A program made the translations under genes and the position numbers. A stretch of DNA of 64,000 nucleotides from Pseudomonadota bacterium (lineage in GTDB: Bacteria > Desulfobacterota > Desulfobacteria > Desulfobacterales > Desulfolunaceae), in assembly GCA_018818835.1 (NCBI GenBank), contig JAHIRD010000026.1, positions 1 to 64,000 of the forward strand. Direction: 5' to 3'. Position 1 is the first letter of the stretch; each line of letters starts with the position of its first letter. Below, piece by piece: positions 1 through 64,000 of this stretch. The notes under the pieces were generated by a model. That model ran no database searches. It was not told the origin of the DNA and was given only the letters and a program-made list of their open reading frames with translations.

Positions 1-3
1 ATG

Positions 4-3000
4 CGGTTCATCCCCACAGGTGTGGGGAACTCAATCTTGTTTGAATTTTACAGTATTAACTCCACGGTTCATCCCCACAGGTGTGGGGAACTCTAAGAAC
101 TTGCGAAACATTATTCCTGTACAAACGGTTCATCCCCACAGGTGTGGGGAACTCCTTTTACACATTTCTCGTTCAAACCCAGATCCCGGTTCATCCCCAC
201 AGGTGTGGGGAACTCCTTGGACATTATGGTGGAATAGCTACACAAACCGGTTCATCCCCACAGGTGTGGGGAACTCCTATACAATATAGAGGTGCTGTTG
301 ATGACTGGCGGTTCATCCCCACAGGTGTGGGGAACTCCACATATAGTTGGGTGATCACCTCGTTTCTTCCGGTTCATCCCCACAGGTGTGGGGAACTCTG
401 TCAGAGCCTGACATGACTCGTTTCGGCCTCCGGTTCATCCCCACAGGTGTGGGGAACTCGATCCAGGAGTCCGCTTCATTCCTCCTCCTGACGGTTCATC
501 CCCACAGGTGTGGGGAACTCTCTTTTAATAAGTCACATGCTGTTTCTTATGGCGGTTCATCCCCACAGGTGTGGGGAACTCTTGCCCAAAGAATGCTACA
601 GCAGCATAGTATTCGGTTCATCCCCACAGGTGTGGGGAACTCGTATTTCCCAAGCCGAAGGGGCATGCCGAACACGGTTCATCCCCACAGGTGTGGGGAA
701 CTCTTCTTGTCTGACCTGATACGTTCAAGGATATCCGGTTCATCCCCACAGGTGTGGGGAACTCCTTGGAAAAGAGTAGTGAAAGAAGTAATCAAACGGT
801 TCATCCCCACAGGTGTGGGGAACTCGTTTGAAGATTGCTCTTTGCAAGAATCCATTCCGGTTCATCCCCACAGGTGTGGGGAACTCTATATGAAATTAAG
901 TATCAGTAAAAATGTAAGCGGTTCATCCCCACAGGTGTGGGGAACTCTTCCGAATGTTTGTATTACCACATTTGTCTCACGGTTCATCCCCACAGGTGTG
1001 GGGAACTCTTCTTTATCCGATTCCAATTTTTCTTTTTTAGCGGTTCATCCCCACAGGTGTGGGGAACTCTACCGCCGCAAGTATCACAGGTTCGGTAAGG
1101 GCGGTTCATCCCCACAGGTGTGGGGAACTCCTATAGTATTCTCTGGGGGAAAACAATTTCACCGGTTCATCCCCACAGGTGTGGGGAACTCCACCACGAC
1201 TTGAAGCGCCCCTAAAATAAAATCGGTTCATCCCCACAGGTGTGGGGAACTCAGTGCCGACTCTGGTGTTGGTGGTAGTACAGGCGGTTCATCCCCACAG
1301 GTGTGGGGAACTCCACAGGTAGTAATCGTGGCCGTAATTGGAGCGCGGTTCATCCCCACAGGTGTGGGGAACTCTATCAACAGTATTATCATACATATCA
1401 AGAGCACGGTTCATCCCCACAGGTGTGGGGAACTCATTTTTACTTTCCTTTTCAGCAATTTTACTGACGGTTCATCCCCACAGGTGTGGGGAACTCCAAT
1501 TCAAACAGATCCATCCTGAACGGATTGCCGGTTCATCCCCACAGGTGTGGGGAACTCCATCTATGCCGGGGGTGACTCTTGGCGGAAACCGGTTCATCCC
1601 CACAGGTGTGGGGAACTCAAAAAATATTCCTCGCTCTCTGGCTGAAAAAGCGGTTCATCCCCACAGGTGTGGGGAACTCGGCCCGGTCGGAGATAGGACC
1701 GTTTATATTTTCGGTTCATCCCCACAGGTGTGGGGAACTCGAGGTTGAGAGAACAGAACAAAAACTTACAAACGGTTCATCCCCACAGGTGTGGGGAACT
1801 CCTGTTCTACATGTGCAAATTATAGGAAGAGGACGGTTCATCCCCACAGGTGTGGGGAACTCCCTTTCTTTTTTTATAAAAAAAGGTTATAACGCGGTTC
1901 ATCCCCACAGGTGTGGGGAACTCAAATGGACATAAATCTTGATCTTGATAAAATACGGTTCATCCCCACAGGTGTGGGGAACTCTGGGTACGTGGAACAT
2001 GTGGAACACGTCAATACGGTTCATCCCCACAGGTGTGGGGAACTCGGAGCCTGGGTAAGCTTGCCCTCGGACATAAGCGGTTCATCCCCACAGGTGTGGG
2101 GAACTCGTAAGCCCAACCCAGTCAAGCGGCAAGACTACCGGTTCATCCCCACAGGTGTGGGGAACTCAAATGTTCAATCCCTGTTATTATAATGTGCAAA
2201 CGGTTCATCCCCACAGGTGTGGGGAACTCATAAAGAAATAACATATTCATTCCAAGCCCACCGGTTCATCCCCACAGGTGTGGGGAACTCTTTCCACGAA
2301 CATTTCAAGCAGGGTCCGTGGGCGGTTCATCCCCACAGGTGTGGGGAACTCCTGAAAATTCCGGGAATCTTATCTTGAATGTGCGGTTCATCCCCACAGG
2401 TGTGGGGAACTCTCGGTACCAATGACCCTGAAACAGAAGTAACACGGTTCATCCCCACAGGTGTGGGGAACTCTTCAAGATACTTCACAGGCTCCCCGTC
2501 TGGGCCGGTTCATCCCCACAGGTGTGGGGAACTCCGTGGCGGGACAAACATCCAATGGTTGTAGCACGGTTCATCCCCACAGGTGTGGGGAACTCATATG
2601 TCTCTGATTCGTTTGCCGTTTTATATGCGGTTCATCCCCACAGGTGTGGGGAACTCCCTGCCCATTTTAATGCCTGGTTTATTTTATCCGGTTCATCCCC
2701 ACAGGTGTGGGGAACTCTGCTTTCTTTTCAGATATTGTTTATAATATCCCGGTTCATCCCCACAGGTGTGGGGAACTCAAGCCGGTCAATGGTCCGTTGC
2801 CCAAGGTTTTCGGTTCATCCCCACAGGTGTGGGGAACTCCTTTGCCATGTCCATTCATACTGACTATCTGTCGGTTCATCCCCACAGGTGTGGGGAACTC
2901 ATCATAAAAAAAGAAAACTATTGAATTACTAACGGTTCATCCCCACAGGTGTGGGGAACTCAACAGACATTTTTCAGACATTGATACAACTATCGGTTCA

Positions 3001-4120
3001 TCCCCACAGGTGTGGGGAACTCAAGAAAACTACTCCAATCAGCCATTTATAATCCGGTTCATCCCCACAGGTGTGGGGAACTCTCGTCCAGGCAGATGAC
3101 GAAAAAACCGAAGCGCGGTTCATCCCCACAGGTGTGGGGAACTCCGCATACGACTACAGACGCCGCTGGATCATCACGGTTCATCCCCACAGGTGTGGGG
3201 AACTCTTAAAAGATCATTCGATTTATTCGAGTGTACACGGTTCATCCCCACAGGTGTGGGGAACTCATATTTAGGGTGTGTTTGGGGCAAATAGCCCACG
3301 GTTCATCCCCACAGGTGTGGGGAACTCGTGTGAAATGAGCAAGAAAACACGAATAAAAGCGGTTCATCCCCACAGGTGTGGGGAACTCTGCTGGGGCCTG
3401 TGTCTTACCTGCTTCTGTTCCGGTTCATCCCCACAGGTGTGGGGAACTCAGAAAATGTCATAACGTTATTAATAGTAATATCGGTTCATCCCCACAGGTG
3501 TGGGGAACTCTACCGCCGCGAGTATCACAGGGGCGGTAAGGGCGGTTCATCCCCACAGGTGTGGGGAACTCTTTATAACCTGTGTTTGATCATTTATTTT
3601 TATCGGTTCATCCCCACAGGTGTGGGGAACTCCTGGCGTTGACGCTATATAGGCCGGGAGTGCCCGGTTCATCCCCACAGGTGTGGGGAACTCAATATAA
3701 CACCAAGTTGATCTGCAATACCATCCGGTTCATCCCCACAGGTGTGGGGAACTCATGAGCTACATTACCACTACAATCTGTGATAACGGTTCATCCCCAC
3801 AGGTGTGGGGAACTCAACGAGCATGCTATGGTAATATTCCCCAGGAACGGTTCATCCCCACAGGTGTGGGGAACTCTTTTCTGATGGTGGGGGCCCCAAA
3901 ATCACATGCGGTTCATCCCCACAGGTGTGGGGAACTCATATTGAGCTTGTCCATGCAGTAACCCCATAGCGGTTCATCCCCACAGGTGTGGGGAACTCTG
4001 CTCAGGACAAAGGATGGACACGCATCTGGCCGGTTCATCCCCACAGGTGTGGGGAACTCTGCTGTGGTTAGTTTAACATGTCAAACATTGTCGGTTCATC
4101 CCCACAGGTGTGGGGAACTC
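4..4120 (-). CRISPR. Type I-E CRISPR array, 68 repeats and 67 spacers
   Basis: A 29-bp repeat (plus strand begins CGGTTCATCCCCACAGGTGT and ends GGGGAACTC) recurs every 61 bp from 4 to 4120. I counted 68 copies and saw no mismatch in any. Spacers are 32 nt except the one at 2168-2200, which is 33 nt. The repeat has a 6-bp stem (CCCCAC/GTGGGG). Its reverse complement begins GAGTTCCCC and ends ACCG, the usual reading direction of type I-E repeats, so the array is transcribed on the minus strand from the leader beside cas2. The first three bases of the window belong to another spacer, so the array continues to the left. The absence of degenerate repeats suggests the trailer end is not reached here. 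Confidence 0.98.
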
Positions 4121-4212
4121 TCTTCCTGGAACTTATTGTTTTTAGAAGAGTTTTTGATAGTCAGTTTTTGTACCGAAATTTTTTATATTGTTTATCATTT
4201 ATCACTCAATTG
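4121..4212 (-). promoter_or_regulatory. CRISPR leader
   Basis: This AT-rich 92-bp stretch lies between the cas2 stop and the first repeat, at the side expected for the leader from the repeat orientation. On the minus strand a TTGACA hexamer overlaps the cas2 stop codon (4211-4216), but I see no -10 box at ideal spacing. Its role as promoter and spacer-integration platform is inferred from position. Confidence 0.75.
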
Positions 4213-5457
<1,245 letters not shown>

Positions 5458-5461
<4 letters not shown>

Positions 5462-6507
5462 CCGTTTTCCCCCTCTGTTTTCAACTGGGTTTCCTGTTCG
5501 ATCAACAATCGTTCTTTACAGATTTCCGTTGCCAGTTCTTCTTCACTGGGCAAGTAAAGCTTGTAGCGTGAGGCAAATATCTGATTGTTTCCTTCGGGTA
5601 AGGTATAACGCACCACCGCCTCACTTTTTTCGGAACACAGAATGATGCCAATGGGCGGATTCTCTTCGGTGTTGGTGATATCGCGTTGGTAATAGTTCAC
5701 ATACATCTGCATCTGTCCCATATCTTTATGCGTCAGCTCACCTACTTTCAAATCAATTAGAACAAAACTGCGGGTCAGACGATTGTAAAAGACCAGATCA
5801 ATATAAAAATGTTTGCCATCCAGCGTGATCCGTTGCTGTCGGGCCATAAACGCAAAGCCTTTCCCCAGCTCCAAAAGAAAATCCTTCAGCCTGCCGATCA
5901 ACGCTCCTTCAAGCTCTTTTTCAAGAAACCGTTCATCCTGCCTCAGTCCCACAAATTCGAGCACATACGGATCTTTGATTAAATCTTCCGGCTGTCTGAC
6001 CTCGTGTCCTTTCTTGGCCAGCTCCAACACTCCTGTCTTATCCCTTGAAAGCGCCAGCCGTTCAAATAAAAGCGATGCAATCTGCCGTTCCAACTCACGG
6101 GTGGACCAACGTGAATTAATAGCTTCCTGTTCATAAAATGCCCGTGCCTCAGGCTTTTCAACACGCAGGAGAATCCGGTAATGGGTCCAGCTTAATTCGG
6201 AACGCAGTGCGTTCCGAATTGGATAAGTCTGGTAAAACGAACGCATATTCCTTAAATTTCGTTCATCAAATCCTTTACCGAATTCAGAGGTAAGGTTGTT
6301 TGCCAAATCTATCAGCAACCCTTTGCCATATGCTGCTCGTGCCTCGCCGTTTTGCTCATCTTTCACCAGAACCCGCCCGATCTCCCAATAACAACACACC
6401 ATTTCATGGTTGACGGACTGCCATGCACGTTGACGAGCCCGGGTGAGAATGTCGCGAATCTCGGTGTATACATGTTGCTTCGCTTTTTCTGGGTTTGTTT
6501 CGGTCAT
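5458..6507 (-). CDS. PDDEXK nuclease, DUF1016/YhcG family, inside the cas operon
   Basis: A 349-residue protein of the DUF1016/YhcG family. The N-terminal half (about 1-170) is the helical DUF1016 N domain with the conserved YWEIGR segment (residues 40-45) and the FGKGFDERNLRNMRSFY stretch. The C-terminal half carries a PD-(D/E)xK nuclease core: D237 in FYIDLVFYNR, then D252 and K254 in the IDLK strand. The length is normal for the family. It starts 64 bp after cas6e with a GGAG ribosome site and its TGA overlaps the cas1 ATG. It therefore sits between the interference and adaptation genes, where standard I-E operons have nothing. DUF1016 proteins are known from defence neighbourhoods, but a role in spacer processing or as a passenger defence gene is only inference. 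Confidence 0.9.
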
Positions 6508-6533
6508 GGTTTAACTCCAATAAAAAACGTCAG

Positions 6534-6543
6534 TTGTCGACAA
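6534..6543. promoter_or_regulatory. TTGTCGACAA palindrome upstream of the nuclease gene
   Basis: A perfect 10-bp palindrome lies in the 64-bp gap between cas6e and the nuclease gene, flanked by CGTC and GACG that extend the symmetry loosely. This is the only real gap inside the cas operon. It could be an operator for an internal promoter, but no convincing -35/-10 pair was seen. Confidence 0.3.
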
Positions 6544-6571
6544 ATTGCCGACGGTTTAAATCCATCCTTTT

Positions 6572-7168
6572 TTATCCCGGAGCAATGGAAAGTAATCCAC
6601 AGCCAAAACCTTTTGCCGGGCCGATACCTTCAATAATTTTATTCAGCAATTTATCAGGATCAACAATTTGAAATCTACCGTCAAACCGGGCTGTTTTTAT
6701 TCGGATCTGATTCTCTTTTTTGAGACCGCTGATATAACCTTCATCAGTAACAGTAAACGACGAAATTTTAACACCCATCGTTTCGGACCATTTTAACATC
6801 CATGTTTCTAATGCATCATCACGGATTAAACCATATCGTTTCCCATTTCTCTTTACCGTAGGGTTTCCTCGCAGTCGGAAACGCAAACAAGCCCCTGCAT
6901 TCAACACCGGATTAAACGGTTTTACTTGAAAGAATATCAATCCTTTACCAGAATCTTTCAGATCAGTCCAATCGGGGTTCACTGCGCTTTGAACAAGAAT
7001 GTTGATTCCACTATTATTCCATTCCGGTTCAACTCGAAACAATACACGGGGTTTATTCTCATATGCTTTAAAACCGGACATCACTGTTTCATGAAGTCGA
7101 TAAATATCCCCTGTTGTTTTCATGGTGCCTCGACTCAAGGGATCAAACGACAACCGGGATAAAATCAT
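6572..7168 (-). CDS. cas6e: CRISPR RNA endoribonuclease Cas6e (CasE)
   Basis: A 198-residue protein of the CasE family that cuts the repeat hairpin of the pre-crRNA and stays bound to the 3' end in Cascade. The likely catalytic histidine is H26 in IYRLHETVM, equivalent to H20 of E. coli CasE. The C-terminal glycine-rich loop characteristic of Cas6 proteins is present (GIGPAKGFGCGLLSI). The ATG overlaps the cas5 stop by four bases. It is the last gene of the interference block before the inserted nuclease. Confidence 0.95.
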   Translation of the reverse strand: MILSRLSFDPLSRGTMKTTGDIYRLHETVMSGFKAYENKPRVLFRVEPEWNNSGINILVQSAVNPDWTDLKDSGKGLIFFQVKPFNPVLNAGACLRFRLRGNPTVKRNGKRYGLIRDDALETWMLKWSETMGVKISSFTVTDEGYISGLKKENQIRIKTARFDGRFQIVDPDKLLNKIIEGIGPAKGFGCGLLSIAPG

Positions 7169-7851
7169 TCGCCACCTCCTTGCAGTCTGGGTATGACCTG
7201 ATGAATCCGGACATAACGGTCACGGAAACGTCTATCTTTTAGATCAAAACTGATCGGTTGATCTTTTCTGACAGCATGGGTTTTTTCATCCGTCTCAATG
7301 ACAACACGCATGGGTTCAAACGTTGAATCCTTCGCATTCTCTTTTTTATTAAACGACTGAACGAGGGGCGGATACTCCTGAAAAGCGCGATCCAAATTTA
7401 TGCCAGTCATCAATCCATCTGAAAGAAAAAATGGGATACTGGGAACGAATGATTTTCTTCCAAGAAAGAGGGGCCGCTTTGGATGTTTCATCGCATGGTG
7501 TATGTCTGATAGCAACGCATGATCCCCTTCCAGGCCCACAAGAAAAACCGCGTCTGAAAGGTAATGCCGTGTGGATACCAGATTTGACGGGGTCCCGCCA
7601 CTGGCGACGGCCACCTGCTGGACCGTTTGAAAATCTTTTTTCATGATTCCTTCACGATCCGCCCGTACGCCCATGTGTAATGACGCAAGATCGGCAATCG
7701 AATCTTTCCGATTCCGGCCCAGTGCAGATGCAACCAGGCCGATGATTCCACTTTTGGAAGGCTCCCGTTCTGTATCCCGGATTTCAAAACGGCTGCGGGT
7801 TCCCCAGGACTGCATGGGGCCGCCACAAGCCATCAACAGGACACTGTTCAT
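7165..7851 (-). CDS. cas5e: Cascade subunit Cas5e (CasD)
   Basis: A 228-residue protein with the classic Cas5 N-terminus (LLMACGGPMQSWGTRSRFEI) followed by EPSKSGIIGLVASALG, as in E. coli CasD. In Cascade it binds the 5' handle of the crRNA next to the large subunit. Both gene ends overlap their neighbours by ATGA (cas7 upstream, cas6e downstream), so the interference genes form one tightly coupled message. Confidence 0.95.
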   Translation of the reverse strand: MNSVLLMACGGPMQSWGTRSRFEIRDTEREPSKSGIIGLVASALGRNRKDSIADLASLHMGVRADREGIMKKDFQTVQQVAVASGGTPSNLVSTRHYLSDAVFLVGLEGDHALLSDIHHAMKHPKRPLFLGRKSFVPSIPFFLSDGLMTGINLDRAFQEYPPLVQSFNKKENAKDSTFEPMRVVIETDEKTHAVRKDQPISFDLKDRRFRDRYVRIHQVIPRLQGGGE

Positions 7852-9035
7852 TTTACCCCCCCAGTTTTATTGTTCAATACGTCAGAGACACTCGTTACAA
7901 GGTCTTCCAGGCTCCCTTTTTCCTTGATCAGGTTCATGGTTTCATCGCAAATTACACCCTCAGAACCATATGCTTTAGAAAGTTTATTAAAGTAAGATTC
8001 AAGGGCTTCAACAGAAGCTTCCTCAATGGACACATCCCGTCCTGCACGTACCGGTTTTTGAAAGGCATTGGCCAGTGACCAGGGAAATCCGTCATTGCGA
8101 ATAAGGACTCGTGCATATTCCGGTGGATTTTGGGCAGCCATGCTGTTCTGTTTGCCAGTGGGAACAGCTTTGATACTTGCTTCCACAAAGCCTTTGACCG
8201 TTGAGAGAAGAAGATCTTTATTTGCCGAACCAAGGTTTTCACTGAGTTTCTTCAGGTCAATGTTGGCATAGCGATAAAAACAGGAGCTGTTGAACTCAAC
8301 AGTCCCTATCATATCGGAACCCGATGAATCTTCAGGAAGAAGATCATCCACCGCCGTATAATAATCCATTTCCATGTCGACTTTGTGAGTTGATAGAGCA
8401 TGGGCCATCTGACATGCCGCATCCACATTCATGTTTTTGTCATCGGCCACCATTCTTCCAAACAAAGCGATATCTGCAGCATAGCTGTGATTTGCAGTAC
8501 GAGATTTTCCGATCACTCCTTTGAATGCAGCTTCCACAGGTTTTAATTCTTCATTAAGCGTTTTACTTTTTTTCTTTTTTTTCCCGTCTTCTGATTTTAC
8601 CGAGTTCATCAGTTTTTCACTTTCAACGGAAAGGATATCCCAATGTGCATTCCCGATTTGTGCAAGTTCGGATATTTCATTTTCGCCAAAATAAAGAAGA
8701 TATTCCGTCTTTTCAGGATCTTTGAGTTTTAATCCTATCAGGCCAATAATCAGGGAGGCTACTTTATCTGATATTTCAGTATCTTTTTGATAATCATTAA
8801 CCAATATACTGGAAAGCCGGGATTTTAATCTTTTCGTTCTGACGCCAATATCTCCTCCCCCGGATTTTATCTTGTCAGCAAAGGATTCATGCCGTCGGAC
8901 AGACCGTTTAATGCACTGGCTTGAAATTCGTGCTCGGCGATGTCCTCCGAAAATACAATCCTTTGGGGCATTGGTATCATCACGGTTGAGATTGGATGGC
9001 GCAAAATTCTGAAGAATATGAAGTTCAAGTATCAT
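7848..9035 (-). CDS. cas7e: Cascade backbone subunit Cas7e (CasC)
   Basis: A 395-residue protein of the CasC/Cse4 family, beginning with LHILQNFAPSNLNRDD and GGHRRARISSQCIKR, both hallmarks of I-E Cas7. Six copies form the crRNA-binding backbone of Cascade. It is slightly longer than E. coli CasC (363 residues), with a lysine-rich stretch (GKKKKKSKT) near residue 150 that looks like an inserted loop. The start codon overlaps the cse2 stop (ATGA). Confidence 0.95.
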   Translation of the reverse strand: MILELHILQNFAPSNLNRDDTNAPKDCIFGGHRRARISSQCIKRSVRRHESFADKIKSGGGDIGVRTKRLKSRLSSILVNDYQKDTEISDKVASLIIGLIGLKLKDPEKTEYLLYFGENEISELAQIGNAHWDILSVESEKLMNSVKSEDGKKKKKSKTLNEELKPVEAAFKGVIGKSRTANHSYAADIALFGRMVADDKNMNVDAACQMAHALSTHKVDMEMDYYTAVDDLLPEDSSGSDMIGTVEFNSSCFYRYANIDLKKLSENLGSANKDLLLSTVKGFVEASIKAVPTGKQNSMAAQNPPEYARVLIRNDGFPWSLANAFQKPVRAGRDVSIEEASVEALESYFNKLSKAYGSEGVICDETMNLIKEKGSLEDLVTSVSDVLNNKTGGVK

Positions 9036-9550
9036 GCCTGGTCTCCTTCCTGGGTTTCGTTATGTGTGGTCTCTTGTTGTTCTTTCCAGTATTCCTTTGC
9101 CCATGCGAGCTGAACAAAACGGTCTTCATGATTCCAGTTTGTCAGGTCAGCGATAAGCCTATGATAGTCAATGGTTACACCTTTGGATTTTGCGAGGGAC
9201 ACAGCCTGTTTTAGGTGGTACCCCATATCGTCACTGTCCGCATTCAAAAGACGGATAAATCTTTTTTCAATGCTGTCCGTAGGGTCTAATCTCTGAATCA
9301 CTTTGAAAACAGCCCCCATATTCCTGCCCAGTGGTGCTCGTTCAGGATGTAGTGCAAATAAAGCCGCGACCAGAAAGCAGTGTTCCTGCATCCAAAGGCT
9401 TTTGGGTAAAAAATTCACAACATAGGGATACATGTCCGGAGTCCCCATGCGTTTTCCTAATCCCCTACGGAGTTTAGCCATGGTAGCACGATCATCCCTG
9501 TCTCTGATCTTTTCAAGATATTCAACCAAGGGATGTTTCTTTTGTATCAT
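9032..9550 (-). CDS. cse2: Cascade small subunit Cse2 (CasB)
   Basis: A 172-residue alpha-helical protein of the Cse2/CasB family, with the typical RATMAKLRRGLGK segment near residue 21 and a family-typical length. Two copies line the belly of Cascade and stabilise the crRNA and the displaced target strand. It overlaps cse1 upstream and cas7 downstream by four bases each. Confidence 0.93.
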   Translation of the reverse strand: MIQKKHPLVEYLEKIRDRDDRATMAKLRRGLGKRMGTPDMYPYVVNFLPKSLWMQEHCFLVAALFALHPERAPLGRNMGAVFKVIQRLDPTDSIEKRFIRLLNADSDDMGYHLKQAVSLAKSKGVTIDYHRLIADLTNWNHEDRFVQLAWAKEYWKEQQETTHNETQEGDQA

Positions 9551-11097
9551 TGTTGTTCACCTCCTGTTTTTAGTCGTTTGGCAAGACCTGAATTCAATAG
9601 TCCCGAAGCCCGAACCCATGAACGGTAAGTTCGAGCCGATGACATATATCGTTGTTCGATTCCCGTTTTAAATGCGTTACGTGCGATTGTTTTGATGCGT
9701 TTTTTTAGTTCCTGAAAAGAGACATCCCCTTGGTCCACCACCATGATAAAATTGTGGAATGCGGATTCCATTTGATCCCAATAAATCATCATGAATCCGC
9801 ATGATTCGGCTTTAGAACGAATTTCCGCTTCTTTTGAATTTTCAGGAAGGCACTCCCGGATAAAACTTTTTCCTGCATAGTCCAACACACTCGCTCCATC
9901 TTCAATAAGGCTTAAACCTTTACGAAGACTGTCCACAAGCTTTTTTTCTGCAAGTAAATCGGTCGGGATGGAAAGCATTTCTTTGCGCCAAGCAAGTGGA
10001 TTCGCTTTGTCATTTGCCAGAGCGTAGATGGCGCAACGATGACGTTCCGGCAATGATACCAGACGTTTTAAACGAGCGTTGCCAATATGCCTGAATGCCT
10101 TTGGCCGTTCATCTGCATCAGGACCAAAAGTAAAAAAGGCGGAGCTGTCTCTCCAAATCATTCTTTCCGGTTCCAGTTGGACAGAGTATATTTCACCCTT
10201 TTTATTCTCTCTGATAATTCCAAAAGGACTACGAACGTCTGGAAATGATTCACCTTGAGCGATATGTAGCCTACGAACCATTGGGGTGCCGTTATTATCC
10301 ATTTCAGGTATTAGAGAAATATGACGGGTTTTGCATGTAAGATAGTTGAAGTAGCCTGTAGGTGTTGCAATACCCTCGCCACCAATATCATCCCTCTCCC
10401 ATACAGGACAGTCATTTGGTTGTGATGGGATAGGTTTATCGGCATTGCATATAAGCATATTCAATGTCAGCGTGTTAAATAAGTTTGCACCCATGAGTAA
10501 GCAGAATAAACCAGTAACCATACTCCCATGTAAAAAGCTCTGCTGATAATCAAAAAAGTTTGTTGTTTTTTTATTCAGCCCACCCATGAGATATCCTTGT
10601 GCAGAGAGGAGGATCAGAGCCACTTCTTTGGGTGGTAAAGACAAAACCTCTCTATCCAAGGAATGATCAAAAAGTGTCTTTGTGTTGCCGTTTGCTTTGG
10701 CCGTTTGAATTGAAGAAATCTGAACAGGTGAACTTTTTTTGTCTTTATCAATTATTTCGAGTCCAGCAGTCTGATAGAAAGGATATTCTTCTGAAAAAAG
10801 GTCAAATCGACTGTGCCATTTTTCGAAATATTCTATGACCTTGCTTTCTTTAAATTCTTCGGACTGATATAACTCTTTCCATGCCATTGTATCTTTTGGC
10901 CCATCTACAATCCGGTGAACCAGGGCAAGCAGCATTCGATACAGCGCCGCCTCTTCAAGTGGATTCTGTAAATCAAACCCTGAAATATCATGGGCACTTA
11001 ATAGAAGTTCCTTAAGCCCCATCTCTTTGTATTCCCCTGATTGTATTACGCAGGGTATCCACGGTTCATCGATCAGGTTGAATGAAAATTCCCCCAT
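9547..11097 (-). CDS. cse1: Cascade large subunit Cse1 (Cas8e/CasA)
   Basis: A 516-residue protein starting MGEFSFNLIDEPWIPCV, the recognisable N-terminus of the CasA/Cse1 family. In Cascade it reads the PAM and recruits Cas3. An in-frame ATG lies five codons upstream at 11112, but GGAGG sits eight bases before the ATG at 11097, so that start is preferred. It begins 14 bp after the cas3 stop. The length matches the family (about 500 residues), and no truncation is seen. Confidence 0.94.
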   Translation of the reverse strand: MGEFSFNLIDEPWIPCVIQSGEYKEMGLKELLLSAHDISGFDLQNPLEEAALYRMLLALVHRIVDGPKDTMAWKELYQSEEFKESKVIEYFEKWHSRFDLFSEEYPFYQTAGLEIIDKDKKSSPVQISSIQTAKANGNTKTLFDHSLDREVLSLPPKEVALILLSAQGYLMGGLNKKTTNFFDYQQSFLHGSMVTGLFCLLMGANLFNTLTLNMLICNADKPIPSQPNDCPVWERDDIGGEGIATPTGYFNYLTCKTRHISLIPEMDNNGTPMVRRLHIAQGESFPDVRSPFGIIRENKKGEIYSVQLEPERMIWRDSSAFFTFGPDADERPKAFRHIGNARLKRLVSLPERHRCAIYALANDKANPLAWRKEMLSIPTDLLAEKKLVDSLRKGLSLIEDGASVLDYAGKSFIRECLPENSKEAEIRSKAESCGFMMIYWDQMESAFHNFIMVVDQGDVSFQELKKRIKTIARNAFKTGIEQRYMSSARTYRSWVRASGLLNSGLAKRLKTGGEQQ

Positions 11098-11111
11098 ACA
11101 CGTTACCTCCA

Positions 11112-13679
11112 TTATATTTCACAAAGTTCAAGACCAGTTTCGTCGTTATAGATAAGGCCAGGGTAAAAAAGGGCCTGCCCATTCTGGATAATCAATGGCC
11201 TGGCATTCCTCAGCTGTGGGATTTCCATCCAATCCTCAGGTGATTCAAGATTTTCAACAGATTTGATAATTTTTCGAGTGGATACATCCACACTTTGGGA
11301 CAGAAGCTTTCTGATCTCATCCCTGTGTGAGGGTTTGAAAACATCACGTTCAAGGATCACAAGTGTAATAGACTCATTGCCTAAACGCGTTGTGATCATT
11401 TTGTCTTCATTGAAATCATTGGAAAGGTCCAAAAGATAATCTATGTCATTCAAACAGTTGTGGACAGAGCACAGGGTGTTGGTCCGCGCAATAAATTCCT
11501 GGGCCATTTCTTCACCTTTGCGCTCTTTTTCCCAGAGATCCATGGCGTTGGAAAGATGGCCCGGAATACAGCCGGAGGCATTATAAACGGTTTCAATCCA
11601 GTCGATACCATTGCCCGGCAGAGTGACCTCGGCGTTTGTTTCACAGCCCAAAGGAGAGACCCAAAGAGCCGTTCGGGTTAAAATATCCTTTTCATAGACA
11701 TACCCGCTATCACCAAAATCAGGTACTTTGTTCTGATAGTCAGGGATGGTCACAACCAGAGACCGTGTTTTGAGTTTTTCCGGCCGAAAGGGTGATGGCA
11801 TATGATGTCTATGCAACCTGCCTGCACGTTGTAAAAGAAGATCTGCCGGGGCGAGATCGGAAATCATCAGATCAAAATCAACATCAAGACTTTGTTCGAT
11901 AACCTGGGTTGCCACCACAATACCTTTTTCAGGCCTGTTACCGTTTTTTCCCCACGTCGAAAGAATCTGTTCTTCGATTACAAGTCGTCTTCCTTTGGTA
12001 AACCTTGAATGGAACAGAACCGTTTCTGCGTCGGGCATTCCATTTTTTACGAGACGATAAAGGTCCTGCGCCTCTTTAACCGTATTAACGATACAGGCGG
12101 CCGAACCTCCATCCGAAAGTCGTGTTTTAAGGATATCAAGAATTCTATATTTCTTATTGTTCAGATCTGTGACCAATAATTCGACGGAGATCGGGTCTGG
12201 TGCTTCATCTACAATTGGCATGGTGACTATTTTTTTATTATTCAAATCTATGCCCGTAACACATGGATAATCAACGGATTCGTCAACTCTTGCATTCGGG
12301 ATAAAGGCCTGAAAAAGTTTTTGACGTAGGTATCGGGGCAAAGTCGCAGAAAGAAGAATAATGGATGTTCCGCATTGCCCCAGCCAACCGATAAGTGAAA
12401 ATATTTCTTCTTGCATATAGACGTCATAGGCGTGAACTTCATCAAGAATAAGGACCTTGCCGGAAAGACCGAAAAGTCGCACAAAAAAATGACGAACTTT
12501 AAGCGCCGCCATCAAGGCCTGATCTATTGTACCAACACCGTAGCCGGAAAGGAGTCCCCGTTTTCTTGACATAAACCATGTGGACGCCGTCATGTCCCCT
12601 TCACCCGCATTCACAGAAGAAAGTCTGAGTGCTTCGTAGTTCCGGTTTAAATCTGCATTGCCGTGGAGGAGGTGCAATTCGGCACCACCTTTAGGCTTCA
12701 AGTTTTTTAAAAATTTTTCCATCCTTGGCAACATGGCGTTGCCGGTGGCTTGGGTGGGAAGTGCATAAAAAAGCCCCCCAATATCACTCTTTGCAGCGAT
12801 TTCTGAAAAAGCGGATAGTGCCGCCTCGGTTTTGCCGCTTCCCATTGGGCTTTCAACAGCAATAAGCATGGGGTGGGACAGTCGTTGAGTCACATGGATG
12901 GTTGCAGCCTGACAGGCATTAGGATTATCAAAACCAAACAAATCTTTAAATTCATGCAGCTCAATTTTATTATTTGTCATCTTTAACGTTTCGACCAGTC
13001 GTTTTGCGATATCGAATCGTTCCTCAATGTATTGGGGAAGTGACGCGGGTGTTCCGGATGTATAGACGAAGTTTTCTTCTGATGAGGCAATCCAGTCAGC
13101 GACGCAAACAAGGCCCGCAAGAATCATTAAAACAGGAATAGGGGGAGTATTCACACCGGCAAGGGAGTCTATTTCAAATAAGTCTGAAAGGTATTTCATC
13201 ACAGACAAGCGGCCATCCTTCCATGGCCCATCACCTGAACCGAATCCTTCTTCGCCTGCAAATACCCCATGGTGAGCTGCAAGAATGCTTGAAAACCCGA
13301 GAGCTAAGTCTTCTGAACAACCCAGTTCGTCCATTAGTAAATCAGGCAGAATATCAAGACTAACTTGTCCATGGAGAGTTTCGGATGCCTCTGGAAATTG
13401 ATGGCCCGACTCATGCAATATATTGAAAAACTGTGTATTTTTCTTTTGAAATCCAGGACTTATTTTACCGATATCGTGAAGAGCAGCAAAAAAAGCTATT
13501 AGATTGAGTAATTTCATTTCTGAAAGACCGAATACCCCTTCCAGCCTTTTTTTAATTGAATTGGGCAATCCATAAAATAATTCATGTGCAACAATACCAA
13601 CGTCCAGCATGTGACAAAGCACAGGATGCCATGATTCGTTATTGTATTTCCCCCAATATCTAAAAATCTCGTCGTTCAT
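11112..13679 (-). CDS. cas3: CRISPR helicase/nuclease Cas3, type I-E
   Basis: An 855-residue fusion of an HD nuclease and a superfamily 2 helicase. The HD part shows H18, H23 and D26 and the LHDIGK motif (H68, D69). The helicase part has a Walker A (SPMGSGKTEAAL), a DEVH box (LILDEVHAYD), a motif III-like LLSAT and motif VI (LLQRAGRLHRH). Cas3 is recruited by target-bound Cascade and degrades the invading DNA. It is first in the operon. All catalytic motifs are intact. Confidence 0.96.
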   Translation of the reverse strand: MNDEIFRYWGKYNNESWHPVLCHMLDVGIVAHELFYGLPNSIKKRLEGVFGLSEMKLLNLIAFFAALHDIGKISPGFQKKNTQFFNILHESGHQFPEASETLHGQVSLDILPDLLMDELGCSEDLALGFSSILAAHHGVFAGEEGFGSGDGPWKDGRLSVMKYLSDLFEIDSLAGVNTPPIPVLMILAGLVCVADWIASSEENFVYTSGTPASLPQYIEERFDIAKRLVETLKMTNNKIELHEFKDLFGFDNPNACQAATIHVTQRLSHPMLIAVESPMGSGKTEAALSAFSEIAAKSDIGGLFYALPTQATGNAMLPRMEKFLKNLKPKGGAELHLLHGNADLNRNYEALRLSSVNAGEGDMTASTWFMSRKRGLLSGYGVGTIDQALMAALKVRHFFVRLFGLSGKVLILDEVHAYDVYMQEEIFSLIGWLGQCGTSIILLSATLPRYLRQKLFQAFIPNARVDESVDYPCVTGIDLNNKKIVTMPIVDEAPDPISVELLVTDLNNKKYRILDILKTRLSDGGSAACIVNTVKEAQDLYRLVKNGMPDAETVLFHSRFTKGRRLVIEEQILSTWGKNGNRPEKGIVVATQVIEQSLDVDFDLMISDLAPADLLLQRAGRLHRHHMPSPFRPEKLKTRSLVVTIPDYQNKVPDFGDSGYVYEKDILTRTALWVSPLGCETNAEVTLPGNGIDWIETVYNASGCIPGHLSNAMDLWEKERKGEEMAQEFIARTNTLCSVHNCLNDIDYLLDLSNDFNEDKMITTRLGNESITLVILERDVFKPSHRDEIRKLLSQSVDVSTRKIIKSVENLESPEDWMEIPQLRNARPLIIQNGQALFYPGLIYNDETGLELCEI

Positions 13680-13865
13680 AATTCTTACAATCCATTATGA
13701 AAATTAATTTTTCAGTCCAGAAACCGAGAACCTCTATGTTATCAGAGACTCTGTGGTAAACTTAAAAATTTCATACATCCAACACTACCCCCCACCCATG
13801 TCAAAAACGGTCCCACATGCATAACTTTTTCACAGTTGCTTAAAATTATTTCCCCCCCCCCATGC
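13680..13865 (-). promoter_or_regulatory. Upstream region of the cas operon
   Basis: This 186-bp gap between the WYL regulator and cas3 must hold the cas promoter if the operon has its own. A TTGACA hexamer on the minus strand (13799-13804) is a possible -35 box, but no good -10 box follows at the right distance. A run of ten C lies at 13851-13860 next to the end of the regulator gene. Confidence 0.35.
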
Positions 13866-14858
13866 TCATCCCCTACCCAAGATTTCCTTTAGCTCCCCCT
13901 CAATTTCTTTTCTCATCCCCTCAGGCTCCAGCAGCCGGGCTTCTTTCCCAAATGACATGATCCAGCGTTTGACATCGCGGTAGCCGGAGGTGGCCATGGA
14001 CAGGGTGAGGGAGCCGTCCGGGTGGTTGTCGATGTGTTGGATTTTGGCCCAGGTTTTTTCTATGATGTAGCGGGCTTCGTTGGGCGAAAAATGGATTTTA
14101 ACGGTGACCGGGTCGCCGTGGGTCAGGTCAAAGGCTGAGTTGAGTTGGTCTTCAGGGTTGAAATTTGCCGGGTAGTCCACGTCCTGATTTAGTTTTGAAA
14201 TGCGTCGGATACGTTCCACTGCGTAGCTGCGGACAGAATTGTCACTGAGCTTGAGGGCGAATAGATAGAGGCCGCCGTTGTTTTCGTAGAAGTGTAAGGG
14301 ACCGATAGTTTCTTCTTTGACCGTGTCATTATAGAACACATGGTAGGTGATTTTGCAGGAGTTGTTGTTCAGGATGGATTCGGTCAGGGTTTCGATGACG
14401 GATTCTTTTCCAGCGTATGTCTTGGATCCCATGGATTTTGAAATGAAAATCCGCTTGAGGCTTGAAAGATCTTTCCGGGTTTCTTTGGGGACAAAAAACA
14501 TCAGCTTGGTCAGGGTGGTACGGATATGGTTGTCAATTTCAGTGCCTTTGAAGACAACAGACTCACCCGCCATCATGCACAGGGATATGATTTCGGAAAA
14601 GGTCAGGGCGATTTTGGGCAGACTGAGATTGGGAAGCCGATCGACATACGTGGCGTCAATATGCCATCGTTTCTGTTTTTCCAGGGGAACCTGCTCATCG
14701 AAAATGGGGATGTTTAATTTTTCAATCGCATTGAGAAGCCGGGATACGGAACGGTCCGTGATGCCAAGATTTTCAACAAGGTCTTTTTTGGTGCAGCCCT
14801 GGGGCCGGGATAACAGACTGAGTGCTTTGATCAGTTGGATCAGATTCTTTCCCCTCAT
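13866..14858 (-). CDS. WYL-domain transcriptional regulator beside the cas operon
   Basis: A 330-residue protein with an N-terminal winged helix (residues 5-65, including TKKDLVENLGITDRSVSRLL) and a WYL-type ligand-sensing domain around residues 165-255, followed by the WYL C-terminal extension. The name-giving motif reads LYL here (NNGGLYLFALKL). WYL proteins act as ligand-responsive regulators, and several control CRISPR or other defence genes. Orientation and position directly upstream of cas3 suggest it regulates this locus; that is inference. The ribosome site is GGGAG before the ATG at 14858. Confidence 0.85.
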   Translation of the reverse strand: MRGKNLIQLIKALSLLSRPQGCTKKDLVENLGITDRSVSRLLNAIEKLNIPIFDEQVPLEKQKRWHIDATYVDRLPNLSLPKIALTFSEIISLCMMAGESVVFKGTEIDNHIRTTLTKLMFFVPKETRKDLSSLKRIFISKSMGSKTYAGKESVIETLTESILNNNSCKITYHVFYNDTVKEETIGPLHFYENNGGLYLFALKLSDNSVRSYAVERIRRISKLNQDVDYPANFNPEDQLNSAFDLTHGDPVTVKIHFSPNEARYIIEKTWAKIQHIDNHPDGSLTLSMATSGYRDVKRWIMSFGKEARLLEPEGMRKEIEGELKEILGRG

Positions 14859-14933
14859 ACATCACTCCCTGGTTCACGTGGCGTAAAAATGACTCGTGCG
14901 ATGAGTCAGAAATATGCCGGTTGACATCATAGT

Positions 14934-14956
14934 CTGTGGATTTACTTAATCCACAG
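14934..14956. promoter_or_regulatory. Inverted repeat CTGTGGATT-N5-AATCCACAG
   Basis: A perfect 9-bp inverted repeat with a 5-bp centre lies 76 bp upstream of the WYL regulator. Its symmetry and position suit an operator for that regulator (autoregulation), but no second copy was found before cas3. Confidence 0.45.
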
Positions 14957-14969
14957 TAAACAAGTATGA

Positions 14970-15000
14970 ATACTATTTTTTATTATAAGTAAAATAGTAT
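14970..15000. promoter_or_regulatory. Inverted repeat ATACTATTTT-N11-AAAATAGTAT
   Basis: A perfect 10-bp inverted repeat in AT-rich DNA, extended imperfectly on both sides by AAACAA and TTGTTT. It lies upstream of the WYL regulator next to the CTGTGGATT palindrome and may be a second regulator site or a weak hairpin. Confidence 0.35.
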
Positions 15001-15190
15001 CATTTGTTTATTCTGTACGTTGCGTCACCATGTTGTTATGTTCAGGAGAAAGGCAAACCCCCCAGTCTTTTTTCTCATGTGTTAGAATGTGTAAACAAGA
15101 CGTCATTTATTGTCAATGGTAAAACAATGGGAAGGGGAAAGGGGGAGGGGATTGTGAAATGATGGGAGTGTTGAATTTCAATAAATTATT

Positions 15191-15248
15191 CATAAGTCCC
15201 ATGAGTCCCATAGGTCCCATGGGGTTTATAAGACTCATAGGACTCATG
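15191..15248. repeat. 58-bp element of six 9-bp units, copy 1
   Basis: Units in order: CATAAGTCC, CATGAGTCC, CATAGGTCC, CATGGGGTT, TATAAGACT, CATAGGACT, then CATG. The first three units carry TCC and the later ones ACT, so the two halves are roughly inverted. The element is intergenic. Confidence 0.85.
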
Positions 15249-15404
15249 CAGGGCAATATTTGAAATTTGGGGAATGTGGACTCACAAGTTAACGGTGCCT
15301 GACACCAAAAAACTGAAATATGAAAAAACAAAACACATTTGGTTAATTACTATTGAACCGATCTGATAATTTTTTGATAAAAATAGTGCATTAATGTTTT
15401 ATAT

Positions 15405-15581
15405 GTGCATCTTAAAAGAAATATATTGCTCAATAAAATACTTGACTTTTATGGGAGGCATGCTACAGCTTTTATTTTTGAGAATTCGGATTTGGCTGGT
15501 ACGGGTGGGGTTATAAACAATGTCCCTGTGACAAAAGCGTCGGTTGCAGCAATAGCTGCTTCATTAGTGATGAAGAAATAA
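15405..15581 (+). CDS. Possible short ORF or gene remnant (58 codons from GTG)
   Basis: An open frame runs from GTG at 15405 to TAA at 15581, ending shortly before the next gene. Its C-terminal part (GTGGVINNVPVTKASVAAIA) has ordinary protein composition, unlike the AT-rich flanks. There is no ribosome site before GTG, and TTG at 15426 is another possible start. It could be a small peptide gene or the end of a decayed gene. I do not recognise it. Confidence 0.25.
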   Translation: MHLKRNILLNKILDFYGRHATAFIFENSDLAGTGGVINNVPVTKASVAAIAASLVMKK

Positions 15582-15600
15582 TTGAGATAGGACTTTAAAA

Positions 15601-16200
15601 ATGATTTTTCGGCATTCATTGAAGACATGGCGTACAACATGGTGCATAGGGTTATTCTTGTCGATACTCGCGTTGCTATTTAACAAACATTTATTTTATA
15701 TATACTATTACTTTTTTTTTGTAGGATCAATTTCGTTATTAAATTATTTTAACAAATATGTTTGTTTGGATAGTCATGGACTGACTTTATATTATAATGC
15801 CTTGTCACATGTGTCCATTCAATGGAACGATATAAAATCTGCAATAAAATCGACCTATGAAAAGGACAATATTAAGACGGCCGGTGGCCGTGTTCGCTTT
15901 ACAATAAATCAAAAAGAAACATCTGAGGCGATTTTATTAGAATTTTTTAAACCGATTAATAAAGAAATAAATAACAGTAACGTTCAAATAAGTGATAATG
16001 GTCATAAATTAAGGATATTAGCACCACCGGATGGTGGCTTGGGGAATTTATTAGTGTCTATCAATGAATATTTAAATAAAGAGCCAAAAAATTTATCCCG
16101 GCATGGGAAAAATAAAATTCTAACGGTAATAAACATTGCGATATTTATGCTGTCAATTACTTTTATACTGATTAATATCAGTAAGTTCATTCTCAATTAG
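15601..16200 (+). CDS. Hypothetical membrane protein, bacterial PH-like
   Basis: A 199-residue protein with two hydrophobic segments near the N-terminus (about 13-30 and 32-50), a soluble middle part (about 55-160) and a C-terminal membrane helix (about 175-197). The arrangement of two helices followed by a beta-rich segment resembles small bacterial PH-domain membrane proteins, but there is no diagnostic motif, so the family is uncertain. Coding density is normal. The DNA is AT-rich compared with the flanking operons, which may point to transfer. It is followed by a convergent small membrane gene. Confidence 0.6.
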   Translation: MIFRHSLKTWRTTWCIGLFLSILALLFNKHLFYIYYYFFFVGSISLLNYFNKYVCLDSHGLTLYYNALSHVSIQWNDIKSAIKSTYEKDNIKTAGGRVRFTINQKETSEAILLEFFKPINKEINNSNVQISDNGHKLRILAPPDGGLGNLLVSINEYLNKEPKNLSRHGKNKILTVINIAIFMLSITFILINISKFILN

Positions 16201-16405
16201 AGCGTTTATTTTTTTTAAAGCGTAAAATTAAACATATCAGAACAATAAATCCACATAAAAAAAATAGTAGGCCAACAGTCGGCTGGGATGTTTTATCGGG
16301 TAAAGCATAAATGCAAATTAGAGCCAATATTATACCGGTGCCTGATATAAATATTAGGGATAAAATTATTAATAAATATCGTAATGTACTATAAATATTC
16401 GTCAT
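16193..16405 (-). CDS. Small two-helix membrane protein
   Basis: A 70-residue frame with two predicted membrane helices (about 7-33 and 42-62) and a basic C-terminus (RFKKNKRSN). Its 3' end overlaps the upstream plus-strand gene by eight bases in convergent orientation. The ribosome site is weak. Two clean hydrophobic segments favour a real gene, but the family is unknown. Confidence 0.4.
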   Translation of the reverse strand: MTNIYSTLRYLLIILSLIFISGTGIILALICIYALPDKTSQPTVGLLFFLCGFIVLICLILRFKKNKRSN

Positions 16406-16543
16406 TATTTTAGATCCGTCAATTTATTGACCGATTAATATATTTTTTATCTAACATCGGATCAAACAATTTTCAAGTTTTTGATTTATCGCTCAAATGC
16501 TTTGAGCCGTTGAATCAGAAAGGGTATAATACAGTGTGCGTTT

Positions 16544-16601
16544 CATATGTCTCATAAGTCCCATGGGTCTCATAAGTCCCATGAAACTCATAAGACTCAT
16601 G
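16544..16601. repeat. 58-bp element of six 9-bp units, copy 2
   Basis: Units: CATATGTCT, CATAAGTCC, CATGGGTCT, CATAAGTCC, CATGAAACT, CATAAGACT, then CATG. Length and phase are identical to copy 1. It lies upstream of the methyltransferase gene. Confidence 0.85.
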
Positions 16602-16734
16602 TCAGTGCCTTTGCCGTGGCGGTTTTGTTTTTTATAGAGCCTTCTAAAAATGGACATCAGAGATGGCATAACCATGCGGGAATGCATCCCCAGGATGGAG
16701 GGGACGAGATGGCGTAATAACTACAGGAGCAGTT

Positions 16735-17547
16735 ATGGATCATCAAAAAATGAAAGAGTTTTTCAAGGGGACATTCAATGCGATTGCTACGGGGTATGAC
16801 AACCCGGCCATGCGGTTTTTTTCGGAAAGTGCGGATCGGGTGTCGTCGTATTTGGATCTTAAGGGGAATGAACATGTTCTTGATGTGGCAACAGGGACCG
16901 GGGCTGTGGCGCTGGCCATTGCAGGGGATTTACCGGAGGGTCATGTGACGGGGATCGATTTTTCGAAAGGCATGCTTTCCCAGGCCATACGAAAAAAAGA
17001 GGCGGCGGGAATTTGCAATGCATCGTTTGTTGAGATGGATATGCAGGAAATTGATTTTCCGGATAATTATTTTGATGCGGCTGTTAATTCGTTTGGCCTG
17101 TTTTTTATGGAGGATATGGAACGGCAGTTGGCACATATCGCAGACAAGGTGAAACCCGGTGGCAAGGTCTTGATGTCTACCTTTTATGACAATTCCTTTA
17201 CGCCGCTTGTGGATCTTTTCCGTGATCGTTTGGTGGCTTATGGGGTCCAACCTCCTTCCCTGGCCTGGAAACGAGTGGCAACAGAAGAACAGTGCATAGA
17301 TTTTTTTCAAGATTCCGGCCTTGGCCGGGTAAGCTGTGACCGTGTGTCTTGCGGGTACTTTCTCGACTCGCCTCTGGGCTGGTGGGACATTGTCTGGAAT
17401 GGCGGATTCAGGGGCCTGGTCAACCAGGTCAGCCCCGATAGGTTTGAACAATTCAAAACAGACCATCTCTTCGAGGTTGAGCAACGTGCAACAGATCAGG
17501 GCATCTGGCTTGAGATGGGCGTCCTTTATACCCTGGGCGTGAAATGA
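16735..17547 (+). CDS. Class I SAM-dependent methyltransferase
   Basis: A 270-residue protein with a Rossmann-type methyltransferase fold. The glycine-rich SAM loop is VLDVATGTGAVALAIA (about 48-63), followed by the acidic residue in GIDFSKGML and the FDAAVNSFGLFFM segment of motif IV. The closest general type is the UbiE/COQ5 or Methyltransf_11 group; the substrate cannot be told. A GGAG ribosome site precedes the ATG. The gene stands alone between non-coding stretches. Confidence 0.85.
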   Translation: MDHQKMKEFFKGTFNAIATGYDNPAMRFFSESADRVSSYLDLKGNEHVLDVATGTGAVALAIAGDLPEGHVTGIDFSKGMLSQAIRKKEAAGICNASFVEMDMQEIDFPDNYFDAAVNSFGLFFMEDMERQLAHIADKVKPGGKVLMSTFYDNSFTPLVDLFRDRLVAYGVQPPSLAWKRVATEEQCIDFFQDSGLGRVSCDRVSCGYFLDSPLGWWDIVWNGGFRGLVNQVSPDRFEQFKTDHLFEVEQRATDQGIWLEMGVLYTLGVK

Positions 17548-17820
17548 CAGGCCATGGAAAAATTCTGCCGCTAATTTACGCGAATGGGCCACAAAATAAT
17601 CTCATGTTTTTCCTCTGCGCCCTATACGCCTCTGCGAGAGAAACTAATACTCCGAACTCGTTAGGGACCTGAACGTTCATCGTGAGTCTCAGTTGCCGGT
17701 GGTGTCGAAATTCTGAAAGAAAAGCTTTGGGTCTCGCTGAGGCGCTGAGGGCGCAGAGAAAAGCTTTGGGATTGTAGAAAATTAATTATTTGTCTGCCCC
17801 TCTGTTTTTCTGTTTTTTTT

Positions 17821-18087
17821 GCCCTTCTCCGTGTTCTCTGTGCCTCCGTGGTAGACCTGCTTTTTTGGTTGTGGCTTTCCCGCGCTAAGCTCTTTGTGTT
17901 CTTGAGCGACTAAAGGGAACGGGTGGTTAAACTATTTAATCGTTTTTCTTCATGACCTTCATGTCCTTCATGGTAAAACCGTTTTTGTTTTATTCCCATG
18001 CTTTTAGCCCTTCTCCGTGATCTTTGTGCCTCCGTGAGAGACCTGCTTTTTGGTTGTGGCTTTTCCGCGCTAAGCTCTTCGTGTCCT
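17821..18087. repeat. Degenerate intergenic direct repeat
   Basis: Two similar copies of about 75-80 bp lie at 17821-17900 and 18007-18087. Shared blocks include GCCCTTCTCCGTG, GTGCCTCCGTG, AGACCTGCTTTTT, GGTTGTGGCTTT and CGCGCTAAGCTCTT. Related CTTCATGNCCTTCATGG motifs lie nearby. On the minus strand such sequence translates into pseudo-peptides like YHEGHEGHEEK, a pattern seen as spurious ORFs in many genomes. The rest of 17548-18501 shows no gene. Confidence 0.7.
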
Positions 18088-18501
18088 TTATGGTAAATTC
18101 GTTTTTGGTGTTTCAGCATGGTTGCTCTGGGTCATGGGTGGTTTGGTGCAGTCTAAATTGGCGTGTTGGTAAAAGGTTATAATTACAGTAATTTGTACTT
18201 TTATGAGTCTTTTTGTAATTAAAAGATTAAATTGACCCTGGGTTTAAATAGTGGTAAAGTAAAAATGTGATCATATTCCAATGATAATCTTCTAAGATTC
18301 CGGCTGATAAGCCTTCTGCCTGTTATTCAAATAACGACGCTGTTCAATTTTAATTAGTGTAAACGGGAAAATATTTTAACGGTATTTATTCTGATGAAAC
18401 ACTCGGAGTGAATCAGGGCATGGAACTATACACGCGTGAGTTTTATGCTTCGTTTTCCTGAAAGACTCGTCAATGCATATTTATAGCCGGGGAGATGATA
18501 T

Positions 18502-20190
18502 ATGTATCAATCCCATTACGGACTTTCAAAAAAACCTTTTCAGTTAAATACGGATCCAGCGTTTCTCTGGCTTGGTGAAAAGCATAAAGAAGCCCTGGCC
18601 ACGTTGAAGTATGGCGTCATTGACCAGAAGGGGTTTCTGCTTGTTTCCGGCGATGTGGGTACGGGTAAAACCACATTGATCAATGCGTTATTGAAAGAAA
18701 TCGGAAACGATACACTGGTGGCAAACATCAGTGATCCTGCATTGGATATCATTGAATTCTTTAACCTCATTGCCATATCGTTCAATATACCCGTTCGATT
18801 TAATTCGAAAATTGATTTTATTGATTATTTCAGCCATTTTTTAAAGCAGGTGTATGCGGAAAATAAAAATGTCCTTCTTATCATTGACGAGTCTCACAGC
18901 TTGTCAAAAGACGTTCTTGAACATATAAGGCTTTTATCCAACATAGAACTACCCGAAGAAAAACTTATCAACATATTCTTTGTCGGCCAAAATGAAATCC
19001 ATGAGACCTTGAGCTTGCCGGAATGCCGCGCCCTTCGGCAACGAATCAGTCTGGTTTATCATATCGAGCCCTTGTCAGAAAAAGAAACCTTGGAATACAT
19101 CAGGCATCGTCTGAAAGTTGCAGGGACGACAAAATCCATTTTCAACCCATCTGGTGTCCGGGCTATCCATCATTTTTCCAAGGGTTATCCACGTCTTATT
19201 AACACCATTTGTGATCATGCTCTTTTAGCTGGGTATGTGAAAAATCTAAATATCATTGGCCCGGATATTATCAATGAATGCGCGATGCAATTCGATTCCA
19301 TCAATAAAATGCCCACGGACAACCATTCAATGGCCCAGGTTGAACCTTTCCCCATAGAACAGTCTGATTTTTTCCTGGCTTTATCATCCATGTTTAGAAA
19401 GAAACCCTATGTCTGGGTGGTTGCTTTATGTTCAGCTGCAATGCTTTTTTTTATGACAGCATTTTATCAGAATGCGTTGACAACCAAAGAGAACTCCACT
19501 GAAATGAATGCCCTTGCTCCTAAAACAGCGGCTTCTTCTTCGGAGAAATCCGAAGATCATTCAATCTCTGAAGAGGTTGTCATACCCCCCCCCTCTGTCC
19601 GGGTGAATCAAACAGTGACGCCCAGTCTTATTGAGCAGGCAAAAAAGGCGCTGGACACGAAAGATTTCGACCGGGCCATTGTGTTGTTTGAACAGGTCCT
19701 CGCAGAAAACCCGATGGATATGGCATTCATTAAGATGTCTTATTCACGGGCCTTGCAAGGGCAAGCGGCCAGAATATTTAATATAAACCCTGATGTGGCC
19801 GAATCATTACTGTCCAAGGCTGTAGAGGTTGACGATCAAAATGCAGAAGCCCATTTTAATCTGGGGAGGATTTATACCAAATCAAACGATTATTCAAACG
19901 CATTAAAAGCCTATCAAACGGCTGCAAATCTAAATTACCGTTCGCCAGATACGTTTTATAATCTTGGGTTTATATATGCATCCATCAAGGATTATGAACA
20001 GGCGGAGAAAATGTTTCTCCATGTTGTTGACTTAAACCCGTCTTACCTTGATAAAGTGTTTTTTAATCTTGCGGTTGTTCAACAAAAACAGGGAAAAAGA
20101 CAGCAATGCCTCGAAAGCCTTGAAAAAGCCGTGAAAAGCAATCCCAATAATCAACGGGCAGAACAATTTCTTAGTCAGCTTAAACCATAA
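18502..20190 (+). CDS. ExeA/GspA-like AAA ATPase fused to a TPR domain
   Basis: A 562-residue protein. Residues 1-270 form an ExeA/GspA/MshM-type AAA ATPase: MYQSHYGLSKKPFQLNTDP start, Walker A at 50-57 (GDVGTGKT), Walker B in VLLIIDESH, and the RQRISL sensor region. A single membrane helix follows (about 305-323), then a proline-rich linker and several TPR repeats (about 375-560). Related ATPases serve type II secretion, MSHA pili and PEP-CTERM/exosortase loci. The separate MshM and MshN proteins of MSHA systems together resemble this one fused protein, but the comparison is inference. A GGGAG ribosome site precedes the ATG. A lipoprotein gene follows after 12 bp. Confidence 0.85.
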   Translation: MYQSHYGLSKKPFQLNTDPAFLWLGEKHKEALATLKYGVIDQKGFLLVSGDVGTGKTTLINALLKEIGNDTLVANISDPALDIIEFFNLIAISFNIPVRFNSKIDFIDYFSHFLKQVYAENKNVLLIIDESHSLSKDVLEHIRLLSNIELPEEKLINIFFVGQNEIHETLSLPECRALRQRISLVYHIEPLSEKETLEYIRHRLKVAGTTKSIFNPSGVRAIHHFSKGYPRLINTICDHALLAGYVKNLNIIGPDIINECAMQFDSINKMPTDNHSMAQVEPFPIEQSDFFLALSSMFRKKPYVWVVALCSAAMLFFMTAFYQNALTTKENSTEMNALAPKTAASSSEKSEDHSISEEVVIPPPSVRVNQTVTPSLIEQAKKALDTKDFDRAIVLFEQVLAENPMDMAFIKMSYSRALQGQAARIFNINPDVAESLLSKAVEVDDQNAEAHFNLGRIYTKSNDYSNALKAYQTAANLNYRSPDTFYNLGFIYASIKDYEQAEKMFLHVVDLNPSYLDKVFFNLAVVQQKQGKRQQCLESLEKAVKSNPNNQRAEQFLSQLKP

Positions 20191-20202
20191 GGACCTTACA
20201 TT

Positions 20203-20772
20203 GTGGCATGTGGCAAACAACAGACGATGACTCTATGTGTCGTGTTACTATCCATGATGTTTATCCTGAATGGGTGTGTGCGCAAACACTCTATGGTTCA
20301 ACAGGCACAGAATCTGCCTGAAATCAAGGTTGAAGACCCTATCGACGTGCCCGATGTGACGATGAAATTCCGTTTTTATTCACACCGGGTCCGCTGGCCG
20401 GATGAATCCCTTTCCCTGATTTCTAAATGGTACACTGGTAATGAGAAAAACCAAAATGCGCTTGCTATGGAAGAGCCTATAATACATCCTGGCCATGTCC
20501 TTATCGGCGACGTCATTTTAATTCCCAACGAGCTGATGATTACGCCCAAACCCATGCCCCGTAATTTTATTCATGCCACCCAACAAAGAAAAAAAATCAA
20601 GCAGGTTATATCCCGGAAAAAATCCAAGCCGTATTCTCCGAAATTGTTCGGCCCCATAGAATCTGCGGCCACACATCCAACTGCAAATGATGTTGAGCTG
20701 TTTCCCCCCATAGACATGGAGACGACATCTCAGAAATTTAACGATGTTGATTTGTTCCCTCTGATCGAGTGA
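20203..20772 (+). CDS. LysM-like lipoprotein
   Basis: A 189-residue protein with a lipoprotein signal peptide ending in the lipobox LNGC. The segment from about 62 to 107 has a LysM-like pattern (DESLSLISKWYTG near its start, then GHVLIGDVILIPNEL), suggesting peptidoglycan binding; the match is by eye and weak. A GTG start at 20203 follows an AAGGA site by nine bases; ATG at 20227 is the alternative. It is in one operon with the ATPase/TPR gene, so it may anchor the same envelope-spanning complex. It ends three bases before the convergent NERD gene. Confidence 0.7.
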   Translation: MACGKQQTMTLCVVLLSMMFILNGCVRKHSMVQQAQNLPEIKVEDPIDVPDVTMKFRFYSHRVRWPDESLSLISKWYTGNEKNQNALAMEEPIIHPGHVLIGDVILIPNELMITPKPMPRNFIHATQQRKKIKQVISRKKSKPYSPKLFGPIESAATHPTANDVELFPPIDMETTSQKFNDVDLFPLIE

Positions 20773-20775
20773 TCG

Positions 20776-21489
20776 TCATACGTGGGTTGCATAGCGTTTC
20801 CTTAAAAATGAGGCAAACGATATCACGGTGTCTTTTTCCATATGTGAGTCCCTTGTTTCGATGAACTCGGTCAGACTATTCTCGCTGAGAATGGTAATGC
20901 CACCACTTTTGTTGATTGTTGCCGGGCAGCTTTCGGGGGTTACCAGCACGGGCATGGGCATCATGTCTGAGTGAAAATATTTTTTCATGACAATGGATAT
21001 GAGATGGCAGATGCGCCATGTGCTTCCGGTAAGGGTTTCAAGGCTTTTTTTGCCACTGTAAAGCACGCCGTCCTGCTCTGAAATCGCATGTGACTCACGG
21101 ATTTTTGCTATCACAAAGACACCCTGGGTGCTCACCACCAGATGCTCCACCCGGAAAAGTTCGAAAACAAATCCATGAAATACGTGTGTGTCTTGATCGA
21201 GTTGGCCAAGGGCGTCGGCCACAATCAGGTCCTGTGCCAGATGACGCTCAAAGGCCTTGGGCCTGATAAGCCGCATCAATCCCAAGGGGTTGATACGGCT
21301 ATATGCAAAAATAAGGATCAGGGCGATGCCCATGCCCACGGACATGCTTGAGAAAATTTCCTGCCATATATCTGCTTTGGGATCAAAGAGCAGGGCGGCT
21401 GTCAGTATGGCGATGCCCATCATGAGCCATAAACCCAAAAGAGTTTTTTTCAGATTTTTCCGGGTGGGATATCCAATCACGTGAGCCAT
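20776..21489 (-). CDS. NERD-domain membrane protein
   Basis: A 237-residue protein with two N-terminal membrane helices (about 17-36 and 45-64) and a NERD-like (nuclease-related) domain from about residue 85 to 220. The open frame extends 60 codons upstream, but the ATG at 21489 has AAGGA in front and begins at the sensible MAHVIGYPTRK. Function is unknown; NERD proteins are presumed nucleases. It lies downstream of the permease but behind a strong hairpin. Confidence 0.65.
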   Translation of the reverse strand: MAHVIGYPTRKNLKKTLLGLWLMMGIAILTAALLFDPKADIWQEIFSSMSVGMGIALILIFAYSRINPLGLMRLIRPKAFERHLAQDLIVADALGQLDQDTHVFHGFVFELFRVEHLVVSTQGVFVIAKIRESHAISEQDGVLYSGKKSLETLTGSTWRICHLISIVMKKYFHSDMMPMPVLVTPESCPATINKSGGITILSENSLTEFIETRDSHMEKDTVISFASFLRKRYATHV

Positions 21490-21515
21490 GTTTTTTTCCT
21501 TATTCCTCAAGGTGT

Positions 21516-21543
21516 GTCCTTCCCGCTTTCGAGCGGGAAGGAC
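21516..21543 (-). terminator. Strong hairpin after the 4-hydroxybutyrate operon
   Basis: GTCCTTCCCGCT and AGCGGGAAGGAC form a perfect 12-bp stem closed by a 4-base loop (TTCG on the plus strand). It lies between the permease stop and the NERD start. No T-run follows on either strand, so it may act as a terminator, an attenuator or an mRNA end stabiliser. Confidence 0.6.
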
Positions 21544-21580
21544 AGTTCTGCAAGAGGGTTTGTATAAATTCAGGCTCGAC

Positions 21581-23047
21581 TCAGGCAGGTGCCTGGGCTT
21601 TGACCAGTTGTGCATTGGGTTGTTCTTCTCTGCCTTGTTCGATGGCCTTTGCGATTTTGTCCGGGTCATTGCCTGGAAAGAGGGGCTCTTCTTTCATGTA
21701 GGCATGGTCCTTGTCGCTGCCAAGATAAATCAGGGCACAGAGCAGGATGGCGGCGCCAAGGCCCCAGGCAGCACCCCGTGTGGCAAGGATGGCACCGGAT
21801 ACGCCGGCGATTCCCAGATCATTGAAGGATCGGGATTTCAAGACACCGACACGGACGCTGACATAACCCTGGATGAGCATGGTGGATGCCAGGCCCACAC
21901 CGAGGATGGGTTTGACTGTCGCGGCAATGGGGGCCAGAAAATACCCGGTCCATGTTCCGAACCTGAACGACGCAGCTCCCGAAAGAATGGATTCCATGGC
22001 TTTGGGGCCATGTTTGTATCGTTCACAAATAACGACCTGCATGGCTGCCCAAAGGGGGCCACACATGGAGATGTCCGGTCCCACCACGCTCATGATGGTG
22101 TTCCGGGCTCCAAAAATGATGTGTGATCGGTTGGGGTCGTAATCAATGGTTTCATCCGGGCGGTATTTTTGGGCGTCTTCAATCAGGGCCTGACTCTGGA
22201 TCACGTCTCCGAACACAACGATATAGGCTGAAATCACCATGGGCAGACCGGTCAGAAACATTTTTGCCGGGGGAAAGGGGATGGCTCCGAATAGGGTGAA
22301 GTCGCGGAACAGACCCGCAAAATCGGGGCAGGTGAATATGGCACTGGTAAATTCGGGCCAGGGAAGTTCACCGGTAAGCGGGCCCACAAATATGGCCAGG
22401 GCCAGGGCAGGCATCATGCCCAGGTTGGCAAGATAGTAGAGGGCTTTGTTTTTACTTCTGATGCGTTTGAAGTGTTCGGAAAACAGGAGATAAAAGGCAA
22501 TGCCGATACAGATGGTGACGGTCCAGGGAAAGCTGTCAAAGCTTTTTAAACCGTTGCCGGGTTTAAACACAAGCATGATGGCCGAAAATCCAGCACCTAG
22601 TAAAATACCTGACTGGACCGCGTTGGGGATGAGTCTGACCACTTTACGGGCAAGGCCCGTTGACCCGATAACGATACAGAAAAGTCCAAAGCTAAGCTGA
22701 AAGGCAATAAGGGCCTGCATCCGTTCCATGCCCGGGGCAAAGGTCTCCACATAGCCGATTAACAAGGGAATGGCCGGTGTAACCCAACCGGGGACAACCG
22801 GATCACCAAAGGTCACATGGGCCAGATATAATGTGCCGTTCATGACCACAATGGCAAGGGCCACTTCAAAGGACATGCCGAGCTTTCCTGTGAGCACAGG
22901 GATAATGGCAAGGCACACGGTACACATGAGAAGCCCCTGGAGATAGTCGGGGAACTCGAATCGGTAATGGATAAAAGGGAGCCTCAGGGTTAATGGTCCC
23001 AAGGGGATACCAGGCTGAATGCTTCCATACTCACGTTTGATACTCAT
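21581..23047 (-). CDS. Permease of the NCS2/SulP-like fold, in the 4-hydroxybutyrate operon
   Basis: A 488-residue integral membrane protein with about 12 hydrophobic segments. Conserved-looking stretches such as VVPGWVTPAIPLL and IPNAVQSGILLGAGFSAI resemble xanthine/uracil-type and SulP-like carriers, but no named subfamily can be assigned. It is the third gene after the dehydratase and CoA-transferase, separated from the latter by 85 bp. It probably imports the operon's substrate (4-hydroxybutyrate or a related acid), which is inference from position. The C-terminus ends in a charged, glutamine-rich tail. Confidence 0.75.
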   Translation of the reverse strand: MSIKREYGSIQPGIPLGPLTLRLPFIHYRFEFPDYLQGLLMCTVCLAIIPVLTGKLGMSFEVALAIVVMNGTLYLAHVTFGDPVVPGWVTPAIPLLIGYVETFAPGMERMQALIAFQLSFGLFCIVIGSTGLARKVVRLIPNAVQSGILLGAGFSAIMLVFKPGNGLKSFDSFPWTVTICIGIAFYLLFSEHFKRIRSKNKALYYLANLGMMPALALAIFVGPLTGELPWPEFTSAIFTCPDFAGLFRDFTLFGAIPFPPAKMFLTGLPMVISAYIVVFGDVIQSQALIEDAQKYRPDETIDYDPNRSHIIFGARNTIMSVVGPDISMCGPLWAAMQVVICERYKHGPKAMESILSGAASFRFGTWTGYFLAPIAATVKPILGVGLASTMLIQGYVSVRVGVLKSRSFNDLGIAGVSGAILATRGAAWGLGAAILLCALIYLGSDKDHAYMKEEPLFPGNDPDKIAKAIEQGREEQPNAQLVKAQAPA

Positions 23048-23132
23048 TTAAAACCCTCCTCACACAATGTCATACTTCGGTTAGATGGGCTCCGAACTTA
23101 AACCGGTTTGCCCCACACTGTCTTGTTTTTTA

Positions 23133-24527
23133 TCAGGATACATCCTGGTATGTTCTTAGAAAATTTTGCCGTGCTTCATGGGGCCAGAAGGTCCGTCGAA
23201 GTTCATCGGGAAGGGTCCGCATAAGGGGATTCCCTTTTAAATAAATCGATTCAAATTCAGCACGAAGCGCCGAACGGAAATCCGGATGGGCGATGCCGAT
23301 CAGGAGCTTGGCCCGTTCGGATACGGATTTTCCCCTTAAATCGGCCACACCATATTCAGTGACAATGAAATGGACATCGGTGCGCAGGGTGGTGACCGAT
23401 GCACCGGCATCGATATGGGGTACGATGCGTGAAATTTTACCCCTGGCTGCCGTTGAATGAAAGGCAAGAATACTTCGCCCTCCTTTGCTCATGGACGCAC
23501 CACGAACAAAATCCACCTGGCCGCCCGAGCCGGAATACTGCTGAAATCCAATGGTGTCCGAGACCACCTGGCCGGTGAAATCCACTTGCAGGGCCGAGTT
23601 GACGCTAACCATGTTGTCATTTTGGGCAATAATGGCGGGGTTATTGGTATAATCCACAGGAAACATCATGACCATGGGGTTATTGTGAACAAAGGTGTAC
23701 AGCCGTTCGGTACCCATGAAAAAGGTCGCAACCATTTTGCCGGTGTGGAGGTTCTTTTTTGCACAGGTGATCACGCCTGATTCCACCAGATCCACAACCC
23801 CATCGGAAAACATCTCGGTATGGATGCCCAGGTCCTTTTTATCGGAAAGAAATCCCAGGATTGAATCCGGGACAGCACCGATACCCAGCTGGAGACAGTC
23901 GCCGTTTTTTATGAGGCCGGCGATATGTCCGCCAATGGCCTCATCCGTTGGAGTGATTTTTGGCAAGGGCAGGGTTATGGGTCTGGCATCACTTTCCACC
24001 AGATAATCGATTTTGGATATGTGGATAAATGCATCGCCCAGGGTTCGGGGCATGTGGGGTGTGACTTCGGCAATGACGAGCCGTGCACTTTCCACGGCGG
24101 GTTTGGTGTAATCCACGGATATGCCGAAGGAACAGTACCCGTGTTCATCCGGCGGACTGACCATGCAAAGGGCCACATCCAACGGCATGATATCTTCGGT
24201 AAATAATCGGGGAATCTGACTGAAATGACTGGGGGTGAACATGGCCCGGCCCTGATGGATGGCTGTCCGGCTGTTGGGTCCTGCGAACAGGGAGCTGTGA
24301 AAAAAATGCCGGGCGTTTTCCTCAGCACAATAGGTTGACGGTCCCATGGATACCATGTGAACCAGCTCAACCCCTCTGTACTGTTCCTTGATTTCCATCA
24401 TGGCAGAAAGAAGGGTCTCGGGTGAACCGCAGGCATGGCCCACGGCAACCCGGTCGCCTGAACGGATGTGGCTGACCGCGTCTACGGCTGACACACGTTT
24501 TTGTTGATAGAGTGTTTTCCAGTTCAT
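23133..24527 (-). CDS. abfT: 4-hydroxybutyrate CoA-transferase-like enzyme
   Basis: A 464-residue protein of the acetyl-CoA hydrolase/transferase family. The catalytic glutamate that forms the thioester intermediate is visible as E238 in GIHTEMFSDG, the same position as in Clostridium aminobutyricum AbfT. GIGAVPDSIL and SGSGGQVDFVRGA are further family motifs. It would activate 4-hydroxybutyrate with acetyl-CoA to 4-hydroxybutyryl-CoA. The gene overlaps the dehydratase gene by four bases, which strongly supports this substrate over simple acetate. Confidence 0.88.
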   Translation of the reverse strand: MNWKTLYQQKRVSAVDAVSHIRSGDRVAVGHACGSPETLLSAMMEIKEQYRGVELVHMVSMGPSTYCAEENARHFFHSSLFAGPNSRTAIHQGRAMFTPSHFSQIPRLFTEDIMPLDVALCMVSPPDEHGYCSFGISVDYTKPAVESARLVIAEVTPHMPRTLGDAFIHISKIDYLVESDARPITLPLPKITPTDEAIGGHIAGLIKNGDCLQLGIGAVPDSILGFLSDKKDLGIHTEMFSDGVVDLVESGVITCAKKNLHTGKMVATFFMGTERLYTFVHNNPMVMMFPVDYTNNPAIIAQNDNMVSVNSALQVDFTGQVVSDTIGFQQYSGSGGQVDFVRGASMSKGGRSILAFHSTAARGKISRIVPHIDAGASVTTLRTDVHFIVTEYGVADLRGKSVSERAKLLIGIAHPDFRSALRAEFESIYLKGNPLMRTLPDELRRTFWPHEARQNFLRTYQDVS

Positions 24528-25981
24528 AAGCTCACTTTTTCATCCGTGATGCCGCAGAGCTTTTTGGCTTCTTTTTGTTTTTGGGCAAGATTGACCTGCC
24601 GGGAAATCATGATGCGCTGTGCCTGGGGTGAACCCGCACCGTGCATGGATTCGGTCAGATATCCCACGGCAGCTGTTCCCAGGGTGATGTTTTCAATAAG
24701 TCGCAAGATACGCATACGGTTTTCCGTGCTTACTTTTTCATTGCCTTTGAAATATTTTTCCAGCCAATGCCCCACGTCCGGTGACCTGAAATCTTCCTCT
24801 GAGGGCAGGGTCACCATGAGGCCCCCTGCGATATCCTGGGCAAGTCGGGCAATTTCGTAGGGGAAACGGGTTACGTTTTGCTTGCAGATATTGGCGAGAA
24901 GGGTATTGACAAGATACGTGCCACTGGGCTGTTTCCCACCTTCGCAGGCACAGGCAATGGATCCACAGAACAGGGTCTCGTTCAGGTGGTTCATTTCAAT
25001 GATTTTGTCTTTGACATGGGAGGCCTTTTCCGCGCCGTTGTATTCGGCGATGGTCTGGGTTGCTCCGATGAGAACGTCGCCCACACCGGCTTTGCAGGCA
25101 TAGCTCTGGCGGTGGTACGATGCAAAGTTTTCCACCAGTTTCCCGGCAAACTCGTATTCTTTGTACATGAAAATCCGGTCCCAGGGCACAAACACGTTAT
25201 CAAAAATTACAAGGGCTTCGTGGCCTCCGTAAAGGACGTTGCCTCGGTCAATGTTTCCATCTTCATACTTACGCGTGTCGCAGGACTGGCGTCCCATGAT
25301 ATAGGTGATCCCAGGGGCATCGGCAGGAAGGGCAAAGGACACGGCCCAGTCTGCATCATCCTCTCGCATGGCAATGGTGGGCATAATGATGATTTCATGG
25401 GAGTTTACAGCTCCTGTCTGGTGTGCTTTTGCGCCACGCACAATGATGCCGTCTTTGGTTTCTTTTACCACATGGAGGAACATATCCGGGTCAGGTTGTT
25501 TGTGGGGCGGAAGGGAGCGATCACCCTTGGGGTCAGTCATGGCACCATCGCAGGTCAGATCATTTTCTTGAATAAATTCAAGATATTTTAGGAAACGCTG
25601 ATTGTATTCAGTGCCCATTTTTTTGTCGATGTCAAAGGTGACGATGGACAGGGCGTTCATGGCATCCATGCCCACGCAACGCTGGAAGCAGCAGCCCGTG
25701 AGTGATCCCAGAAGGCGGCACATTTTGGTTTTTCTTATCAAATCATCCGTGCTTTGGTGGATGTGGGTGAACCGATTGATTTTTTTTCCGGAAAGGTGCG
25801 ATTTGACGGTCATCAGATCCTCATATTGGGGATCATGTGCCAGCTCGTAGGTCAGGGCCACGGCATTCATGGAGGGTCGAATAATGGGTTCGTCCACGAC
25901 ATTTTCGACCTTTTTCCCGAACATGTAGACATTTAATTTCAGTTTGCGCAAACTTGCCTCATACTCGCTGGCGTTCATCAT
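24524..25981 (-). CDS. abfD: 4-hydroxybutyryl-CoA dehydratase / vinylacetyl-CoA delta-isomerase
   Basis: A 485-residue flavoprotein of the HpaB-related family. It converts 4-hydroxybutyryl-CoA to crotonyl-CoA using FAD and a [4Fe-4S] cluster. The cluster ligands of the clostridial enzyme (C99, C103, H292, C299) all have counterparts: C98 and C102 in GCCFQRCVG, and the H and C of YHRQSYACKAG. The enzyme is oxygen-sensitive, in keeping with an anaerobe. An AGGAGA ribosome site precedes the first of two adjacent ATG codons at 25981. It is first in the operon, behind a -24/-12 promoter. Confidence 0.94.
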   Translation of the reverse strand: MMNASEYEASLRKLKLNVYMFGKKVENVVDEPIIRPSMNAVALTYELAHDPQYEDLMTVKSHLSGKKINRFTHIHQSTDDLIRKTKMCRLLGSLTGCCFQRCVGMDAMNALSIVTFDIDKKMGTEYNQRFLKYLEFIQENDLTCDGAMTDPKGDRSLPPHKQPDPDMFLHVVKETKDGIIVRGAKAHQTGAVNSHEIIIMPTIAMREDDADWAVSFALPADAPGITYIMGRQSCDTRKYEDGNIDRGNVLYGGHEALVIFDNVFVPWDRIFMYKEYEFAGKLVENFASYHRQSYACKAGVGDVLIGATQTIAEYNGAEKASHVKDKIIEMNHLNETLFCGSIACACEGGKQPSGTYLVNTLLANICKQNVTRFPYEIARLAQDIAGGLMVTLPSEEDFRSPDVGHWLEKYFKGNEKVSTENRMRILRLIENITLGTAAVGYLTESMHGAGSPQAQRIMISRQVNLAQKQKEAKKLCGITDEKVSL

Positions 25982-26043
25982 AATAATGCTCTCCTGTTAT
26001 CTATGGATGAGGACATCCGTTTATTTATGTTTCTTCAACTTAT

Positions 26044-26059
26044 TTCAAAAAAGGTGCCA
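26044..26059 (-). promoter_or_regulatory. Sigma-54 (-24/-12) promoter of the 4-hydroxybutyrate operon
   Basis: The minus strand reads TGGCACC-TTTT-TTGAA, one mismatch from the TGGCACR-N4-TTGCA consensus, with ten bases between the GG and GA elements. It lies about 65 bp upstream of the abfD start. A sigma-54 activator gene and two palindromes lie just upstream, which supports it. Confidence 0.75.
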
Positions 26060-26189
26060 AGTCAGATTTTGTGGTTTTGAGTTTTTGTGAATATTTCTAT
26101 AAAAACGGAATGTTCGATTGGATATTAAATTTTTGTGGTCTTTAGTTTTCGTGCATTGGAAGGGGGGCGGCGTTGATTTTGAGTGCCGA

Positions 26190-26209
26190 TTGATGCGAAT
26201 GTGCATCAA
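26190..26209. promoter_or_regulatory. Activator palindrome 1 (TTGATGC-N6-GCATCAA)
   Basis: Inverted repeat with perfect 7-bp arms around GAATGT, about 130 bp upstream of the -24/-12 promoter. It shares arms and most of its centre with the second site 71 bp away, so both are probably bound by the same regulator. Confidence 0.75.
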
Positions 26210-26257
26210 ACATGGGATTGTTTTTGATTACCCAGGGCCGTGCAAAGGGACGGTTGA

Positions 26258-26283
26258 CGTTTGATGCGAATATGCATCAAACG
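26258..26283. promoter_or_regulatory. Activator palindrome 2 (CGTTTGATGC-N6-GCATCAAACG)
   Basis: Inverted repeat with perfect 10-bp arms around GAATAT. The centre-to-centre distance to site 1 is 71 bp, close to seven helical turns, so both sites face the same side of the DNA, as expected for an enhancer-type sigma-54 activator. Confidence 0.78.
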
Positions 26284-26330
26284 ATGCATTATTGAATCAG
26301 CTCTTCCGGGAATGACGTTCCTTGACGAAT

Positions 26331-28067
26331 TTAGGGTTTGATTCCGTGGCGCTTGAGCTTTCGTACAATGGTGGATTGGTTGACTTTGAGAATATCGGCG
26401 GCTTTCCGGGTGGTTTTGTGCTGTTGCATCACCTGGGTGAGCAGCGAGCGTTCCACATCGTCCATGATTTCGACCAAGGAGCGATGGCCGATGGATGACA
26501 AGTGGCTGAGGTTTGTTTCGTAACCCCAGTGATCGGGAAGGTTTTTTTGTGTGATGATTTCACCGGGAGTGATGACCACCAGTTGTTCAACAAGATTTTC
26601 AAGTTCACGGACGTTGCCAGGCCAGTCGTATGTCAGGAGCTGGCTGATGACCTGTTGGTCGATCTGTTTGCTCAGGCGGTACTGGTGGTTGTATTTTTCC
26701 AGAAAATGATAGATCAGGGGGAGAATGTCTTCGGGCCGCTCCTTGAGTGAGGGGACGATGAGTCTGACCACATTAATGCGGAAGAACAAGTCTTCCCGAA
26801 GTGATTTGTCCGATACCATCTGTTCCAAGTCCCGGTTGGTGGCTGCGATGATTCGCACATCCACCTTGATGGGATGGGTATCTCCGATGCGGTATATTTC
26901 CCTTTCCTGGAGGACACGCAGGAGCTTGACCTGGAGTTTTAAGGGCATTTCTCCAAACTCGTCCAGAAAGAGCGACCCTCCCTGGGCTGCCTCGAAAAGC
27001 CCGATTTTGCCCTGTTTGTGAGCCCCGGTAAAGGCGCCCGGGGCATAGCCGAACAACTCTGAATCCAGTAGCTGGTCAGGAAAGGCAGCGCAATTTATTT
27101 TAATAAAGGGTTTGTCCCGGCGGGGACCGTTGTCGTGAATCAGATCGGCAAATATCTCTTTTCCCACACCCGATGCCCCCTGGATGAGCACGGTGGACTC
27201 CACGTGGGAAAGGCGAAGGGCTGTTTTGCTCAGGTCCTGCATTTTTTTGGAGCGTAAAACGATTTTGTTGCCCCGGTGCAAGGTCCCTCGCAGTTGCCTT
27301 AATTCCACTTCCACTTCAAGACGTTGTTTTTCAGATGTTTCCAGCTGTTCCTGAAGACGGTGGAGCTCGGATACATCCCTGACATTGGTTACGACCAGAT
27401 CGATGTTCTCCTGTTCATCAAAAAAGGGATTGCCCGTGACCATGAGGACCTTGCCGGTTTTGATTTTCTGTACCAGTGATGTGGGGCTTCGGGTCTCAAG
27501 GACTTTGAGTGTCACGGACTCGTTGAAGTAACCCTCTGCGACCAGGTCGTGCATGGTCCTTCCTATGACTTCATCCCGTTTGATGCCGGTGATGCGTTCA
27601 TAGGCACTGTTAACACGCAGGGTTTTTGCTTTTCCATCGGTGACATAGATTCCATCGAATGATGATTCGATGATGGCCCCCAGCTCTGCGGAGATACGTT
27701 TGGTGTGTTCAAGCTCCTCGGAGATGGACTCCAGTTCCGAAATATCCTGCAGAACGGCCACGGCACCGATGATGTCATCCTTGACCCGGATAATGGTCCG
27801 GTTGGAGGTGAAGGTATGTCCCCCGATTTCTATTTTCTGGGTCAACTCCTGTTTGCCGGATTTGAGGGTTTTAAAAAGCCGGGAATCATGAATGAGAGTA
27901 GTTAAATCGCGGCCCACGATGGAATCCGGATCTAATCCCAAGACCTTTTCACCGGCGCGATTACAAGCGGATACCCTTCCATCCGTGTCAATGGCAATGA
28001 TGGGGTTATGGATGGAATCAAACAGTGCTTTGACCCTGTCACTGAACTCGTTTAAAAAAATGGTCAT
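26331..28067 (-). CDS. PAS-PAS sigma-54-dependent activator of the 4-hydroxybutyrate operon
   Basis: A 578-residue enhancer-binding protein. It has two PAS domains (about 10-115 and 130-240), a short coiled coil, an AAA+ sigma-54 interaction domain with Walker A (GASGVGKE), the intact GAFTGA loop and Walker B (GSLFLDEFGEM), and a C-terminal Fis-type helix-turn-helix (ADILKVNQSTIVRKLK). It lies directly upstream of and co-directional with abfD. The two TTGATGC palindromes and the -24/-12 element lie in the gap between them. It probably senses a small molecule through PAS and switches on 4-hydroxybutyrate use. Confidence 0.9.
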   Translation of the reverse strand: MTIFLNEFSDRVKALFDSIHNPIIAIDTDGRVSACNRAGEKVLGLDPDSIVGRDLTTLIHDSRLFKTLKSGKQELTQKIEIGGHTFTSNRTIIRVKDDIIGAVAVLQDISELESISEELEHTKRISAELGAIIESSFDGIYVTDGKAKTLRVNSAYERITGIKRDEVIGRTMHDLVAEGYFNESVTLKVLETRSPTSLVQKIKTGKVLMVTGNPFFDEQENIDLVVTNVRDVSELHRLQEQLETSEKQRLEVEVELRQLRGTLHRGNKIVLRSKKMQDLSKTALRLSHVESTVLIQGASGVGKEIFADLIHDNGPRRDKPFIKINCAAFPDQLLDSELFGYAPGAFTGAHKQGKIGLFEAAQGGSLFLDEFGEMPLKLQVKLLRVLQEREIYRIGDTHPIKVDVRIIAATNRDLEQMVSDKSLREDLFFRINVVRLIVPSLKERPEDILPLIYHFLEKYNHQYRLSKQIDQQVISQLLTYDWPGNVRELENLVEQLVVITPGEIITQKNLPDHWGYETNLSHLSSIGHRSLVEIMDDVERSLLTQVMQQHKTTRKAADILKVNQSTIVRKLKRHGIKP

Positions 28068-28254
28068 CTGAACTCACTTATCATAAATAAGGCTTGAATT
28101 TTGGTAATCATCCATAGGGGGCAGGATCAGAGGTATGGATATATAAAACCCGGGTTTCTTTTGGAAAGTATATGTGCAGGCTTTGTGCCTGTCAAGGTCT
28201 TGGTGGATTCTGTGTCACAACGTCAGGGGCTTATGCATGAGAGCCAAAAATAAA

Positions 28255-28283
28255 AACTGCCCGGATGATTTATCCGGGCAGTT
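28255..28283 (-). terminator. Rho-independent terminator
   Basis: AACTGCCCGGAT and ATCCGGGCAGTT form a perfect 12-bp stem with a 5-base loop. On the minus strand the stem is followed by TTTTTATTTTT, so it terminates the PEP-CTERM gene whose stop is about 40 bp upstream in that direction. Confidence 0.92.
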
Positions 28284-28321
28284 CTGTTTAACGATCCATG
28301 CGATGTGTCATTTGGATCGAA

Positions 28322-28936
28322 CTACTTTTTTGATCGTTTTCTTCGTGACGCACCTGTAAGGCCAAGGAGACCGGTGCCCAGAAGCAACATGGTGGCTGGT
28401 TCGGGAACCGGGGCCGTGCCATTTTCATAATCAAGGGTAAAGGTTGATGAACCAAGCAGCAGCTTATAATCGCCACAATCACCATTTGCCGTGATCGTAA
28501 CGTCTAACATATTACCATTTTCCCAGGTAGAGAAGACCGAGGAAATGTCAAAGAGACTGACGTTTGGATCATCAACAAGAGGTCCGTAAATTGGAAAAAT
28601 CCAATGCCAGCCGATAATATCACGTCCGTAATCGCCACCTTCAACTAAATTACCCACTGCAGTCCCCTCGACAAGAACCTCATCATTGTTGTCATTGACC
28701 CAATAGGCTGAAATCGACAGCGAGGCACTGCTGACAACATCATAGGGAACCTCAAAATCAGTGGGTGTGTTGTGGGAATAGGTAACCGTGTTTGAGTGAA
28801 AGAGATTCATTATAGGGCCTTCAGCCAATATTTGAAGCTCCAGATCTTTCGTGTCCGTGAAGGTTGTTGCATAAGCTGAGTGTGTTAGGGCCACTAACAA
28901 AAACAGAGACGTAAGCATTAATAGTAGTTTTTTCAT
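28322..28936 (-). CDS. PEP-CTERM exported protein
   Basis: A 204-residue protein with a signal peptide (MKKLLLMLTSLFLLVALTHS) and a C-terminal PEP-CTERM sorting signal: PVPEP, a hydrophobic helix (TMLLLGTGLLGLTGA) and the basic end SRRKRSKK. Such proteins are cleaved and anchored by an exosortase. The middle is beta-rich with no recognised domain; two cysteines may not be structural. AAGGA lies eight bases before the ATG. A terminator follows. No exosortase gene lies in the window. Confidence 0.9.
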   Translation of the reverse strand: MKKLLLMLTSLFLLVALTHSAYATTFTDTKDLELQILAEGPIMNLFHSNTVTYSHNTPTDFEVPYDVVSSASLSISAYWVNDNNDEVLVEGTAVGNLVEGGDYGRDIIGWHWIFPIYGPLVDDPNVSLFDISSVFSTWENGNMLDVTITANGDCGDYKLLLGSSTFTLDYENGTAPVPEPATMLLLGTGLLGLTGASRRKRSKK

Positions 28937-29685
28937 TTTTTTTCCTTGAATTTTAAAAAGGGTTATCGTTTTTTTATGGCTAAAATGAACAATTCAGAAA
29001 TAGTGTATCCTCCCCCGCCCCTCCTTTCTGATTAAAAATTATAAAATGGTTATTGTTTTCTGAATTAATGATGATTTTGTATCGTTTGGAAAAACTTTAT
29101 ATGTCTTATACAAAAAATATGCCATATGCAGCTACGGGTGTTTTATTTACTTGAGAACAAGTAAATAAGCTAAAAGATGACCTTAATAGTAAAATTGTTT
29201 TGTGATGAAGTCCACAAATTATTTATTTAATGTTATAGAAAATGGGTGATAGTGGAATAAATTACATACATTTGTACCTTAAGAAATGTCGCTTGGTTAT
29301 GTGAAGCATATCCGGTGACATGGGCTGAATAACATGGATATTTGGGATATAACTAAGATAGTTAGCCATTTAATCTGCGGGGTAGAGATGGACCATGTTT
29401 GGTCACACGGTCATCGGATAATTATTTTGATACAAAAGGTGATGTTGTCTGATCCATCACCCAGGTCATCACATTTATAACCATCCATGGTCTCTTGACA
29501 ATGCCTAAACAATTTAATATTGAATAAATAACATAATCAAGTTCAATAAAATTATTATTGTTTAAAAAAGGTTCATAAATTTAGGCAAACATCTAAATCG
29601 TGTTAAATGTTCTTTTTATGGGGCCTGTTCCCTGTGAATGGATATGACCAATCCACAGATTTTAAAATGAATGCAGGATACGTTT
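28937..29685. other. Long AT-rich intergenic region
   Basis: About 750 bp without a convincing gene on either strand, between the divergent PEP-CTERM and Tat-lipoprotein genes. A possible sigma-54 element lies at 29108-29124. Nothing else stands out. Confidence 0.6.
29108..29124 (-). promoter_or_regulatory. Possible sigma-54 promoter of the PEP-CTERM gene
   Basis: The minus strand reads TGGCATATTTTTTGTA: good -24 TGGCA, TTG at -12 but GT in place of GC. It is about 175 bp from the PEP-CTERM start. PEP-CTERM genes in other bacteria are often controlled by sigma-54, but this match is weak. Confidence 0.35.
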
Positions 29686-30321
29686 ATGGATAGAAGAGAA
29701 TTTTTGAAACTCATGGCCAGGGCCGGTGCATTGACAGCCATGGGCGGATATTCTTTGAGCTGCAGCTCATCATCGGACACTCCGCTGGAAACACGACCTA
29801 CCGTTGACTATCTGTCACGGAATCGGGATGGTTCGTTGACGCCCTATCTGGTGATTCCCAAATTAGACAATTACCATGACGATGATCCGGTCTGGAACAC
29901 CTGGGCAGGGAGCGCCTGGACAGATTTTGTTCATCCTCCCCATGGATTCTGGTTTCTCGTTCCGGAACTCAATGAATCCGTGGATGTGGTTGTTCCTGTG
30001 ATTAATCTGGGTAATATGACGACCCGTCATCTTGTTATCGAACTGTATGAAGGGCCCCATGCAGGCACCTTATCTCTTTCGGATTGTGCGCTTGTGGAAC
30101 GACGCGGCCCTTTTACCTTGCACCCGGGCCGTATTACCGGATTCCCCATGCGCTACACCCGGAAGAGAGAAGACGGTGCGTCTGTTGCGATCTGTTATGA
30201 CCCCTTTTATGATCCCATCCACAGCATCGCATCCGTGGGAGCACTGTCACCTGATCGTAAAAATCTCGGCAACTGCGACGGTATCATCCCTCCCGGTTAT
30301 CCCAATTATTATGGATTTTAA
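29686..30321 (+). CDS. Tat-exported lipoprotein of unknown function
   Basis: A protein of 211 residues beginning MDRREFLKLMARAGALTAMG, a twin-arginine signal (DRREFLK) leading to a lipobox-like SLSC. The mature part is beta-rich with several WP and HPP patches and no domain I recognise. An in-frame ATG five codons earlier exists, but AGGAT seven bases before 29686 favours the later start. The next gene begins 10 bp downstream, so the two form an operon and may act on the same surface substrate. Confidence 0.75.
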   Translation: MDRREFLKLMARAGALTAMGGYSLSCSSSSDTPLETRPTVDYLSRNRDGSLTPYLVIPKLDNYHDDDPVWNTWAGSAWTDFVHPPHGFWFLVPELNESVDVVVPVINLGNMTTRHLVIELYEGPHAGTLSLSDCALVERRGPFTLHPGRITGFPMRYTRKREDGASVAICYDPFYDPIHSIASVGALSPDRKNLGNCDGIIPPGYPNYYGF

Positions 30322-30331
30322 GGAATAAAAC

Positions 30332-32305
30332 ATGCCCAAATACGGTGTCCATTCAATTATCATGGAAGAAGCCGCAGCGAAATCCACGGCTGAGATCAAA
30401 ACTCTTTTGCAAGCCTATCGGGGAGCAGCCCTTCTGGGATCTGTGGGGCCGGATCTTTTGTTTTTTTCTCCGGAATACAAGGCCTTCAATTTTTTTATTC
30501 AGATGGCCCATAACCTGAAATATGTAAAAAAGATTTTCGGGGATGTGAAAGATGCCATCAACAAGGTGATTGAACCCATTGAAGAGGCCATAGAGGAATA
30601 TGCGGCACCCATTGTCGAAACCATTGATACCATTGAAACTATTCTGCCTCTGTCCTGCCTTTCAGGGCTGGTGGATGATGTCAAGGATGCAGCAGGAACC
30701 TTGAAAAGCGCCATACAGGATACCTTGATGACCGGTGTTGACGGCGGGATTGATCTGATCAACGATGCGGTTGATATACCGAGTTTTTCCCATTCATTGT
30801 TTGATGACTTGTTTACCCCGGCCCACCAGTTTGGAAAGAGGGAATGGGAATGGTACTGGTTTGATATGCTGCACTACCGGAATACGGGGCTTTTTGCAAA
30901 AAATCTGGTTAAGCTTGCCACAAGCGATATTCAGAAAGCATACGCTCTGGGATATCTGACCCATGTTGCCGCCGATACTGTGGGGCATGCCTTTGTGAAT
31001 CGTATTGTCTGTGGTCCTTACCGTTTGCATCCCCAGCGCCATGTCATCATTGAAAACTTCATTGATTCAGCCACCTATCACGATGTTTATGGTGTCAGTG
31101 TCAATAAGGCCTTGAACAGTGATCTTCTGTCGGCCATGGAAACCGGTGGGGTTTGTTCCGTGGATGACTATTCCGGGTATGTGGAAAGTTTCAATTCGGA
31201 AATAAGGGATCTGATTTACGATGCCTTTAAAGCCACTTACCCCGAAGATCCCACAACCCCTGGGGATACCCATGCTCCCAGACCGGGCTGGTTGAGTAAA
31301 AATGAGCTGGAAAAGACATTTGAAAATTTCCATGTTACCCTGTCGATCCTGCGGGATGCCTATGTGGAAAAACCCGAGGGCTTGGATGAGCGGTATCAGG
31401 ATGTTGCCGATACACTGAATGATATTTTGAGTAATTTCAAAGCGCCACCATCCCCACCTGACACCGGGAATACGGGGTTTTGTCTGAGCCTTGAATGTGT
31501 GGGGCATTTTCTTGAAAATGTAGCGGAGTGGATGGCTTATTTTGGTGAACTGGCTGCCTGGACCTTTGAAACCATTGTCAATGCCCTGGACCTCCTTCTT
31601 GAACTGGCATGTGAAGCGGCCATTGCCGTTGTCAGAGCCGTCCTTTACCTTGTGGAATATTTGAGCTACGAGTTGTATCAGCATATGCATTTTGTTCTTT
31701 CTCTGAACGGTTATGTCTGCCCGGAACCCACCCATGCCAAAGACGATCCCAGGGGTGAGGTTCTTCTGCATACGGGAAAAACAGCCCGGACACTCATCGG
31801 GTCCTGCAGTTTAGTCCAGAATCCTCCGGTGTGTACGTCGGCCTATCCCCGGCAGCATGACCATATGCGGGATGCGGTGAATCCCCCGGATTCGGCAACC
31901 GAGACGCCAGCCACTTTTTTTCCCCATTCTGCAGATGATTATGCCCAATGGTACATCAGAAACGCCCCCTGGACCAACATGGCGGAAACGCTCACGCTTT
32001 ATGCCGAAGCCAAGGATCCCTCCGAGAGTAGATTCCTTGCAAATCCCAATAATCCCGATTCCCAGAGTCTGGGGAATGCCGTGGACTTTTCCGTCTGGAT
32101 GATGGAACAGGCCCTTGAGATCAAAGAACAGGAACAGGAAATCGGGGCAGGGGCCCATCCACTTTCCCATATTGTTTTCTGTAACTGGGATCTTGATTCG
32201 GACAGGGGGTATGGGTATAAGCAGTGGTATACCACGAAAACCCCGTCCACCTCACCCACGGATCTGGATGAAACATTCCTGGATGAAACCCTGGGCAGGG
32301 GGTAA
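30332..32305 (+). CDS. Zinc-dependent phospholipase C-like protein
   Basis: A 657-residue protein that fits the zinc-dependent phospholipase C (Zn_dep_PLPC) family. Near the start are H7 (YGVHSIIMEEA) and GSVGPDLLFF (D41), and the diagnostic GYLTHVAADTVGHAF has H211, D215 and H219. These would bind the metal ions. Long helical inserts (about 60-150 and 380-470) make it larger than typical members. No signal peptide is seen, although the upstream gene product is Tat-exported. The substrate is unknown. Confidence 0.75.
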   Translation: MPKYGVHSIIMEEAAAKSTAEIKTLLQAYRGAALLGSVGPDLLFFSPEYKAFNFFIQMAHNLKYVKKIFGDVKDAINKVIEPIEEAIEEYAAPIVETIDTIETILPLSCLSGLVDDVKDAAGTLKSAIQDTLMTGVDGGIDLINDAVDIPSFSHSLFDDLFTPAHQFGKREWEWYWFDMLHYRNTGLFAKNLVKLATSDIQKAYALGYLTHVAADTVGHAFVNRIVCGPYRLHPQRHVIIENFIDSATYHDVYGVSVNKALNSDLLSAMETGGVCSVDDYSGYVESFNSEIRDLIYDAFKATYPEDPTTPGDTHAPRPGWLSKNELEKTFENFHVTLSILRDAYVEKPEGLDERYQDVADTLNDILSNFKAPPSPPDTGNTGFCLSLECVGHFLENVAEWMAYFGELAAWTFETIVNALDLLLELACEAAIAVVRAVLYLVEYLSYELYQHMHFVLSLNGYVCPEPTHAKDDPRGEVLLHTGKTARTLIGSCSLVQNPPVCTSAYPRQHDHMRDAVNPPDSATETPATFFPHSADDYAQWYIRNAPWTNMAETLTLYAEAKDPSESRFLANPNNPDSQSLGNAVDFSVWMMEQALEIKEQEQEIGAGAHPLSHIVFCNWDLDSDRGYGYKQWYTTKTPSTSPTDLDETFLDETLGRG

Positions 32306-32452
32306 AGACAGAGTGAGGCATGTCATGTTTTGATGCCTTTCTTGACATGAATTCTTCATTTCAGTATAATAATCAGGTATGCCAACCTCCTTGATATATT
32401 CCTATCTTGGGCCCCATGAAATCAAAAGACGAAAGACCATGAAGGAATGTCT

Positions 32453-33808
32453 ATGCCATCTCTGATTATTGATAAAAATCAGAAAGGATATAAAGTCGTT
32501 AATTTTGAAAACGCCATTTCAATGGGCAGGGATCCTGACAACGATGTCATTATTGAAGATTCCTCTATTTCGCGGAATCACGCCTCCATAAAAAGGGTGG
32601 GGGCGGAGTTCATCCTGTATGATTCAAGCAGTAACGGAACATTTGTCAATGATGAACGAATCTTGGAATATAAACTCACCCATTCGGATGTTTTTCGTAT
32701 CATGGACTATAATTTTTCCTTTATTGAAGACCATGATGCAGACACGATTACCCTTAAGGATGAGGCACAAAACAGGAAAAAGATTCATATCAAAGAGCAG
32801 GCCCTGGATAAAACAACAAGCCTTGTCTTTGATGAATCCATGGAGGAACAGCAGAACAAGAAAAAACAGTTGCGGGATACCTTGAAACGTTATGGCATCA
32901 TTGCAAAAAATGATGCCATGGTGACGCTTTATATGGATATCATGGAACTGGCCCGGATTAATGTCCCGGTTCTTATTACCGGAGAGGCGGGCACGGGCAA
33001 AGAAAAAGTCGCAGATGCCTTGCACGTGTTTTCTGAAGTTCAAGGTGATCTTGTGCCCCTCAACTGCGCATCCATCCCCGAAGGGATTTTTGAAAGTGAA
33101 TTGTTCGGGTCAGTCAAGGGCGCCTTTAGTCAAGCCGGTGACAAGCCCGGTAAATTGGAACAGGCCCACAATGGAACCATCTTTCTTGATGAAATCGGTG
33201 ATATGGCCTTGTCAATTCAACCGAAACTTCTGAGGTTCCTCGAAGATAAAAAAGTGACTCGGCTGGGTGATACAAAGACAAAAACAATCAACGTCAGGGT
33301 CGTGGCTGCAACGAACCAGGATCTGGAGTCCATGATTGAGACCAAAAAATTTCGAGATGATCTCTACCAGAGGTTGGCTTGTATCAAATTGAAGATCCCG
33401 CCATTAAGAGAACGTAAAGAAGATATTTTTCCATTGGCGGAATTTTTTCTGAAGAAATTTACAAAGGAATATAACATTAACAAGCAGAGGCTGTCCGACA
33501 ATGCCAAGAAACTTATGTCATCGCATTCCTGGCCTGGTAATGTCCGTGAGCTGCGGAACGTATTGCTCAGAGCCGCGATAAAAAACAGCAAAAATCTTAT
33601 AGAGCCTAATCATCTTGCCGAGGCATCTGAAAAAATCAAAACAAAAGAAGCACCCTCGTTAGAATCCTTCTTATCCCTTGACGATATGGAAAAGAAACAT
33701 ATCGTGGCTGCCCTTGAAAAGGCGGAGGGGAATAAGGTGATGGCATCCAAACTCCTGGGGATATCCCGGGATACCTTATATAAAAAAATAGAAAAATATA
33801 ACATATAA
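32453..33808 (+). CDS. FHA-domain sigma-54-type regulator with altered GAFTGA loop
   Basis: A 451-residue protein. An FHA phosphothreonine-binding domain (about 20-90, with MGRDPDND, SRNHASI and SSNGTFVND) precedes an AAA+ sigma-54 interaction domain with Walker A (GEAGTGKE) and Walker B (GTIFLDEIGDM), and a Fis-type helix-turn-helix ends the protein (SKLLGISRDTLYKKIEKY). The sigma-54 contact loop reads GAFSQA in place of GAFTGA. GGAA lies six bases before the ATG at 32453. It is convergent with the exopolysaccharide operon and near two PEP-CTERM genes, so a role in surface-polymer control is plausible. Confidence 0.88.
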   Translation: MPSLIIDKNQKGYKVVNFENAISMGRDPDNDVIIEDSSISRNHASIKRVGAEFILYDSSSNGTFVNDERILEYKLTHSDVFRIMDYNFSFIEDHDADTITLKDEAQNRKKIHIKEQALDKTTSLVFDESMEEQQNKKKQLRDTLKRYGIIAKNDAMVTLYMDIMELARINVPVLITGEAGTGKEKVADALHVFSEVQGDLVPLNCASIPEGIFESELFGSVKGAFSQAGDKPGKLEQAHNGTIFLDEIGDMALSIQPKLLRFLEDKKVTRLGDTKTKTINVRVVAATNQDLESMIETKKFRDDLYQRLACIKLKIPPLRERKEDIFPLAEFFLKKFTKEYNINKQRLSDNAKKLMSSHSWPGNVRELRNVLLRAAIKNSKNLIEPNHLAEASEKIKTKEAPSLESFLSLDDMEKKHIVAALEKAEGNKVMASKLLGISRDTLYKKIEKYNI

Positions 33809-33845
33809 ACCGGCCAGGTGAGTCATGGCTGTTTTTCACCTTTTC

Positions 33846-35273
33846 TTATCCCATGGATTCCACGGGGGCAGTCGTTTGGGATTCGACCCCGAGAATAACG
33901 GTTTTTGTCGTTTTGAACACAATAAATATATCCATGAGTACAGATGAGTTTTTTATGTAGTACAGATCGTAGTTCAATTTTTCAATGGCATCATCTTCCG
34001 TAGAACCATATCCGTAATTGACCTGTGCCCAGCCGGTAATGCCCGGTTTTACGGTAAAACGAATTCCGTAATAGGGAATGGATTTCTCGAGTTGGTTGAC
34101 AAAAAATTCGCGTTCAGGCCTTGGCCCCACAAAGCTCATATCCCCCTTCAAAACATTCCATAATTGGGGAATTTCATCAATCCGATAGTTTCTTAAGTAT
34201 TTCCCTATCCATGTGATACGGGTATCTCCGGCTTTTGACCATAATGGGCCTGATTTTTTTTCCGCACCCCATACCATGGTGCGGAACTTATACATGTTAT
34301 AGTTTTTTTTTCCTTTTCCCATGCGAGACTGGGAATAAAACACAGGGCCCCGTGAGTCCAGCTTGATCAGGATTGCCGTGACAAGGATCAGGGGCATTAA
34401 TAGAAGCAAAAGGAATATCGATAGACTGTAGTCAAGGGCAATCGTCATGGTATGGTGTAAGAACGAACGGTTAAACCCCTCGGAAAAAATCAACCAGCAC
34501 GGGCTTATCTGGTTGACATGCAGTTTACCGGTTATCATCTCAAAAAAAGAGTTGCCGTCCATGACCCGGACTCCATTGATTCTGCACTTCAGAAGTTCAT
34601 GTTCAAGACTGCCTTTGCATCCTTCCAGATCTTTATCAGATACAATCAGCTGGGCACCAATATCCTTTGCAAGCTCGGAAAGGCCATCATAATTATCACA
34701 GGCTGCTTTTATCTGGATAGTCTGGTTTTCACCCTTTATGTGGGGATCATAATCCGGGAGAACATGGATAATATGATATCCCGAATCTTTTCTGGACGTA
34801 ATTTCAAGGATGATGGATCGGATCAGGGGGCTGTTGCCAACGAAAAGGATTGTTTTATCAAAAAGACGGCACCTCAAGATAAGGGTATAGATAAAACGCC
34901 ATGACATCACAAGAAGAACCATCATAAGGAGGCTTAGGATGAATGCTGGGTTGGAGATGATGCCGTGGCCGATCCATAGATGGATTCCTGACAAGATGAT
35001 GGTTGCCCCTCCAAGGGCCTGGACAAGTCGGCTGATCAGCTCCTTATTGTTTCTCAATGCATTCAGGTCGTACATGGTGTTGTAATAGAGGCAAATCTGG
35101 CAGATAAATGTGATCAGAAAACTTTGGGTGTATAAAACAAAAGCGGGTTGATCCGTATCCATACCCTTTAAAAATGTTGCCGACACGGTTACTGCCAGGA
35201 AAATCAACAGGCCTTCACCCATGATGAAAAATATATTCCGTACTGGATAATATCGCTTAAAAAGTCTGATCAT
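33846..35273 (-). CDS. Polyprenyl-phosphate sugar phosphotransferase (exopolysaccharide priming)
   Basis: A 475-residue membrane enzyme of the WcaJ/EpsB type. Several N-terminal membrane helices are followed by a nucleotide-sugar-like middle domain, one more helix (about 276-298) and the C-terminal bacterial sugar transferase domain (SRMGKGKKNYNMYKFRTM, RIDEIPQLWNVLKGDMSFVG, PRPEREFF). It puts the first sugar phosphate on the lipid carrier. The PEP-CTERM-linked subgroup of this family would fit the neighbours. It starts directly after the kinase stop codon, so the two are coupled. Confidence 0.92.
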   Translation of the reverse strand: MIRLFKRYYPVRNIFFIMGEGLLIFLAVTVSATFLKGMDTDQPAFVLYTQSFLITFICQICLYYNTMYDLNALRNNKELISRLVQALGGATIILSGIHLWIGHGIISNPAFILSLLMMVLLVMSWRFIYTLILRCRLFDKTILFVGNSPLIRSIILEITSRKDSGYHIIHVLPDYDPHIKGENQTIQIKAACDNYDGLSELAKDIGAQLIVSDKDLEGCKGSLEHELLKCRINGVRVMDGNSFFEMITGKLHVNQISPCWLIFSEGFNRSFLHHTMTIALDYSLSIFLLLLLMPLILVTAILIKLDSRGPVFYSQSRMGKGKKNYNMYKFRTMVWGAEKKSGPLWSKAGDTRITWIGKYLRNYRIDEIPQLWNVLKGDMSFVGPRPEREFFVNQLEKSIPYYGIRFTVKPGITGWAQVNYGYGSTEDDAIEKLNYDLYYIKNSSVLMDIFIVFKTTKTVILGVESQTTAPVESMG

Positions 35274-36776
35274 TTATGCCGCCTTTTTGTATGAATTGTA
35301 TTTTTTATAAATATTATAGGTGGTTCGACTCCCTGAATAATTGTTATAGATAACACCATAGATTTTTTTCTGATCCAGCAATTGAGTCAATTTTTTCATG
35401 TCGCTTACGTTTGTTCGTTTATGGCTGGCAACCAGAACGATGGAATCAGCGAATTTTGAAACCACGCAGCCTTCTGCCATCAGCGAGGGAGGGGCCGCAT
35501 CCAGAATAATAATCATGTCCTTGAACCGTTTTTTTAATCCGGCAAGGAGTCTCTCCATTTTATCGGAAGAGAGCAGCTGTAATGCATTGGCCTTGAAAGG
35601 CCCTGCAGGTAATATCGACAGATTCTCTATGCCGGTGGCCTGAATATGATCGGCCAGGGCCACGTTGTCCTGGGCGAGAAAATCACTGAGACCTGTTTCG
35701 TTTGAAAGATTAAAATAGGTGTGGATCGACGGGGAACGTAAGTCACAATCAATGATCAAGACATGCTTGCCGGTATTTCGGGCAAGGCTTACTGCTGCAT
35801 TTGAGGATACATAGCTTTTCCCCTCACCGGATGAGGGGCTTGTGAACATGAAGACCTGATGCTTTGTAAGAATATCCGATTTTATCATATCTGCTGTCAG
35901 TTTGTTGAACTGTTCCGCCTCATAGGAATCAGGCTGGGATACGGTGATGAGAGTACTGCTTGTTTTTTTATCATGGGCCAGGGCAGGGTTTGAGATGGCC
36001 TGTGAATTTCCTTTTCCGATTTTTTTTAAAGAGGCTGTGACCCTTGAAATCTCTTCGTTTTGTTTGAGGCTATGTTTTCTGATGCTGCCAAGAAGTTTTG
36101 CTTTTCCTGGTAAAACAATGGGTTTGTTCTGCATGGCCCGGGGCAAAAGAGATTCATCGATGGATAACACAACGCCATCGGCATGTTTTACAAAGGGAGG
36201 TACCTCCTCGGATACCTTGACCAGATCCGTGTTGATGATAATGACAATCCCAGGACATTTGGTTTTTAATTCATGGATAAACCGGGACATTTTTTCAGAG
36301 GACAGCAAGGATGAAACAGACCCTTTCACATGCCCTGCAGGAAGCAATTGAAGGCGATCCACAGGGGGTTTAAGAATAAGGGATGAAAGAACACACTCCC
36401 CTTCAAGATATTCCGACAGGCCTGGCAGGTCATGATAGTCAAATCGTAAGTGGATGGAGGGGGATGCCAGGTCTGCGTCAATGAGGAATACCGACTGGCC
36501 AGGCATCCGGGCAATGGCTGAGGCCAAGTGCACGGCAACATTCCCTTTGTCATGTTTGTTTACAGCAGACGCAACCACAATCACTTCAGGAAATAGATCC
36601 GGATCAATTTTACTGATTGAGCGTGAAAGGGAGATTAATTTTTGCTCGTCACGGGATTCATGATGCGCACTGGCCACAGGAGCCTGTTTATCAGGGACGG
36701 GTCGCTCCATGGGCCGACTCTTTATGATGCCTGCGTTCGTTGGATATGATTTGAGAAGGTTAAATCGGTATGCCAT
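35274..36776 (-). CDS. Tandem BY-type tyrosine autokinase with a degenerate first domain
   Basis: A 500-residue cytoplasmic protein with two ParA/BY-kinase-like domains. The C-terminal domain (about 300-475) is intact: Walker A GEGKS (317-321), Walker A' IIDCDLRSPS (D343, D345), Walker B IIILDAAP (D426), and a tyrosine cluster at 477-496. The N-terminal domain (about 62-215) keeps LIDADLASPS (D100, D102) but has NKHDKGNV where Walker A should be and IIINTD at Walker B. BY-kinases regulate polysaccharide chain length. The Wzc-like membrane part is absent, so a separate partner is expected. GGAGG precedes the ATG. Confidence 0.88.
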   Translation of the reverse strand: MAYRFNLLKSYPTNAGIIKSRPMERPVPDKQAPVASAHHESRDEQKLISLSRSISKIDPDLFPEVIVVASAVNKHDKGNVAVHLASAIARMPGQSVFLIDADLASPSIHLRFDYHDLPGLSEYLEGECVLSSLILKPPVDRLQLLPAGHVKGSVSSLLSSEKMSRFIHELKTKCPGIVIIINTDLVKVSEEVPPFVKHADGVVLSIDESLLPRAMQNKPIVLPGKAKLLGSIRKHSLKQNEEISRVTASLKKIGKGNSQAISNPALAHDKKTSSTLITVSQPDSYEAEQFNKLTADMIKSDILTKHQVFMFTSPSSGEGKSYVSSNAAVSLARNTGKHVLIIDCDLRSPSIHTYFNLSNETGLSDFLAQDNVALADHIQATGIENLSILPAGPFKANALQLLSSDKMERLLAGLKKRFKDMIIILDAAPPSLMAEGCVVSKFADSIVLVASHKRTNVSDMKKLTQLLDQKKIYGVIYNNYSGSRTTYNIYKKYNSYKKAA

Positions 36777-36822
36777 ATCATGCCTCCATGCACTTATTTA
36801 AAAAACCGTGTTGAACCAGTGA

Positions 36823-37623
36823 TCAGGCCAGGGATGCTCGGGTGGTTTTTTTGGATTTGCGCGTATAGCCGCCCAGCCCCAAAAGGCCGGAACCAAGCAA
36901 AAACAAGGTGCCGGGTTCAGGAACAGGTTGTGCGGAAGAGGGCTCATGTTCCATTATTTCGTTGATTTTGGCATAGGTAAAGTCAGCCGTGAAACGGGTG
37001 GGGTCATTTTTCAGGTAATCCAGATCAAACAGACCGATATAGTCATCTTTGGCAAAGGCCACGTCATCCCATACCGAATAGAGGATTGAGTAGGTGATCA
37101 CGTTCAGCAGAATGTCTTCATCTTTCATTTTTTGGCTTAAGGCTTTCTCGCCGGTCATACCTTTATAAGAATAAGTCTCTGCATAGTCCGCATCTTCGTC
37201 GGTGATTAAAATCATGACTTTTGCGAAATCATTTCCGGTCCAGGCGAAATTGTCGGCTGCCCAGTCCACGGCTTGGTAGCTTCGCTCAATGCCACCGTAT
37301 AGGTTGTTTGCTGCCCATTCTGCTTCGGCAACCACTGTGGCGATATCCGAAGGGATATCGGCCCAGGCGTTCCGGGTCTTATAATATCCGGACAGGGTCC
37401 CAGCCGTATATTCAAACCCGGCAATGCCGTAATTGGCTTTGATCCCTTTTTTTTCCACCGTTGAATTGATTTCTTTGAGGCTGTTGCTGATCCATTGAAA
37501 TTCATTATACATGCTTCCTGACTGGTCCACGACGAAAACCATGTCTGCAAAGGATGCGGCCAAAAGTGATGCAGGTAATAAAACTAAAAATGATGCAATC
37601 AGGCTGATAAGTGTTTTTTTCAT
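36823..37623 (-). CDS. Von Willebrand A domain PEP-CTERM protein
   Basis: A 266-residue exported protein: signal peptide (MKKTLISLIASFLVLLPASL), a VWA domain with an intact MIDAS (DQSGS, later ITDEDAD), and a C-terminal PEP-CTERM signal (PVPEP, LFLLGSGLLGLGGY, basic tail). GGGGG precedes the ATG at 37623. A second in-frame ATG at 37737, with a strong AAGGAGGG site, would add 38 residues before the signal peptide. It heads the operon with the autokinase and sugar transferase. Its likely role is metal-dependent adhesion or matrix structure at the surface. Confidence 0.88.
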   Translation of the reverse strand: MKKTLISLIASFLVLLPASLLAASFADMVFVVDQSGSMYNEFQWISNSLKEINSTVEKKGIKANYGIAGFEYTAGTLSGYYKTRNAWADIPSDIATVVAEAEWAANNLYGGIERSYQAVDWAADNFAWTGNDFAKVMILITDEDADYAETYSYKGMTGEKALSQKMKDEDILLNVITYSILYSVWDDVAFAKDDYIGLFDLDYLKNDPTRFTADFTYAKINEIMEHEPSSAQPVPEPGTLFLLGSGLLGLGGYTRKSKKTTRASLA

Positions 37624-37773
37624 AGTTCCCCCTTGGTTAGGTAGCCCCGCTGTCATATCCTTATGGGACTTAGACCGGTGGATTTGCGCCCAGGATTTTT
37701 CAATCAAGGTTGCCGTTTCTTCCAATGTATGAATCATATTTCCCTCCTTTTTTACTGTTTGATCATACACCAT

Positions 37774-37789
37774 CGCAATAGGTGTGCCG
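37774..37789 (-). promoter_or_regulatory. Sigma-54 promoter of the VWA/exopolysaccharide operon
   Basis: The minus strand reads CGGCACA-CCTA-TTGCG, with the invariant GG and GC exactly ten bases apart. Transcription would start near 37763, upstream of both possible start codons of the VWA gene. Confidence 0.7.
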
Positions 37790-38008
37790 GAGGTGAAAAA
37801 GGGTAGACTCAAAGGCGGGTTGTTTGATGTTTAAATATCTGATATTATGAATTAATAATTTTTTTATTCGAAGATATTTCAGCGAAAGGGGGCTGGGAAA
37901 AAATGTGGAGGAATAGGCCCATATGTCAGAAAATCAGGCAGGTGAAAGACTGGTAATCTATTTAAGGTTCTGTAATATTTATATATAGTGATGAAGATTT
38001 TGATATGT

Positions 38009-38047
38009 CCGAAAATCGGACAGCCACGATGGCTGTCGGGTTTTCGG
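38009..38047. terminator. Long hairpin after the first giant sensor gene
   Basis: Arms 38009-38026 and 38030-38047 pair over about 18 bp with one mismatch and one wobble, closed by CGA. The outer part of the left arm can instead pair locally (TGTCCGA-AAA-TCGGACA). It lies just past the 3' end of the 38074-43740 gene. No T-run is present, so a terminator role is likely but not certain. Confidence 0.5.
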
Positions 38048-38073
38048 CCATGGTTGCATTGCTGGAGCCAACT

Positions 38074-41000
38074 TTATTCTTCTCCGCCGTTCCATCGGGG
38101 AGGTTTAAACCCCACCACGGTGACATCGTCCTGGCGGTTGTGATCGCCTATATGATCATGGAAGGCCCGGTGCAGAAGATCCCGCTGTTCGTCAAAGGGT
38201 TTATGGCTGTTTTCAAGCAAAAGGTGTTGAAATCGTTTGTTGCCGAAACGTAGTTTCTGGCCTCCGCCCAACTGGTCCGTATATCCGTCTGTGGCCATGT
38301 AGAATTGGTGATCCGTTTTCACGGTGATCCGGTGTTCGGTGAAGGTGTAGTTTAAATCCGATGTTGTGTAGCCCAGGCTCTTTTTGTCACCTTTGATCAT
38401 GGTTAACTGATTTTTATCGACACAGATAAGGGGTATTCTCGCTCCGGCAAAAGTCAGGGTTTTTGAGGGGGCATCCAGAAAACAGATCCCCGCATCCAGG
38501 CCGTCATCGGACAGGGCATCACCCGTATCCTGATGAAGGGAGGTTTTGACGATGGCGTTGAGGCGTTTGAGGATATCGCCCGGTGATCTGCAACCTTCAT
38601 CGTGAATGATCTGCCTCAGGCCGGTGGCCACGATGATGGTCATGAAGGCGCCGGGAACGCCGTGACCCGTGCAATCGATAATGCCAAGGATAGAGCCGTT
38701 TTCAAAGGTACCGGCATAGAAGAAATCCCCGCCGACAATATCCCTGGGGTCCCAGATGTAAAAGCTGTCCGGCAGCCAGGTCCGGATCTGGGTTACGTCG
38801 GGCAATAAGGACTGCTGTATCATTTTGGCATAGCGGATGCCTTCCAGAATGTGGGTATTGGCCTTTTCGACTTTTTTAAAGGTCAGGTTCAGCTCCTGAA
38901 GGGTGTTGTTTAGTTTATGGGTTCGCTCATTGACGCGCTGTTCGAGTTCGGCATTGAGTGTCCTGATTTCTTCCTCGGACCGTTTTCGTTCTGTAATATC
39001 CGTGACCATGGCGAATGATCCCGAATCGTTGCCATCGTAGAGCAGTGTGGTATTGAACTGGCAGATCAGAGTCGTTCCATCCAGGCGCTTGACGGGCGTT
39101 TCAAAGATGCATTTTTTATGTTTTCTTAATACGTCTTTCTGCTTTCTGACTTTTTCCTCGCTTTCCTTATCTCCAAATTCAAACATATGATGCCCGACAA
39201 TGGCCTCCCGGGGACGGCCAAGGATGGCACACATTTCAGGATTGACATCCAGTGTGTAGCCCTTGTTGTCGACCTGCCAGAATCCTTCGTTGGCCGTTTC
39301 CAAAATATGGCTTAAATGCTCCCGTGCACGGGAGATTTTTTCATAAAGTCTTGCATTCTCAATGGAAATGGCGGCCTGGGACGAAAGAAGGGAAAGGACT
39401 TCAATCCCCTTGGGCGTAAACGCGTCTGTGGCGATAGTGTTTTCAAGGTAAAGTACGCCAACCAGTTTGGATTGCCGGATAACCGGCAGGCATAAAATGG
39501 ACTTGGATTGGTTTTCAACGACATAGGGATCATGGGTAAAGGGACCTTCGAAGGCGGCATTGTTCAGGAGAAGCATCTCTTTTGTTCGCTCTACATAATG
39601 AACAATGGAAAGGGATATGCCTCCGTAATGATCAAGGGGCACGTCTTTTTGAGCATGAACACTTTTATCCCTACCGCCCTCGGCTTCGACGTAGAGTTTT
39701 TTATCGTATTCGTTTTCAAGGATCAAACATCCTGTTTGCGCTCCGGCGTTTTCGATGGAAAGCGTCATGATATCCACAAGGAGTTTTTCCAGATCTATCT
39801 CGCTGGACAAGGCCTGGAATGCTTTGATGATGGTTGTAAGATCGAGGGCCACCGATGAATCGGTGTTGTCCGCCCCTGAACCCGTGCCCGGCGTTTTTCC
39901 CAAGGTATCAATCATAAGTTCCGGGTATTTTTTTTCCAGGTCTTTGACCTTGGCTGTTGCTCCCCATTTTATGTAGCCGTACTGAGCGTTCTTCATGTAT
40001 TGACACGCCTGTTCCATATCGCCTGTTTCACGGAAAAACAGTGCCGCACGCTCATTAGCAATGGCCTCGTTCTGGGTATAGCCATTGTCATGTGCTGATG
40101 CGATGGCCCGGTCATAAAAGGCTGCGGCTTTTTTGCGCTTTCCCTTAATACGAGCGCGTTCGGCTTCAACCAAAAGATATTTGTGCTCAAAGTTTTCAGG
40201 GCAGTTCTTTGTCCAGAGATTCATCTTCCCCTGATTTTGCTTTAGGATACGGCTGTATTTTCTTTTTTCCATGGACGGGAGTTGGGGATACAGGGCCAAA
40301 ATGGCAAGGGAGGTATAAAAGTTGGCTTCAGGGACGTGAAGGCTTCCTAAATAAATTTTTTTCTTTGTCAGGTCGTCCAATCTGTTGAAAAGAGGGGGGC
40401 ATTTGGAAAAATTTCCGAACAGATAATGAAGCTGAAGCATGATCAGAGAGAAAAGATAGGTCCCAACCAGATTATTCGTTTCCCTGTAAAATTTAAAATG
40501 GTCGTCAGGAACGAAATCCTTGGTGGCCAACTCGCCCCTCCGGTCGGTCAGGCCCTTTAAACACAGGCATGTCTGTACCATGGCCAGAAAATTATACCGG
40601 TTAAACGGGTCATTGCTTTCCATTTGAAAATAGCGATAGTTTTCATATTCCTCGAGAAATTCATCGATATTGCTGCCCAACATCCAATGGGTTTCACCCA
40701 GAAGTTTAATGCTGTGGCTGCCGAACAACAAATTCCCTGTATCCAGGCCTTCTTTATAGGCCTCCCGAAAATAATCCAGGTTATATTTCGCGTGTTTCCT
40801 CCAGTGTTGCAGAGAAAAGGCAAAAATAAATTTGAACCGGCACCTGTTTTTTGAGGATGCAAATCGTTCGCTGAGCTTCAGCGCGGTTTCTCCAAACCGA
40901 AAACCATGGGAATACAAACCAAGGGCCGATCCCAAAATGGAACCAATGGTAATGAAACTGAACGCGACGGCTTCAAACGTGCCGTCTTTTAGCTGATATA

Positions 41001-43740
41001 TGCCGCCTTTTATGGATAAGTACGCGAATATATTAGGATCCGTATAATAGGCCACGATGCCTGTATGAATTGCCAGATTGTTATAGGCTAACTTGGCCGG
41101 GTCTGTCATCAGGGGCAAATCAATCAAATCTTCGATTCTTCTTCTGCCGAATTTGATTCTGTACTTGAGCAGCTCCAACACCACTCTTGCATCGCTTACC
41201 TTATCCGGTAGTTTGAAACCAACCAGTCGCATTCCTTCATAACCCAGCCTTAGAGCTTCTTTGTAATTTCCCTGGGATGTATAGAGCAGGATAATCAAGG
41301 TATAGATGTTTGCCCTGTCAATATTGGATGTTACGTTTTTCAGGACAATCTGTAATATGTTTTCAGTCTCCCTGAAGTTCAGATTGAGATAAAAACATTC
41401 GATCATTTCTCTGTACAGGGAATAGGTGAGTTGATAATGGCTCTTCCAGCAGTCTTCAGGAAGGAGGCTTTCGCCTGTTTTTAAATAGATGATAGCGGAG
41501 GCATACGCAGTGGAACTCTTCGCCTTTTGAGCGGCGCTTAGATTTAATTTTGCATGGGTAATCTTTTCATCTGCCCCAGTTACGAGTGAGATCCCACTGT
41601 TGATTTGATCGACAATATAAAATATCTTTTCATTCAGATCTTCGGGGCTGCTTTTTTTAAGCACATTGGTTCCGATCCGGTAGTGGGTCTTACTCTTTTC
41701 ATTTTCCGGGATCAGGGAATAGGCTGCCTCCTGAATCCGGTCATGAAGAAACATGTACAAATCGCCATGGAGGCGTATTAAATCCTCATGAATCGCCACG
41801 GAGAGATCCCCAAGGATTTCCTCGATGGATTTCCCGGACACCATGGCTAAGGTCTCAATGTCAAATCTGTTTCCGATGCATGCGCAGATCTTTACGATAT
41901 CCTGTGTTTTATTCGTGAGCCTTGAAATTTTTCCGGCCAGGAACTCAACCACATTATCGGTGAACTGCATCTGTTGAATCAGGCTGAGATCCCACTGCCA
42001 GCCGGTTTTTGGATCGATATCCAGAATACGGGTGTCATAAAGGTTTTTCAGAAACTGTATGACAAAGAAGGGATTGCCTGCTGTTTTTTTATGGATCAGA
42101 TCGGCCAGGGGCATGGATTTTTCTGTGTGACATCTCAGCAACTCCATAAGTATCTTATTGACATGGGTTGAAGAAAGGGGACCAAGCACGATGCTGTTTA
42201 TGATTTTCTCTTTTTTGATGATGTCATCAAAGGTGATTGAAAGGGGGTGCGATCGGTTGACCTCGTTATCTCTGTATGCGCAGATTAAGAGAAAATAGCT
42301 TGTTTCAGGATTGATTATAACCGTTTTTATCAGGTTAAGACTGGCCATATCCGCCCACTGCACGTCGTCCAAAAACAGAGAAAGAGGATGGTCTTTTGTC
42401 GTAAAAACATGAATGAAATTTTTAAATGCCAGATTAAATCTGTTTTGTGATTCCTCGGGATTAAGATCCGGGACATCCGGCTGTGTACCTATAATAAGTT
42501 CCAATTCAGGAATAACGTCCGTGATGACCTTGCCGTTTGGGCCGAGAGCGTTTAACAGCCGGTTCTTCCATGAATGGATCCGGTCTTCGCTTTCGGTGAT
42601 GATCTGGCGTATGAGGCTCTGAAATGCCTGGATAAACGCGCTGTAGGGGACGTCTTTTCTAAACTGGTCATATTTGCCGGAAATGAAATACCCCTTATTT
42701 GCCACCACAGGCGTGTGTATGGCATGGATCATCGCTGATTTGCCAATTCCCGGATGGCCCAGAACACGGACAATTTCGCTGCGTCCTTTTGCCACCCGCT
42801 CAAAGGATGAACGTAAGGTTTCCAGCTCAGTCTCACGGCCCACAAGGCGCTGGGGAATATTAAACCGGATGGGTATATCCTGGCTTGCTAAAGGAAAGGA
42901 ATCGATTTTGTTTTGACGGATCAGTTGATTGAGGCACATGTCAATATCGGCGGCCAGACCCATGCTGTTTTGATAGCGCTCTTCCGGATTTTTAGATAAA
43001 AGCTTCATGATAATCCCGGAGATAACCGGCGGAATCGATGCGTCGACTTGATCCGGGGCCACAGGTCTGCGCGCGATATGCGCATGAATCATCTCCATGG
43101 GGTCTTTTGACGTGAACGGTACTGTACCCGTGAGCATTTCATAACATGTGATCCCAAGGGAATACAGGTCCGCGCGGTAATCCACGTTCCGGTTCATTCG
43201 GCCGGTCTGTTCAGGAGACATATACGAAAGGGTGCCTTGGATCACCTCCGGGTTGTAGATTCCCTCATTGGCGTGCGTTAAGGCTGCGAAAATACCGAAA
43301 TTGGCAATCTTCACCGTGTTCTGATCCGCATTCACCAGGATGTTCAACGGCTTGATATCCAGGTGGACGATATTTTTTTGATGAACAAGTCCAAGGGTCT
43401 CAGCCACTTTACCCGCGATGTTTAAAAAAAATGTTAAGTCGACTTGGTCTGATCGGATCAGCTCACTGAGGGGCGTTCCGTTAAAATCCTCTTCGATGAT
43501 GGCGAATCTGTTATCATGTTCAACCAGGTCAAAGGTTTTGATGATTCCGTCCATATCAAGATTTCTGACACGCTGAAGTCCCTGTCTGAACCGCGCGATC
43601 TCGGGTGGGGTGGGATATTTGGTTTTAAGCACCTTGATGATGACGCTTCGGTCTTCCGATTCTTTATTGCCACGGTAAACCACGGAATGCATTGTTTCAG
43701 GTAATTTTTCCTTGAAATGATAAGGACCAAAATCAGCCAT
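38074..43740 (-). CDS. Giant signalling protein: pseudokinase-STAND ATPase-GAF-PAS-SpoIIE phosphatase (paralogue 1)
   Basis: 1,888 residues. An N-terminal Hanks-type kinase-like domain (about 5-270) has the VAIK-type lysine (K36) and catalytic loop HLDIKPLN (D128), but no glycine-rich loop, and NFG (N147) in place of DFG. Next is a STAND/AAA ATPase (Walker A GHPGIGKS, Walker B LFLDDVQWAD; about 300-600), a long helical region (about 650-1270), GAF (about 1310-1460), PAS (about 1480-1600), a coiled coil, and a SpoIIE/PP2C phosphatase (GGDFFYA, DCTGHGVPGAFM, SDDGLDAG). This architecture recalls cyanobacterial kinase-ATPase sensors, but with a phosphatase output. Partners are unknown. Confidence 0.88.
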   Translation of the reverse strand: MADFGPYHFKEKLPETMHSVVYRGNKESEDRSVIIKVLKTKYPTPPEIARFRQGLQRVRNLDMDGIIKTFDLVEHDNRFAIIEEDFNGTPLSELIRSDQVDLTFFLNIAGKVAETLGLVHQKNIVHLDIKPLNILVNADQNTVKIANFGIFAALTHANEGIYNPEVIQGTLSYMSPEQTGRMNRNVDYRADLYSLGITCYEMLTGTVPFTSKDPMEMIHAHIARRPVAPDQVDASIPPVISGIIMKLLSKNPEERYQNSMGLAADIDMCLNQLIRQNKIDSFPLASQDIPIRFNIPQRLVGRETELETLRSSFERVAKGRSEIVRVLGHPGIGKSAMIHAIHTPVVANKGYFISGKYDQFRKDVPYSAFIQAFQSLIRQIITESEDRIHSWKNRLLNALGPNGKVITDVIPELELIIGTQPDVPDLNPEESQNRFNLAFKNFIHVFTTKDHPLSLFLDDVQWADMASLNLIKTVIINPETSYFLLICAYRDNEVNRSHPLSITFDDIIKKEKIINSIVLGPLSSTHVNKILMELLRCHTEKSMPLADLIHKKTAGNPFFVIQFLKNLYDTRILDIDPKTGWQWDLSLIQQMQFTDNVVEFLAGKISRLTNKTQDIVKICACIGNRFDIETLAMVSGKSIEEILGDLSVAIHEDLIRLHGDLYMFLHDRIQEAAYSLIPENEKSKTHYRIGTNVLKKSSPEDLNEKIFYIVDQINSGISLVTGADEKITHAKLNLSAAQKAKSSTAYASAIIYLKTGESLLPEDCWKSHYQLTYSLYREMIECFYLNLNFRETENILQIVLKNVTSNIDRANIYTLIILLYTSQGNYKEALRLGYEGMRLVGFKLPDKVSDARVVLELLKYRIKFGRRRIEDLIDLPLMTDPAKLAYNNLAIHTGIVAYYTDPNIFAYLSIKGGIYQLKDGTFEAVAFSFITIGSILGSALGLYSHGFRFGETALKLSERFASSKNRCRFKFIFAFSLQHWRKHAKYNLDYFREAYKEGLDTGNLLFGSHSIKLLGETHWMLGSNIDEFLEEYENYRYFQMESNDPFNRYNFLAMVQTCLCLKGLTDRRGELATKDFVPDDHFKFYRETNNLVGTYLFSLIMLQLHYLFGNFSKCPPLFNRLDDLTKKKIYLGSLHVPEANFYTSLAILALYPQLPSMEKRKYSRILKQNQGKMNLWTKNCPENFEHKYLLVEAERARIKGKRKKAAAFYDRAIASAHDNGYTQNEAIANERAALFFRETGDMEQACQYMKNAQYGYIKWGATAKVKDLEKKYPELMIDTLGKTPGTGSGADNTDSSVALDLTTIIKAFQALSSEIDLEKLLVDIMTLSIENAGAQTGCLILENEYDKKLYVEAEGGRDKSVHAQKDVPLDHYGGISLSIVHYVERTKEMLLLNNAAFEGPFTHDPYVVENQSKSILCLPVIRQSKLVGVLYLENTIATDAFTPKGIEVLSLLSSQAAISIENARLYEKISRAREHLSHILETANEGFWQVDNKGYTLDVNPEMCAILGRPREAIVGHHMFEFGDKESEEKVRKQKDVLRKHKKCIFETPVKRLDGTTLICQFNTTLLYDGNDSGSFAMVTDITERKRSEEEIRTLNAELEQRVNERTHKLNNTLQELNLTFKKVEKANTHILEGIRYAKMIQQSLLPDVTQIRTWLPDSFYIWDPRDIVGGDFFYAGTFENGSILGIIDCTGHGVPGAFMTIIVATGLRQIIHDEGCRSPGDILKRLNAIVKTSLHQDTGDALSDDGLDAGICFLDAPSKTLTFAGARIPLICVDKNQLTMIKGDKKSLGYTTSDLNYTFTEHRITVKTDHQFYMATDGYTDQLGGGQKLRFGNKRFQHLLLENSHKPFDEQRDLLHRAFHDHIGDHNRQDDVTVVGFKPPRWNGGEE

Positions 43741-43964
43741 GCCCAGATGTCTCCTGAATGCTCAATGAAAAGAGGTACCACAATCCGGTTCAGCTCAAAA
43801 CAGTTTCATGGCCGGTGAAATGGGCTATGCCGTTTAAGGAACTCAGAAAATAAAGGGTGGAATTTAGTGTGTGTCAACAATAATTGTCTGCAATAATAAA
43901 TCTTATTAAATTTACCACAGGGCGGATTTTTAAACAAGACGCACGATGAACATTGATGCACTCG

Positions 43965-44052
43965 TAAAAAGTATCAAAGATGGCTATGGAAAAAGGCCCA
44001 TAGGCAAGGCATAGTGTTTGGCCTGGGTTACGGCATACATGAGCGTATGTCG
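43965..44052 (-). repeat. Mosaic dyad element, copy 3
   Basis: Contains CTCGTAAAAAGT, AGATGGCTATGGAAAAAGGC with CCATAG, then GGCAAGGCATAGTGTTTGGC and CATACATGAGCGTATG. It shares one block with the reverse complement of copy 1 and another with the reverse complement of copy 2. It is therefore a rearranged, inverted member of the same family. Confidence 0.65.
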
Positions 44053-44055
44053 AAA

Positions 44056-44109
44056 TCGAAATCGCTATCGGGATCGAAATCGAATTCCGAAAATCCATAG
44101 CGATTTCGA
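44056..44109. repeat. Inverted repeat TCGAAATCGCTAT / ATAGCGATTTCGA
   Basis: Perfect 13-bp arms at 44056-44068 and 44097-44109 enclose further ATCGAAATCG-like hexamer repeats. It could form a hairpin. It adjoins the dyad element and may mark a repeat insertion hot spot. Confidence 0.7.
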
Positions 44110-44269
44110 TTATCCCAACACGGTCGATTTAAGGATAAAGACACATTGGATTTTTACTTGAGTTTCTTAGAGAACCGGATAAATTATTTTTGCCATGACC
44201 CATTATATGGATTAATATAGCTATAAAAAGCCACATGTGGCAAATTAATCAGTATTTCAGCAGATTGTC

Positions 44270-44315
44270 CATAGGTCGTATAAGTCCCATAGGTCCCCTA
44301 AGTCCTATACGACCA
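44270..44315. repeat. 9-bp-unit element, partial copy
   Basis: Units CATAGGTCG, TATAAGTCC, CATAGGTCC, CCTAAGTCC, TATACGACC are readable, then the pattern fades. It is a diverged or truncated form of the 58-bp element. Confidence 0.65.
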
Positions 44316-44375
44316 TCACCCAGATCCCCGAACCGACTTCCCAGCCCAAAAAATAAGAGGCCTTTCGCTATTCAG

Positions 44376-44442
44376 AACGCATTCTAATTAGTTCTTGACA
44401 AGTAAAAGTGTTATGAATTACATAATTATAACGCATTCTAAT
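44376..44442 (+). promoter_or_regulatory. Promoter region with two AACGCATTCTAAT direct repeats
   Basis: Identical 13-mers at 44376-44388 and 44430-44442 flank a TTGACA at 44395-44400 and a weak -10 (TTACAT or TACATA, 17-18 bp later). The spacing suggests operator sites around the promoter of the S15 hydrolase. No matching regulator gene lies nearby. Confidence 0.5.
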
Positions 44443-44502
44443 CACTAAAATATGTAAGAAATAAATAATCTTAATGACAGGCCTTAACAAACGGGAGGTT
44501 CC

Positions 44503-46851
44503 ATGAGATCATATTATTTTCTACGACAATTTTCAGGACTTATTTTATCGAGTGTTTTCGTGGCCATGTCAGCCACCACTTCTATTTGCGCGATCTCGTC
44601 TTATGTCGACGATGGCCTCTATGACTATGGACTTAGCCAGCCAACCGGTCACGGAATGATCACTGAATACAATATCGAGATCCCCATGAGCGATGGGGTC
44701 ATCCTCATGGGCGATGTCTTTCGCCCTGACGATCCCGGCGTCTATCCGGTGATCATGGCTCAAGCGCCTTTCCCGCGTCACCAAAAAATGCGTTTGGGCG
44801 TTGATGACAACGGGGGAGTCGGAACCGAGCACTGGTACTTTGAGCAGGCAAATCCGGAGTACTGGGTTCCTCGTGGTTATATCTATATTTCCTTTAGTCC
44901 TCGTGGGTATGGGGGCTCGGAAGGACAAACGTCTGTTTTAGACTACCAGGAGTTTGTGGACTTCTACGACGCGATTGAGTGGGCCGCCGTACAACCATGG
45001 AGCAGTGGTAACATCGGGCTATACGGTATATCTTACTACGCGTTTTCCCAGTATTTTGTCGCGGGTCTTCATCCCCCTCATCTGAAAGCGATTGTTCCCT
45101 GGGAGGGTCTTTCGGATCCTTACCGTGACATCGCCTACCGGGGAGGCATTCCGTGCATGTTCGGATTTGCTTTTTCCATGTTAATGAAATTCACAGCAAA
45201 CAATCCGTGGACGGCAACAGATTATGTCAATATGGTCTTGGATTACCCTTTAATGGACGATCTCTGGAGATATGGAGCAAATAGCCTGACGCGACCTGCC
45301 GGCAGCACCCCCGCTCTTTTGGACGTGATTTCCGACATTGATGTCCCCATGCTTTCCGTGGGTAACCTTAATGATCCGGACCTTCACCTACGAGGCAATG
45401 TGTTTGCTTTCAGGGAGGCAAAAAGTCCAAATAAAAAGCTGCTTTTATACACCGGAACCCATTGGGGGTCGGCCTATCAGCCCTGGGCCAACCGGACAGT
45501 TCTGCGCTTCTTAGACCATTGGCTCAAGGGAGTTGATACGGGGATTGAGAGTGAGCCTGCCATAGATATTCAGCTTCGAACCGGCTCGGGTACCTTTACT
45601 CATGTCTATGGGGACACATGGCCGCTTGAGCAGACCGAATGGAAAAAGTATTACCTTGACGCCAGAACCAAGGGTCTGAGAACGAAAAATCCGCTGATTA
45701 GCAGTTCGGCTAAAGCGATGTGGGAACGTGAGGACCTCGTCAGTGGCGATCAGATAAGGTTCCTCACGGAACCGTTGGAAGAGGATGTTCAAATCGCCGG
45801 ACCCCTGAGCGCCCATTTCTGGGTGTCCAGCTCCAAGGATGACGTGGATCTCATTGTGGAGTTGAATGATTTCGATCAGGACGGTAAGGAAACGCGTTTC
45901 GCCTATTACCTTGCCGGATCGCCTGATGAACCGGTCTCCCGGGGATGGCTACGTGCTTCCCTTAGAGCCCTGGATCCTGAGCGTTCGCTGCCCCATCAGC
46001 CCTATTATCTTTTTACCGAAAACGACTGGCTTGAACCGGGCGTGCCGGTCCCTGTGGACGTGGAAATCTGGCCGACCAGCATGGTTTTCAAAGCTGGACA
46101 TCGCATTGGGATGACCATTTACTGCGGCAGGCGCTATATGCGCGGTGAAGTCATTTACAGTGGGCAGCTGCTCCCCTGTCTTTCCGAGTCAGTACTGAAC
46201 CTCAAGATTCCAGCTTACCAAACCTTTTCATCCAGGGCGGGTACCGTAAAAATCTACACCGGTGGCAATAAATCCTCGTGGCTGGATTTACCCACCATTC
46301 CGGTCGATAGTACTCACGTCCAACGCATCACCATCAGCGATGAAGGCTTTACACCCAGAACCTTGGTCGGCCAAATGGGTAACCGTTTTGAGTGGGCCAA
46401 CACCGGTGATGACTACCACTCGTCCACCGAGTCAAGCGGTTTGGTTTTGTGGGAATCACAGGTGATAAATGGGGTTCGTTCTCACAATCCCGAGACGTGG
46501 TGGGTGAAGATCCCCTGGGCGGGTACGTTTAACTACCGTGATAGGGTCGCAGGATTTGAGGGGACCCTGGCGATACCCACCCGCATGCTTGAATCGTTAA
46601 CACCAAGCGGCGACGTGAGCGTTGCACTCGGTGTCGCGCCCCCACCAGACGGAGTCGGCTTTGATGTCCAACTTCAATCCGTCGACGGAGTTTGGCGAAC
46701 CGTTTACGAAGGAATAAGCGACACCTCGATTACATTTTCAAAACTTCAGTCTGATAGCTATGCCGTGCGAACACGCCTGAGGGGCTTAGATAAAACGTCA
46801 CAGATGATTCATAGTGATTGGTCCCCACCCACAGCATTTATTGTGGAATAG
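44503..46851 (+). CDS. Exported S15/CocE-type hydrolase fused to cupredoxin-like and Fn3-like domains
   Basis: 782 residues. A signal peptide (about 1-30) precedes an alpha/beta hydrolase of the X-Pro dipeptidyl peptidase/CocE-NonD type, with nucleophile S177 in GLYGISYYA, probable acid D291 and base H320 (TGTHWG). The jelly-roll C-domain of the family follows (to about 590). Residues about 605-692 look like a cupredoxin (ISDEGFTPRTLVG, RFEWANTGDDYHSS, AGTFNYRD), but the usual copper cysteine is absent. The end (about 698-782) is Fn3-like. Substrate could be an ester, amide or acylated polymer. GGGAGG precedes the ATG. Confidence 0.85.
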   Translation: MRSYYFLRQFSGLILSSVFVAMSATTSICAISSYVDDGLYDYGLSQPTGHGMITEYNIEIPMSDGVILMGDVFRPDDPGVYPVIMAQAPFPRHQKMRLGVDDNGGVGTEHWYFEQANPEYWVPRGYIYISFSPRGYGGSEGQTSVLDYQEFVDFYDAIEWAAVQPWSSGNIGLYGISYYAFSQYFVAGLHPPHLKAIVPWEGLSDPYRDIAYRGGIPCMFGFAFSMLMKFTANNPWTATDYVNMVLDYPLMDDLWRYGANSLTRPAGSTPALLDVISDIDVPMLSVGNLNDPDLHLRGNVFAFREAKSPNKKLLLYTGTHWGSAYQPWANRTVLRFLDHWLKGVDTGIESEPAIDIQLRTGSGTFTHVYGDTWPLEQTEWKKYYLDARTKGLRTKNPLISSSAKAMWEREDLVSGDQIRFLTEPLEEDVQIAGPLSAHFWVSSSKDDVDLIVELNDFDQDGKETRFAYYLAGSPDEPVSRGWLRASLRALDPERSLPHQPYYLFTENDWLEPGVPVPVDVEIWPTSMVFKAGHRIGMTIYCGRRYMRGEVIYSGQLLPCLSESVLNLKIPAYQTFSSRAGTVKIYTGGNKSSWLDLPTIPVDSTHVQRITISDEGFTPRTLVGQMGNRFEWANTGDDYHSSTESSGLVLWESQVINGVRSHNPETWWVKIPWAGTFNYRDRVAGFEGTLAIPTRMLESLTPSGDVSVALGVAPPPDGVGFDVQLQSVDGVWRTVYEGISDTSITFSKLQSDSYAVRTRLRGLDKTSQMIHSDWSPPTAFIVE

Positions 46852-46918
46852 GACGTCCCGGAATGGATTAAAAACAGCGCAAACAGAAACTGTTTAACCA
46901 AACATGATATAAAAATGA

Positions 46919-46976
46919 CATAAGCCCTATAGGTCTTATAGATCTTATGGGACTTATAGGACCCATGGGACGTATG
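46919..46976. repeat. 58-bp element of six 9-bp units, copy 3
   Basis: Units: CATAAGCCC, TATAGGTCT, TATAGATCT, TATGGGACT, TATAGGACC, CATGGGACG, then TATG. The centre is the palindrome AGATCT, and the two halves are clearly inverted relative to each other. Confidence 0.85.
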
Positions 46977-47044
46977 AAAATTTTAACTGAGTAAGTATGA
47001 TGTGTGCATTACCTGATTGTTGATTATTGCGAAAGACTTCGTAG

Positions 47045-47061
47045 GGCGGGCTGTGCCCGCC
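47045..47061. terminator. GC-rich hairpin GGCGGGC-TGT-GCCCGCC
   Basis: A perfect 7-bp GC stem with a three-base loop lies between the S15 hydrolase and the AhpD-like gene. No T-run follows. It may be a terminator or a fragment of a common intergenic repeat. Confidence 0.4.
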
Positions 47062-47103
47062 GATTGGCACTCAATCTTATAAAATTCCATATACAGTTAA
47101 GTC

Positions 47104-47132
47104 TTGGCAAGTATCCGTGAATTAAGTATGGT
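47104..47132 (+). promoter_or_regulatory. Possible sigma-70 promoter of the AhpD-like gene
   Basis: TTGGCA and TATGGT are separated by exactly 17 bp, ending about 35 bp before the start codon. Each hexamer has one or two mismatches to consensus. Confidence 0.4.
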
Positions 47133-47167
47133 GTCGTAGGAATTTGAATGATTACAAAGGAGATATC

Positions 47168-47743
47168 ATGCCGAGAATACCCTATGTTACCTACGATGAG
47201 CTGTCACCGGAAAAACAAGCGGAAATCAACAAACATAATTTGAACTGGGACGATTCGCTGAATGTGTTTAAAGTGCTTGCAAATTCTCCGGTTGTGTATG
47301 ATGCCTTTGGAATGCTTGGGGGCAAACTCTTCTTTGATGCGGAACTGAACCCGAAATACAGGGAACTTGTTATTCTCAGGATCGCCATATTAAAAAAATC
47401 CCGTTACGAATGGGCCCAGCATGTGCCCCTGGCGTTTACTACGGGAATTACTGCAGAACAAGTGACTGGGCTCATCAACTGGGAGTCTTCCAATCTATTC
47501 AGCCCGGAAGAACGCACCATACTTCGTTACACCGATGAGGTCATCAGAGACACCCGGCCCACGGATCAGACCTTCCAGGATGCAGCCATCTTTCTTTCAA
47601 AACAGAGCCTGACCGAACTTACCCTTGCCATTGGCTACTGGAACATGGTGGCTTTGTTTTTAAACACCCTCAAGGTTGAGGTCGAAGACAATTACCATGA
47701 AAAACACGGCAAAATCCTCCCTGATCCTGAACCCGAGTGGTAA
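47168..47743 (+). CDS. Carboxymuconolactone decarboxylase (AhpD-like) family protein
   Basis: A 191-residue helical protein of the CMD family. The family helix with RELVILRIA and YEWAQHVPLA is present; the E-x-x-x-H arrangement replaces the CxxC of true AhpD peroxidases, so a thiol-based reaction is unlikely. The function is therefore open: a small-molecule lyase or an uncharacterised member. AAAGGAG seven bases before the ATG at 47168 decides the start over one eight codons earlier. It stands alone between two large minus-strand genes. Confidence 0.82.
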   Translation: MPRIPYVTYDELSPEKQAEINKHNLNWDDSLNVFKVLANSPVVYDAFGMLGGKLFFDAELNPKYRELVILRIAILKKSRYEWAQHVPLAFTTGITAEQVTGLINWESSNLFSPEERTILRYTDEVIRDTRPTDQTFQDAAIFLSKQSLTELTLAIGYWNMVALFLNTLKVEVEDNYHEKHGKILPDPEPEW

Positions 47744-47772
47744 ATAAATTCGTATTTCTGCACATTAGGCCT

Positions 47773-47790
47773 CATAAGTCCCATGGGTCC
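47773..47790. repeat. 9-bp-unit element, two units
   Basis: CATAAGTCC followed by CATGGGTCC, immediately before the end of the second giant sensor gene. It is a short remnant of the 58-bp family. Confidence 0.55.
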
Positions 47791-47794
47791 CGGC

Positions 47795-50700
47795 CTATAT
47801 CACCCCAAACCCAACAACAGTCACATCATCCTGTTGATCATTGGTTTTTTTATGATCTTTGAATGCCTGAATTAAAATTTCCTGTTGCTCGTCAAAGGGT
47901 TTATGGCTGTTCTCCATGATGATGTCTTGAAATCGCTTTCGGCCGAAACGGCGTCTATGAATCCCACCCAGTTGATCCACAAAGCCGTCTGTGGATAGAT
48001 AGAACCGTTGACCATTATGTAAGGGGATCCGGTGTTCGGTGTATGAATAATTTAAATCCGAATGGGAATACCCAATGCTCTGCTTGTCCCCGCTTATCAC
48101 GGTCAACTCTCCCTTGTTCGTGCAAAGCAGTGGCAGCCTGGCACCGGCGAATGTCAGGATATGTGACTCGTAATTCATAGAGCAGATCCCTGCATCCAGG
48201 CCGTCATCGGACAAGGCATGTTTTGTGTCCTGCTGAAGGGAGGTCTTGACAATGGCATTGAGCCGTTTAAGGATGTCGGCCGGGGCGCGACAGCCATCAT
48301 CCCGAATGACCCTCCTTAATCCGGAGGCTGCAATCATGGTCATAAATGCCCCCGGGACCCCGTGGCCTGTGCAATCGACAACAGCCAAAATAAATCCATT
48401 TTCAAATACATCAGCATAGAAAAAATCACCCCCAATGATGTCCCTCGGCTCCCAGATAAAAAAGCTATTGGGCAGCCAGGTCTTGACCTGATTCAGATTT
48501 GGCAACAGGGATTGCTGGATCATTTTTGCATATCGGATGCTCTCCATGATATGTGTGTTGGCTTTTTCTACTTTTTCCAGGGTCAGGTTCAATTCTTTTG
48601 TTCTGACCATGACCCGTAGTTCAAGTTCCGCGTTTAAGGTTTTGATTTCTTCTTCAGCACGTTTTCGTTCCGTGATGTCCGTGACCATGGCAAATGATCC
48701 CGGATTCTCTCCTTCATGGATCGATGTGGCCTTGAAAAGACAATCCACCGTGGTTCCATCCGGGCGAATCAACGCCGCTTCATAAATGCTTTTTTTCTGG
48801 TGTTTTAAATCACCTCTCTGGCTGAGGGCCGAGGCGATGTTTTTTTCATCAACAAACTCAAAAAAGCTATGGCCGACAATCTCTTCACGTGGGCGGCCAA
48901 GAATCAGGCACATTTCAGGATTGACATCCCTTGTCATGCCCTCATGGTCTATCTGCCAGAATCCTTCGTTGGCTGTTTCAAGGAGATTGTGAACATGCTC
49001 CCGGGCCCGCCTGACATTTTCATACAGCCTTGCATTTTCAATGGAGATGGCGGCCTGGGATGAGAGCAGGGCCAGCACTTCGACACGGTCCGGTGTAAAT
49101 GCCCCAACGGCAATGTTATTTTCAAGATAGAGAACTCCCACCAGTTTTGACTGACGGATCACCGGCAGGCATAGAATTGATTTGGGCTGATTTTTTATGA
49201 CATAGGGGTCATTGGTAAAAGGACCCTCGGATACAGCATGGTTCAAAATAAGGATTTCTTTTGTCCGGGCCACATAATAGACAATGGAATAGGATAGGTC
49301 CCCATGACTGTGTATTGAAACGCCTTTTTGCACCCGGATGTCCTTGTCAGGGCCTCCTTCGGCCACAACATAAAGATGTTTGTCTTTTTCCAGGATTAAA
49401 AACCCCTTTTGGGCTCCTGCGTTTTCAATGGACAGATGCATCATTTTGTTAATCAGTTTTTCAAGATCCATTTCAATGGAAAGGGCCTGGGTGGTCTTGA
49501 CAATGGTGACCATGTCTAAGTTATCCATGGTCGTTGAACCGGGTGCGCTTTCACGCTCTCGGGCAGGGTTATCAAATCGTCGGATCAAGGAGGGATATGT
49601 TTTTATAAGATGCTCGACCTTGGCCTTTGCTCCCCATCGGGAATAGGCTTCCAAGGCATTTTCCATATAGGCTCTTGCAAATAGCTGCTTTTCTCTGTTC
49701 AACCAGAATTTTGCTGCAAGCTCATTGGAAAGGGCCTCATATTGGATATATCCATGCTCAATAGACGCTGCAACTGCCTTGTCATAGTATTCTGAAGCCC
49801 TTTCCTGTTTCCCCGTGACCCGGGAAAGCTCGGCTTCCACCAGATAATAGTGATGGAGAATGTTCATGGGGCCGTATTCAGCCCAGAACAGCATTTTTTT
49901 CTGGTTTGTGTTTACATGGTGTCGTATTTTTTTTTGTTCATGGGGTTCTGCCTCGGGATAAACGGCAAGGCGCGAAAGTGACATATAAAAGACCATAATG
50001 GGATAAACATGTATCTCTTTGGTAAAATCAATATATTCATCGGTTTTTTTTGCAGATTTTTCAGCATAGGCGTAGTCTTCGAACATATAGGCGGCCATCA
50101 TTTCATGGAGAGTGGCCAAGGCAATGAAGATTGATGCACCGATTTCTTTCAAAATGGGAAGGAATTCCGGTAGGTTAAATATCTTTCCCTGGATACGGGC
50201 AGGATTCTCGGCACCTCCTGTCAGGTTCTGTATCTGCTGCATATAAATCTGATAAATAATAACGCCGTATGAAAAGCCCATTTTTGACAGTTGTTTTGAA
50301 TGTTGTGCAAATTCTTTTTCAAGCTCAGACAGATTTTTTCCTGTATACAAAATCCCTGCATAGAACGTGAGGCACAAAGCCGCTGGTTGAACATGGCCGA
50401 TCTGGGAAAGGTCTCGGGAGAGTTCCAGAAGATGGCTTATTTTACTGTTTAGATGCTCAGTCCAAAAGCTGACACTTGAATCGAAATACATGTTTGCAGA
50501 TAATTTTTCAGGCACAAGATTGTATTGATCTGCAATATCAATTGCGGCCCTGCAAAGACGGGTTCCTGCATGGATTTTATCAAATATCCCGCAAAGTATG
50601 GACCCCAGGGTGGCAAAGGTCGGAATGGATTCAGGGACAAACCCGTGGGTGGTTGAAAGCTCAAACCGTTTCATGACAGCAAGAACATAAAGCGGTATAT

Positions 50701-53431
50701 TCAGGGTTATGGCTGACAGAGTCATTCTAAGTAAAATACGCACGGTCGCGATTTTATAAGGATCCGTCATTTTGGGCAGGTCAGACAACCCACAGATCCC
50801 CGTTTCTGTTAAATGGTGCTCTAATTTGGCATATTCGATATGCATGTGCCGTTTGTTCGGAGTTCGAGGAAAGTGTATGCCCAATAAGCCCAGAACCTCC
50901 AGGGAGATCGCCAGAGACTCCTTGAGCTTGTTCTGGTTGGCCCTTGCAATAATCATTATCTCGTAGACCCTGGTCATATCAAGGACATCCCGCGCATGGT
51001 CTATAACAACCTGACAATATCGGGTCATCTCTTCATCCTGGTTGATACGAAAGCAGGCGATCCCGGCCTCGATGTGGAGTTTGAGGGCTGCCTCATAGGT
51101 TTCTTCCCAAGCCCTGTCACCTAAAAGAGCGATGCCTTTCTTTAAAAATTCTAAAGAAGATTCAAATGCTGCCGATCGTTTTGCGGTTTTCGCCGCCTTG
51201 ATATTGAGTTCTACAAGACGGAATCTTTCGTCCGGGGTTTGTGCATGAACGCTTCCTGTGTTCAGCTGATTCACCAGATAGAGTATTTTTTCCTCACGTG
51301 AATCCGTGTTCGAGTTCTGAAGCTCCAGGTTCCCTATACGCCAATGCATGGCCGTTTTTTCGTGATCTGCGAGCAGGGAATAAGCCGCTTCGTGTATTCG
51401 TTCATGATGAAATCGATACATGTCTTCAAACACTGAAATCAGGCCTTCTTCCGTTAACTGGGCCAGGATGGTCAGGGTTTCATCCAGGGTTTTTTCAAGA
51501 ATCAATGACAGTGTCACCAGATCAAATCGGTTTCCAATGCATGCGCAAACCTTCAGAACCTGTTGGGCAGGTACTGGCAGACACGTAATTTTATCTGACA
51601 GAAGATCCACCACGTTGTCAGTGACCTTCATGTTTTTTATCTTTTCAAGGTCCCATGCCCATCCCATGGCAGGGTCCACATGCAATACCTTTTGGTCATA
51701 GAGGGTCTTAAAAAACTGATTGACAAAAAATGGATTTCCAAGGGTTTTCGAATAGACCAGAGCAGCAAGGGGAAATGATATAGCCTTATCCACGTGAAGA
51801 AAATGAGCCACCAGATCATTGACAGCATTCACATCCAGGGGGCCCATATGAATCTCACTGGTCTGTGAGATGGATTTTTTCAGTTTGCGCATCAAGGTAC
51901 TGACAGGATGGGTTTCATCAATTTCATTTTTTCTGTAAGCGATGATCAAAAGTAAGGATTTTAGATCATGTTCAGCGATAATCCGTCTGATAAAAACCGT
52001 ACTTGCCGTGTCTGCCCATTGAAGATCGTCCAGAAAAAGAACAAGGGGGTGTTCCGGTGCCGCAAACACGTTAATCATATTTTTAAGCGTTGTGTAAAAA
52101 GCGGTTCTGGCCTCATCCGATTCAATCCATTCAAGCTCGGGCTGTTTACCGATGATCAGTTCGAGCTTTGGCATGACCGAGGTGATGAGCCCCCCGTTTC
52201 CCCCAAAGGCTGACAGCAATTTTTCTTTCCATAGGTTTATCTGTTCTTCGTTTTGGGATAATAATTGCTGTATCAGGCCCTGAAGTGCCTGGATTAAAGC
52301 GCTATATGGGACATCCCGTCTGAACTGATCAAAATTGCCTGAGAGAAAAAATCCTCGTTTCTCCAGAATAGGTTTGTGCACCTCATTGATTAACGTTGAC
52401 TTCCCGATTCCAGGATCACCTGTCACCACCATAAGCTCTTTGCTACCATGGCTCACCCGTTCAAAACATGACATCAACGCGTTGAGTTCCTTTTCCCTTC
52501 CATGCAGACTCTGGGGAATGATGAACTTGATGGGGACGTCTTTTTTTGAAATATCAAAGTCTTCAATCCGGCCGTATTTCTTCAATCGGAAAAGACATTC
52601 CGTGAGATCGGCCAGAAGACCGAACCCGTTTTGATAACGCTCTTCGGGTGTTTTAAACAGCAATTTGTCGATGATATCCGAGAGGACCTGTGGAATATTC
52701 GGATTTTTATCCTTGGCAGGCAACGGTTTTCTGGCGATGTGGGAGTAGATCATCTCCATGGGGTCTTTGGTCAAAAAGGGAGGGGCACCTGTCAGCATTT
52801 CATAAAAGGTGATGCCCAGAGAGTAAAAATCGGTCCGGTAGTCAACAATCCGGTTCATTCGTCCTGTCTGCTCGGGGGATATGTATGTCAGGGTGTCCTC
52901 AATGTTATCCGAGACTGATACGATCTTTTTGTTGCGGGTCAGAGATGTTGAAACTCCGAAATTGGCGAGTTTAATTTCGCCAGTGTCTGCATTTACAAAG
53001 ATGTTGTGGGGTTTTATCGCCTGGTGAACAATATTTTTTTGGTGAAGCTGCCCCAATGTGTTTGATATGGGGATGGCTGTTTCCAAGAACGACTTTAAAT
53101 CGAATGATCCATTTTTTAAAGCGCGATGGATTGAAATGCCTGAAAAATCTTCCAGAATCAGAGCAAACTGCCCGGGTTGCTCAATGATCTCAAGGATGTT
53201 GATGATGCCATCCAATTCGGATGTTTTGATAAGCAAATAGTCCTGCTTGAATCTTGCGATTTCTGCGGGGCTGTGTTTCCCTGTCTTAAATGTTTTAATA
53301 ATGACCGAATGGTTTTTCCCTGTTTTTCGGCCCCGGTAAAGGTGGGATTCTTTTGTTCCAGCCATCGTTTCGAGAATGTCATATCCTTGTACCAATTCCA
53401 TCTGAGAGAGCCCCTTTGGTAAGCGATACAT
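47795..53431 (-). CDS. Giant signalling protein: pseudokinase-STAND ATPase-GAF-PAS-SpoIIE phosphatase (paralogue 2)
   Basis: 1,878 residues, with the same order of domains as the 38074-43740 product and high similarity in the GAF and SpoIIE parts (for example the LCLPVIRQSKLVGVLYLEN segment is shared). The kinase-like domain keeps the VAIK lysine (K46) but lost both catalytic aspartates: HQAIKPHN (A138) and NFG (N157). The STAND ATPase is intact (GDPGIGKS; LFLDDLQWAD), as is the phosphatase (GGDFFYA, DCTGHGVPGAFM). It is probably a duplication product with different input. An internal ATG at 53401 is an alternative start. Confidence 0.88.
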   Translation of the reverse strand: MYRLPKGLSQMELVQGYDILETMAGTKESHLYRGRKTGKNHSVIIKTFKTGKHSPAEIARFKQDYLLIKTSELDGIINILEIIEQPGQFALILEDFSGISIHRALKNGSFDLKSFLETAIPISNTLGQLHQKNIVHQAIKPHNIFVNADTGEIKLANFGVSTSLTRNKKIVSVSDNIEDTLTYISPEQTGRMNRIVDYRTDFYSLGITFYEMLTGAPPFLTKDPMEMIYSHIARKPLPAKDKNPNIPQVLSDIIDKLLFKTPEERYQNGFGLLADLTECLFRLKKYGRIEDFDISKKDVPIKFIIPQSLHGREKELNALMSCFERVSHGSKELMVVTGDPGIGKSTLINEVHKPILEKRGFFLSGNFDQFRRDVPYSALIQALQGLIQQLLSQNEEQINLWKEKLLSAFGGNGGLITSVMPKLELIIGKQPELEWIESDEARTAFYTTLKNMINVFAAPEHPLVLFLDDLQWADTASTVFIRRIIAEHDLKSLLLIIAYRKNEIDETHPVSTLMRKLKKSISQTSEIHMGPLDVNAVNDLVAHFLHVDKAISFPLAALVYSKTLGNPFFVNQFFKTLYDQKVLHVDPAMGWAWDLEKIKNMKVTDNVVDLLSDKITCLPVPAQQVLKVCACIGNRFDLVTLSLILEKTLDETLTILAQLTEEGLISVFEDMYRFHHERIHEAAYSLLADHEKTAMHWRIGNLELQNSNTDSREEKILYLVNQLNTGSVHAQTPDERFRLVELNIKAAKTAKRSAAFESSLEFLKKGIALLGDRAWEETYEAALKLHIEAGIACFRINQDEEMTRYCQVVIDHARDVLDMTRVYEIMIIARANQNKLKESLAISLEVLGLLGIHFPRTPNKRHMHIEYAKLEHHLTETGICGLSDLPKMTDPYKIATVRILLRMTLSAITLNIPLYVLAVMKRFELSTTHGFVPESIPTFATLGSILCGIFDKIHAGTRLCRAAIDIADQYNLVPEKLSANMYFDSSVSFWTEHLNSKISHLLELSRDLSQIGHVQPAALCLTFYAGILYTGKNLSELEKEFAQHSKQLSKMGFSYGVIIYQIYMQQIQNLTGGAENPARIQGKIFNLPEFLPILKEIGASIFIALATLHEMMAAYMFEDYAYAEKSAKKTDEYIDFTKEIHVYPIMVFYMSLSRLAVYPEAEPHEQKKIRHHVNTNQKKMLFWAEYGPMNILHHYYLVEAELSRVTGKQERASEYYDKAVAASIEHGYIQYEALSNELAAKFWLNREKQLFARAYMENALEAYSRWGAKAKVEHLIKTYPSLIRRFDNPARERESAPGSTTMDNLDMVTIVKTTQALSIEMDLEKLINKMMHLSIENAGAQKGFLILEKDKHLYVVAEGGPDKDIRVQKGVSIHSHGDLSYSIVYYVARTKEILILNHAVSEGPFTNDPYVIKNQPKSILCLPVIRQSKLVGVLYLENNIAVGAFTPDRVEVLALLSSQAAISIENARLYENVRRAREHVHNLLETANEGFWQIDHEGMTRDVNPEMCLILGRPREEIVGHSFFEFVDEKNIASALSQRGDLKHQKKSIYEAALIRPDGTTVDCLFKATSIHEGENPGSFAMVTDITERKRAEEEIKTLNAELELRVMVRTKELNLTLEKVEKANTHIMESIRYAKMIQQSLLPNLNQVKTWLPNSFFIWEPRDIIGGDFFYADVFENGFILAVVDCTGHGVPGAFMTMIAASGLRRVIRDDGCRAPADILKRLNAIVKTSLQQDTKHALSDDGLDAGICSMNYESHILTFAGARLPLLCTNKGELTVISGDKQSIGYSHSDLNYSYTEHRIPLHNGQRFYLSTDGFVDQLGGIHRRRFGRKRFQDIIMENSHKPFDEQQEILIQAFKDHKKTNDQQDDVTVVGFGVI

Positions 53432-53562
53432 CTGTTATGATTGGACACATATGATTATAACATGATAAATGCATTTATATGTGAGTTAATTTTGGTTTCC
53501 TGTCAATAATGTTTTTATACGTATGCTAAAGATTATGACTGCGTGAAAGACTTGGTTTATGT

Positions 53563-54225
53563 ATGCTTGTCAGTCACAGAAAAAAATTCATCTACACCAA
53601 AACCAGGAAAACGGCGGGGACGTCGGTGGAGTCCTATTTTGAAAAATACTGCCTTCCAGAAGGGGACTGGACATTTTCGCATGCCAGGGATGAGACAGTC
53701 TGCGAGCAAGGCATCATTGGTTTTCGTGGCAGCCAATCAGGTGATAAAACCTGGTGGAACCATATGCCGGCGGCAGACATTTGCGGGCTGATCGGCCAGG
53801 AGATCTGGCGTAACTATTTTAAATTCTGCGTGGTCAGAAACCCCTTTGACAAGGTGGTTTCCGCCTTTCATTTCTTTGGAACACAAAGACCCCCTGAGCC
53901 TGGTATTGAGCCGGATCTTCTGGTCCGGCAGTTCAGGGCCTGGCTTAAAGAAAATCAAAAGGTTATGGACAGGGAAACCTACATGATAAATAATCTGATC
54001 GCCATGGATTATTTTATTCGTTATGAACATCTGAAAGAAGGTATCTGTCATGTCTGCGATCATCTGGGTCTGCCCTTTGAACCCCATGACATCCCTGTTT
54101 TAAAAGCAGGGGTTCGGGACAGATGCATTGACCTAAGGGACTATTATGATGAGTCCAGCTATGCCATCGTCGAGGCCAATTACCGATTTGAGCTTGATTA
54201 TTTCGGGTATAAACGGCCTCGCTGA
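53563..54225 (+). CDS. Sulfotransferase family protein
   Basis: A 220-residue protein with the two PAPS-binding elements of sulfotransferases: the 5'-phosphosulfate loop FIYTKTRKTAGTSVE (about 9-23) and the 3'-phosphate element CVVRNPFDKVVSAF (about 89-102). It resembles the sulfotransferase family 2 group that modifies carbohydrates. It would transfer sulfate to a sugar or lipid; with exopolysaccharide genes about 18 kb away, a surface polymer is possible but not shown. It appears as a single gene. Confidence 0.85.
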   Translation: MLVSHRKKFIYTKTRKTAGTSVESYFEKYCLPEGDWTFSHARDETVCEQGIIGFRGSQSGDKTWWNHMPAADICGLIGQEIWRNYFKFCVVRNPFDKVVSAFHFFGTQRPPEPGIEPDLLVRQFRAWLKENQKVMDRETYMINNLIAMDYFIRYEHLKEGICHVCDHLGLPFEPHDIPVLKAGVRDRCIDLRDYYDESSYAIVEANYRFELDYFGYKRPR

Positions 54226-54252
54226 GTTACTGACGAAGGAACTGGCATGGCA

Positions 54253-54603
54253 TTAAAAGATTTTAGAAACGTTGATGTTTTCAACCACAAAAGGGATGCA
54301 GCGGATGCCCACACTGCCCTTTTTAACCCAGATTCGGGCCGTGATTGTGGTGTCACCCTCAAGAGTGACTTCATTGGAAAGTCGTTCCACATAGGAAATG
54401 TCCTTGAGCCTGAATTCAAAATACGTGGGATGGTTTCCGAACTGGTCTGCCACCAGGATAATTTTATCTTCTCGCTCAGGGTGTTTTCTGGGACTCCCGA
54501 TAAAGCAGATATGGGTGTTTTTCAACAGGTTTATATCCTGTTTATCGTCAAAAATCCGGATGTCATATTTTTCGTGATACTTTAAAAAATAATCAAAAGG
54601 CAT
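54253..54603 (-). CDS. Conserved-looking protein of unknown function
   Basis: A 116-residue soluble protein beginning MPFDYFLKYHEKYDIRIFDD. It is mixed alpha/beta, with no signal peptide, membrane segment or cysteine motif I can interpret. A strong AGGAGG site lies just before the ATG, which supports a real gene. It is convergent with the sulfotransferase gene. I do not recognise the family. Confidence 0.65.
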   Translation of the reverse strand: MPFDYFLKYHEKYDIRIFDDKQDINLLKNTHICFIGSPRKHPEREDKIILVADQFGNHPTYFEFRLKDISYVERLSNEVTLEGDTTITARIWVKKGSVGIRCIPFVVENINVSKIF

Positions 54604-54783
54604 CGTTAACCTCCTGGACAGATGATCTGAAAATGCGCTGTGGAAAATGAAATGATTGATGCATCATTCGTCTAGGTTATACCATAGGGGGGGAATAGAT
54701 TTCAATCGGCTTTTCCATGTGTATGGTGTAAGGGTATGGGAACGGAGCCATTAGGGCTTGAATTTATCGTGAAGGATATCAGC

Positions 54784-55884
54784 ATGTTTTTAAATCCAAT
54801 ACTCATTGTTTTTTGTCTTTTATGTTTCGGCATCGGAGCCTTTTTATTCCTGTCTCCCCAATTGGGGGGAGGGCATTCATCCCATCGTTTGGAACGCATC
54901 CGTTCATCCTCCCATTATCGACGGGGGAGATTCCGGAATCAGGAATCCACAGCCTTGCTGGGGTCTTTGCCTAACCGCTTGCTGGCGGTTCTTGATTTTG
55001 CCCTGACCCGGAACAAGCGATTCCCGGAAAAACCTATACCTGTTGAACCCTTGGATACCCGGACGCTTGAGGCAGCTTTACCCGGTTCCTGCCGTATATT
55101 CTGGCTGGGGCATTCCTGTCTTTTGATTCAACTGGACGGGAAAAACATTGTCACCGATCCTGTGCTTAGTCGCAGGGCGTCCCCCCTTGTCGTTGCAGGC
55201 CCAAAGAGTTTTTACGACCAGGGCCTCGTGTCTCCTCTTAAGCTCCCTGAAATTCATATTATGGTTATTTCCCATGATCATTACGATCATCTGGACATCA
55301 AGGCCATTCGGGCCCTGGATAAAAAAACCCGTCACTATGTGGTCCCCTTGGGCCTGGGAAGTCATCTTGAATCCTGGGGGGTCTTGCCTGAAAAAATTCA
55401 CGAATGCGACTGGGAAGAGAGTGTCTGCATTGACGGCATTACCCTGACGGCCACGCCATCACGCCATTTTTCCGGACGTGGGCCCTTTGACAGGTTCAAG
55501 ACCCTGTGGGCGTCCTTTGTCATTGAGGGGGCAGGGAAACGTCTTTTTTTTGGTGGAGATTCGGGCTATGATCAGGGGTTTATGAAGATCGGAGAGTCTT
55601 ATGGCCCCTTTGACCTGACCTTTCTGGAATGTGGGGCTTACAGCAAATACTGGCCCAATATCCACATGCTTCCTGAGCAGACAGTCCAGGCCCATCAAGA
55701 TCTGAAGGGCAGGGCCCTTATGCCCATCCATTGGGCCAGATTTAACTTGAGCATTCATTCCTGGACCGAACCTGTGGAACGATTGCTTGCAAAGGCCGGA
55801 CAAGACAATGTGCGTGTGGTGACCCCGATGATCGGTCAGGGCTTTGATCTGGATGGTGACATGCCGGATAGTGCATGGTGGTGA
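54784..55884 (+). CDS. Membrane-anchored metallo-beta-lactamase-fold hydrolase (NAPE-PLD/RomA-like)
   Basis: A 366-residue protein with an N-terminal membrane helix (about 3-24) and a metallo-beta-lactamase fold of the NAPE-PLD/RomA/UlaG-like group. The metal motif is SHDHYDHLD; further ligands are H in TPSRHFSGRG, D in FGGDSGYD and H in PIHWARF near the C-terminus. Relatives include phospholipase D-type enzymes. AAGGAT lies nine bases before the ATG at 54784, so the frame's earlier ATG (54736) is not used. A repeat element follows the stop. Confidence 0.85.
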   Translation: MFLNPILIVFCLLCFGIGAFLFLSPQLGGGHSSHRLERIRSSSHYRRGRFRNQESTALLGSLPNRLLAVLDFALTRNKRFPEKPIPVEPLDTRTLEAALPGSCRIFWLGHSCLLIQLDGKNIVTDPVLSRRASPLVVAGPKSFYDQGLVSPLKLPEIHIMVISHDHYDHLDIKAIRALDKKTRHYVVPLGLGSHLESWGVLPEKIHECDWEESVCIDGITLTATPSRHFSGRGPFDRFKTLWASFVIEGAGKRLFFGGDSGYDQGFMKIGESYGPFDLTFLECGAYSKYWPNIHMLPEQTVQAHQDLKGRALMPIHWARFNLSIHSWTEPVERLLAKAGQDNVRVVTPMIGQGFDLDGDMPDSAWW

Positions 55885-55889
55885 AACAA

Positions 55890-55980
55890 GATGACGTCGT
55901 AAAAAGTCCCATATGCGGCGTTATAGTGTTTGGTCTATGGACCTTTTTTTCATAGCCATCTGTCGACGTTTTGCGAGTTC
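55890..55980 (+). repeat. Mosaic dyad element, copy 1
   Basis: Begins six bases after a stop codon with GTCGTAAAAAGTCCCATATG and continues GCGGCGTTATAGTGTTTGG. Its first 44 bp match copy 2 with one difference. It then has GGTCTATGGACC followed by seven T, which can act as a terminator on the plus strand, and CATAGCCATC, which pairs with copy 3 in reverse. Confidence 0.75.
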
Positions 55981-56161
55981 GTTCAATGAACGATGATTTA
56001 GTCAATGTTGAGTGACTATGGTTGAGTGATTATGGGTTTAGTATTGACTCCACCAGGGTCAGGTAATACCATGGCCGGAATTTATACATTCCGGAAATTA
56101 TCAGGTGGGGCCCACGGAACCTGTGGGCCCCTTGTCTTTTAACATGATCAAGGAGTATGGC

Positions 56162-56746
56162 ATGAAACGTTTTGGGATCGTTGTGGCGATATTTTTCTCA
56201 CTGTTTTGTTTTTCATCCTGTGGTTACAACACGCTTCAGCAAAATGAAGAAGGCGTTTTCAAGGCCTGGGGTGATGTGGAGTCCAACCTCCAGCGCCGGG
56301 CGGATTTGATTCCCAACCTGGTCCAGACTGTCAAAGGCTATGCAAGCCATGAACAGGAGACACTCCAGGGGGTGGTGGAAGCCCGTGCCAAGGCAACCCA
56401 GACCCAGCTTTCGGTCAAGGATCTGAGCAATCCCGAGGCCATGGCCCAAATGAGCAAAGCCCAGGGGATGCTTTCCTCGGCCTTGTCACGGCTGATGGTG
56501 GTGGTGGAGCGATACCCGGATTTGAAGGCCAACCAGAATTTCATGTCGCTTCAGGACCAGCTCGAAGGTACGGAAAACCGTATCAATGTGGCTCGCCAGC
56601 GATATAATCAGGCTGTGGAGCAGTTTAACGTGTCCATCCGGAAATTTCCTAACAGCCTGACCAACAAACTGCTTTTGAACCTGGAGCGCAAAGAGTATTT
56701 CAAGGCTGATTCGGATTCAAAATCAGCACCCCAGGTAAAATTTTGA
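56162..56746 (+). CDS. lemA: LemA family lipoprotein
   Basis: A 194-residue protein of the LemA family: signal peptide ending in a lipobox-like FSSCGYN, then the long coiled-coil helical domain with [20 protein letters not shown] and [15 protein letters not shown], the family signature segments. GGAG precedes the ATG at 56162; upstream in-frame codons are ignored. It is grouped with two TPM-domain genes, a widespread pairing of unknown function at the cell envelope. Confidence 0.93.
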
Positions 56747-56774
56747 TTTTATAGAAGACCCATCAGGACACGGG

Positions 56775-57677
56775 ATGAAAAACAATTTATTCAAAAAAGT
56801 CAGGCAGAGGATACTCGCCGTTTCCGTCATGGTCATGGCCGGGTTTTTTGTTTTTGCACAGGGGGCAGAGGCGGAGATTGCCGTGCCTCCTCTCAAGGGC
56901 CGGGTTAACGATTACGCAGGCATGTTGACCTCAAGGACCATCCAGGACCTTGAGGCACAGCTTTCGGCTCTGGAGACGAGTGATTCCACACAGGTGGTGG
57001 TTTTAACGGTGAACTCCTTAGAAGGAGAAGCCATTGAAACCTTTTCCATCCGTGTGGCCGAGGCATGGAAAATCGGTCAGAAAGATCTGGACAACGGCGC
57101 GATCTTCATCGTTTCCAAACAGGACCGGAAACTTCGCATTGAGGCGGGCTATGGACTGGAAGGACGATTGACAGACCTGATCGCCGGACAGATTATACGG
57201 AATGTGGTGGTCCCCGAATTCAAACGCGGGGATTTTAACCAGGGGATCAGTGCCGGTGTTGGCGCCATGATCTCCGTGGTGCGTGGGGAATACAAGGGAT
57301 CCCCCGTAAAACACAGATCCCGGTCCAAATCCCAGGGCCCCTTGTTTGCCATTCTTGCCTTTGTCTTTCTTGTTTCCCAACTGGGCCGCGCTAACAAGGG
57401 CCTCGGGGCCGTTGCCGGTGGCATCATGCTGCCCGTGTTTGGCGGGATGTTTTTTGGCGGGGGGCTTGTTTTGCTTCTGATTCTTTTTCCCATAGGTCTC
57501 CTTTCCGGGCTTATCCTTTCGGCCATGGGGTCGTCTTTGGGTTCCCATATGGTGTCCTCACACAGTTATCGTGGCGGCGGTGGTTTTGGTGGCGGAGGCT
57601 TTGGTGGCGGAGGCTTTGGCGGTTTTAGCGGCGGTGGTGGCGGCTTTGGCGGCGGCGGTGCCTCCGGTGGCTGGTGA
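56775..57677 (+). CDS. TPM-domain protein, YgcG type
   Basis: A 300-residue exported protein. A signal peptide (about 12-33) precedes a TPM domain (VNDYAGMLT, DNGAIFIVSKQDRKLRIEAG, GYGLEGRLTD; about 38-165), then two membrane helices (about 190-265) and a glycine-rich tail with GGGGFGGGGF-type repeats. TPM domains occur in phosphatases and membrane-protein quality-control factors. It starts 28 bp after lemA and is in the same operon. Confidence 0.9.
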   Translation: MKNNLFKKVRQRILAVSVMVMAGFFVFAQGAEAEIAVPPLKGRVNDYAGMLTSRTIQDLEAQLSALETSDSTQVVVLTVNSLEGEAIETFSIRVAEAWKIGQKDLDNGAIFIVSKQDRKLRIEAGYGLEGRLTDLIAGQIIRNVVVPEFKRGDFNQGISAGVGAMISVVRGEYKGSPVKHRSRSKSQGPLFAILAFVFLVSQLGRANKGLGAVAGGIMLPVFGGMFFGGGLVLLLILFPIGLLSGLILSAMGSSLGSHMVSSHSYRGGGGFGGGGFGGGGFGGFSGGGGGFGGGGASGGW

Positions 57678-57709
57678 TCAACGAAGGGACATATCACAGT
57701 GAATAATGA

Positions 57710-57767
57710 TATACGTCCCATAGGTCTCATACGTCCCATAGGTCTTATCTATCCTATATGTTCTATG
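57710..57767. repeat. 58-bp element of six 9-bp units, copy 4
   Basis: Units: TATACGTCC, CATAGGTCT, CATACGTCC, CATAGGTCT, TATCTATCC, TATATGTTC, then TATG. It has the same 58-bp length and phase as copies 1-3 and lies between the two TPM genes. Confidence 0.85.
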
Positions 57768-57829
57768 AAGACCCATCATCCAAACGAATGAGCTATTTAT
57801 AAAAACAAAACAGGATTTCAAAGTTGACC

Positions 57830-58483
57830 ATGAAAAATATGACCGATGCATTCTTAAGTGAAAAAGACCGGGAAAAGATCCGTTTGGCCGTTGAAAAGGC
57901 CGAGGGCAGAACCTCAGGAGAAATCGTTCCCATGGTGGTTTCTTCCAGTTACACCTACCCCATGGCCGATGTTCTGGGGGCTTCAGCCCTCTCTTTTCCA
58001 TTGGCTGTGATTCTCACTGTCTATGTCTGCGGTCTTTTATGGATGGGAACACCTAATATGTGGGTGTTTATCGGTTTTTTTTCAGTGCTTTTTCTTGTGT
58101 TTCATGCCTTGATCAAACATGTTTCCGGGTTCAAACGGTTTTTTATTTCCAAACGGGAAATCGACGAGGAAGTGGGAGAAGCGGCTGTCACCGCTTTTTT
58201 CCGCGAAGGCCTTTACCGCACACGGGATGAGACCGGTGTCCTTTTGTTTATTTCGGTGTTTGAACGTAAGGTTATGGTTCTTGCGGACAAGGGGATTGAT
58301 GCCCATGTGGGCAAGGATGCCTGGGTCTGGATTGTGGATCACATCACCAGCGGAATCAAGCAAAAGCGCCAGGCCGATGCCATCTGTGAAGCCGTAACCA
58401 TGGTGGGAGACATGCTGGCGACACATTTCCCGGTCAAAGATGATGATACCAATGAGTTGAAAAACCTTATCGTAGAATCTTGA
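57830..58483 (+). CDS. TPM-domain membrane protein
   Basis: A 217-residue protein. An N-terminal TPM-like start (LSEKDREKIRLAVEKAEGRT) is followed by two membrane helices (about 45-65 and 68-90) and the rest of the TPM domain (TRDETGVLLFISVFERKVMV). It is the short membrane variety often placed after lemA and the YgcG-type gene. The ATG at 57830 is chosen; a TTG two codons earlier is possible. The stop codon lies inside repeat copy 2. Confidence 0.85.
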   Translation: MKNMTDAFLSEKDREKIRLAVEKAEGRTSGEIVPMVVSSSYTYPMADVLGASALSFPLAVILTVYVCGLLWMGTPNMWVFIGFFSVLFLVFHALIKHVSGFKRFFISKREIDEEVGEAAVTAFFREGLYRTRDETGVLLFISVFERKVMVLADKGIDAHVGKDAWVWIVDHITSGIKQKRQADAICEAVTMVGDMLATHFPVKDDDTNELKNLIVES

Positions 58484-58586
58484 TGGCGTCGTAAAAAGTC
58501 CCATATGCGGCGTTATAGTGTTTGGCCGGACGTTCGACATACGCATCACGTATGCCTTCACGCCCGGCCAAACACTATGCCTTGCC
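58482..58586 (+). repeat. Mosaic dyad element, copy 2, with nested hairpin
   Basis: Its first 44 bp match copy 1. A near-perfect stem (ATAGTGTTTGGCCGG at 58515-58529 with CCGGCCAAACACTAT at 58564-58578) encloses a smaller one (CATACG/CGTATG). It overlaps the stop of the TPM gene and ends 3 bp before the SlyX stop, so it can serve as a bidirectional terminator. Confidence 0.8.
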
Positions 58587-58588
58587 TA

Positions 58589-58795
58589 TCAATAATGTGG
58601 CGGTCTTTCGTTGCCACCGATTGAAAGGGACATATTCTGGGAAAGATCAAGCATACGTTCGAGTAGACGTTCGGAAGTTTCTTTCAGCTCATCCAAGGTT
58701 TTCTGCTGCTCATAGACCACCGTGTTCAATTCGGCAATCATTCGTTCCTGATACGCCATTTTCATTTCAATATCTATTAGTCGTTGGTTTTCCAT
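58589..58795 (-). CDS. slyX: SlyX family protein
   Basis: A 68-residue coiled-coil protein with the SlyX pattern (IDIEMKMAYQERMIAELN, then VVYEQQKTLDEL) and a short C-terminal IGGNERPPHY like the PPHY end of family members. Function is unknown across bacteria. It starts 10 bp after the 1,006-residue membrane protein gene and is surely cotranscribed. Confidence 0.9.
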   Translation of the reverse strand: MENQRLIDIEMKMAYQERMIAELNTVVYEQQKTLDELKETSERLLERMLDLSQNMSLSIGGNERPPHY

Positions 58796-58805
58796 ATGTT
58801 TCCCT

Positions 58806-61800
58806 TTAGGCTTTCCCTGCCATCCGTTCCACTTCCCTCAGGTATCCTTCAGACCGGCTCAGATAAAAGGACAATCCCCTGGAAAATTGTTTTCCGATGA
58901 TGCCGTCCACAAACATCAGGCTGATTTTTTTCTGGTACGTCAGAAGAAGGTGACTGCGAACAAGTACCCGCCGCTCTTCGTCACTCATGGCCCGGATCAT
59001 GGCCCGGAAAACATCCCGTGCCCTGGGTTGATACATCCAGAAATAGAGGAGGTCAAGGGCATTTAAAATTAATATCTGGTCAATGCCCTCAACAGGTTTG
59101 GTTTTATTCATATCTTCGAACTGGTCATGGGCCTTGAAGAAGGTCTCCACATCGGTTTCGGGAAAGAGAATCTCCAGCCGGATGTAGGCGTCCCTGATCT
59201 GGGACAGTTTTTTATCGTAATCAATCTGCCTCAGGCGTATGTTCTCAAACCGATCTGCAATACCTTCGATGACCCCGGCCATGGAGTCGGACGCTGCTTT
59301 GGAAATGACGGCGGCCCATTTTTGAAGGATGTCGTTGACGTTGGGTATTCCAAGAAAATAAAGGCTGCCTCCCACCAGAGTGTTGAAAAAAATGGCCACG
59401 GGTATGGACAGTATGCTCCGGAAAAAATTTCCGAAAACAGCTCCTTTGGGAAGCCCGCGAAGCATATTGTGTGAAGACAGGTAGACTCCGTTGACCAGGG
59501 CCATCACGGCATAGAGGGTTTGGGGTGACGTACTCGTTGTGACTCCGAATCCCCTGTCCAGGACAAGGGTTTTGACCAGATAATCCAGAAGGGGCACTGA
59601 AAATCCCGTATAAAACAGAGAATCGCTGAAACGTTGCCAGCTCACATAATCTTTCCATCTGACCAGAGGGGACCTGCGGAATCCGCCCCCACCAAGGACA
59701 GATTGGAGAATGTTTCGAAATCCGGTTATGCCGAACCATATAAAGGCTCCCAGATAGGCAAGGACCCACCAGTCTTTGGTCAGAGCAAAGGTGAGAAACG
59801 CTGGAATAAATCCGCACAGGATCTTCAGGCCGTTTTTCAAACCACTGTTCATGTACGCAAAGGATATACCCCCCTTCTTTTTACGCAGAGCCCGTGGGAC
59901 AAGATGAAGGCCATTGTCTTTGGAATCGGCAATCCCTCCGATGGTGATGATATTCCCCTTGGGATCGAAATGGACGGATTCCGGCTGAATCACCCAGTCT
60001 TTGATTCGCTTCTGGCCAAAAAAAACCGCAAAGGGTAAAAACCGGATCAGGTTATTGAGCCATTTTATGAAAGGATTAATCATGGAGCCAGGGCAGCCTG
60101 TGACTCGAAAACAGGTTTTTACCTTCAGAGGAATGGGGAGGTACTGGAGCTGGTTTTTTCGTAAGGCACGTCTGGCCGCCCTGGGGAGAGTGCGTGCAAT
60201 GGCAATTCCCATGCCCGGATATTTACGGGAATGGCCGGTGGAGTCGGTCCCGATGCATGATTTTAAGGGGATGTCCTTGTAAAAATCCATGAATGTGGAA
60301 ATATCCAGGAGAATCTCATTGATTCTCTGGGCTCTCTGGGTCTGCCCCTTCTTTTTCAATGTGTCGATGATGTCCAGAATGATTCGTTTCAGACGAACCG
60401 CATTGCCGCTGTTCAGTGCCATTTGCAAGCCGTTGATGGCTTCGTAATCAGGGGCTTTCCCGGCAATGGAATCCTTGAGATTGAATATCTCAAGGTGGGT
60501 GATATTCCCCCCGCAATCATAGAGAACTTCCAGCACATCCTCGGGTGTGAGATGGGTCAAGTTTAATGTGATTCGTGAGCCGTGACGAATTCGTTTCAGG
60601 TCATCGATCAGCTCAATGGGAGAACGCATGAGCATGGGGGGGACATGGGGACCGGATTCCAGGCTGTCCCTGGGATCGATGACAGAGGGGTTGGCCGTGG
60701 GTGATAAATAGGCGTCATACACCATGTCCGGGTCAATATGGTTCATGGCCCTGATCACCTCGTTAAAATAAGCGTCCTTTTCCGGATTGGGGTCCTTTGC
60801 ATAGTCCTTTCGAATCTCTTCAAGTCTCCGCCTCATGGCCGGGATCATGCAGGTGTGAATGTGCTTGGCCAGATGAAGCAAGGACGGCTGGCCCGTGCCA
60901 ACGGAACGAAGAAAGCCGTCTGTGCAGATGGGCTCCATTAAGATACTGAATTCCTTGCGGATGGAATGGATATGTCTGTTATTGAATTCGGACAGTATTT
61001 TGAAAACATATTGCTGCTGGTACACCGAAACATTTCGGCTTTCGTTCATGAATTCGAGCACATGGGGTTTGGAAAGAAAGGACAGATAATTATGGGGCTG
61101 GGACAAACCCCGTACGCCCCAGATCAAATTGATGTATCGCCCCCTGAAACGGGCCGGGAATTCCACACCGATCCTCACGCTGATACCCATGATCTGGGCT
61201 GCTTCCATCAGTTCCGAAGCGGCTTCGGGTTCGATGTAGTTATAATAGATCACCGTGAGAAAGCGGATGCCTTTGATCCATGCATCCATGATCAGATGGG
61301 TTGGAGATTTTCTGCCTTTGGTGTTGGCGTCGTGGACATGATCGTCAAAGCTCAGCTGGTTCCAGTCTTCAGGCATTTCCAGTAAATGGAATTTCCGCAG
61401 CTGTTTTCGAACCACCCTCTGGTTGCCTGTGGCCGCAGCTCTGAAATCATGGGCCAGTTTCAGGGCTTCTTCCTTATCACCGGTGTGGCGTATCAGCTCT
61501 TTCATGATCTGGAGAAGAACCCGTGCTGTATTGAACCGGAAGGTGCTGGCCTTGCTGTTCATCACCTCATAGTTCAGGGTCTGTAAAGCCATGATGCGGT
61601 CTTTGGCTTCGTCTGCGTCCAGTGAGCCGATAAGATGGACAATGGAATAGGCCATGCGAAGGGCTTTGGGTGCTGCCATTTCAACAATGCCGTGGGGATG
61701 GAGGTTGGACCCGATGATGTTTTTTAAATGGCGCCGCTCTTTGCCGCCTTCAAGCACATCGTTGACAATGTTAAGCAGTTCATAATCCTGGGGGTCAAAC

Positions 61801-61826
61801 AGTACGCTTTTCAGCGATGCGGGCAT
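58806..61826 (-). CDS. Large membrane protein with a PHP-like N-terminal region
   Basis: A 1,006-residue protein I cannot name. Residues about 155-240 resemble a PHP phosphoesterase core: HVHDANTKGRKSP (H163, H165), a helix, then SVRIGVEF (E222), but the second metal motif reads TVIYYN in place of TDH, so activity is doubtful. Residues 400-530 are soluble helical. About four to six membrane segments lie between 660 and 860, then a helical C-terminal region. It is cotranscribed with slyX. The upstream region shows nothing notable, so regulation is unclear. Confidence 0.75.
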   Translation of the reverse strand: MPASLKSVLFDPQDYELLNIVNDVLEGGKERRHLKNIIGSNLHPHGIVEMAAPKALRMAYSIVHLIGSLDADEAKDRIMALQTLNYEVMNSKASTFRFNTARVLLQIMKELIRHTGDKEEALKLAHDFRAAATGNQRVVRKQLRKFHLLEMPEDWNQLSFDDHVHDANTKGRKSPTHLIMDAWIKGIRFLTVIYYNYIEPEAASELMEAAQIMGISVRIGVEFPARFRGRYINLIWGVRGLSQPHNYLSFLSKPHVLEFMNESRNVSVYQQQYVFKILSEFNNRHIHSIRKEFSILMEPICTDGFLRSVGTGQPSLLHLAKHIHTCMIPAMRRRLEEIRKDYAKDPNPEKDAYFNEVIRAMNHIDPDMVYDAYLSPTANPSVIDPRDSLESGPHVPPMLMRSPIELIDDLKRIRHGSRITLNLTHLTPEDVLEVLYDCGGNITHLEIFNLKDSIAGKAPDYEAINGLQMALNSGNAVRLKRIILDIIDTLKKKGQTQRAQRINEILLDISTFMDFYKDIPLKSCIGTDSTGHSRKYPGMGIAIARTLPRAARRALRKNQLQYLPIPLKVKTCFRVTGCPGSMINPFIKWLNNLIRFLPFAVFFGQKRIKDWVIQPESVHFDPKGNIITIGGIADSKDNGLHLVPRALRKKKGGISFAYMNSGLKNGLKILCGFIPAFLTFALTKDWWVLAYLGAFIWFGITGFRNILQSVLGGGGFRRSPLVRWKDYVSWQRFSDSLFYTGFSVPLLDYLVKTLVLDRGFGVTTSTSPQTLYAVMALVNGVYLSSHNMLRGLPKGAVFGNFFRSILSIPVAIFFNTLVGGSLYFLGIPNVNDILQKWAAVISKAASDSMAGVIEGIADRFENIRLRQIDYDKKLSQIRDAYIRLEILFPETDVETFFKAHDQFEDMNKTKPVEGIDQILILNALDLLYFWMYQPRARDVFRAMIRAMSDEERRVLVRSHLLLTYQKKISLMFVDGIIGKQFSRGLSFYLSRSEGYLREVERMAGKA

Positions 61827-62051
61827 ATCTACTCCATATTCATTAGGTGCACGTATTTAATTTTACACTTACATCATGCGCTATGGAAATACAAAACTCA
61901 ACAGGAATCAATAATCCTGTGCATTTTCAGTGGTGTGCCATGGTTTGTTGGGGGCGGGGGTGTTTTTTGATTTGTTTATAATAGATTAAAAATTAGCTAT
62001 TAATGTGATATTTTGATTGTAATAGGCAATAAATGGTATATTATTATTTAT

Positions 62052-62078
62052 AATGGGACTTATGGGACTTATTGACAA
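62052..62078. repeat. 9-bp-unit element, short copy at the hip promoter
   Basis: AATGGGACT, TATGGGACT and TATTGACAA follow one another in 9-bp phase. The last unit supplies the TTGACA -35 box of the hipBA promoter. Confidence 0.55.
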
Positions 62079-62100
62079 TTTAATGATTATTTATTATAAT
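62072..62100 (+). promoter_or_regulatory. Consensus sigma-70 promoter of hipBA
   Basis: TTGACA (62072-62077) and TATAAT (62095-62100) are both perfect and separated by 17 bp. It lies about 60 bp before the hipB start. Such a strong promoter is typical for an autorepressed toxin-antitoxin operon. Confidence 0.85.
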
Positions 62101-62103
62101 GGG

Positions 62104-62122
62104 CTTAAAATAGGCTTTTAAG
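62104..62122. promoter_or_regulatory. Probable HipB operator (CTTAAAA-N5-TTTTAAG)
   Basis: A perfect 7-bp inverted repeat covering the expected transcription start of hipBA, where a bound HipB dimer would block initiation. Confidence 0.6.
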
Positions 62123-62160
62123 TTTAATAACTGATGTTAATGATTAATTTTAGGTTTATT

Positions 62161-62493
62161 ATGGACTATTATTCAATGACGGACAAGGGGATTGAGGCGG
62201 AGCTTGGCCAGCGGCTGAGGGCTCTTCGGCTAAGGAAGAACCTGACCCAGCAGCAGTTGGCCGATGCGGTGGCCGTGTCGGTGAATTCAATCAAAGCCAT
62301 TGAAAAGGGGAAGGGCAAGATCGCAACGCTGGTTGCGGTGGTGAGGGAAATGGGCGCCCTGGATTCTCTTGATGCCTTTATTCCCCCTGTCCAGGTGAGC
62401 CCTTTGCAGCTGGTGAAACTCAAGGGAAAAAAACGCCAGAGGGCAAGCGGAAAACGGGGGGTGACTGATTCCAAAGGAGATGGAAAATGGTAG
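62161..62493 (+). CDS. hipB: HipB-like antitoxin (Xre-type regulator)
   Basis: A 110-residue protein with an Xre helix-turn-helix (LRALRLRKNLTQQQLADAVA, SVNSIKAIEKGKG; about 11-60) and a basic C-terminal tail. It would bind HipA and repress the operon. The in-frame ATG nine codons upstream lacks a ribosome site; the chosen start has a modest AGG. Its stop overlaps the hipA start region by seven bases, typical of coupled toxin-antitoxin genes. Confidence 0.85.
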   Translation: MDYYSMTDKGIEAELGQRLRALRLRKNLTQQQLADAVAVSVNSIKAIEKGKGKIATLVAVVREMGALDSLDAFIPPVQVSPLQLVKLKGKKRQRASGKRGVTDSKGDGKW

Positions 62494-63800
62494 CCAAAGT
62501 GGATACGGCTGTGGTGCGTTTATGGGGTGATGTTGTGGGAGCGGTGGCATGGCTTGAGGATGGGCAGTACGGCGTCTTTGAATATGATTCTGAATTTGTG
62601 AAAAAAGGGCTGGATATTTCTCCCATCCACATGGGTCTTAGGGACGCCATGCAGGGTGACAGGACATTTCATTTCCCGGGGCTGAAAAGGGAGACCTTTC
62701 TGGGACTTCCGGGTCTGCTTGCCGATTCGCTGCCGGATAAATTCGGAAACAGCATCATTGATGCCTGGCTGATGCGGCAGGGACGGGAGAAAAACAGCTT
62801 CAGCCCGGTGGAACGGCTTTGTTATACCGGTAGCCGGGGGATGGGAGCCCTTGAGTTTGAACCATCCGTCAACCGGCAGTTTGACATGCATGTTTCCGTT
62901 GAGGTCGCAAATCTGGTGACCTTGGCCCAGCAGATCATGGCTGAGCGCCGCAGACTCGATGTGTCTCTGGGCCCCGTGGACAGGGAGAATGCCGATGCTT
63001 TGATGGACATCATCCGTGTGGGAACCTCGGCCGGTGGGGCACGGCCCAAGGCCATTATCGCCATGAACCGTGAGAACCACATAATTTCGGGCCAGGGGGA
63101 TGTACCCGAGGGGTATGATTACTGGATTCTGAAATTTGACGGTGTTGATGACCTTGAGCTGGGAGAACCCAGGGGCTTTGGCCGAATTGAGTATGCGTAT
63201 TATCTGATGGCGAAAAAGGCGGGAATCGCCATGTCCGAGTGTCGACTTCTTGAAGAGAACGGCAGAGCCCATTTTCTGACCCAACGATTTGATCGCAGGC
63301 CAGGTGAAAAACGTCATCTTCAGTCTTTATGCGGTCTGGCCCATTATGATTTCAACATGGCAGGGGCCTTTAGCTATGAACAGGCTTTTTCCATCATGAG
63401 GAAATTGCGGCTTTCCAAAGCCGATGCTGTTCAGCAGTTCAGGCGTATGGTGTTCAATGTGATGGCGCGAAATCAGGATGATCACACAAAAAACATTGCC
63501 TTTCTGATGGGTCACGATGGGGTGTGGAGACTTTCACCGGCCTTTGATGTGACCTATTCCCATAATCCGGCCGGGAAATGGACCAGCATGCACCAGATGA
63601 GTATCCATGGGAAACGCGATGATTTTACCCTGGATGATTTGGTGGCTGTGGCCGAGTCAATAAGTATTTCAAATTCGACGTTGATCATTCGCGAGATCTT
63701 AGATGCCGTGGCCACATGGCCCCAATGTGCCCGTGAAGCCGGGGTTTTGGAGCCGGTGATCCGCCAGATTGCAGCCACACACCGGCGCATTGGTTCATGA
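62487..63800 (+). CDS. hipA: HipA-like serine/threonine kinase toxin
   Basis: A 437-residue protein with the HipA N-terminal barrel and the C-terminal kinase-like domain. Visible motifs are GLPGLLADSLPDKFGN, VGTSAGGARPKAI (autophosphorylation loop region), VMARNQDDHTKNI with the catalytic aspartate, and SPAFDVTYS with the metal-binding aspartate. Known HipA toxins phosphorylate glutamyl-tRNA synthetase or related targets and cause dormancy. It looks complete and is regulated through the hipB promoter. Confidence 0.9.
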   Translation: MVAKVDTAVVRLWGDVVGAVAWLEDGQYGVFEYDSEFVKKGLDISPIHMGLRDAMQGDRTFHFPGLKRETFLGLPGLLADSLPDKFGNSIIDAWLMRQGREKNSFSPVERLCYTGSRGMGALEFEPSVNRQFDMHVSVEVANLVTLAQQIMAERRRLDVSLGPVDRENADALMDIIRVGTSAGGARPKAIIAMNRENHIISGQGDVPEGYDYWILKFDGVDDLELGEPRGFGRIEYAYYLMAKKAGIAMSECRLLEENGRAHFLTQRFDRRPGEKRHLQSLCGLAHYDFNMAGAFSYEQAFSIMRKLRLSKADAVQQFRRMVFNVMARNQDDHTKNIAFLMGHDGVWRLSPAFDVTYSHNPAGKWTSMHQMSIHGKRDDFTLDDLVAVAESISISNSTLIIREILDAVATWPQCAREAGVLEPVIRQIAATHRRIGS

Positions 63801-63891
63801 GACGCAACCATCTGGTCCTTCCGGTCACTGAACACGAAGAATCGAAAACAGATCCACACTAAACGTTATGTCCTTGGTGAGTATAAAAAAT

Positions 63892-63908
63892 CCCAGGCGT
63901 TGCCTGGG
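63892..63908 (-). terminator. Rho-independent terminator of the minus-strand gene at the right edge
   Basis: CCCAGGC-GTT-GCCTGGG forms a perfect 7-bp stem; on the minus strand it is followed by ATTTTTTAT. It lies about 17 bp past the stop of a frame that enters from the right edge. Confidence 0.7.
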
Positions 63909-63924
63909 CTTGAAAAAAAGCAGT

Positions 63925-64000
63925 TTAACCTTGCAACACCGTCTGCGGAACATGTCCGTGTTTGTCCAGGCTATTTCTTTCGTGGACGACCACGGACTGA
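63925..64000 (-). CDS. 3' end of a protein-coding gene cut by the window edge
   Basis: The last 24 codons of a minus-strand frame (ending NSLDKHGHVPQTVLQG) enter from the right edge and stop at 63925. The terminator that follows supports a real gene end. There is too little sequence to name it. Confidence 0.4.
   Translation of the reverse strand, partial: QSVVVHERNSLDKHGHVPQTVLQG

Follow-up and report, generated by a model that had tools for sequence, protein, structure and literature searches.

Does a nuclease gene set into a CRISPR-Cas operon, with its stop codon overlapping the start codon of cas1, belong to the machinery that captures spacers? The locus that raises this question lies on a Desulfobacterota contig (JAHIRD010000026.1), of which positions 1 to 64,000 were analysed (the window, 64,000 nucleotides). 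An earlier note, made from the letters of the window alone, had placed a YhcG-family gene between cas6e and cas1 and had tied its translation to adaptation through an ATGA overlap with cas1.

The operon and its nuclease gene

A complete type I-E operon is encoded on the reverse strand of the window, in the order cas3, cse1, cse2, cas7, cas5, cas6e, yhcG, cas1e, cas2e and then the CRISPR array. The subtype is given by the presence of Cse1, Cse2, Cas7e, Cas5e, Cas6e, Cas3, Cas1e and Cas2e together with the array. All on the reverse strand, cas3 (HD and helicase domains) occupies 11112..13679, cse1 9547..11112, cse2 9032..9550, cas7e (cse4) 7848..9035, cas5e 7165..7851 and cas6e 6572..7168, with cas1e (TIGR03638, 378.7 bits) at 4532..5461 and cas2e (TIGR01873) at 4213..4533. 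The array (1..4121) extends past the contig start; 68 repeat copies are seen, with 29-nt repeats, 32-nt spacers and a 61-nt period in 66 of the 67 repeat periods.

The yhcG gene (5458..6507, reverse strand; 349 amino acids) does lie between cas6e and cas1, 64 nt after cas6e, and its stop codon and the cas1e start codon do share an ATGA at 5461-5458 (5458..5461, reverse strand). A terminator had been suspected by eye in the spacer between cas6e and yhcG (6508..6571, reverse strand); a terminator scan came back empty there, and the spacer folds no better than its shuffles (z -0.70). A separate antitoxin gene beside yhcG is absent, the cas6e-cas1 interval consisting, on the operon strand, of yhcG and these 64 nt only.

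Upstream of cas3 lies a gene for a WYL-domain regulator (13866..14858, reverse strand), which has a 67% identical counterpart in the same place in locus L132 and a 69% identical homologue upstream of the cas1f gene in L205. Elsewhere in the window, a c-di-GMP-I riboswitch (37637-37724, reverse strand, 56.8 bits) overlaps the 5' part of an open reading frame on the same strand (36823-37812). The predicted product combines a VWA-like region with a PEP-CTERM-like tail, and the TTG start listed for the frame is probably too early.

The YhcG protein has the architecture of the YhcG/DUF1016 family, with DUF1016_N (6.9e-47) followed by YhcG_C (3.1e-57), a member of the PD-(D/E)XK nucleases. It also matches two PADLOC profiles, the candidate system PDC-S02 (4.5e-148 over 341 residues) and the CRISPR-associated profile 'PD_DExK' (2e-40). 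The catalytic set of E, D and D/E-x-K is present as E196, E200, D237, D252 and K254, all five of which are kept in 10/10 CRISPR-linked homologues, while D237 and K254 are invariant across 92/92 aligned YhcG sequences; D237, D252 and K254 are thus intact and numbered as the earlier note had given them. Intact copies show dN/dS values of about 0.06-0.14, with synonymous sites near saturation in most pairs, and by this measure intact YhcG is under purifying selection and not decaying. A sequence search among solved structures returned no homologue. An AlphaFold model of modest quality (pLDDT 73.1, pTM 0.46) has as its best Foldseek matches NucS/EndoMS, Card1, a Cas4-family protein, Can2 and ParB/Noc; these weak matches (E 1e-3 or worse) agree with the predicted PD-(D/E)XK core and DNA-binding region, and prove neither. 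Homologues of YhcG also exist on phages and plasmids, every one of them below 60% identity.

A guest slot at the Cascade/cas1 junction

The yhcG gene is found immediately upstream of cas1e in at least eight genomes besides that of the window. A scan of GTDB contigs recovered YhcG homologues of 69-79% identity directly before cas1e in L003, L004, L005, L006 and L011, a truncated yhcG before cas1e in L038, a frameshifted one adjoining a cut cas1 in L024, and, in L008 and L017, copies next to pieces of a cas1 that is decayed or cut off. A sample of 389 genomes of the window's class yielded 44 with a Cas1e above the curated cut-off, seven of which (the window counted; one copy truncated and one frameshifted) carry yhcG directly before cas1. 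These seven are mostly the genomes of the GTDB scan; L120 is new, and L006 and L011 fall outside the class sample. The placement of yhcG before cas1e is not due to chance. The earlier note had allowed that the insertion might be confined to this strain, or that homologues at the site might have lost their catalytic residues. Neither was seen in related genomes, where the yhcG-cas1e order recurs with these residues conserved.

One type I-F locus, L007, carries yhcG directly upstream of a cas1f-like gene, along with a long cas2/3-like gene (10235-14514 of that locus). Recurrence in type I-F was considered and rejected, L007 standing alone beside 15 other Cas1f loci with no intact slot family upstream of cas1f. 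In L205, another locus of the type I-F search, Fic-like fragments lie on the other strand.

We further collected the surroundings of Cas1e from the window's class, from its phylum and from a second class, to which the Aquaspirillum serpens genome with locus L053 belongs and which we take to be Gammaproteobacteria in GTDB. The Cas1e proteins fall into two sets by identity to the window Cas1, the single reference: those of at least 59%, termed clade A here, and the rest at 49% or less, with nothing between. Clade A spans Desulfobacterota and Gammaproteobacteria, and its loci very often carry genes between cas1 and the last of the Cascade genes. The guests in this slot belong to the YhcG, BRO-N, Fic, RhuM-Fic, 23S-IVP, PIN, ParE, MazE and nucleotidyltransferase families and lie nearly always on the operon strand; counts per guest family are minima, since guests were found by tblastn with few queries and by selected Pfam scans. 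BRO-N guests occur in L117, L122, L126, L127, L130, L133 and others, Fic guests in L113, L125 and L158, and both together in L123, L131 and L139, and there are also a RhuM-Fic fusion (L171), a 23S-rRNA-IVP protein (L162) and an addiction-module antidote (L161). Loci of the second class add MazE with PIN (L257), RHH with ParE (L264), UPF0175 with a DUF3368 protein (L263), nucleotidyltransferases (L266 and L271), PIN proteins (L268 and L273) and a DUF5615 protein (L275); in L257 and L264 the guests do include an antitoxin gene beside a toxin. Outside clade A, no Cas1e locus was seen to carry YhcG, BRO or Fic in the slot. The description of standard type I-E operons as running straight from cas6e to cas1 holds for the other Cas1e groups sampled and fails for clade A, about half of whose loci have an occupied slot.

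Decayed guests are also found: yhcG is truncated in L132 and frameshifted in L156, and remnants persist in L114, L121 and L166. Their occurrence indicates that guest turnover is real. L132 also has a 163-residue open reading frame without a Pfam match (11676-12167) between the truncated yhcG and cas1, overlapping the cas1 start, which may represent a further guest family. The 3' part of L139 (reverse strand of the locus) stacks a DnaQ-like exonuclease, a DUF1016_N fragment, BRO and Fic before cas1, and no Cascade gene was detected in the stretch fetched for this locus. L141, a scrambled and decayed type I-E locus, retains cas1 pieces on either strand along with what is left of YhcG and Fic.

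The preference for this junction can be counted. A gap longer than 250 nt is present at the Cascade/cas1 junction in 43/71 clade-A loci (an upper count, because L260 and some other gaps may hold an undetected cas6), as against 4/299 at eight other resolved junctions together (cas1/cas2, cas7/cas5, cas5/cas6e, cas3/cse1, cse1/cse2, cse2/cas7, cas6e/cas7 and cse2/cas6e; Fisher 1.6e-32, with related loci not independent). The junctions cas3/cas7 and cse1/cas7, at which a divergent Cascade gene goes undetected, were left out of this count. Intact same-strand BRO, Fic and YhcG genes all lie at the Cascade/cas1 junction, whichever of cas5 and cas6e comes last; the exceptions to the position are the scrambled L141 and, in L113 and L123, three fragments that lie upstream of cas3, two of DUF1016_N and one of BRO. 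On the Cas1 tree, 11 changes are needed for the slot being occupied or empty, 6 for YhcG and 10 for BRO. Long gaps before cas1 were also present in 11/36 other Cas1e loci, and those inspected by eye (L148, L149 and L154) hold a Cas6-like open reading frame after cas5; the gap in the clade-A locus L260 probably hides an undetected cas6 in the same way.

The overlap with cas1 is likewise shared among guests. The same 4-nt ATGA is found in L120 (YhcG), L117 and L122 (BRO), L125 and L131 (Fic) and L171 (RhuM-Fic), and the remaining guests either overlap cas1 (by 1 or 8 nt) or stop 1-73 nt short of it. Start-stop coupling is a property of the slot and not of the nuclease and, since BRO, Fic and RhuM-Fic guests show the same overlap, it gives no ground for tying yhcG to adaptation. 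The slot thus cautions against taking operon coupling to cas1 as a sign of a role in spacer acquisition.

Separate histories and the role of YhcG

Between the window and L003, Cas1 is 91% and YhcG 77% identical, while between the window and L004 the values are 69% and 79%; YhcG and Cas1 identities are uncorrelated over 21 pairs from seven loci (Spearman -0.10). As far as these sequence comparisons reach, the histories of YhcG and Cas1 are separate and unlinked. In the YhcG tree, the ten CRISPR-linked sequences fall within one group of 18 rows. L009, L010, L012, L014 and L016, which come from other contexts, lie in this group too, and a topology that unites the CRISPR-linked sequences in one clade is not rejected (p-AU 0.53). 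Three entries labelled 'other' in this tree (L088, L090 and L091) are duplicates of the CRISPR loci L005, L120 and L003; the count of changes was not used because these mislabelled duplicates inflate it.

Two of these relatives lie among restriction-modification genes. In L009 (71% identity), an M-like and an S-like gene of a type I restriction-modification locus enclose yhcG, and in L014 (70% identity) a BRO-yhcG pair is flanked by restriction-modification-like genes, both as read from sequence. A local duplication was also considered as the source of the window's gene and set aside, the genome's other yhcG (L002; G000:C156:44214-44666) being only 36% identical; this copy lies between N6_Mtase and Methylase_S genes (Pfam), a type I restriction-modification layout. 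Among the neighbours of other YhcG genes, restriction-modification families are the commonest recognisable group, yet a minority. The CRISPR operons themselves have been reassorted: L003, L004, L011 and L115 have Cas1e proteins 69-91% identical to that of the window and Cascade proteins only about 25-35% identical, which indicates that adaptation and interference modules have been exchanged.

Many exchangeable guests at the same junction make yhcG probably an add-on defence gene and not a part of spacer capture. We hold, with a probability of roughly two in three, that yhcG occupies an exchangeable guest slot at the Cascade/adaptation junction of one type I-E lineage and encodes a putative defence or toxin-like nuclease that is not required for acquisition. 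On comparative grounds, the reading that suits YhcG best is that of a mobile guest, defensive or toxin-like, which would be co-expressed with the adaptation genes, and not that of a prespacer trimmer. The gene would share a transcript with the CRISPR genes, much as some YhcG relatives may with restriction-modification genes, and this transcript would yield YhcG together with Cas1-Cas2. The protein may bind DNA through its helical N-terminal part and cut it with the PD-(D/E)XK domain, acting as a back-up restriction or abortive-infection nuclease. The 3' end of each guest would carry the ribosome-binding context for cas1, and for this reason an insertion before cas1 could leave the operon unbroken. 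Two observations speak against the guest reading: a role dedicated to CRISPR would also explain why YhcG is strongly conserved and clusters with CRISPR, and the yhcG before cas1f in L007 belongs to a second subtype without Cas4.

A more elaborate proposal, which we advance tentatively, is that the Cascade/cas1 junction is a dedicated cargo slot whose interchangeable guards (a nuclease, a Fic enzyme, a BRO protein or a toxin-antitoxin pair) are translationally locked to cas1, such that damage to the adaptation genes, or their loss, would be penalised or would set off abortive infection, while the guests might also serve as portable homology for module swaps between Cascades. That the guests are selfish or neutral passengers, gathering where modules recombine and insertion is tolerated and bringing no benefit to CRISPR or host, is in our estimate unlikely. 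Their turnover and decay in L132, L156, L114, L121 and L166 would suit such passengers, as would the pairing of Cas1 from one clade with very divergent Cascades. However, the low dN/dS and the fully conserved catalytic residues of intact copies argue otherwise, as does a guest list largely limited to toxin, defence and DNA-binding families.

If YhcG were a prespacer nuclease in the manner of Cas4, a PD-(D/E)XK enzyme recruited independently to trim for Cas1-Cas2 in type I-E and I-F systems lacking Cas4, this would account for the tight coupling to cas1, the conserved catalytic site and the recurrence before cas1e and once before cas1f; the weak Foldseek similarity to NucS/EndoMS, Card1 and a Cas4-family protein also fits. 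Spacer lengths speak against it. Repeat periods of 61 nt make up 173/181 in systems with intact YhcG and 1014/1046 in those without (Fisher p 0.36), spacers are 32 nt and arrays equally long in YhcG-less systems, and the arrays of empty-slot systems run to 39, 64 and 127 repeats, among them that of L115/L237, whose Cas1 is 91% identical to that of the window. Normal spacers in empty-slot systems indicate that YhcG is not needed to make them, although spacer length tests the idea only weakly: the make-up of an array does not reveal the frequency of acquisition, and YhcG may affect the acquisition rate. Unrelated guests that are not nucleases share the place and the coupling, YhcG and Cas1 do not co-diverge, and close YhcG relatives occur in loci without cas1, all of which makes a trimming role improbable. 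The earlier note's use of cas1 coupling as the mark of an adaptation role is not supported, given the shared overlap, the unlinked divergence and the normal arrays. Of the three roles it had offered, guest exchange, spacer lengths and divergence alike disfavour prespacer trimming, while a passenger or a backup defence gene would fit.

Finally, yhcG is very unlikely to be a CRISPR-regulated guard like CreTA/CrePA, which Cascade would keep repressed by means of a crRNA-like antitoxin and inhibition of CRISPR would set free, as an ungapped search of the window and 15 related loci found no CRISPR-repeat-like element outside the array beyond the shuffled expectation.

Comparison with known systems

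Toxin and nuclease genes near CRISPR loci have usually been described singly, case by case. Here one junction, fixed to within a few bases by the cas1 start codon, hosts rotating defence and toxin families across two phyla. The slot offers a natural comparative experiment, in which the same Cas1 is preceded by YhcG, BRO, Fic, a toxin-antitoxin set or nothing, and is a place to look for unknown defence genes. A limited search of the open-access literature turned up no account of such a slot before cas1e, which is no proof of novelty.

Like Cas4, the window YhcG is a PD-(D/E)XK nuclease adjoining cas1; unlike Cas4, it has an N-terminal DUF1016_N domain and a different architecture, and Pfam and NCBIfam profiles gave no Cas4 family match. 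The slot guests resemble CreTA and CrePA in being toxin genes tied to type I CRISPR-Cas loci. They differ in that CreTA and CrePA have a crRNA-like antitoxin derived from degenerate repeats (PMC10097628, PMC12737573), and the ungapped search revealed no such repeat-derived element in the window or the 15 related loci. The strong matches to PDC-S02 and 'PD_DExK' imply that some CRISPR association of the family is already on record; these PADLOC profiles give no position, partner families or mechanism. The window protein shares domain architecture and nuclease motif with the YhcG/COG4804 family of PD-(D/E)XK proteins described in 2005, which was reported to have no conserved neighbourhood except one type I restriction-modification cluster in Methanosarcina acetivorans (PMC1189080). 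In contrast to that description, a recurrent place of YhcG genes inside type I-E operons is documented here.

The closest general framework is the coupling of immunity and suicide proposed by Makarova et al. (2012) in 'Live virus-free or die', where toxins are placed in CRISPR and restriction-modification operons and are repeatedly replaced (PMC3506569). In the parts of that article drawn on here, typical antitoxins are said to be apparently not encoded in immunity loci, and a single insertion point shared by successive guests is not met with. The slot before cas1e has such a point and, unlike that statement, is also filled by sets that include antitoxins, MazE-PIN in L257 and RHH-ParE in L264. 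In its main feature, toxin-like nucleases and other toxins swapped repeatedly within a CRISPR operon, the slot fits the prediction as stated there, and it makes the idea of immunity-suicide coupling directly testable.
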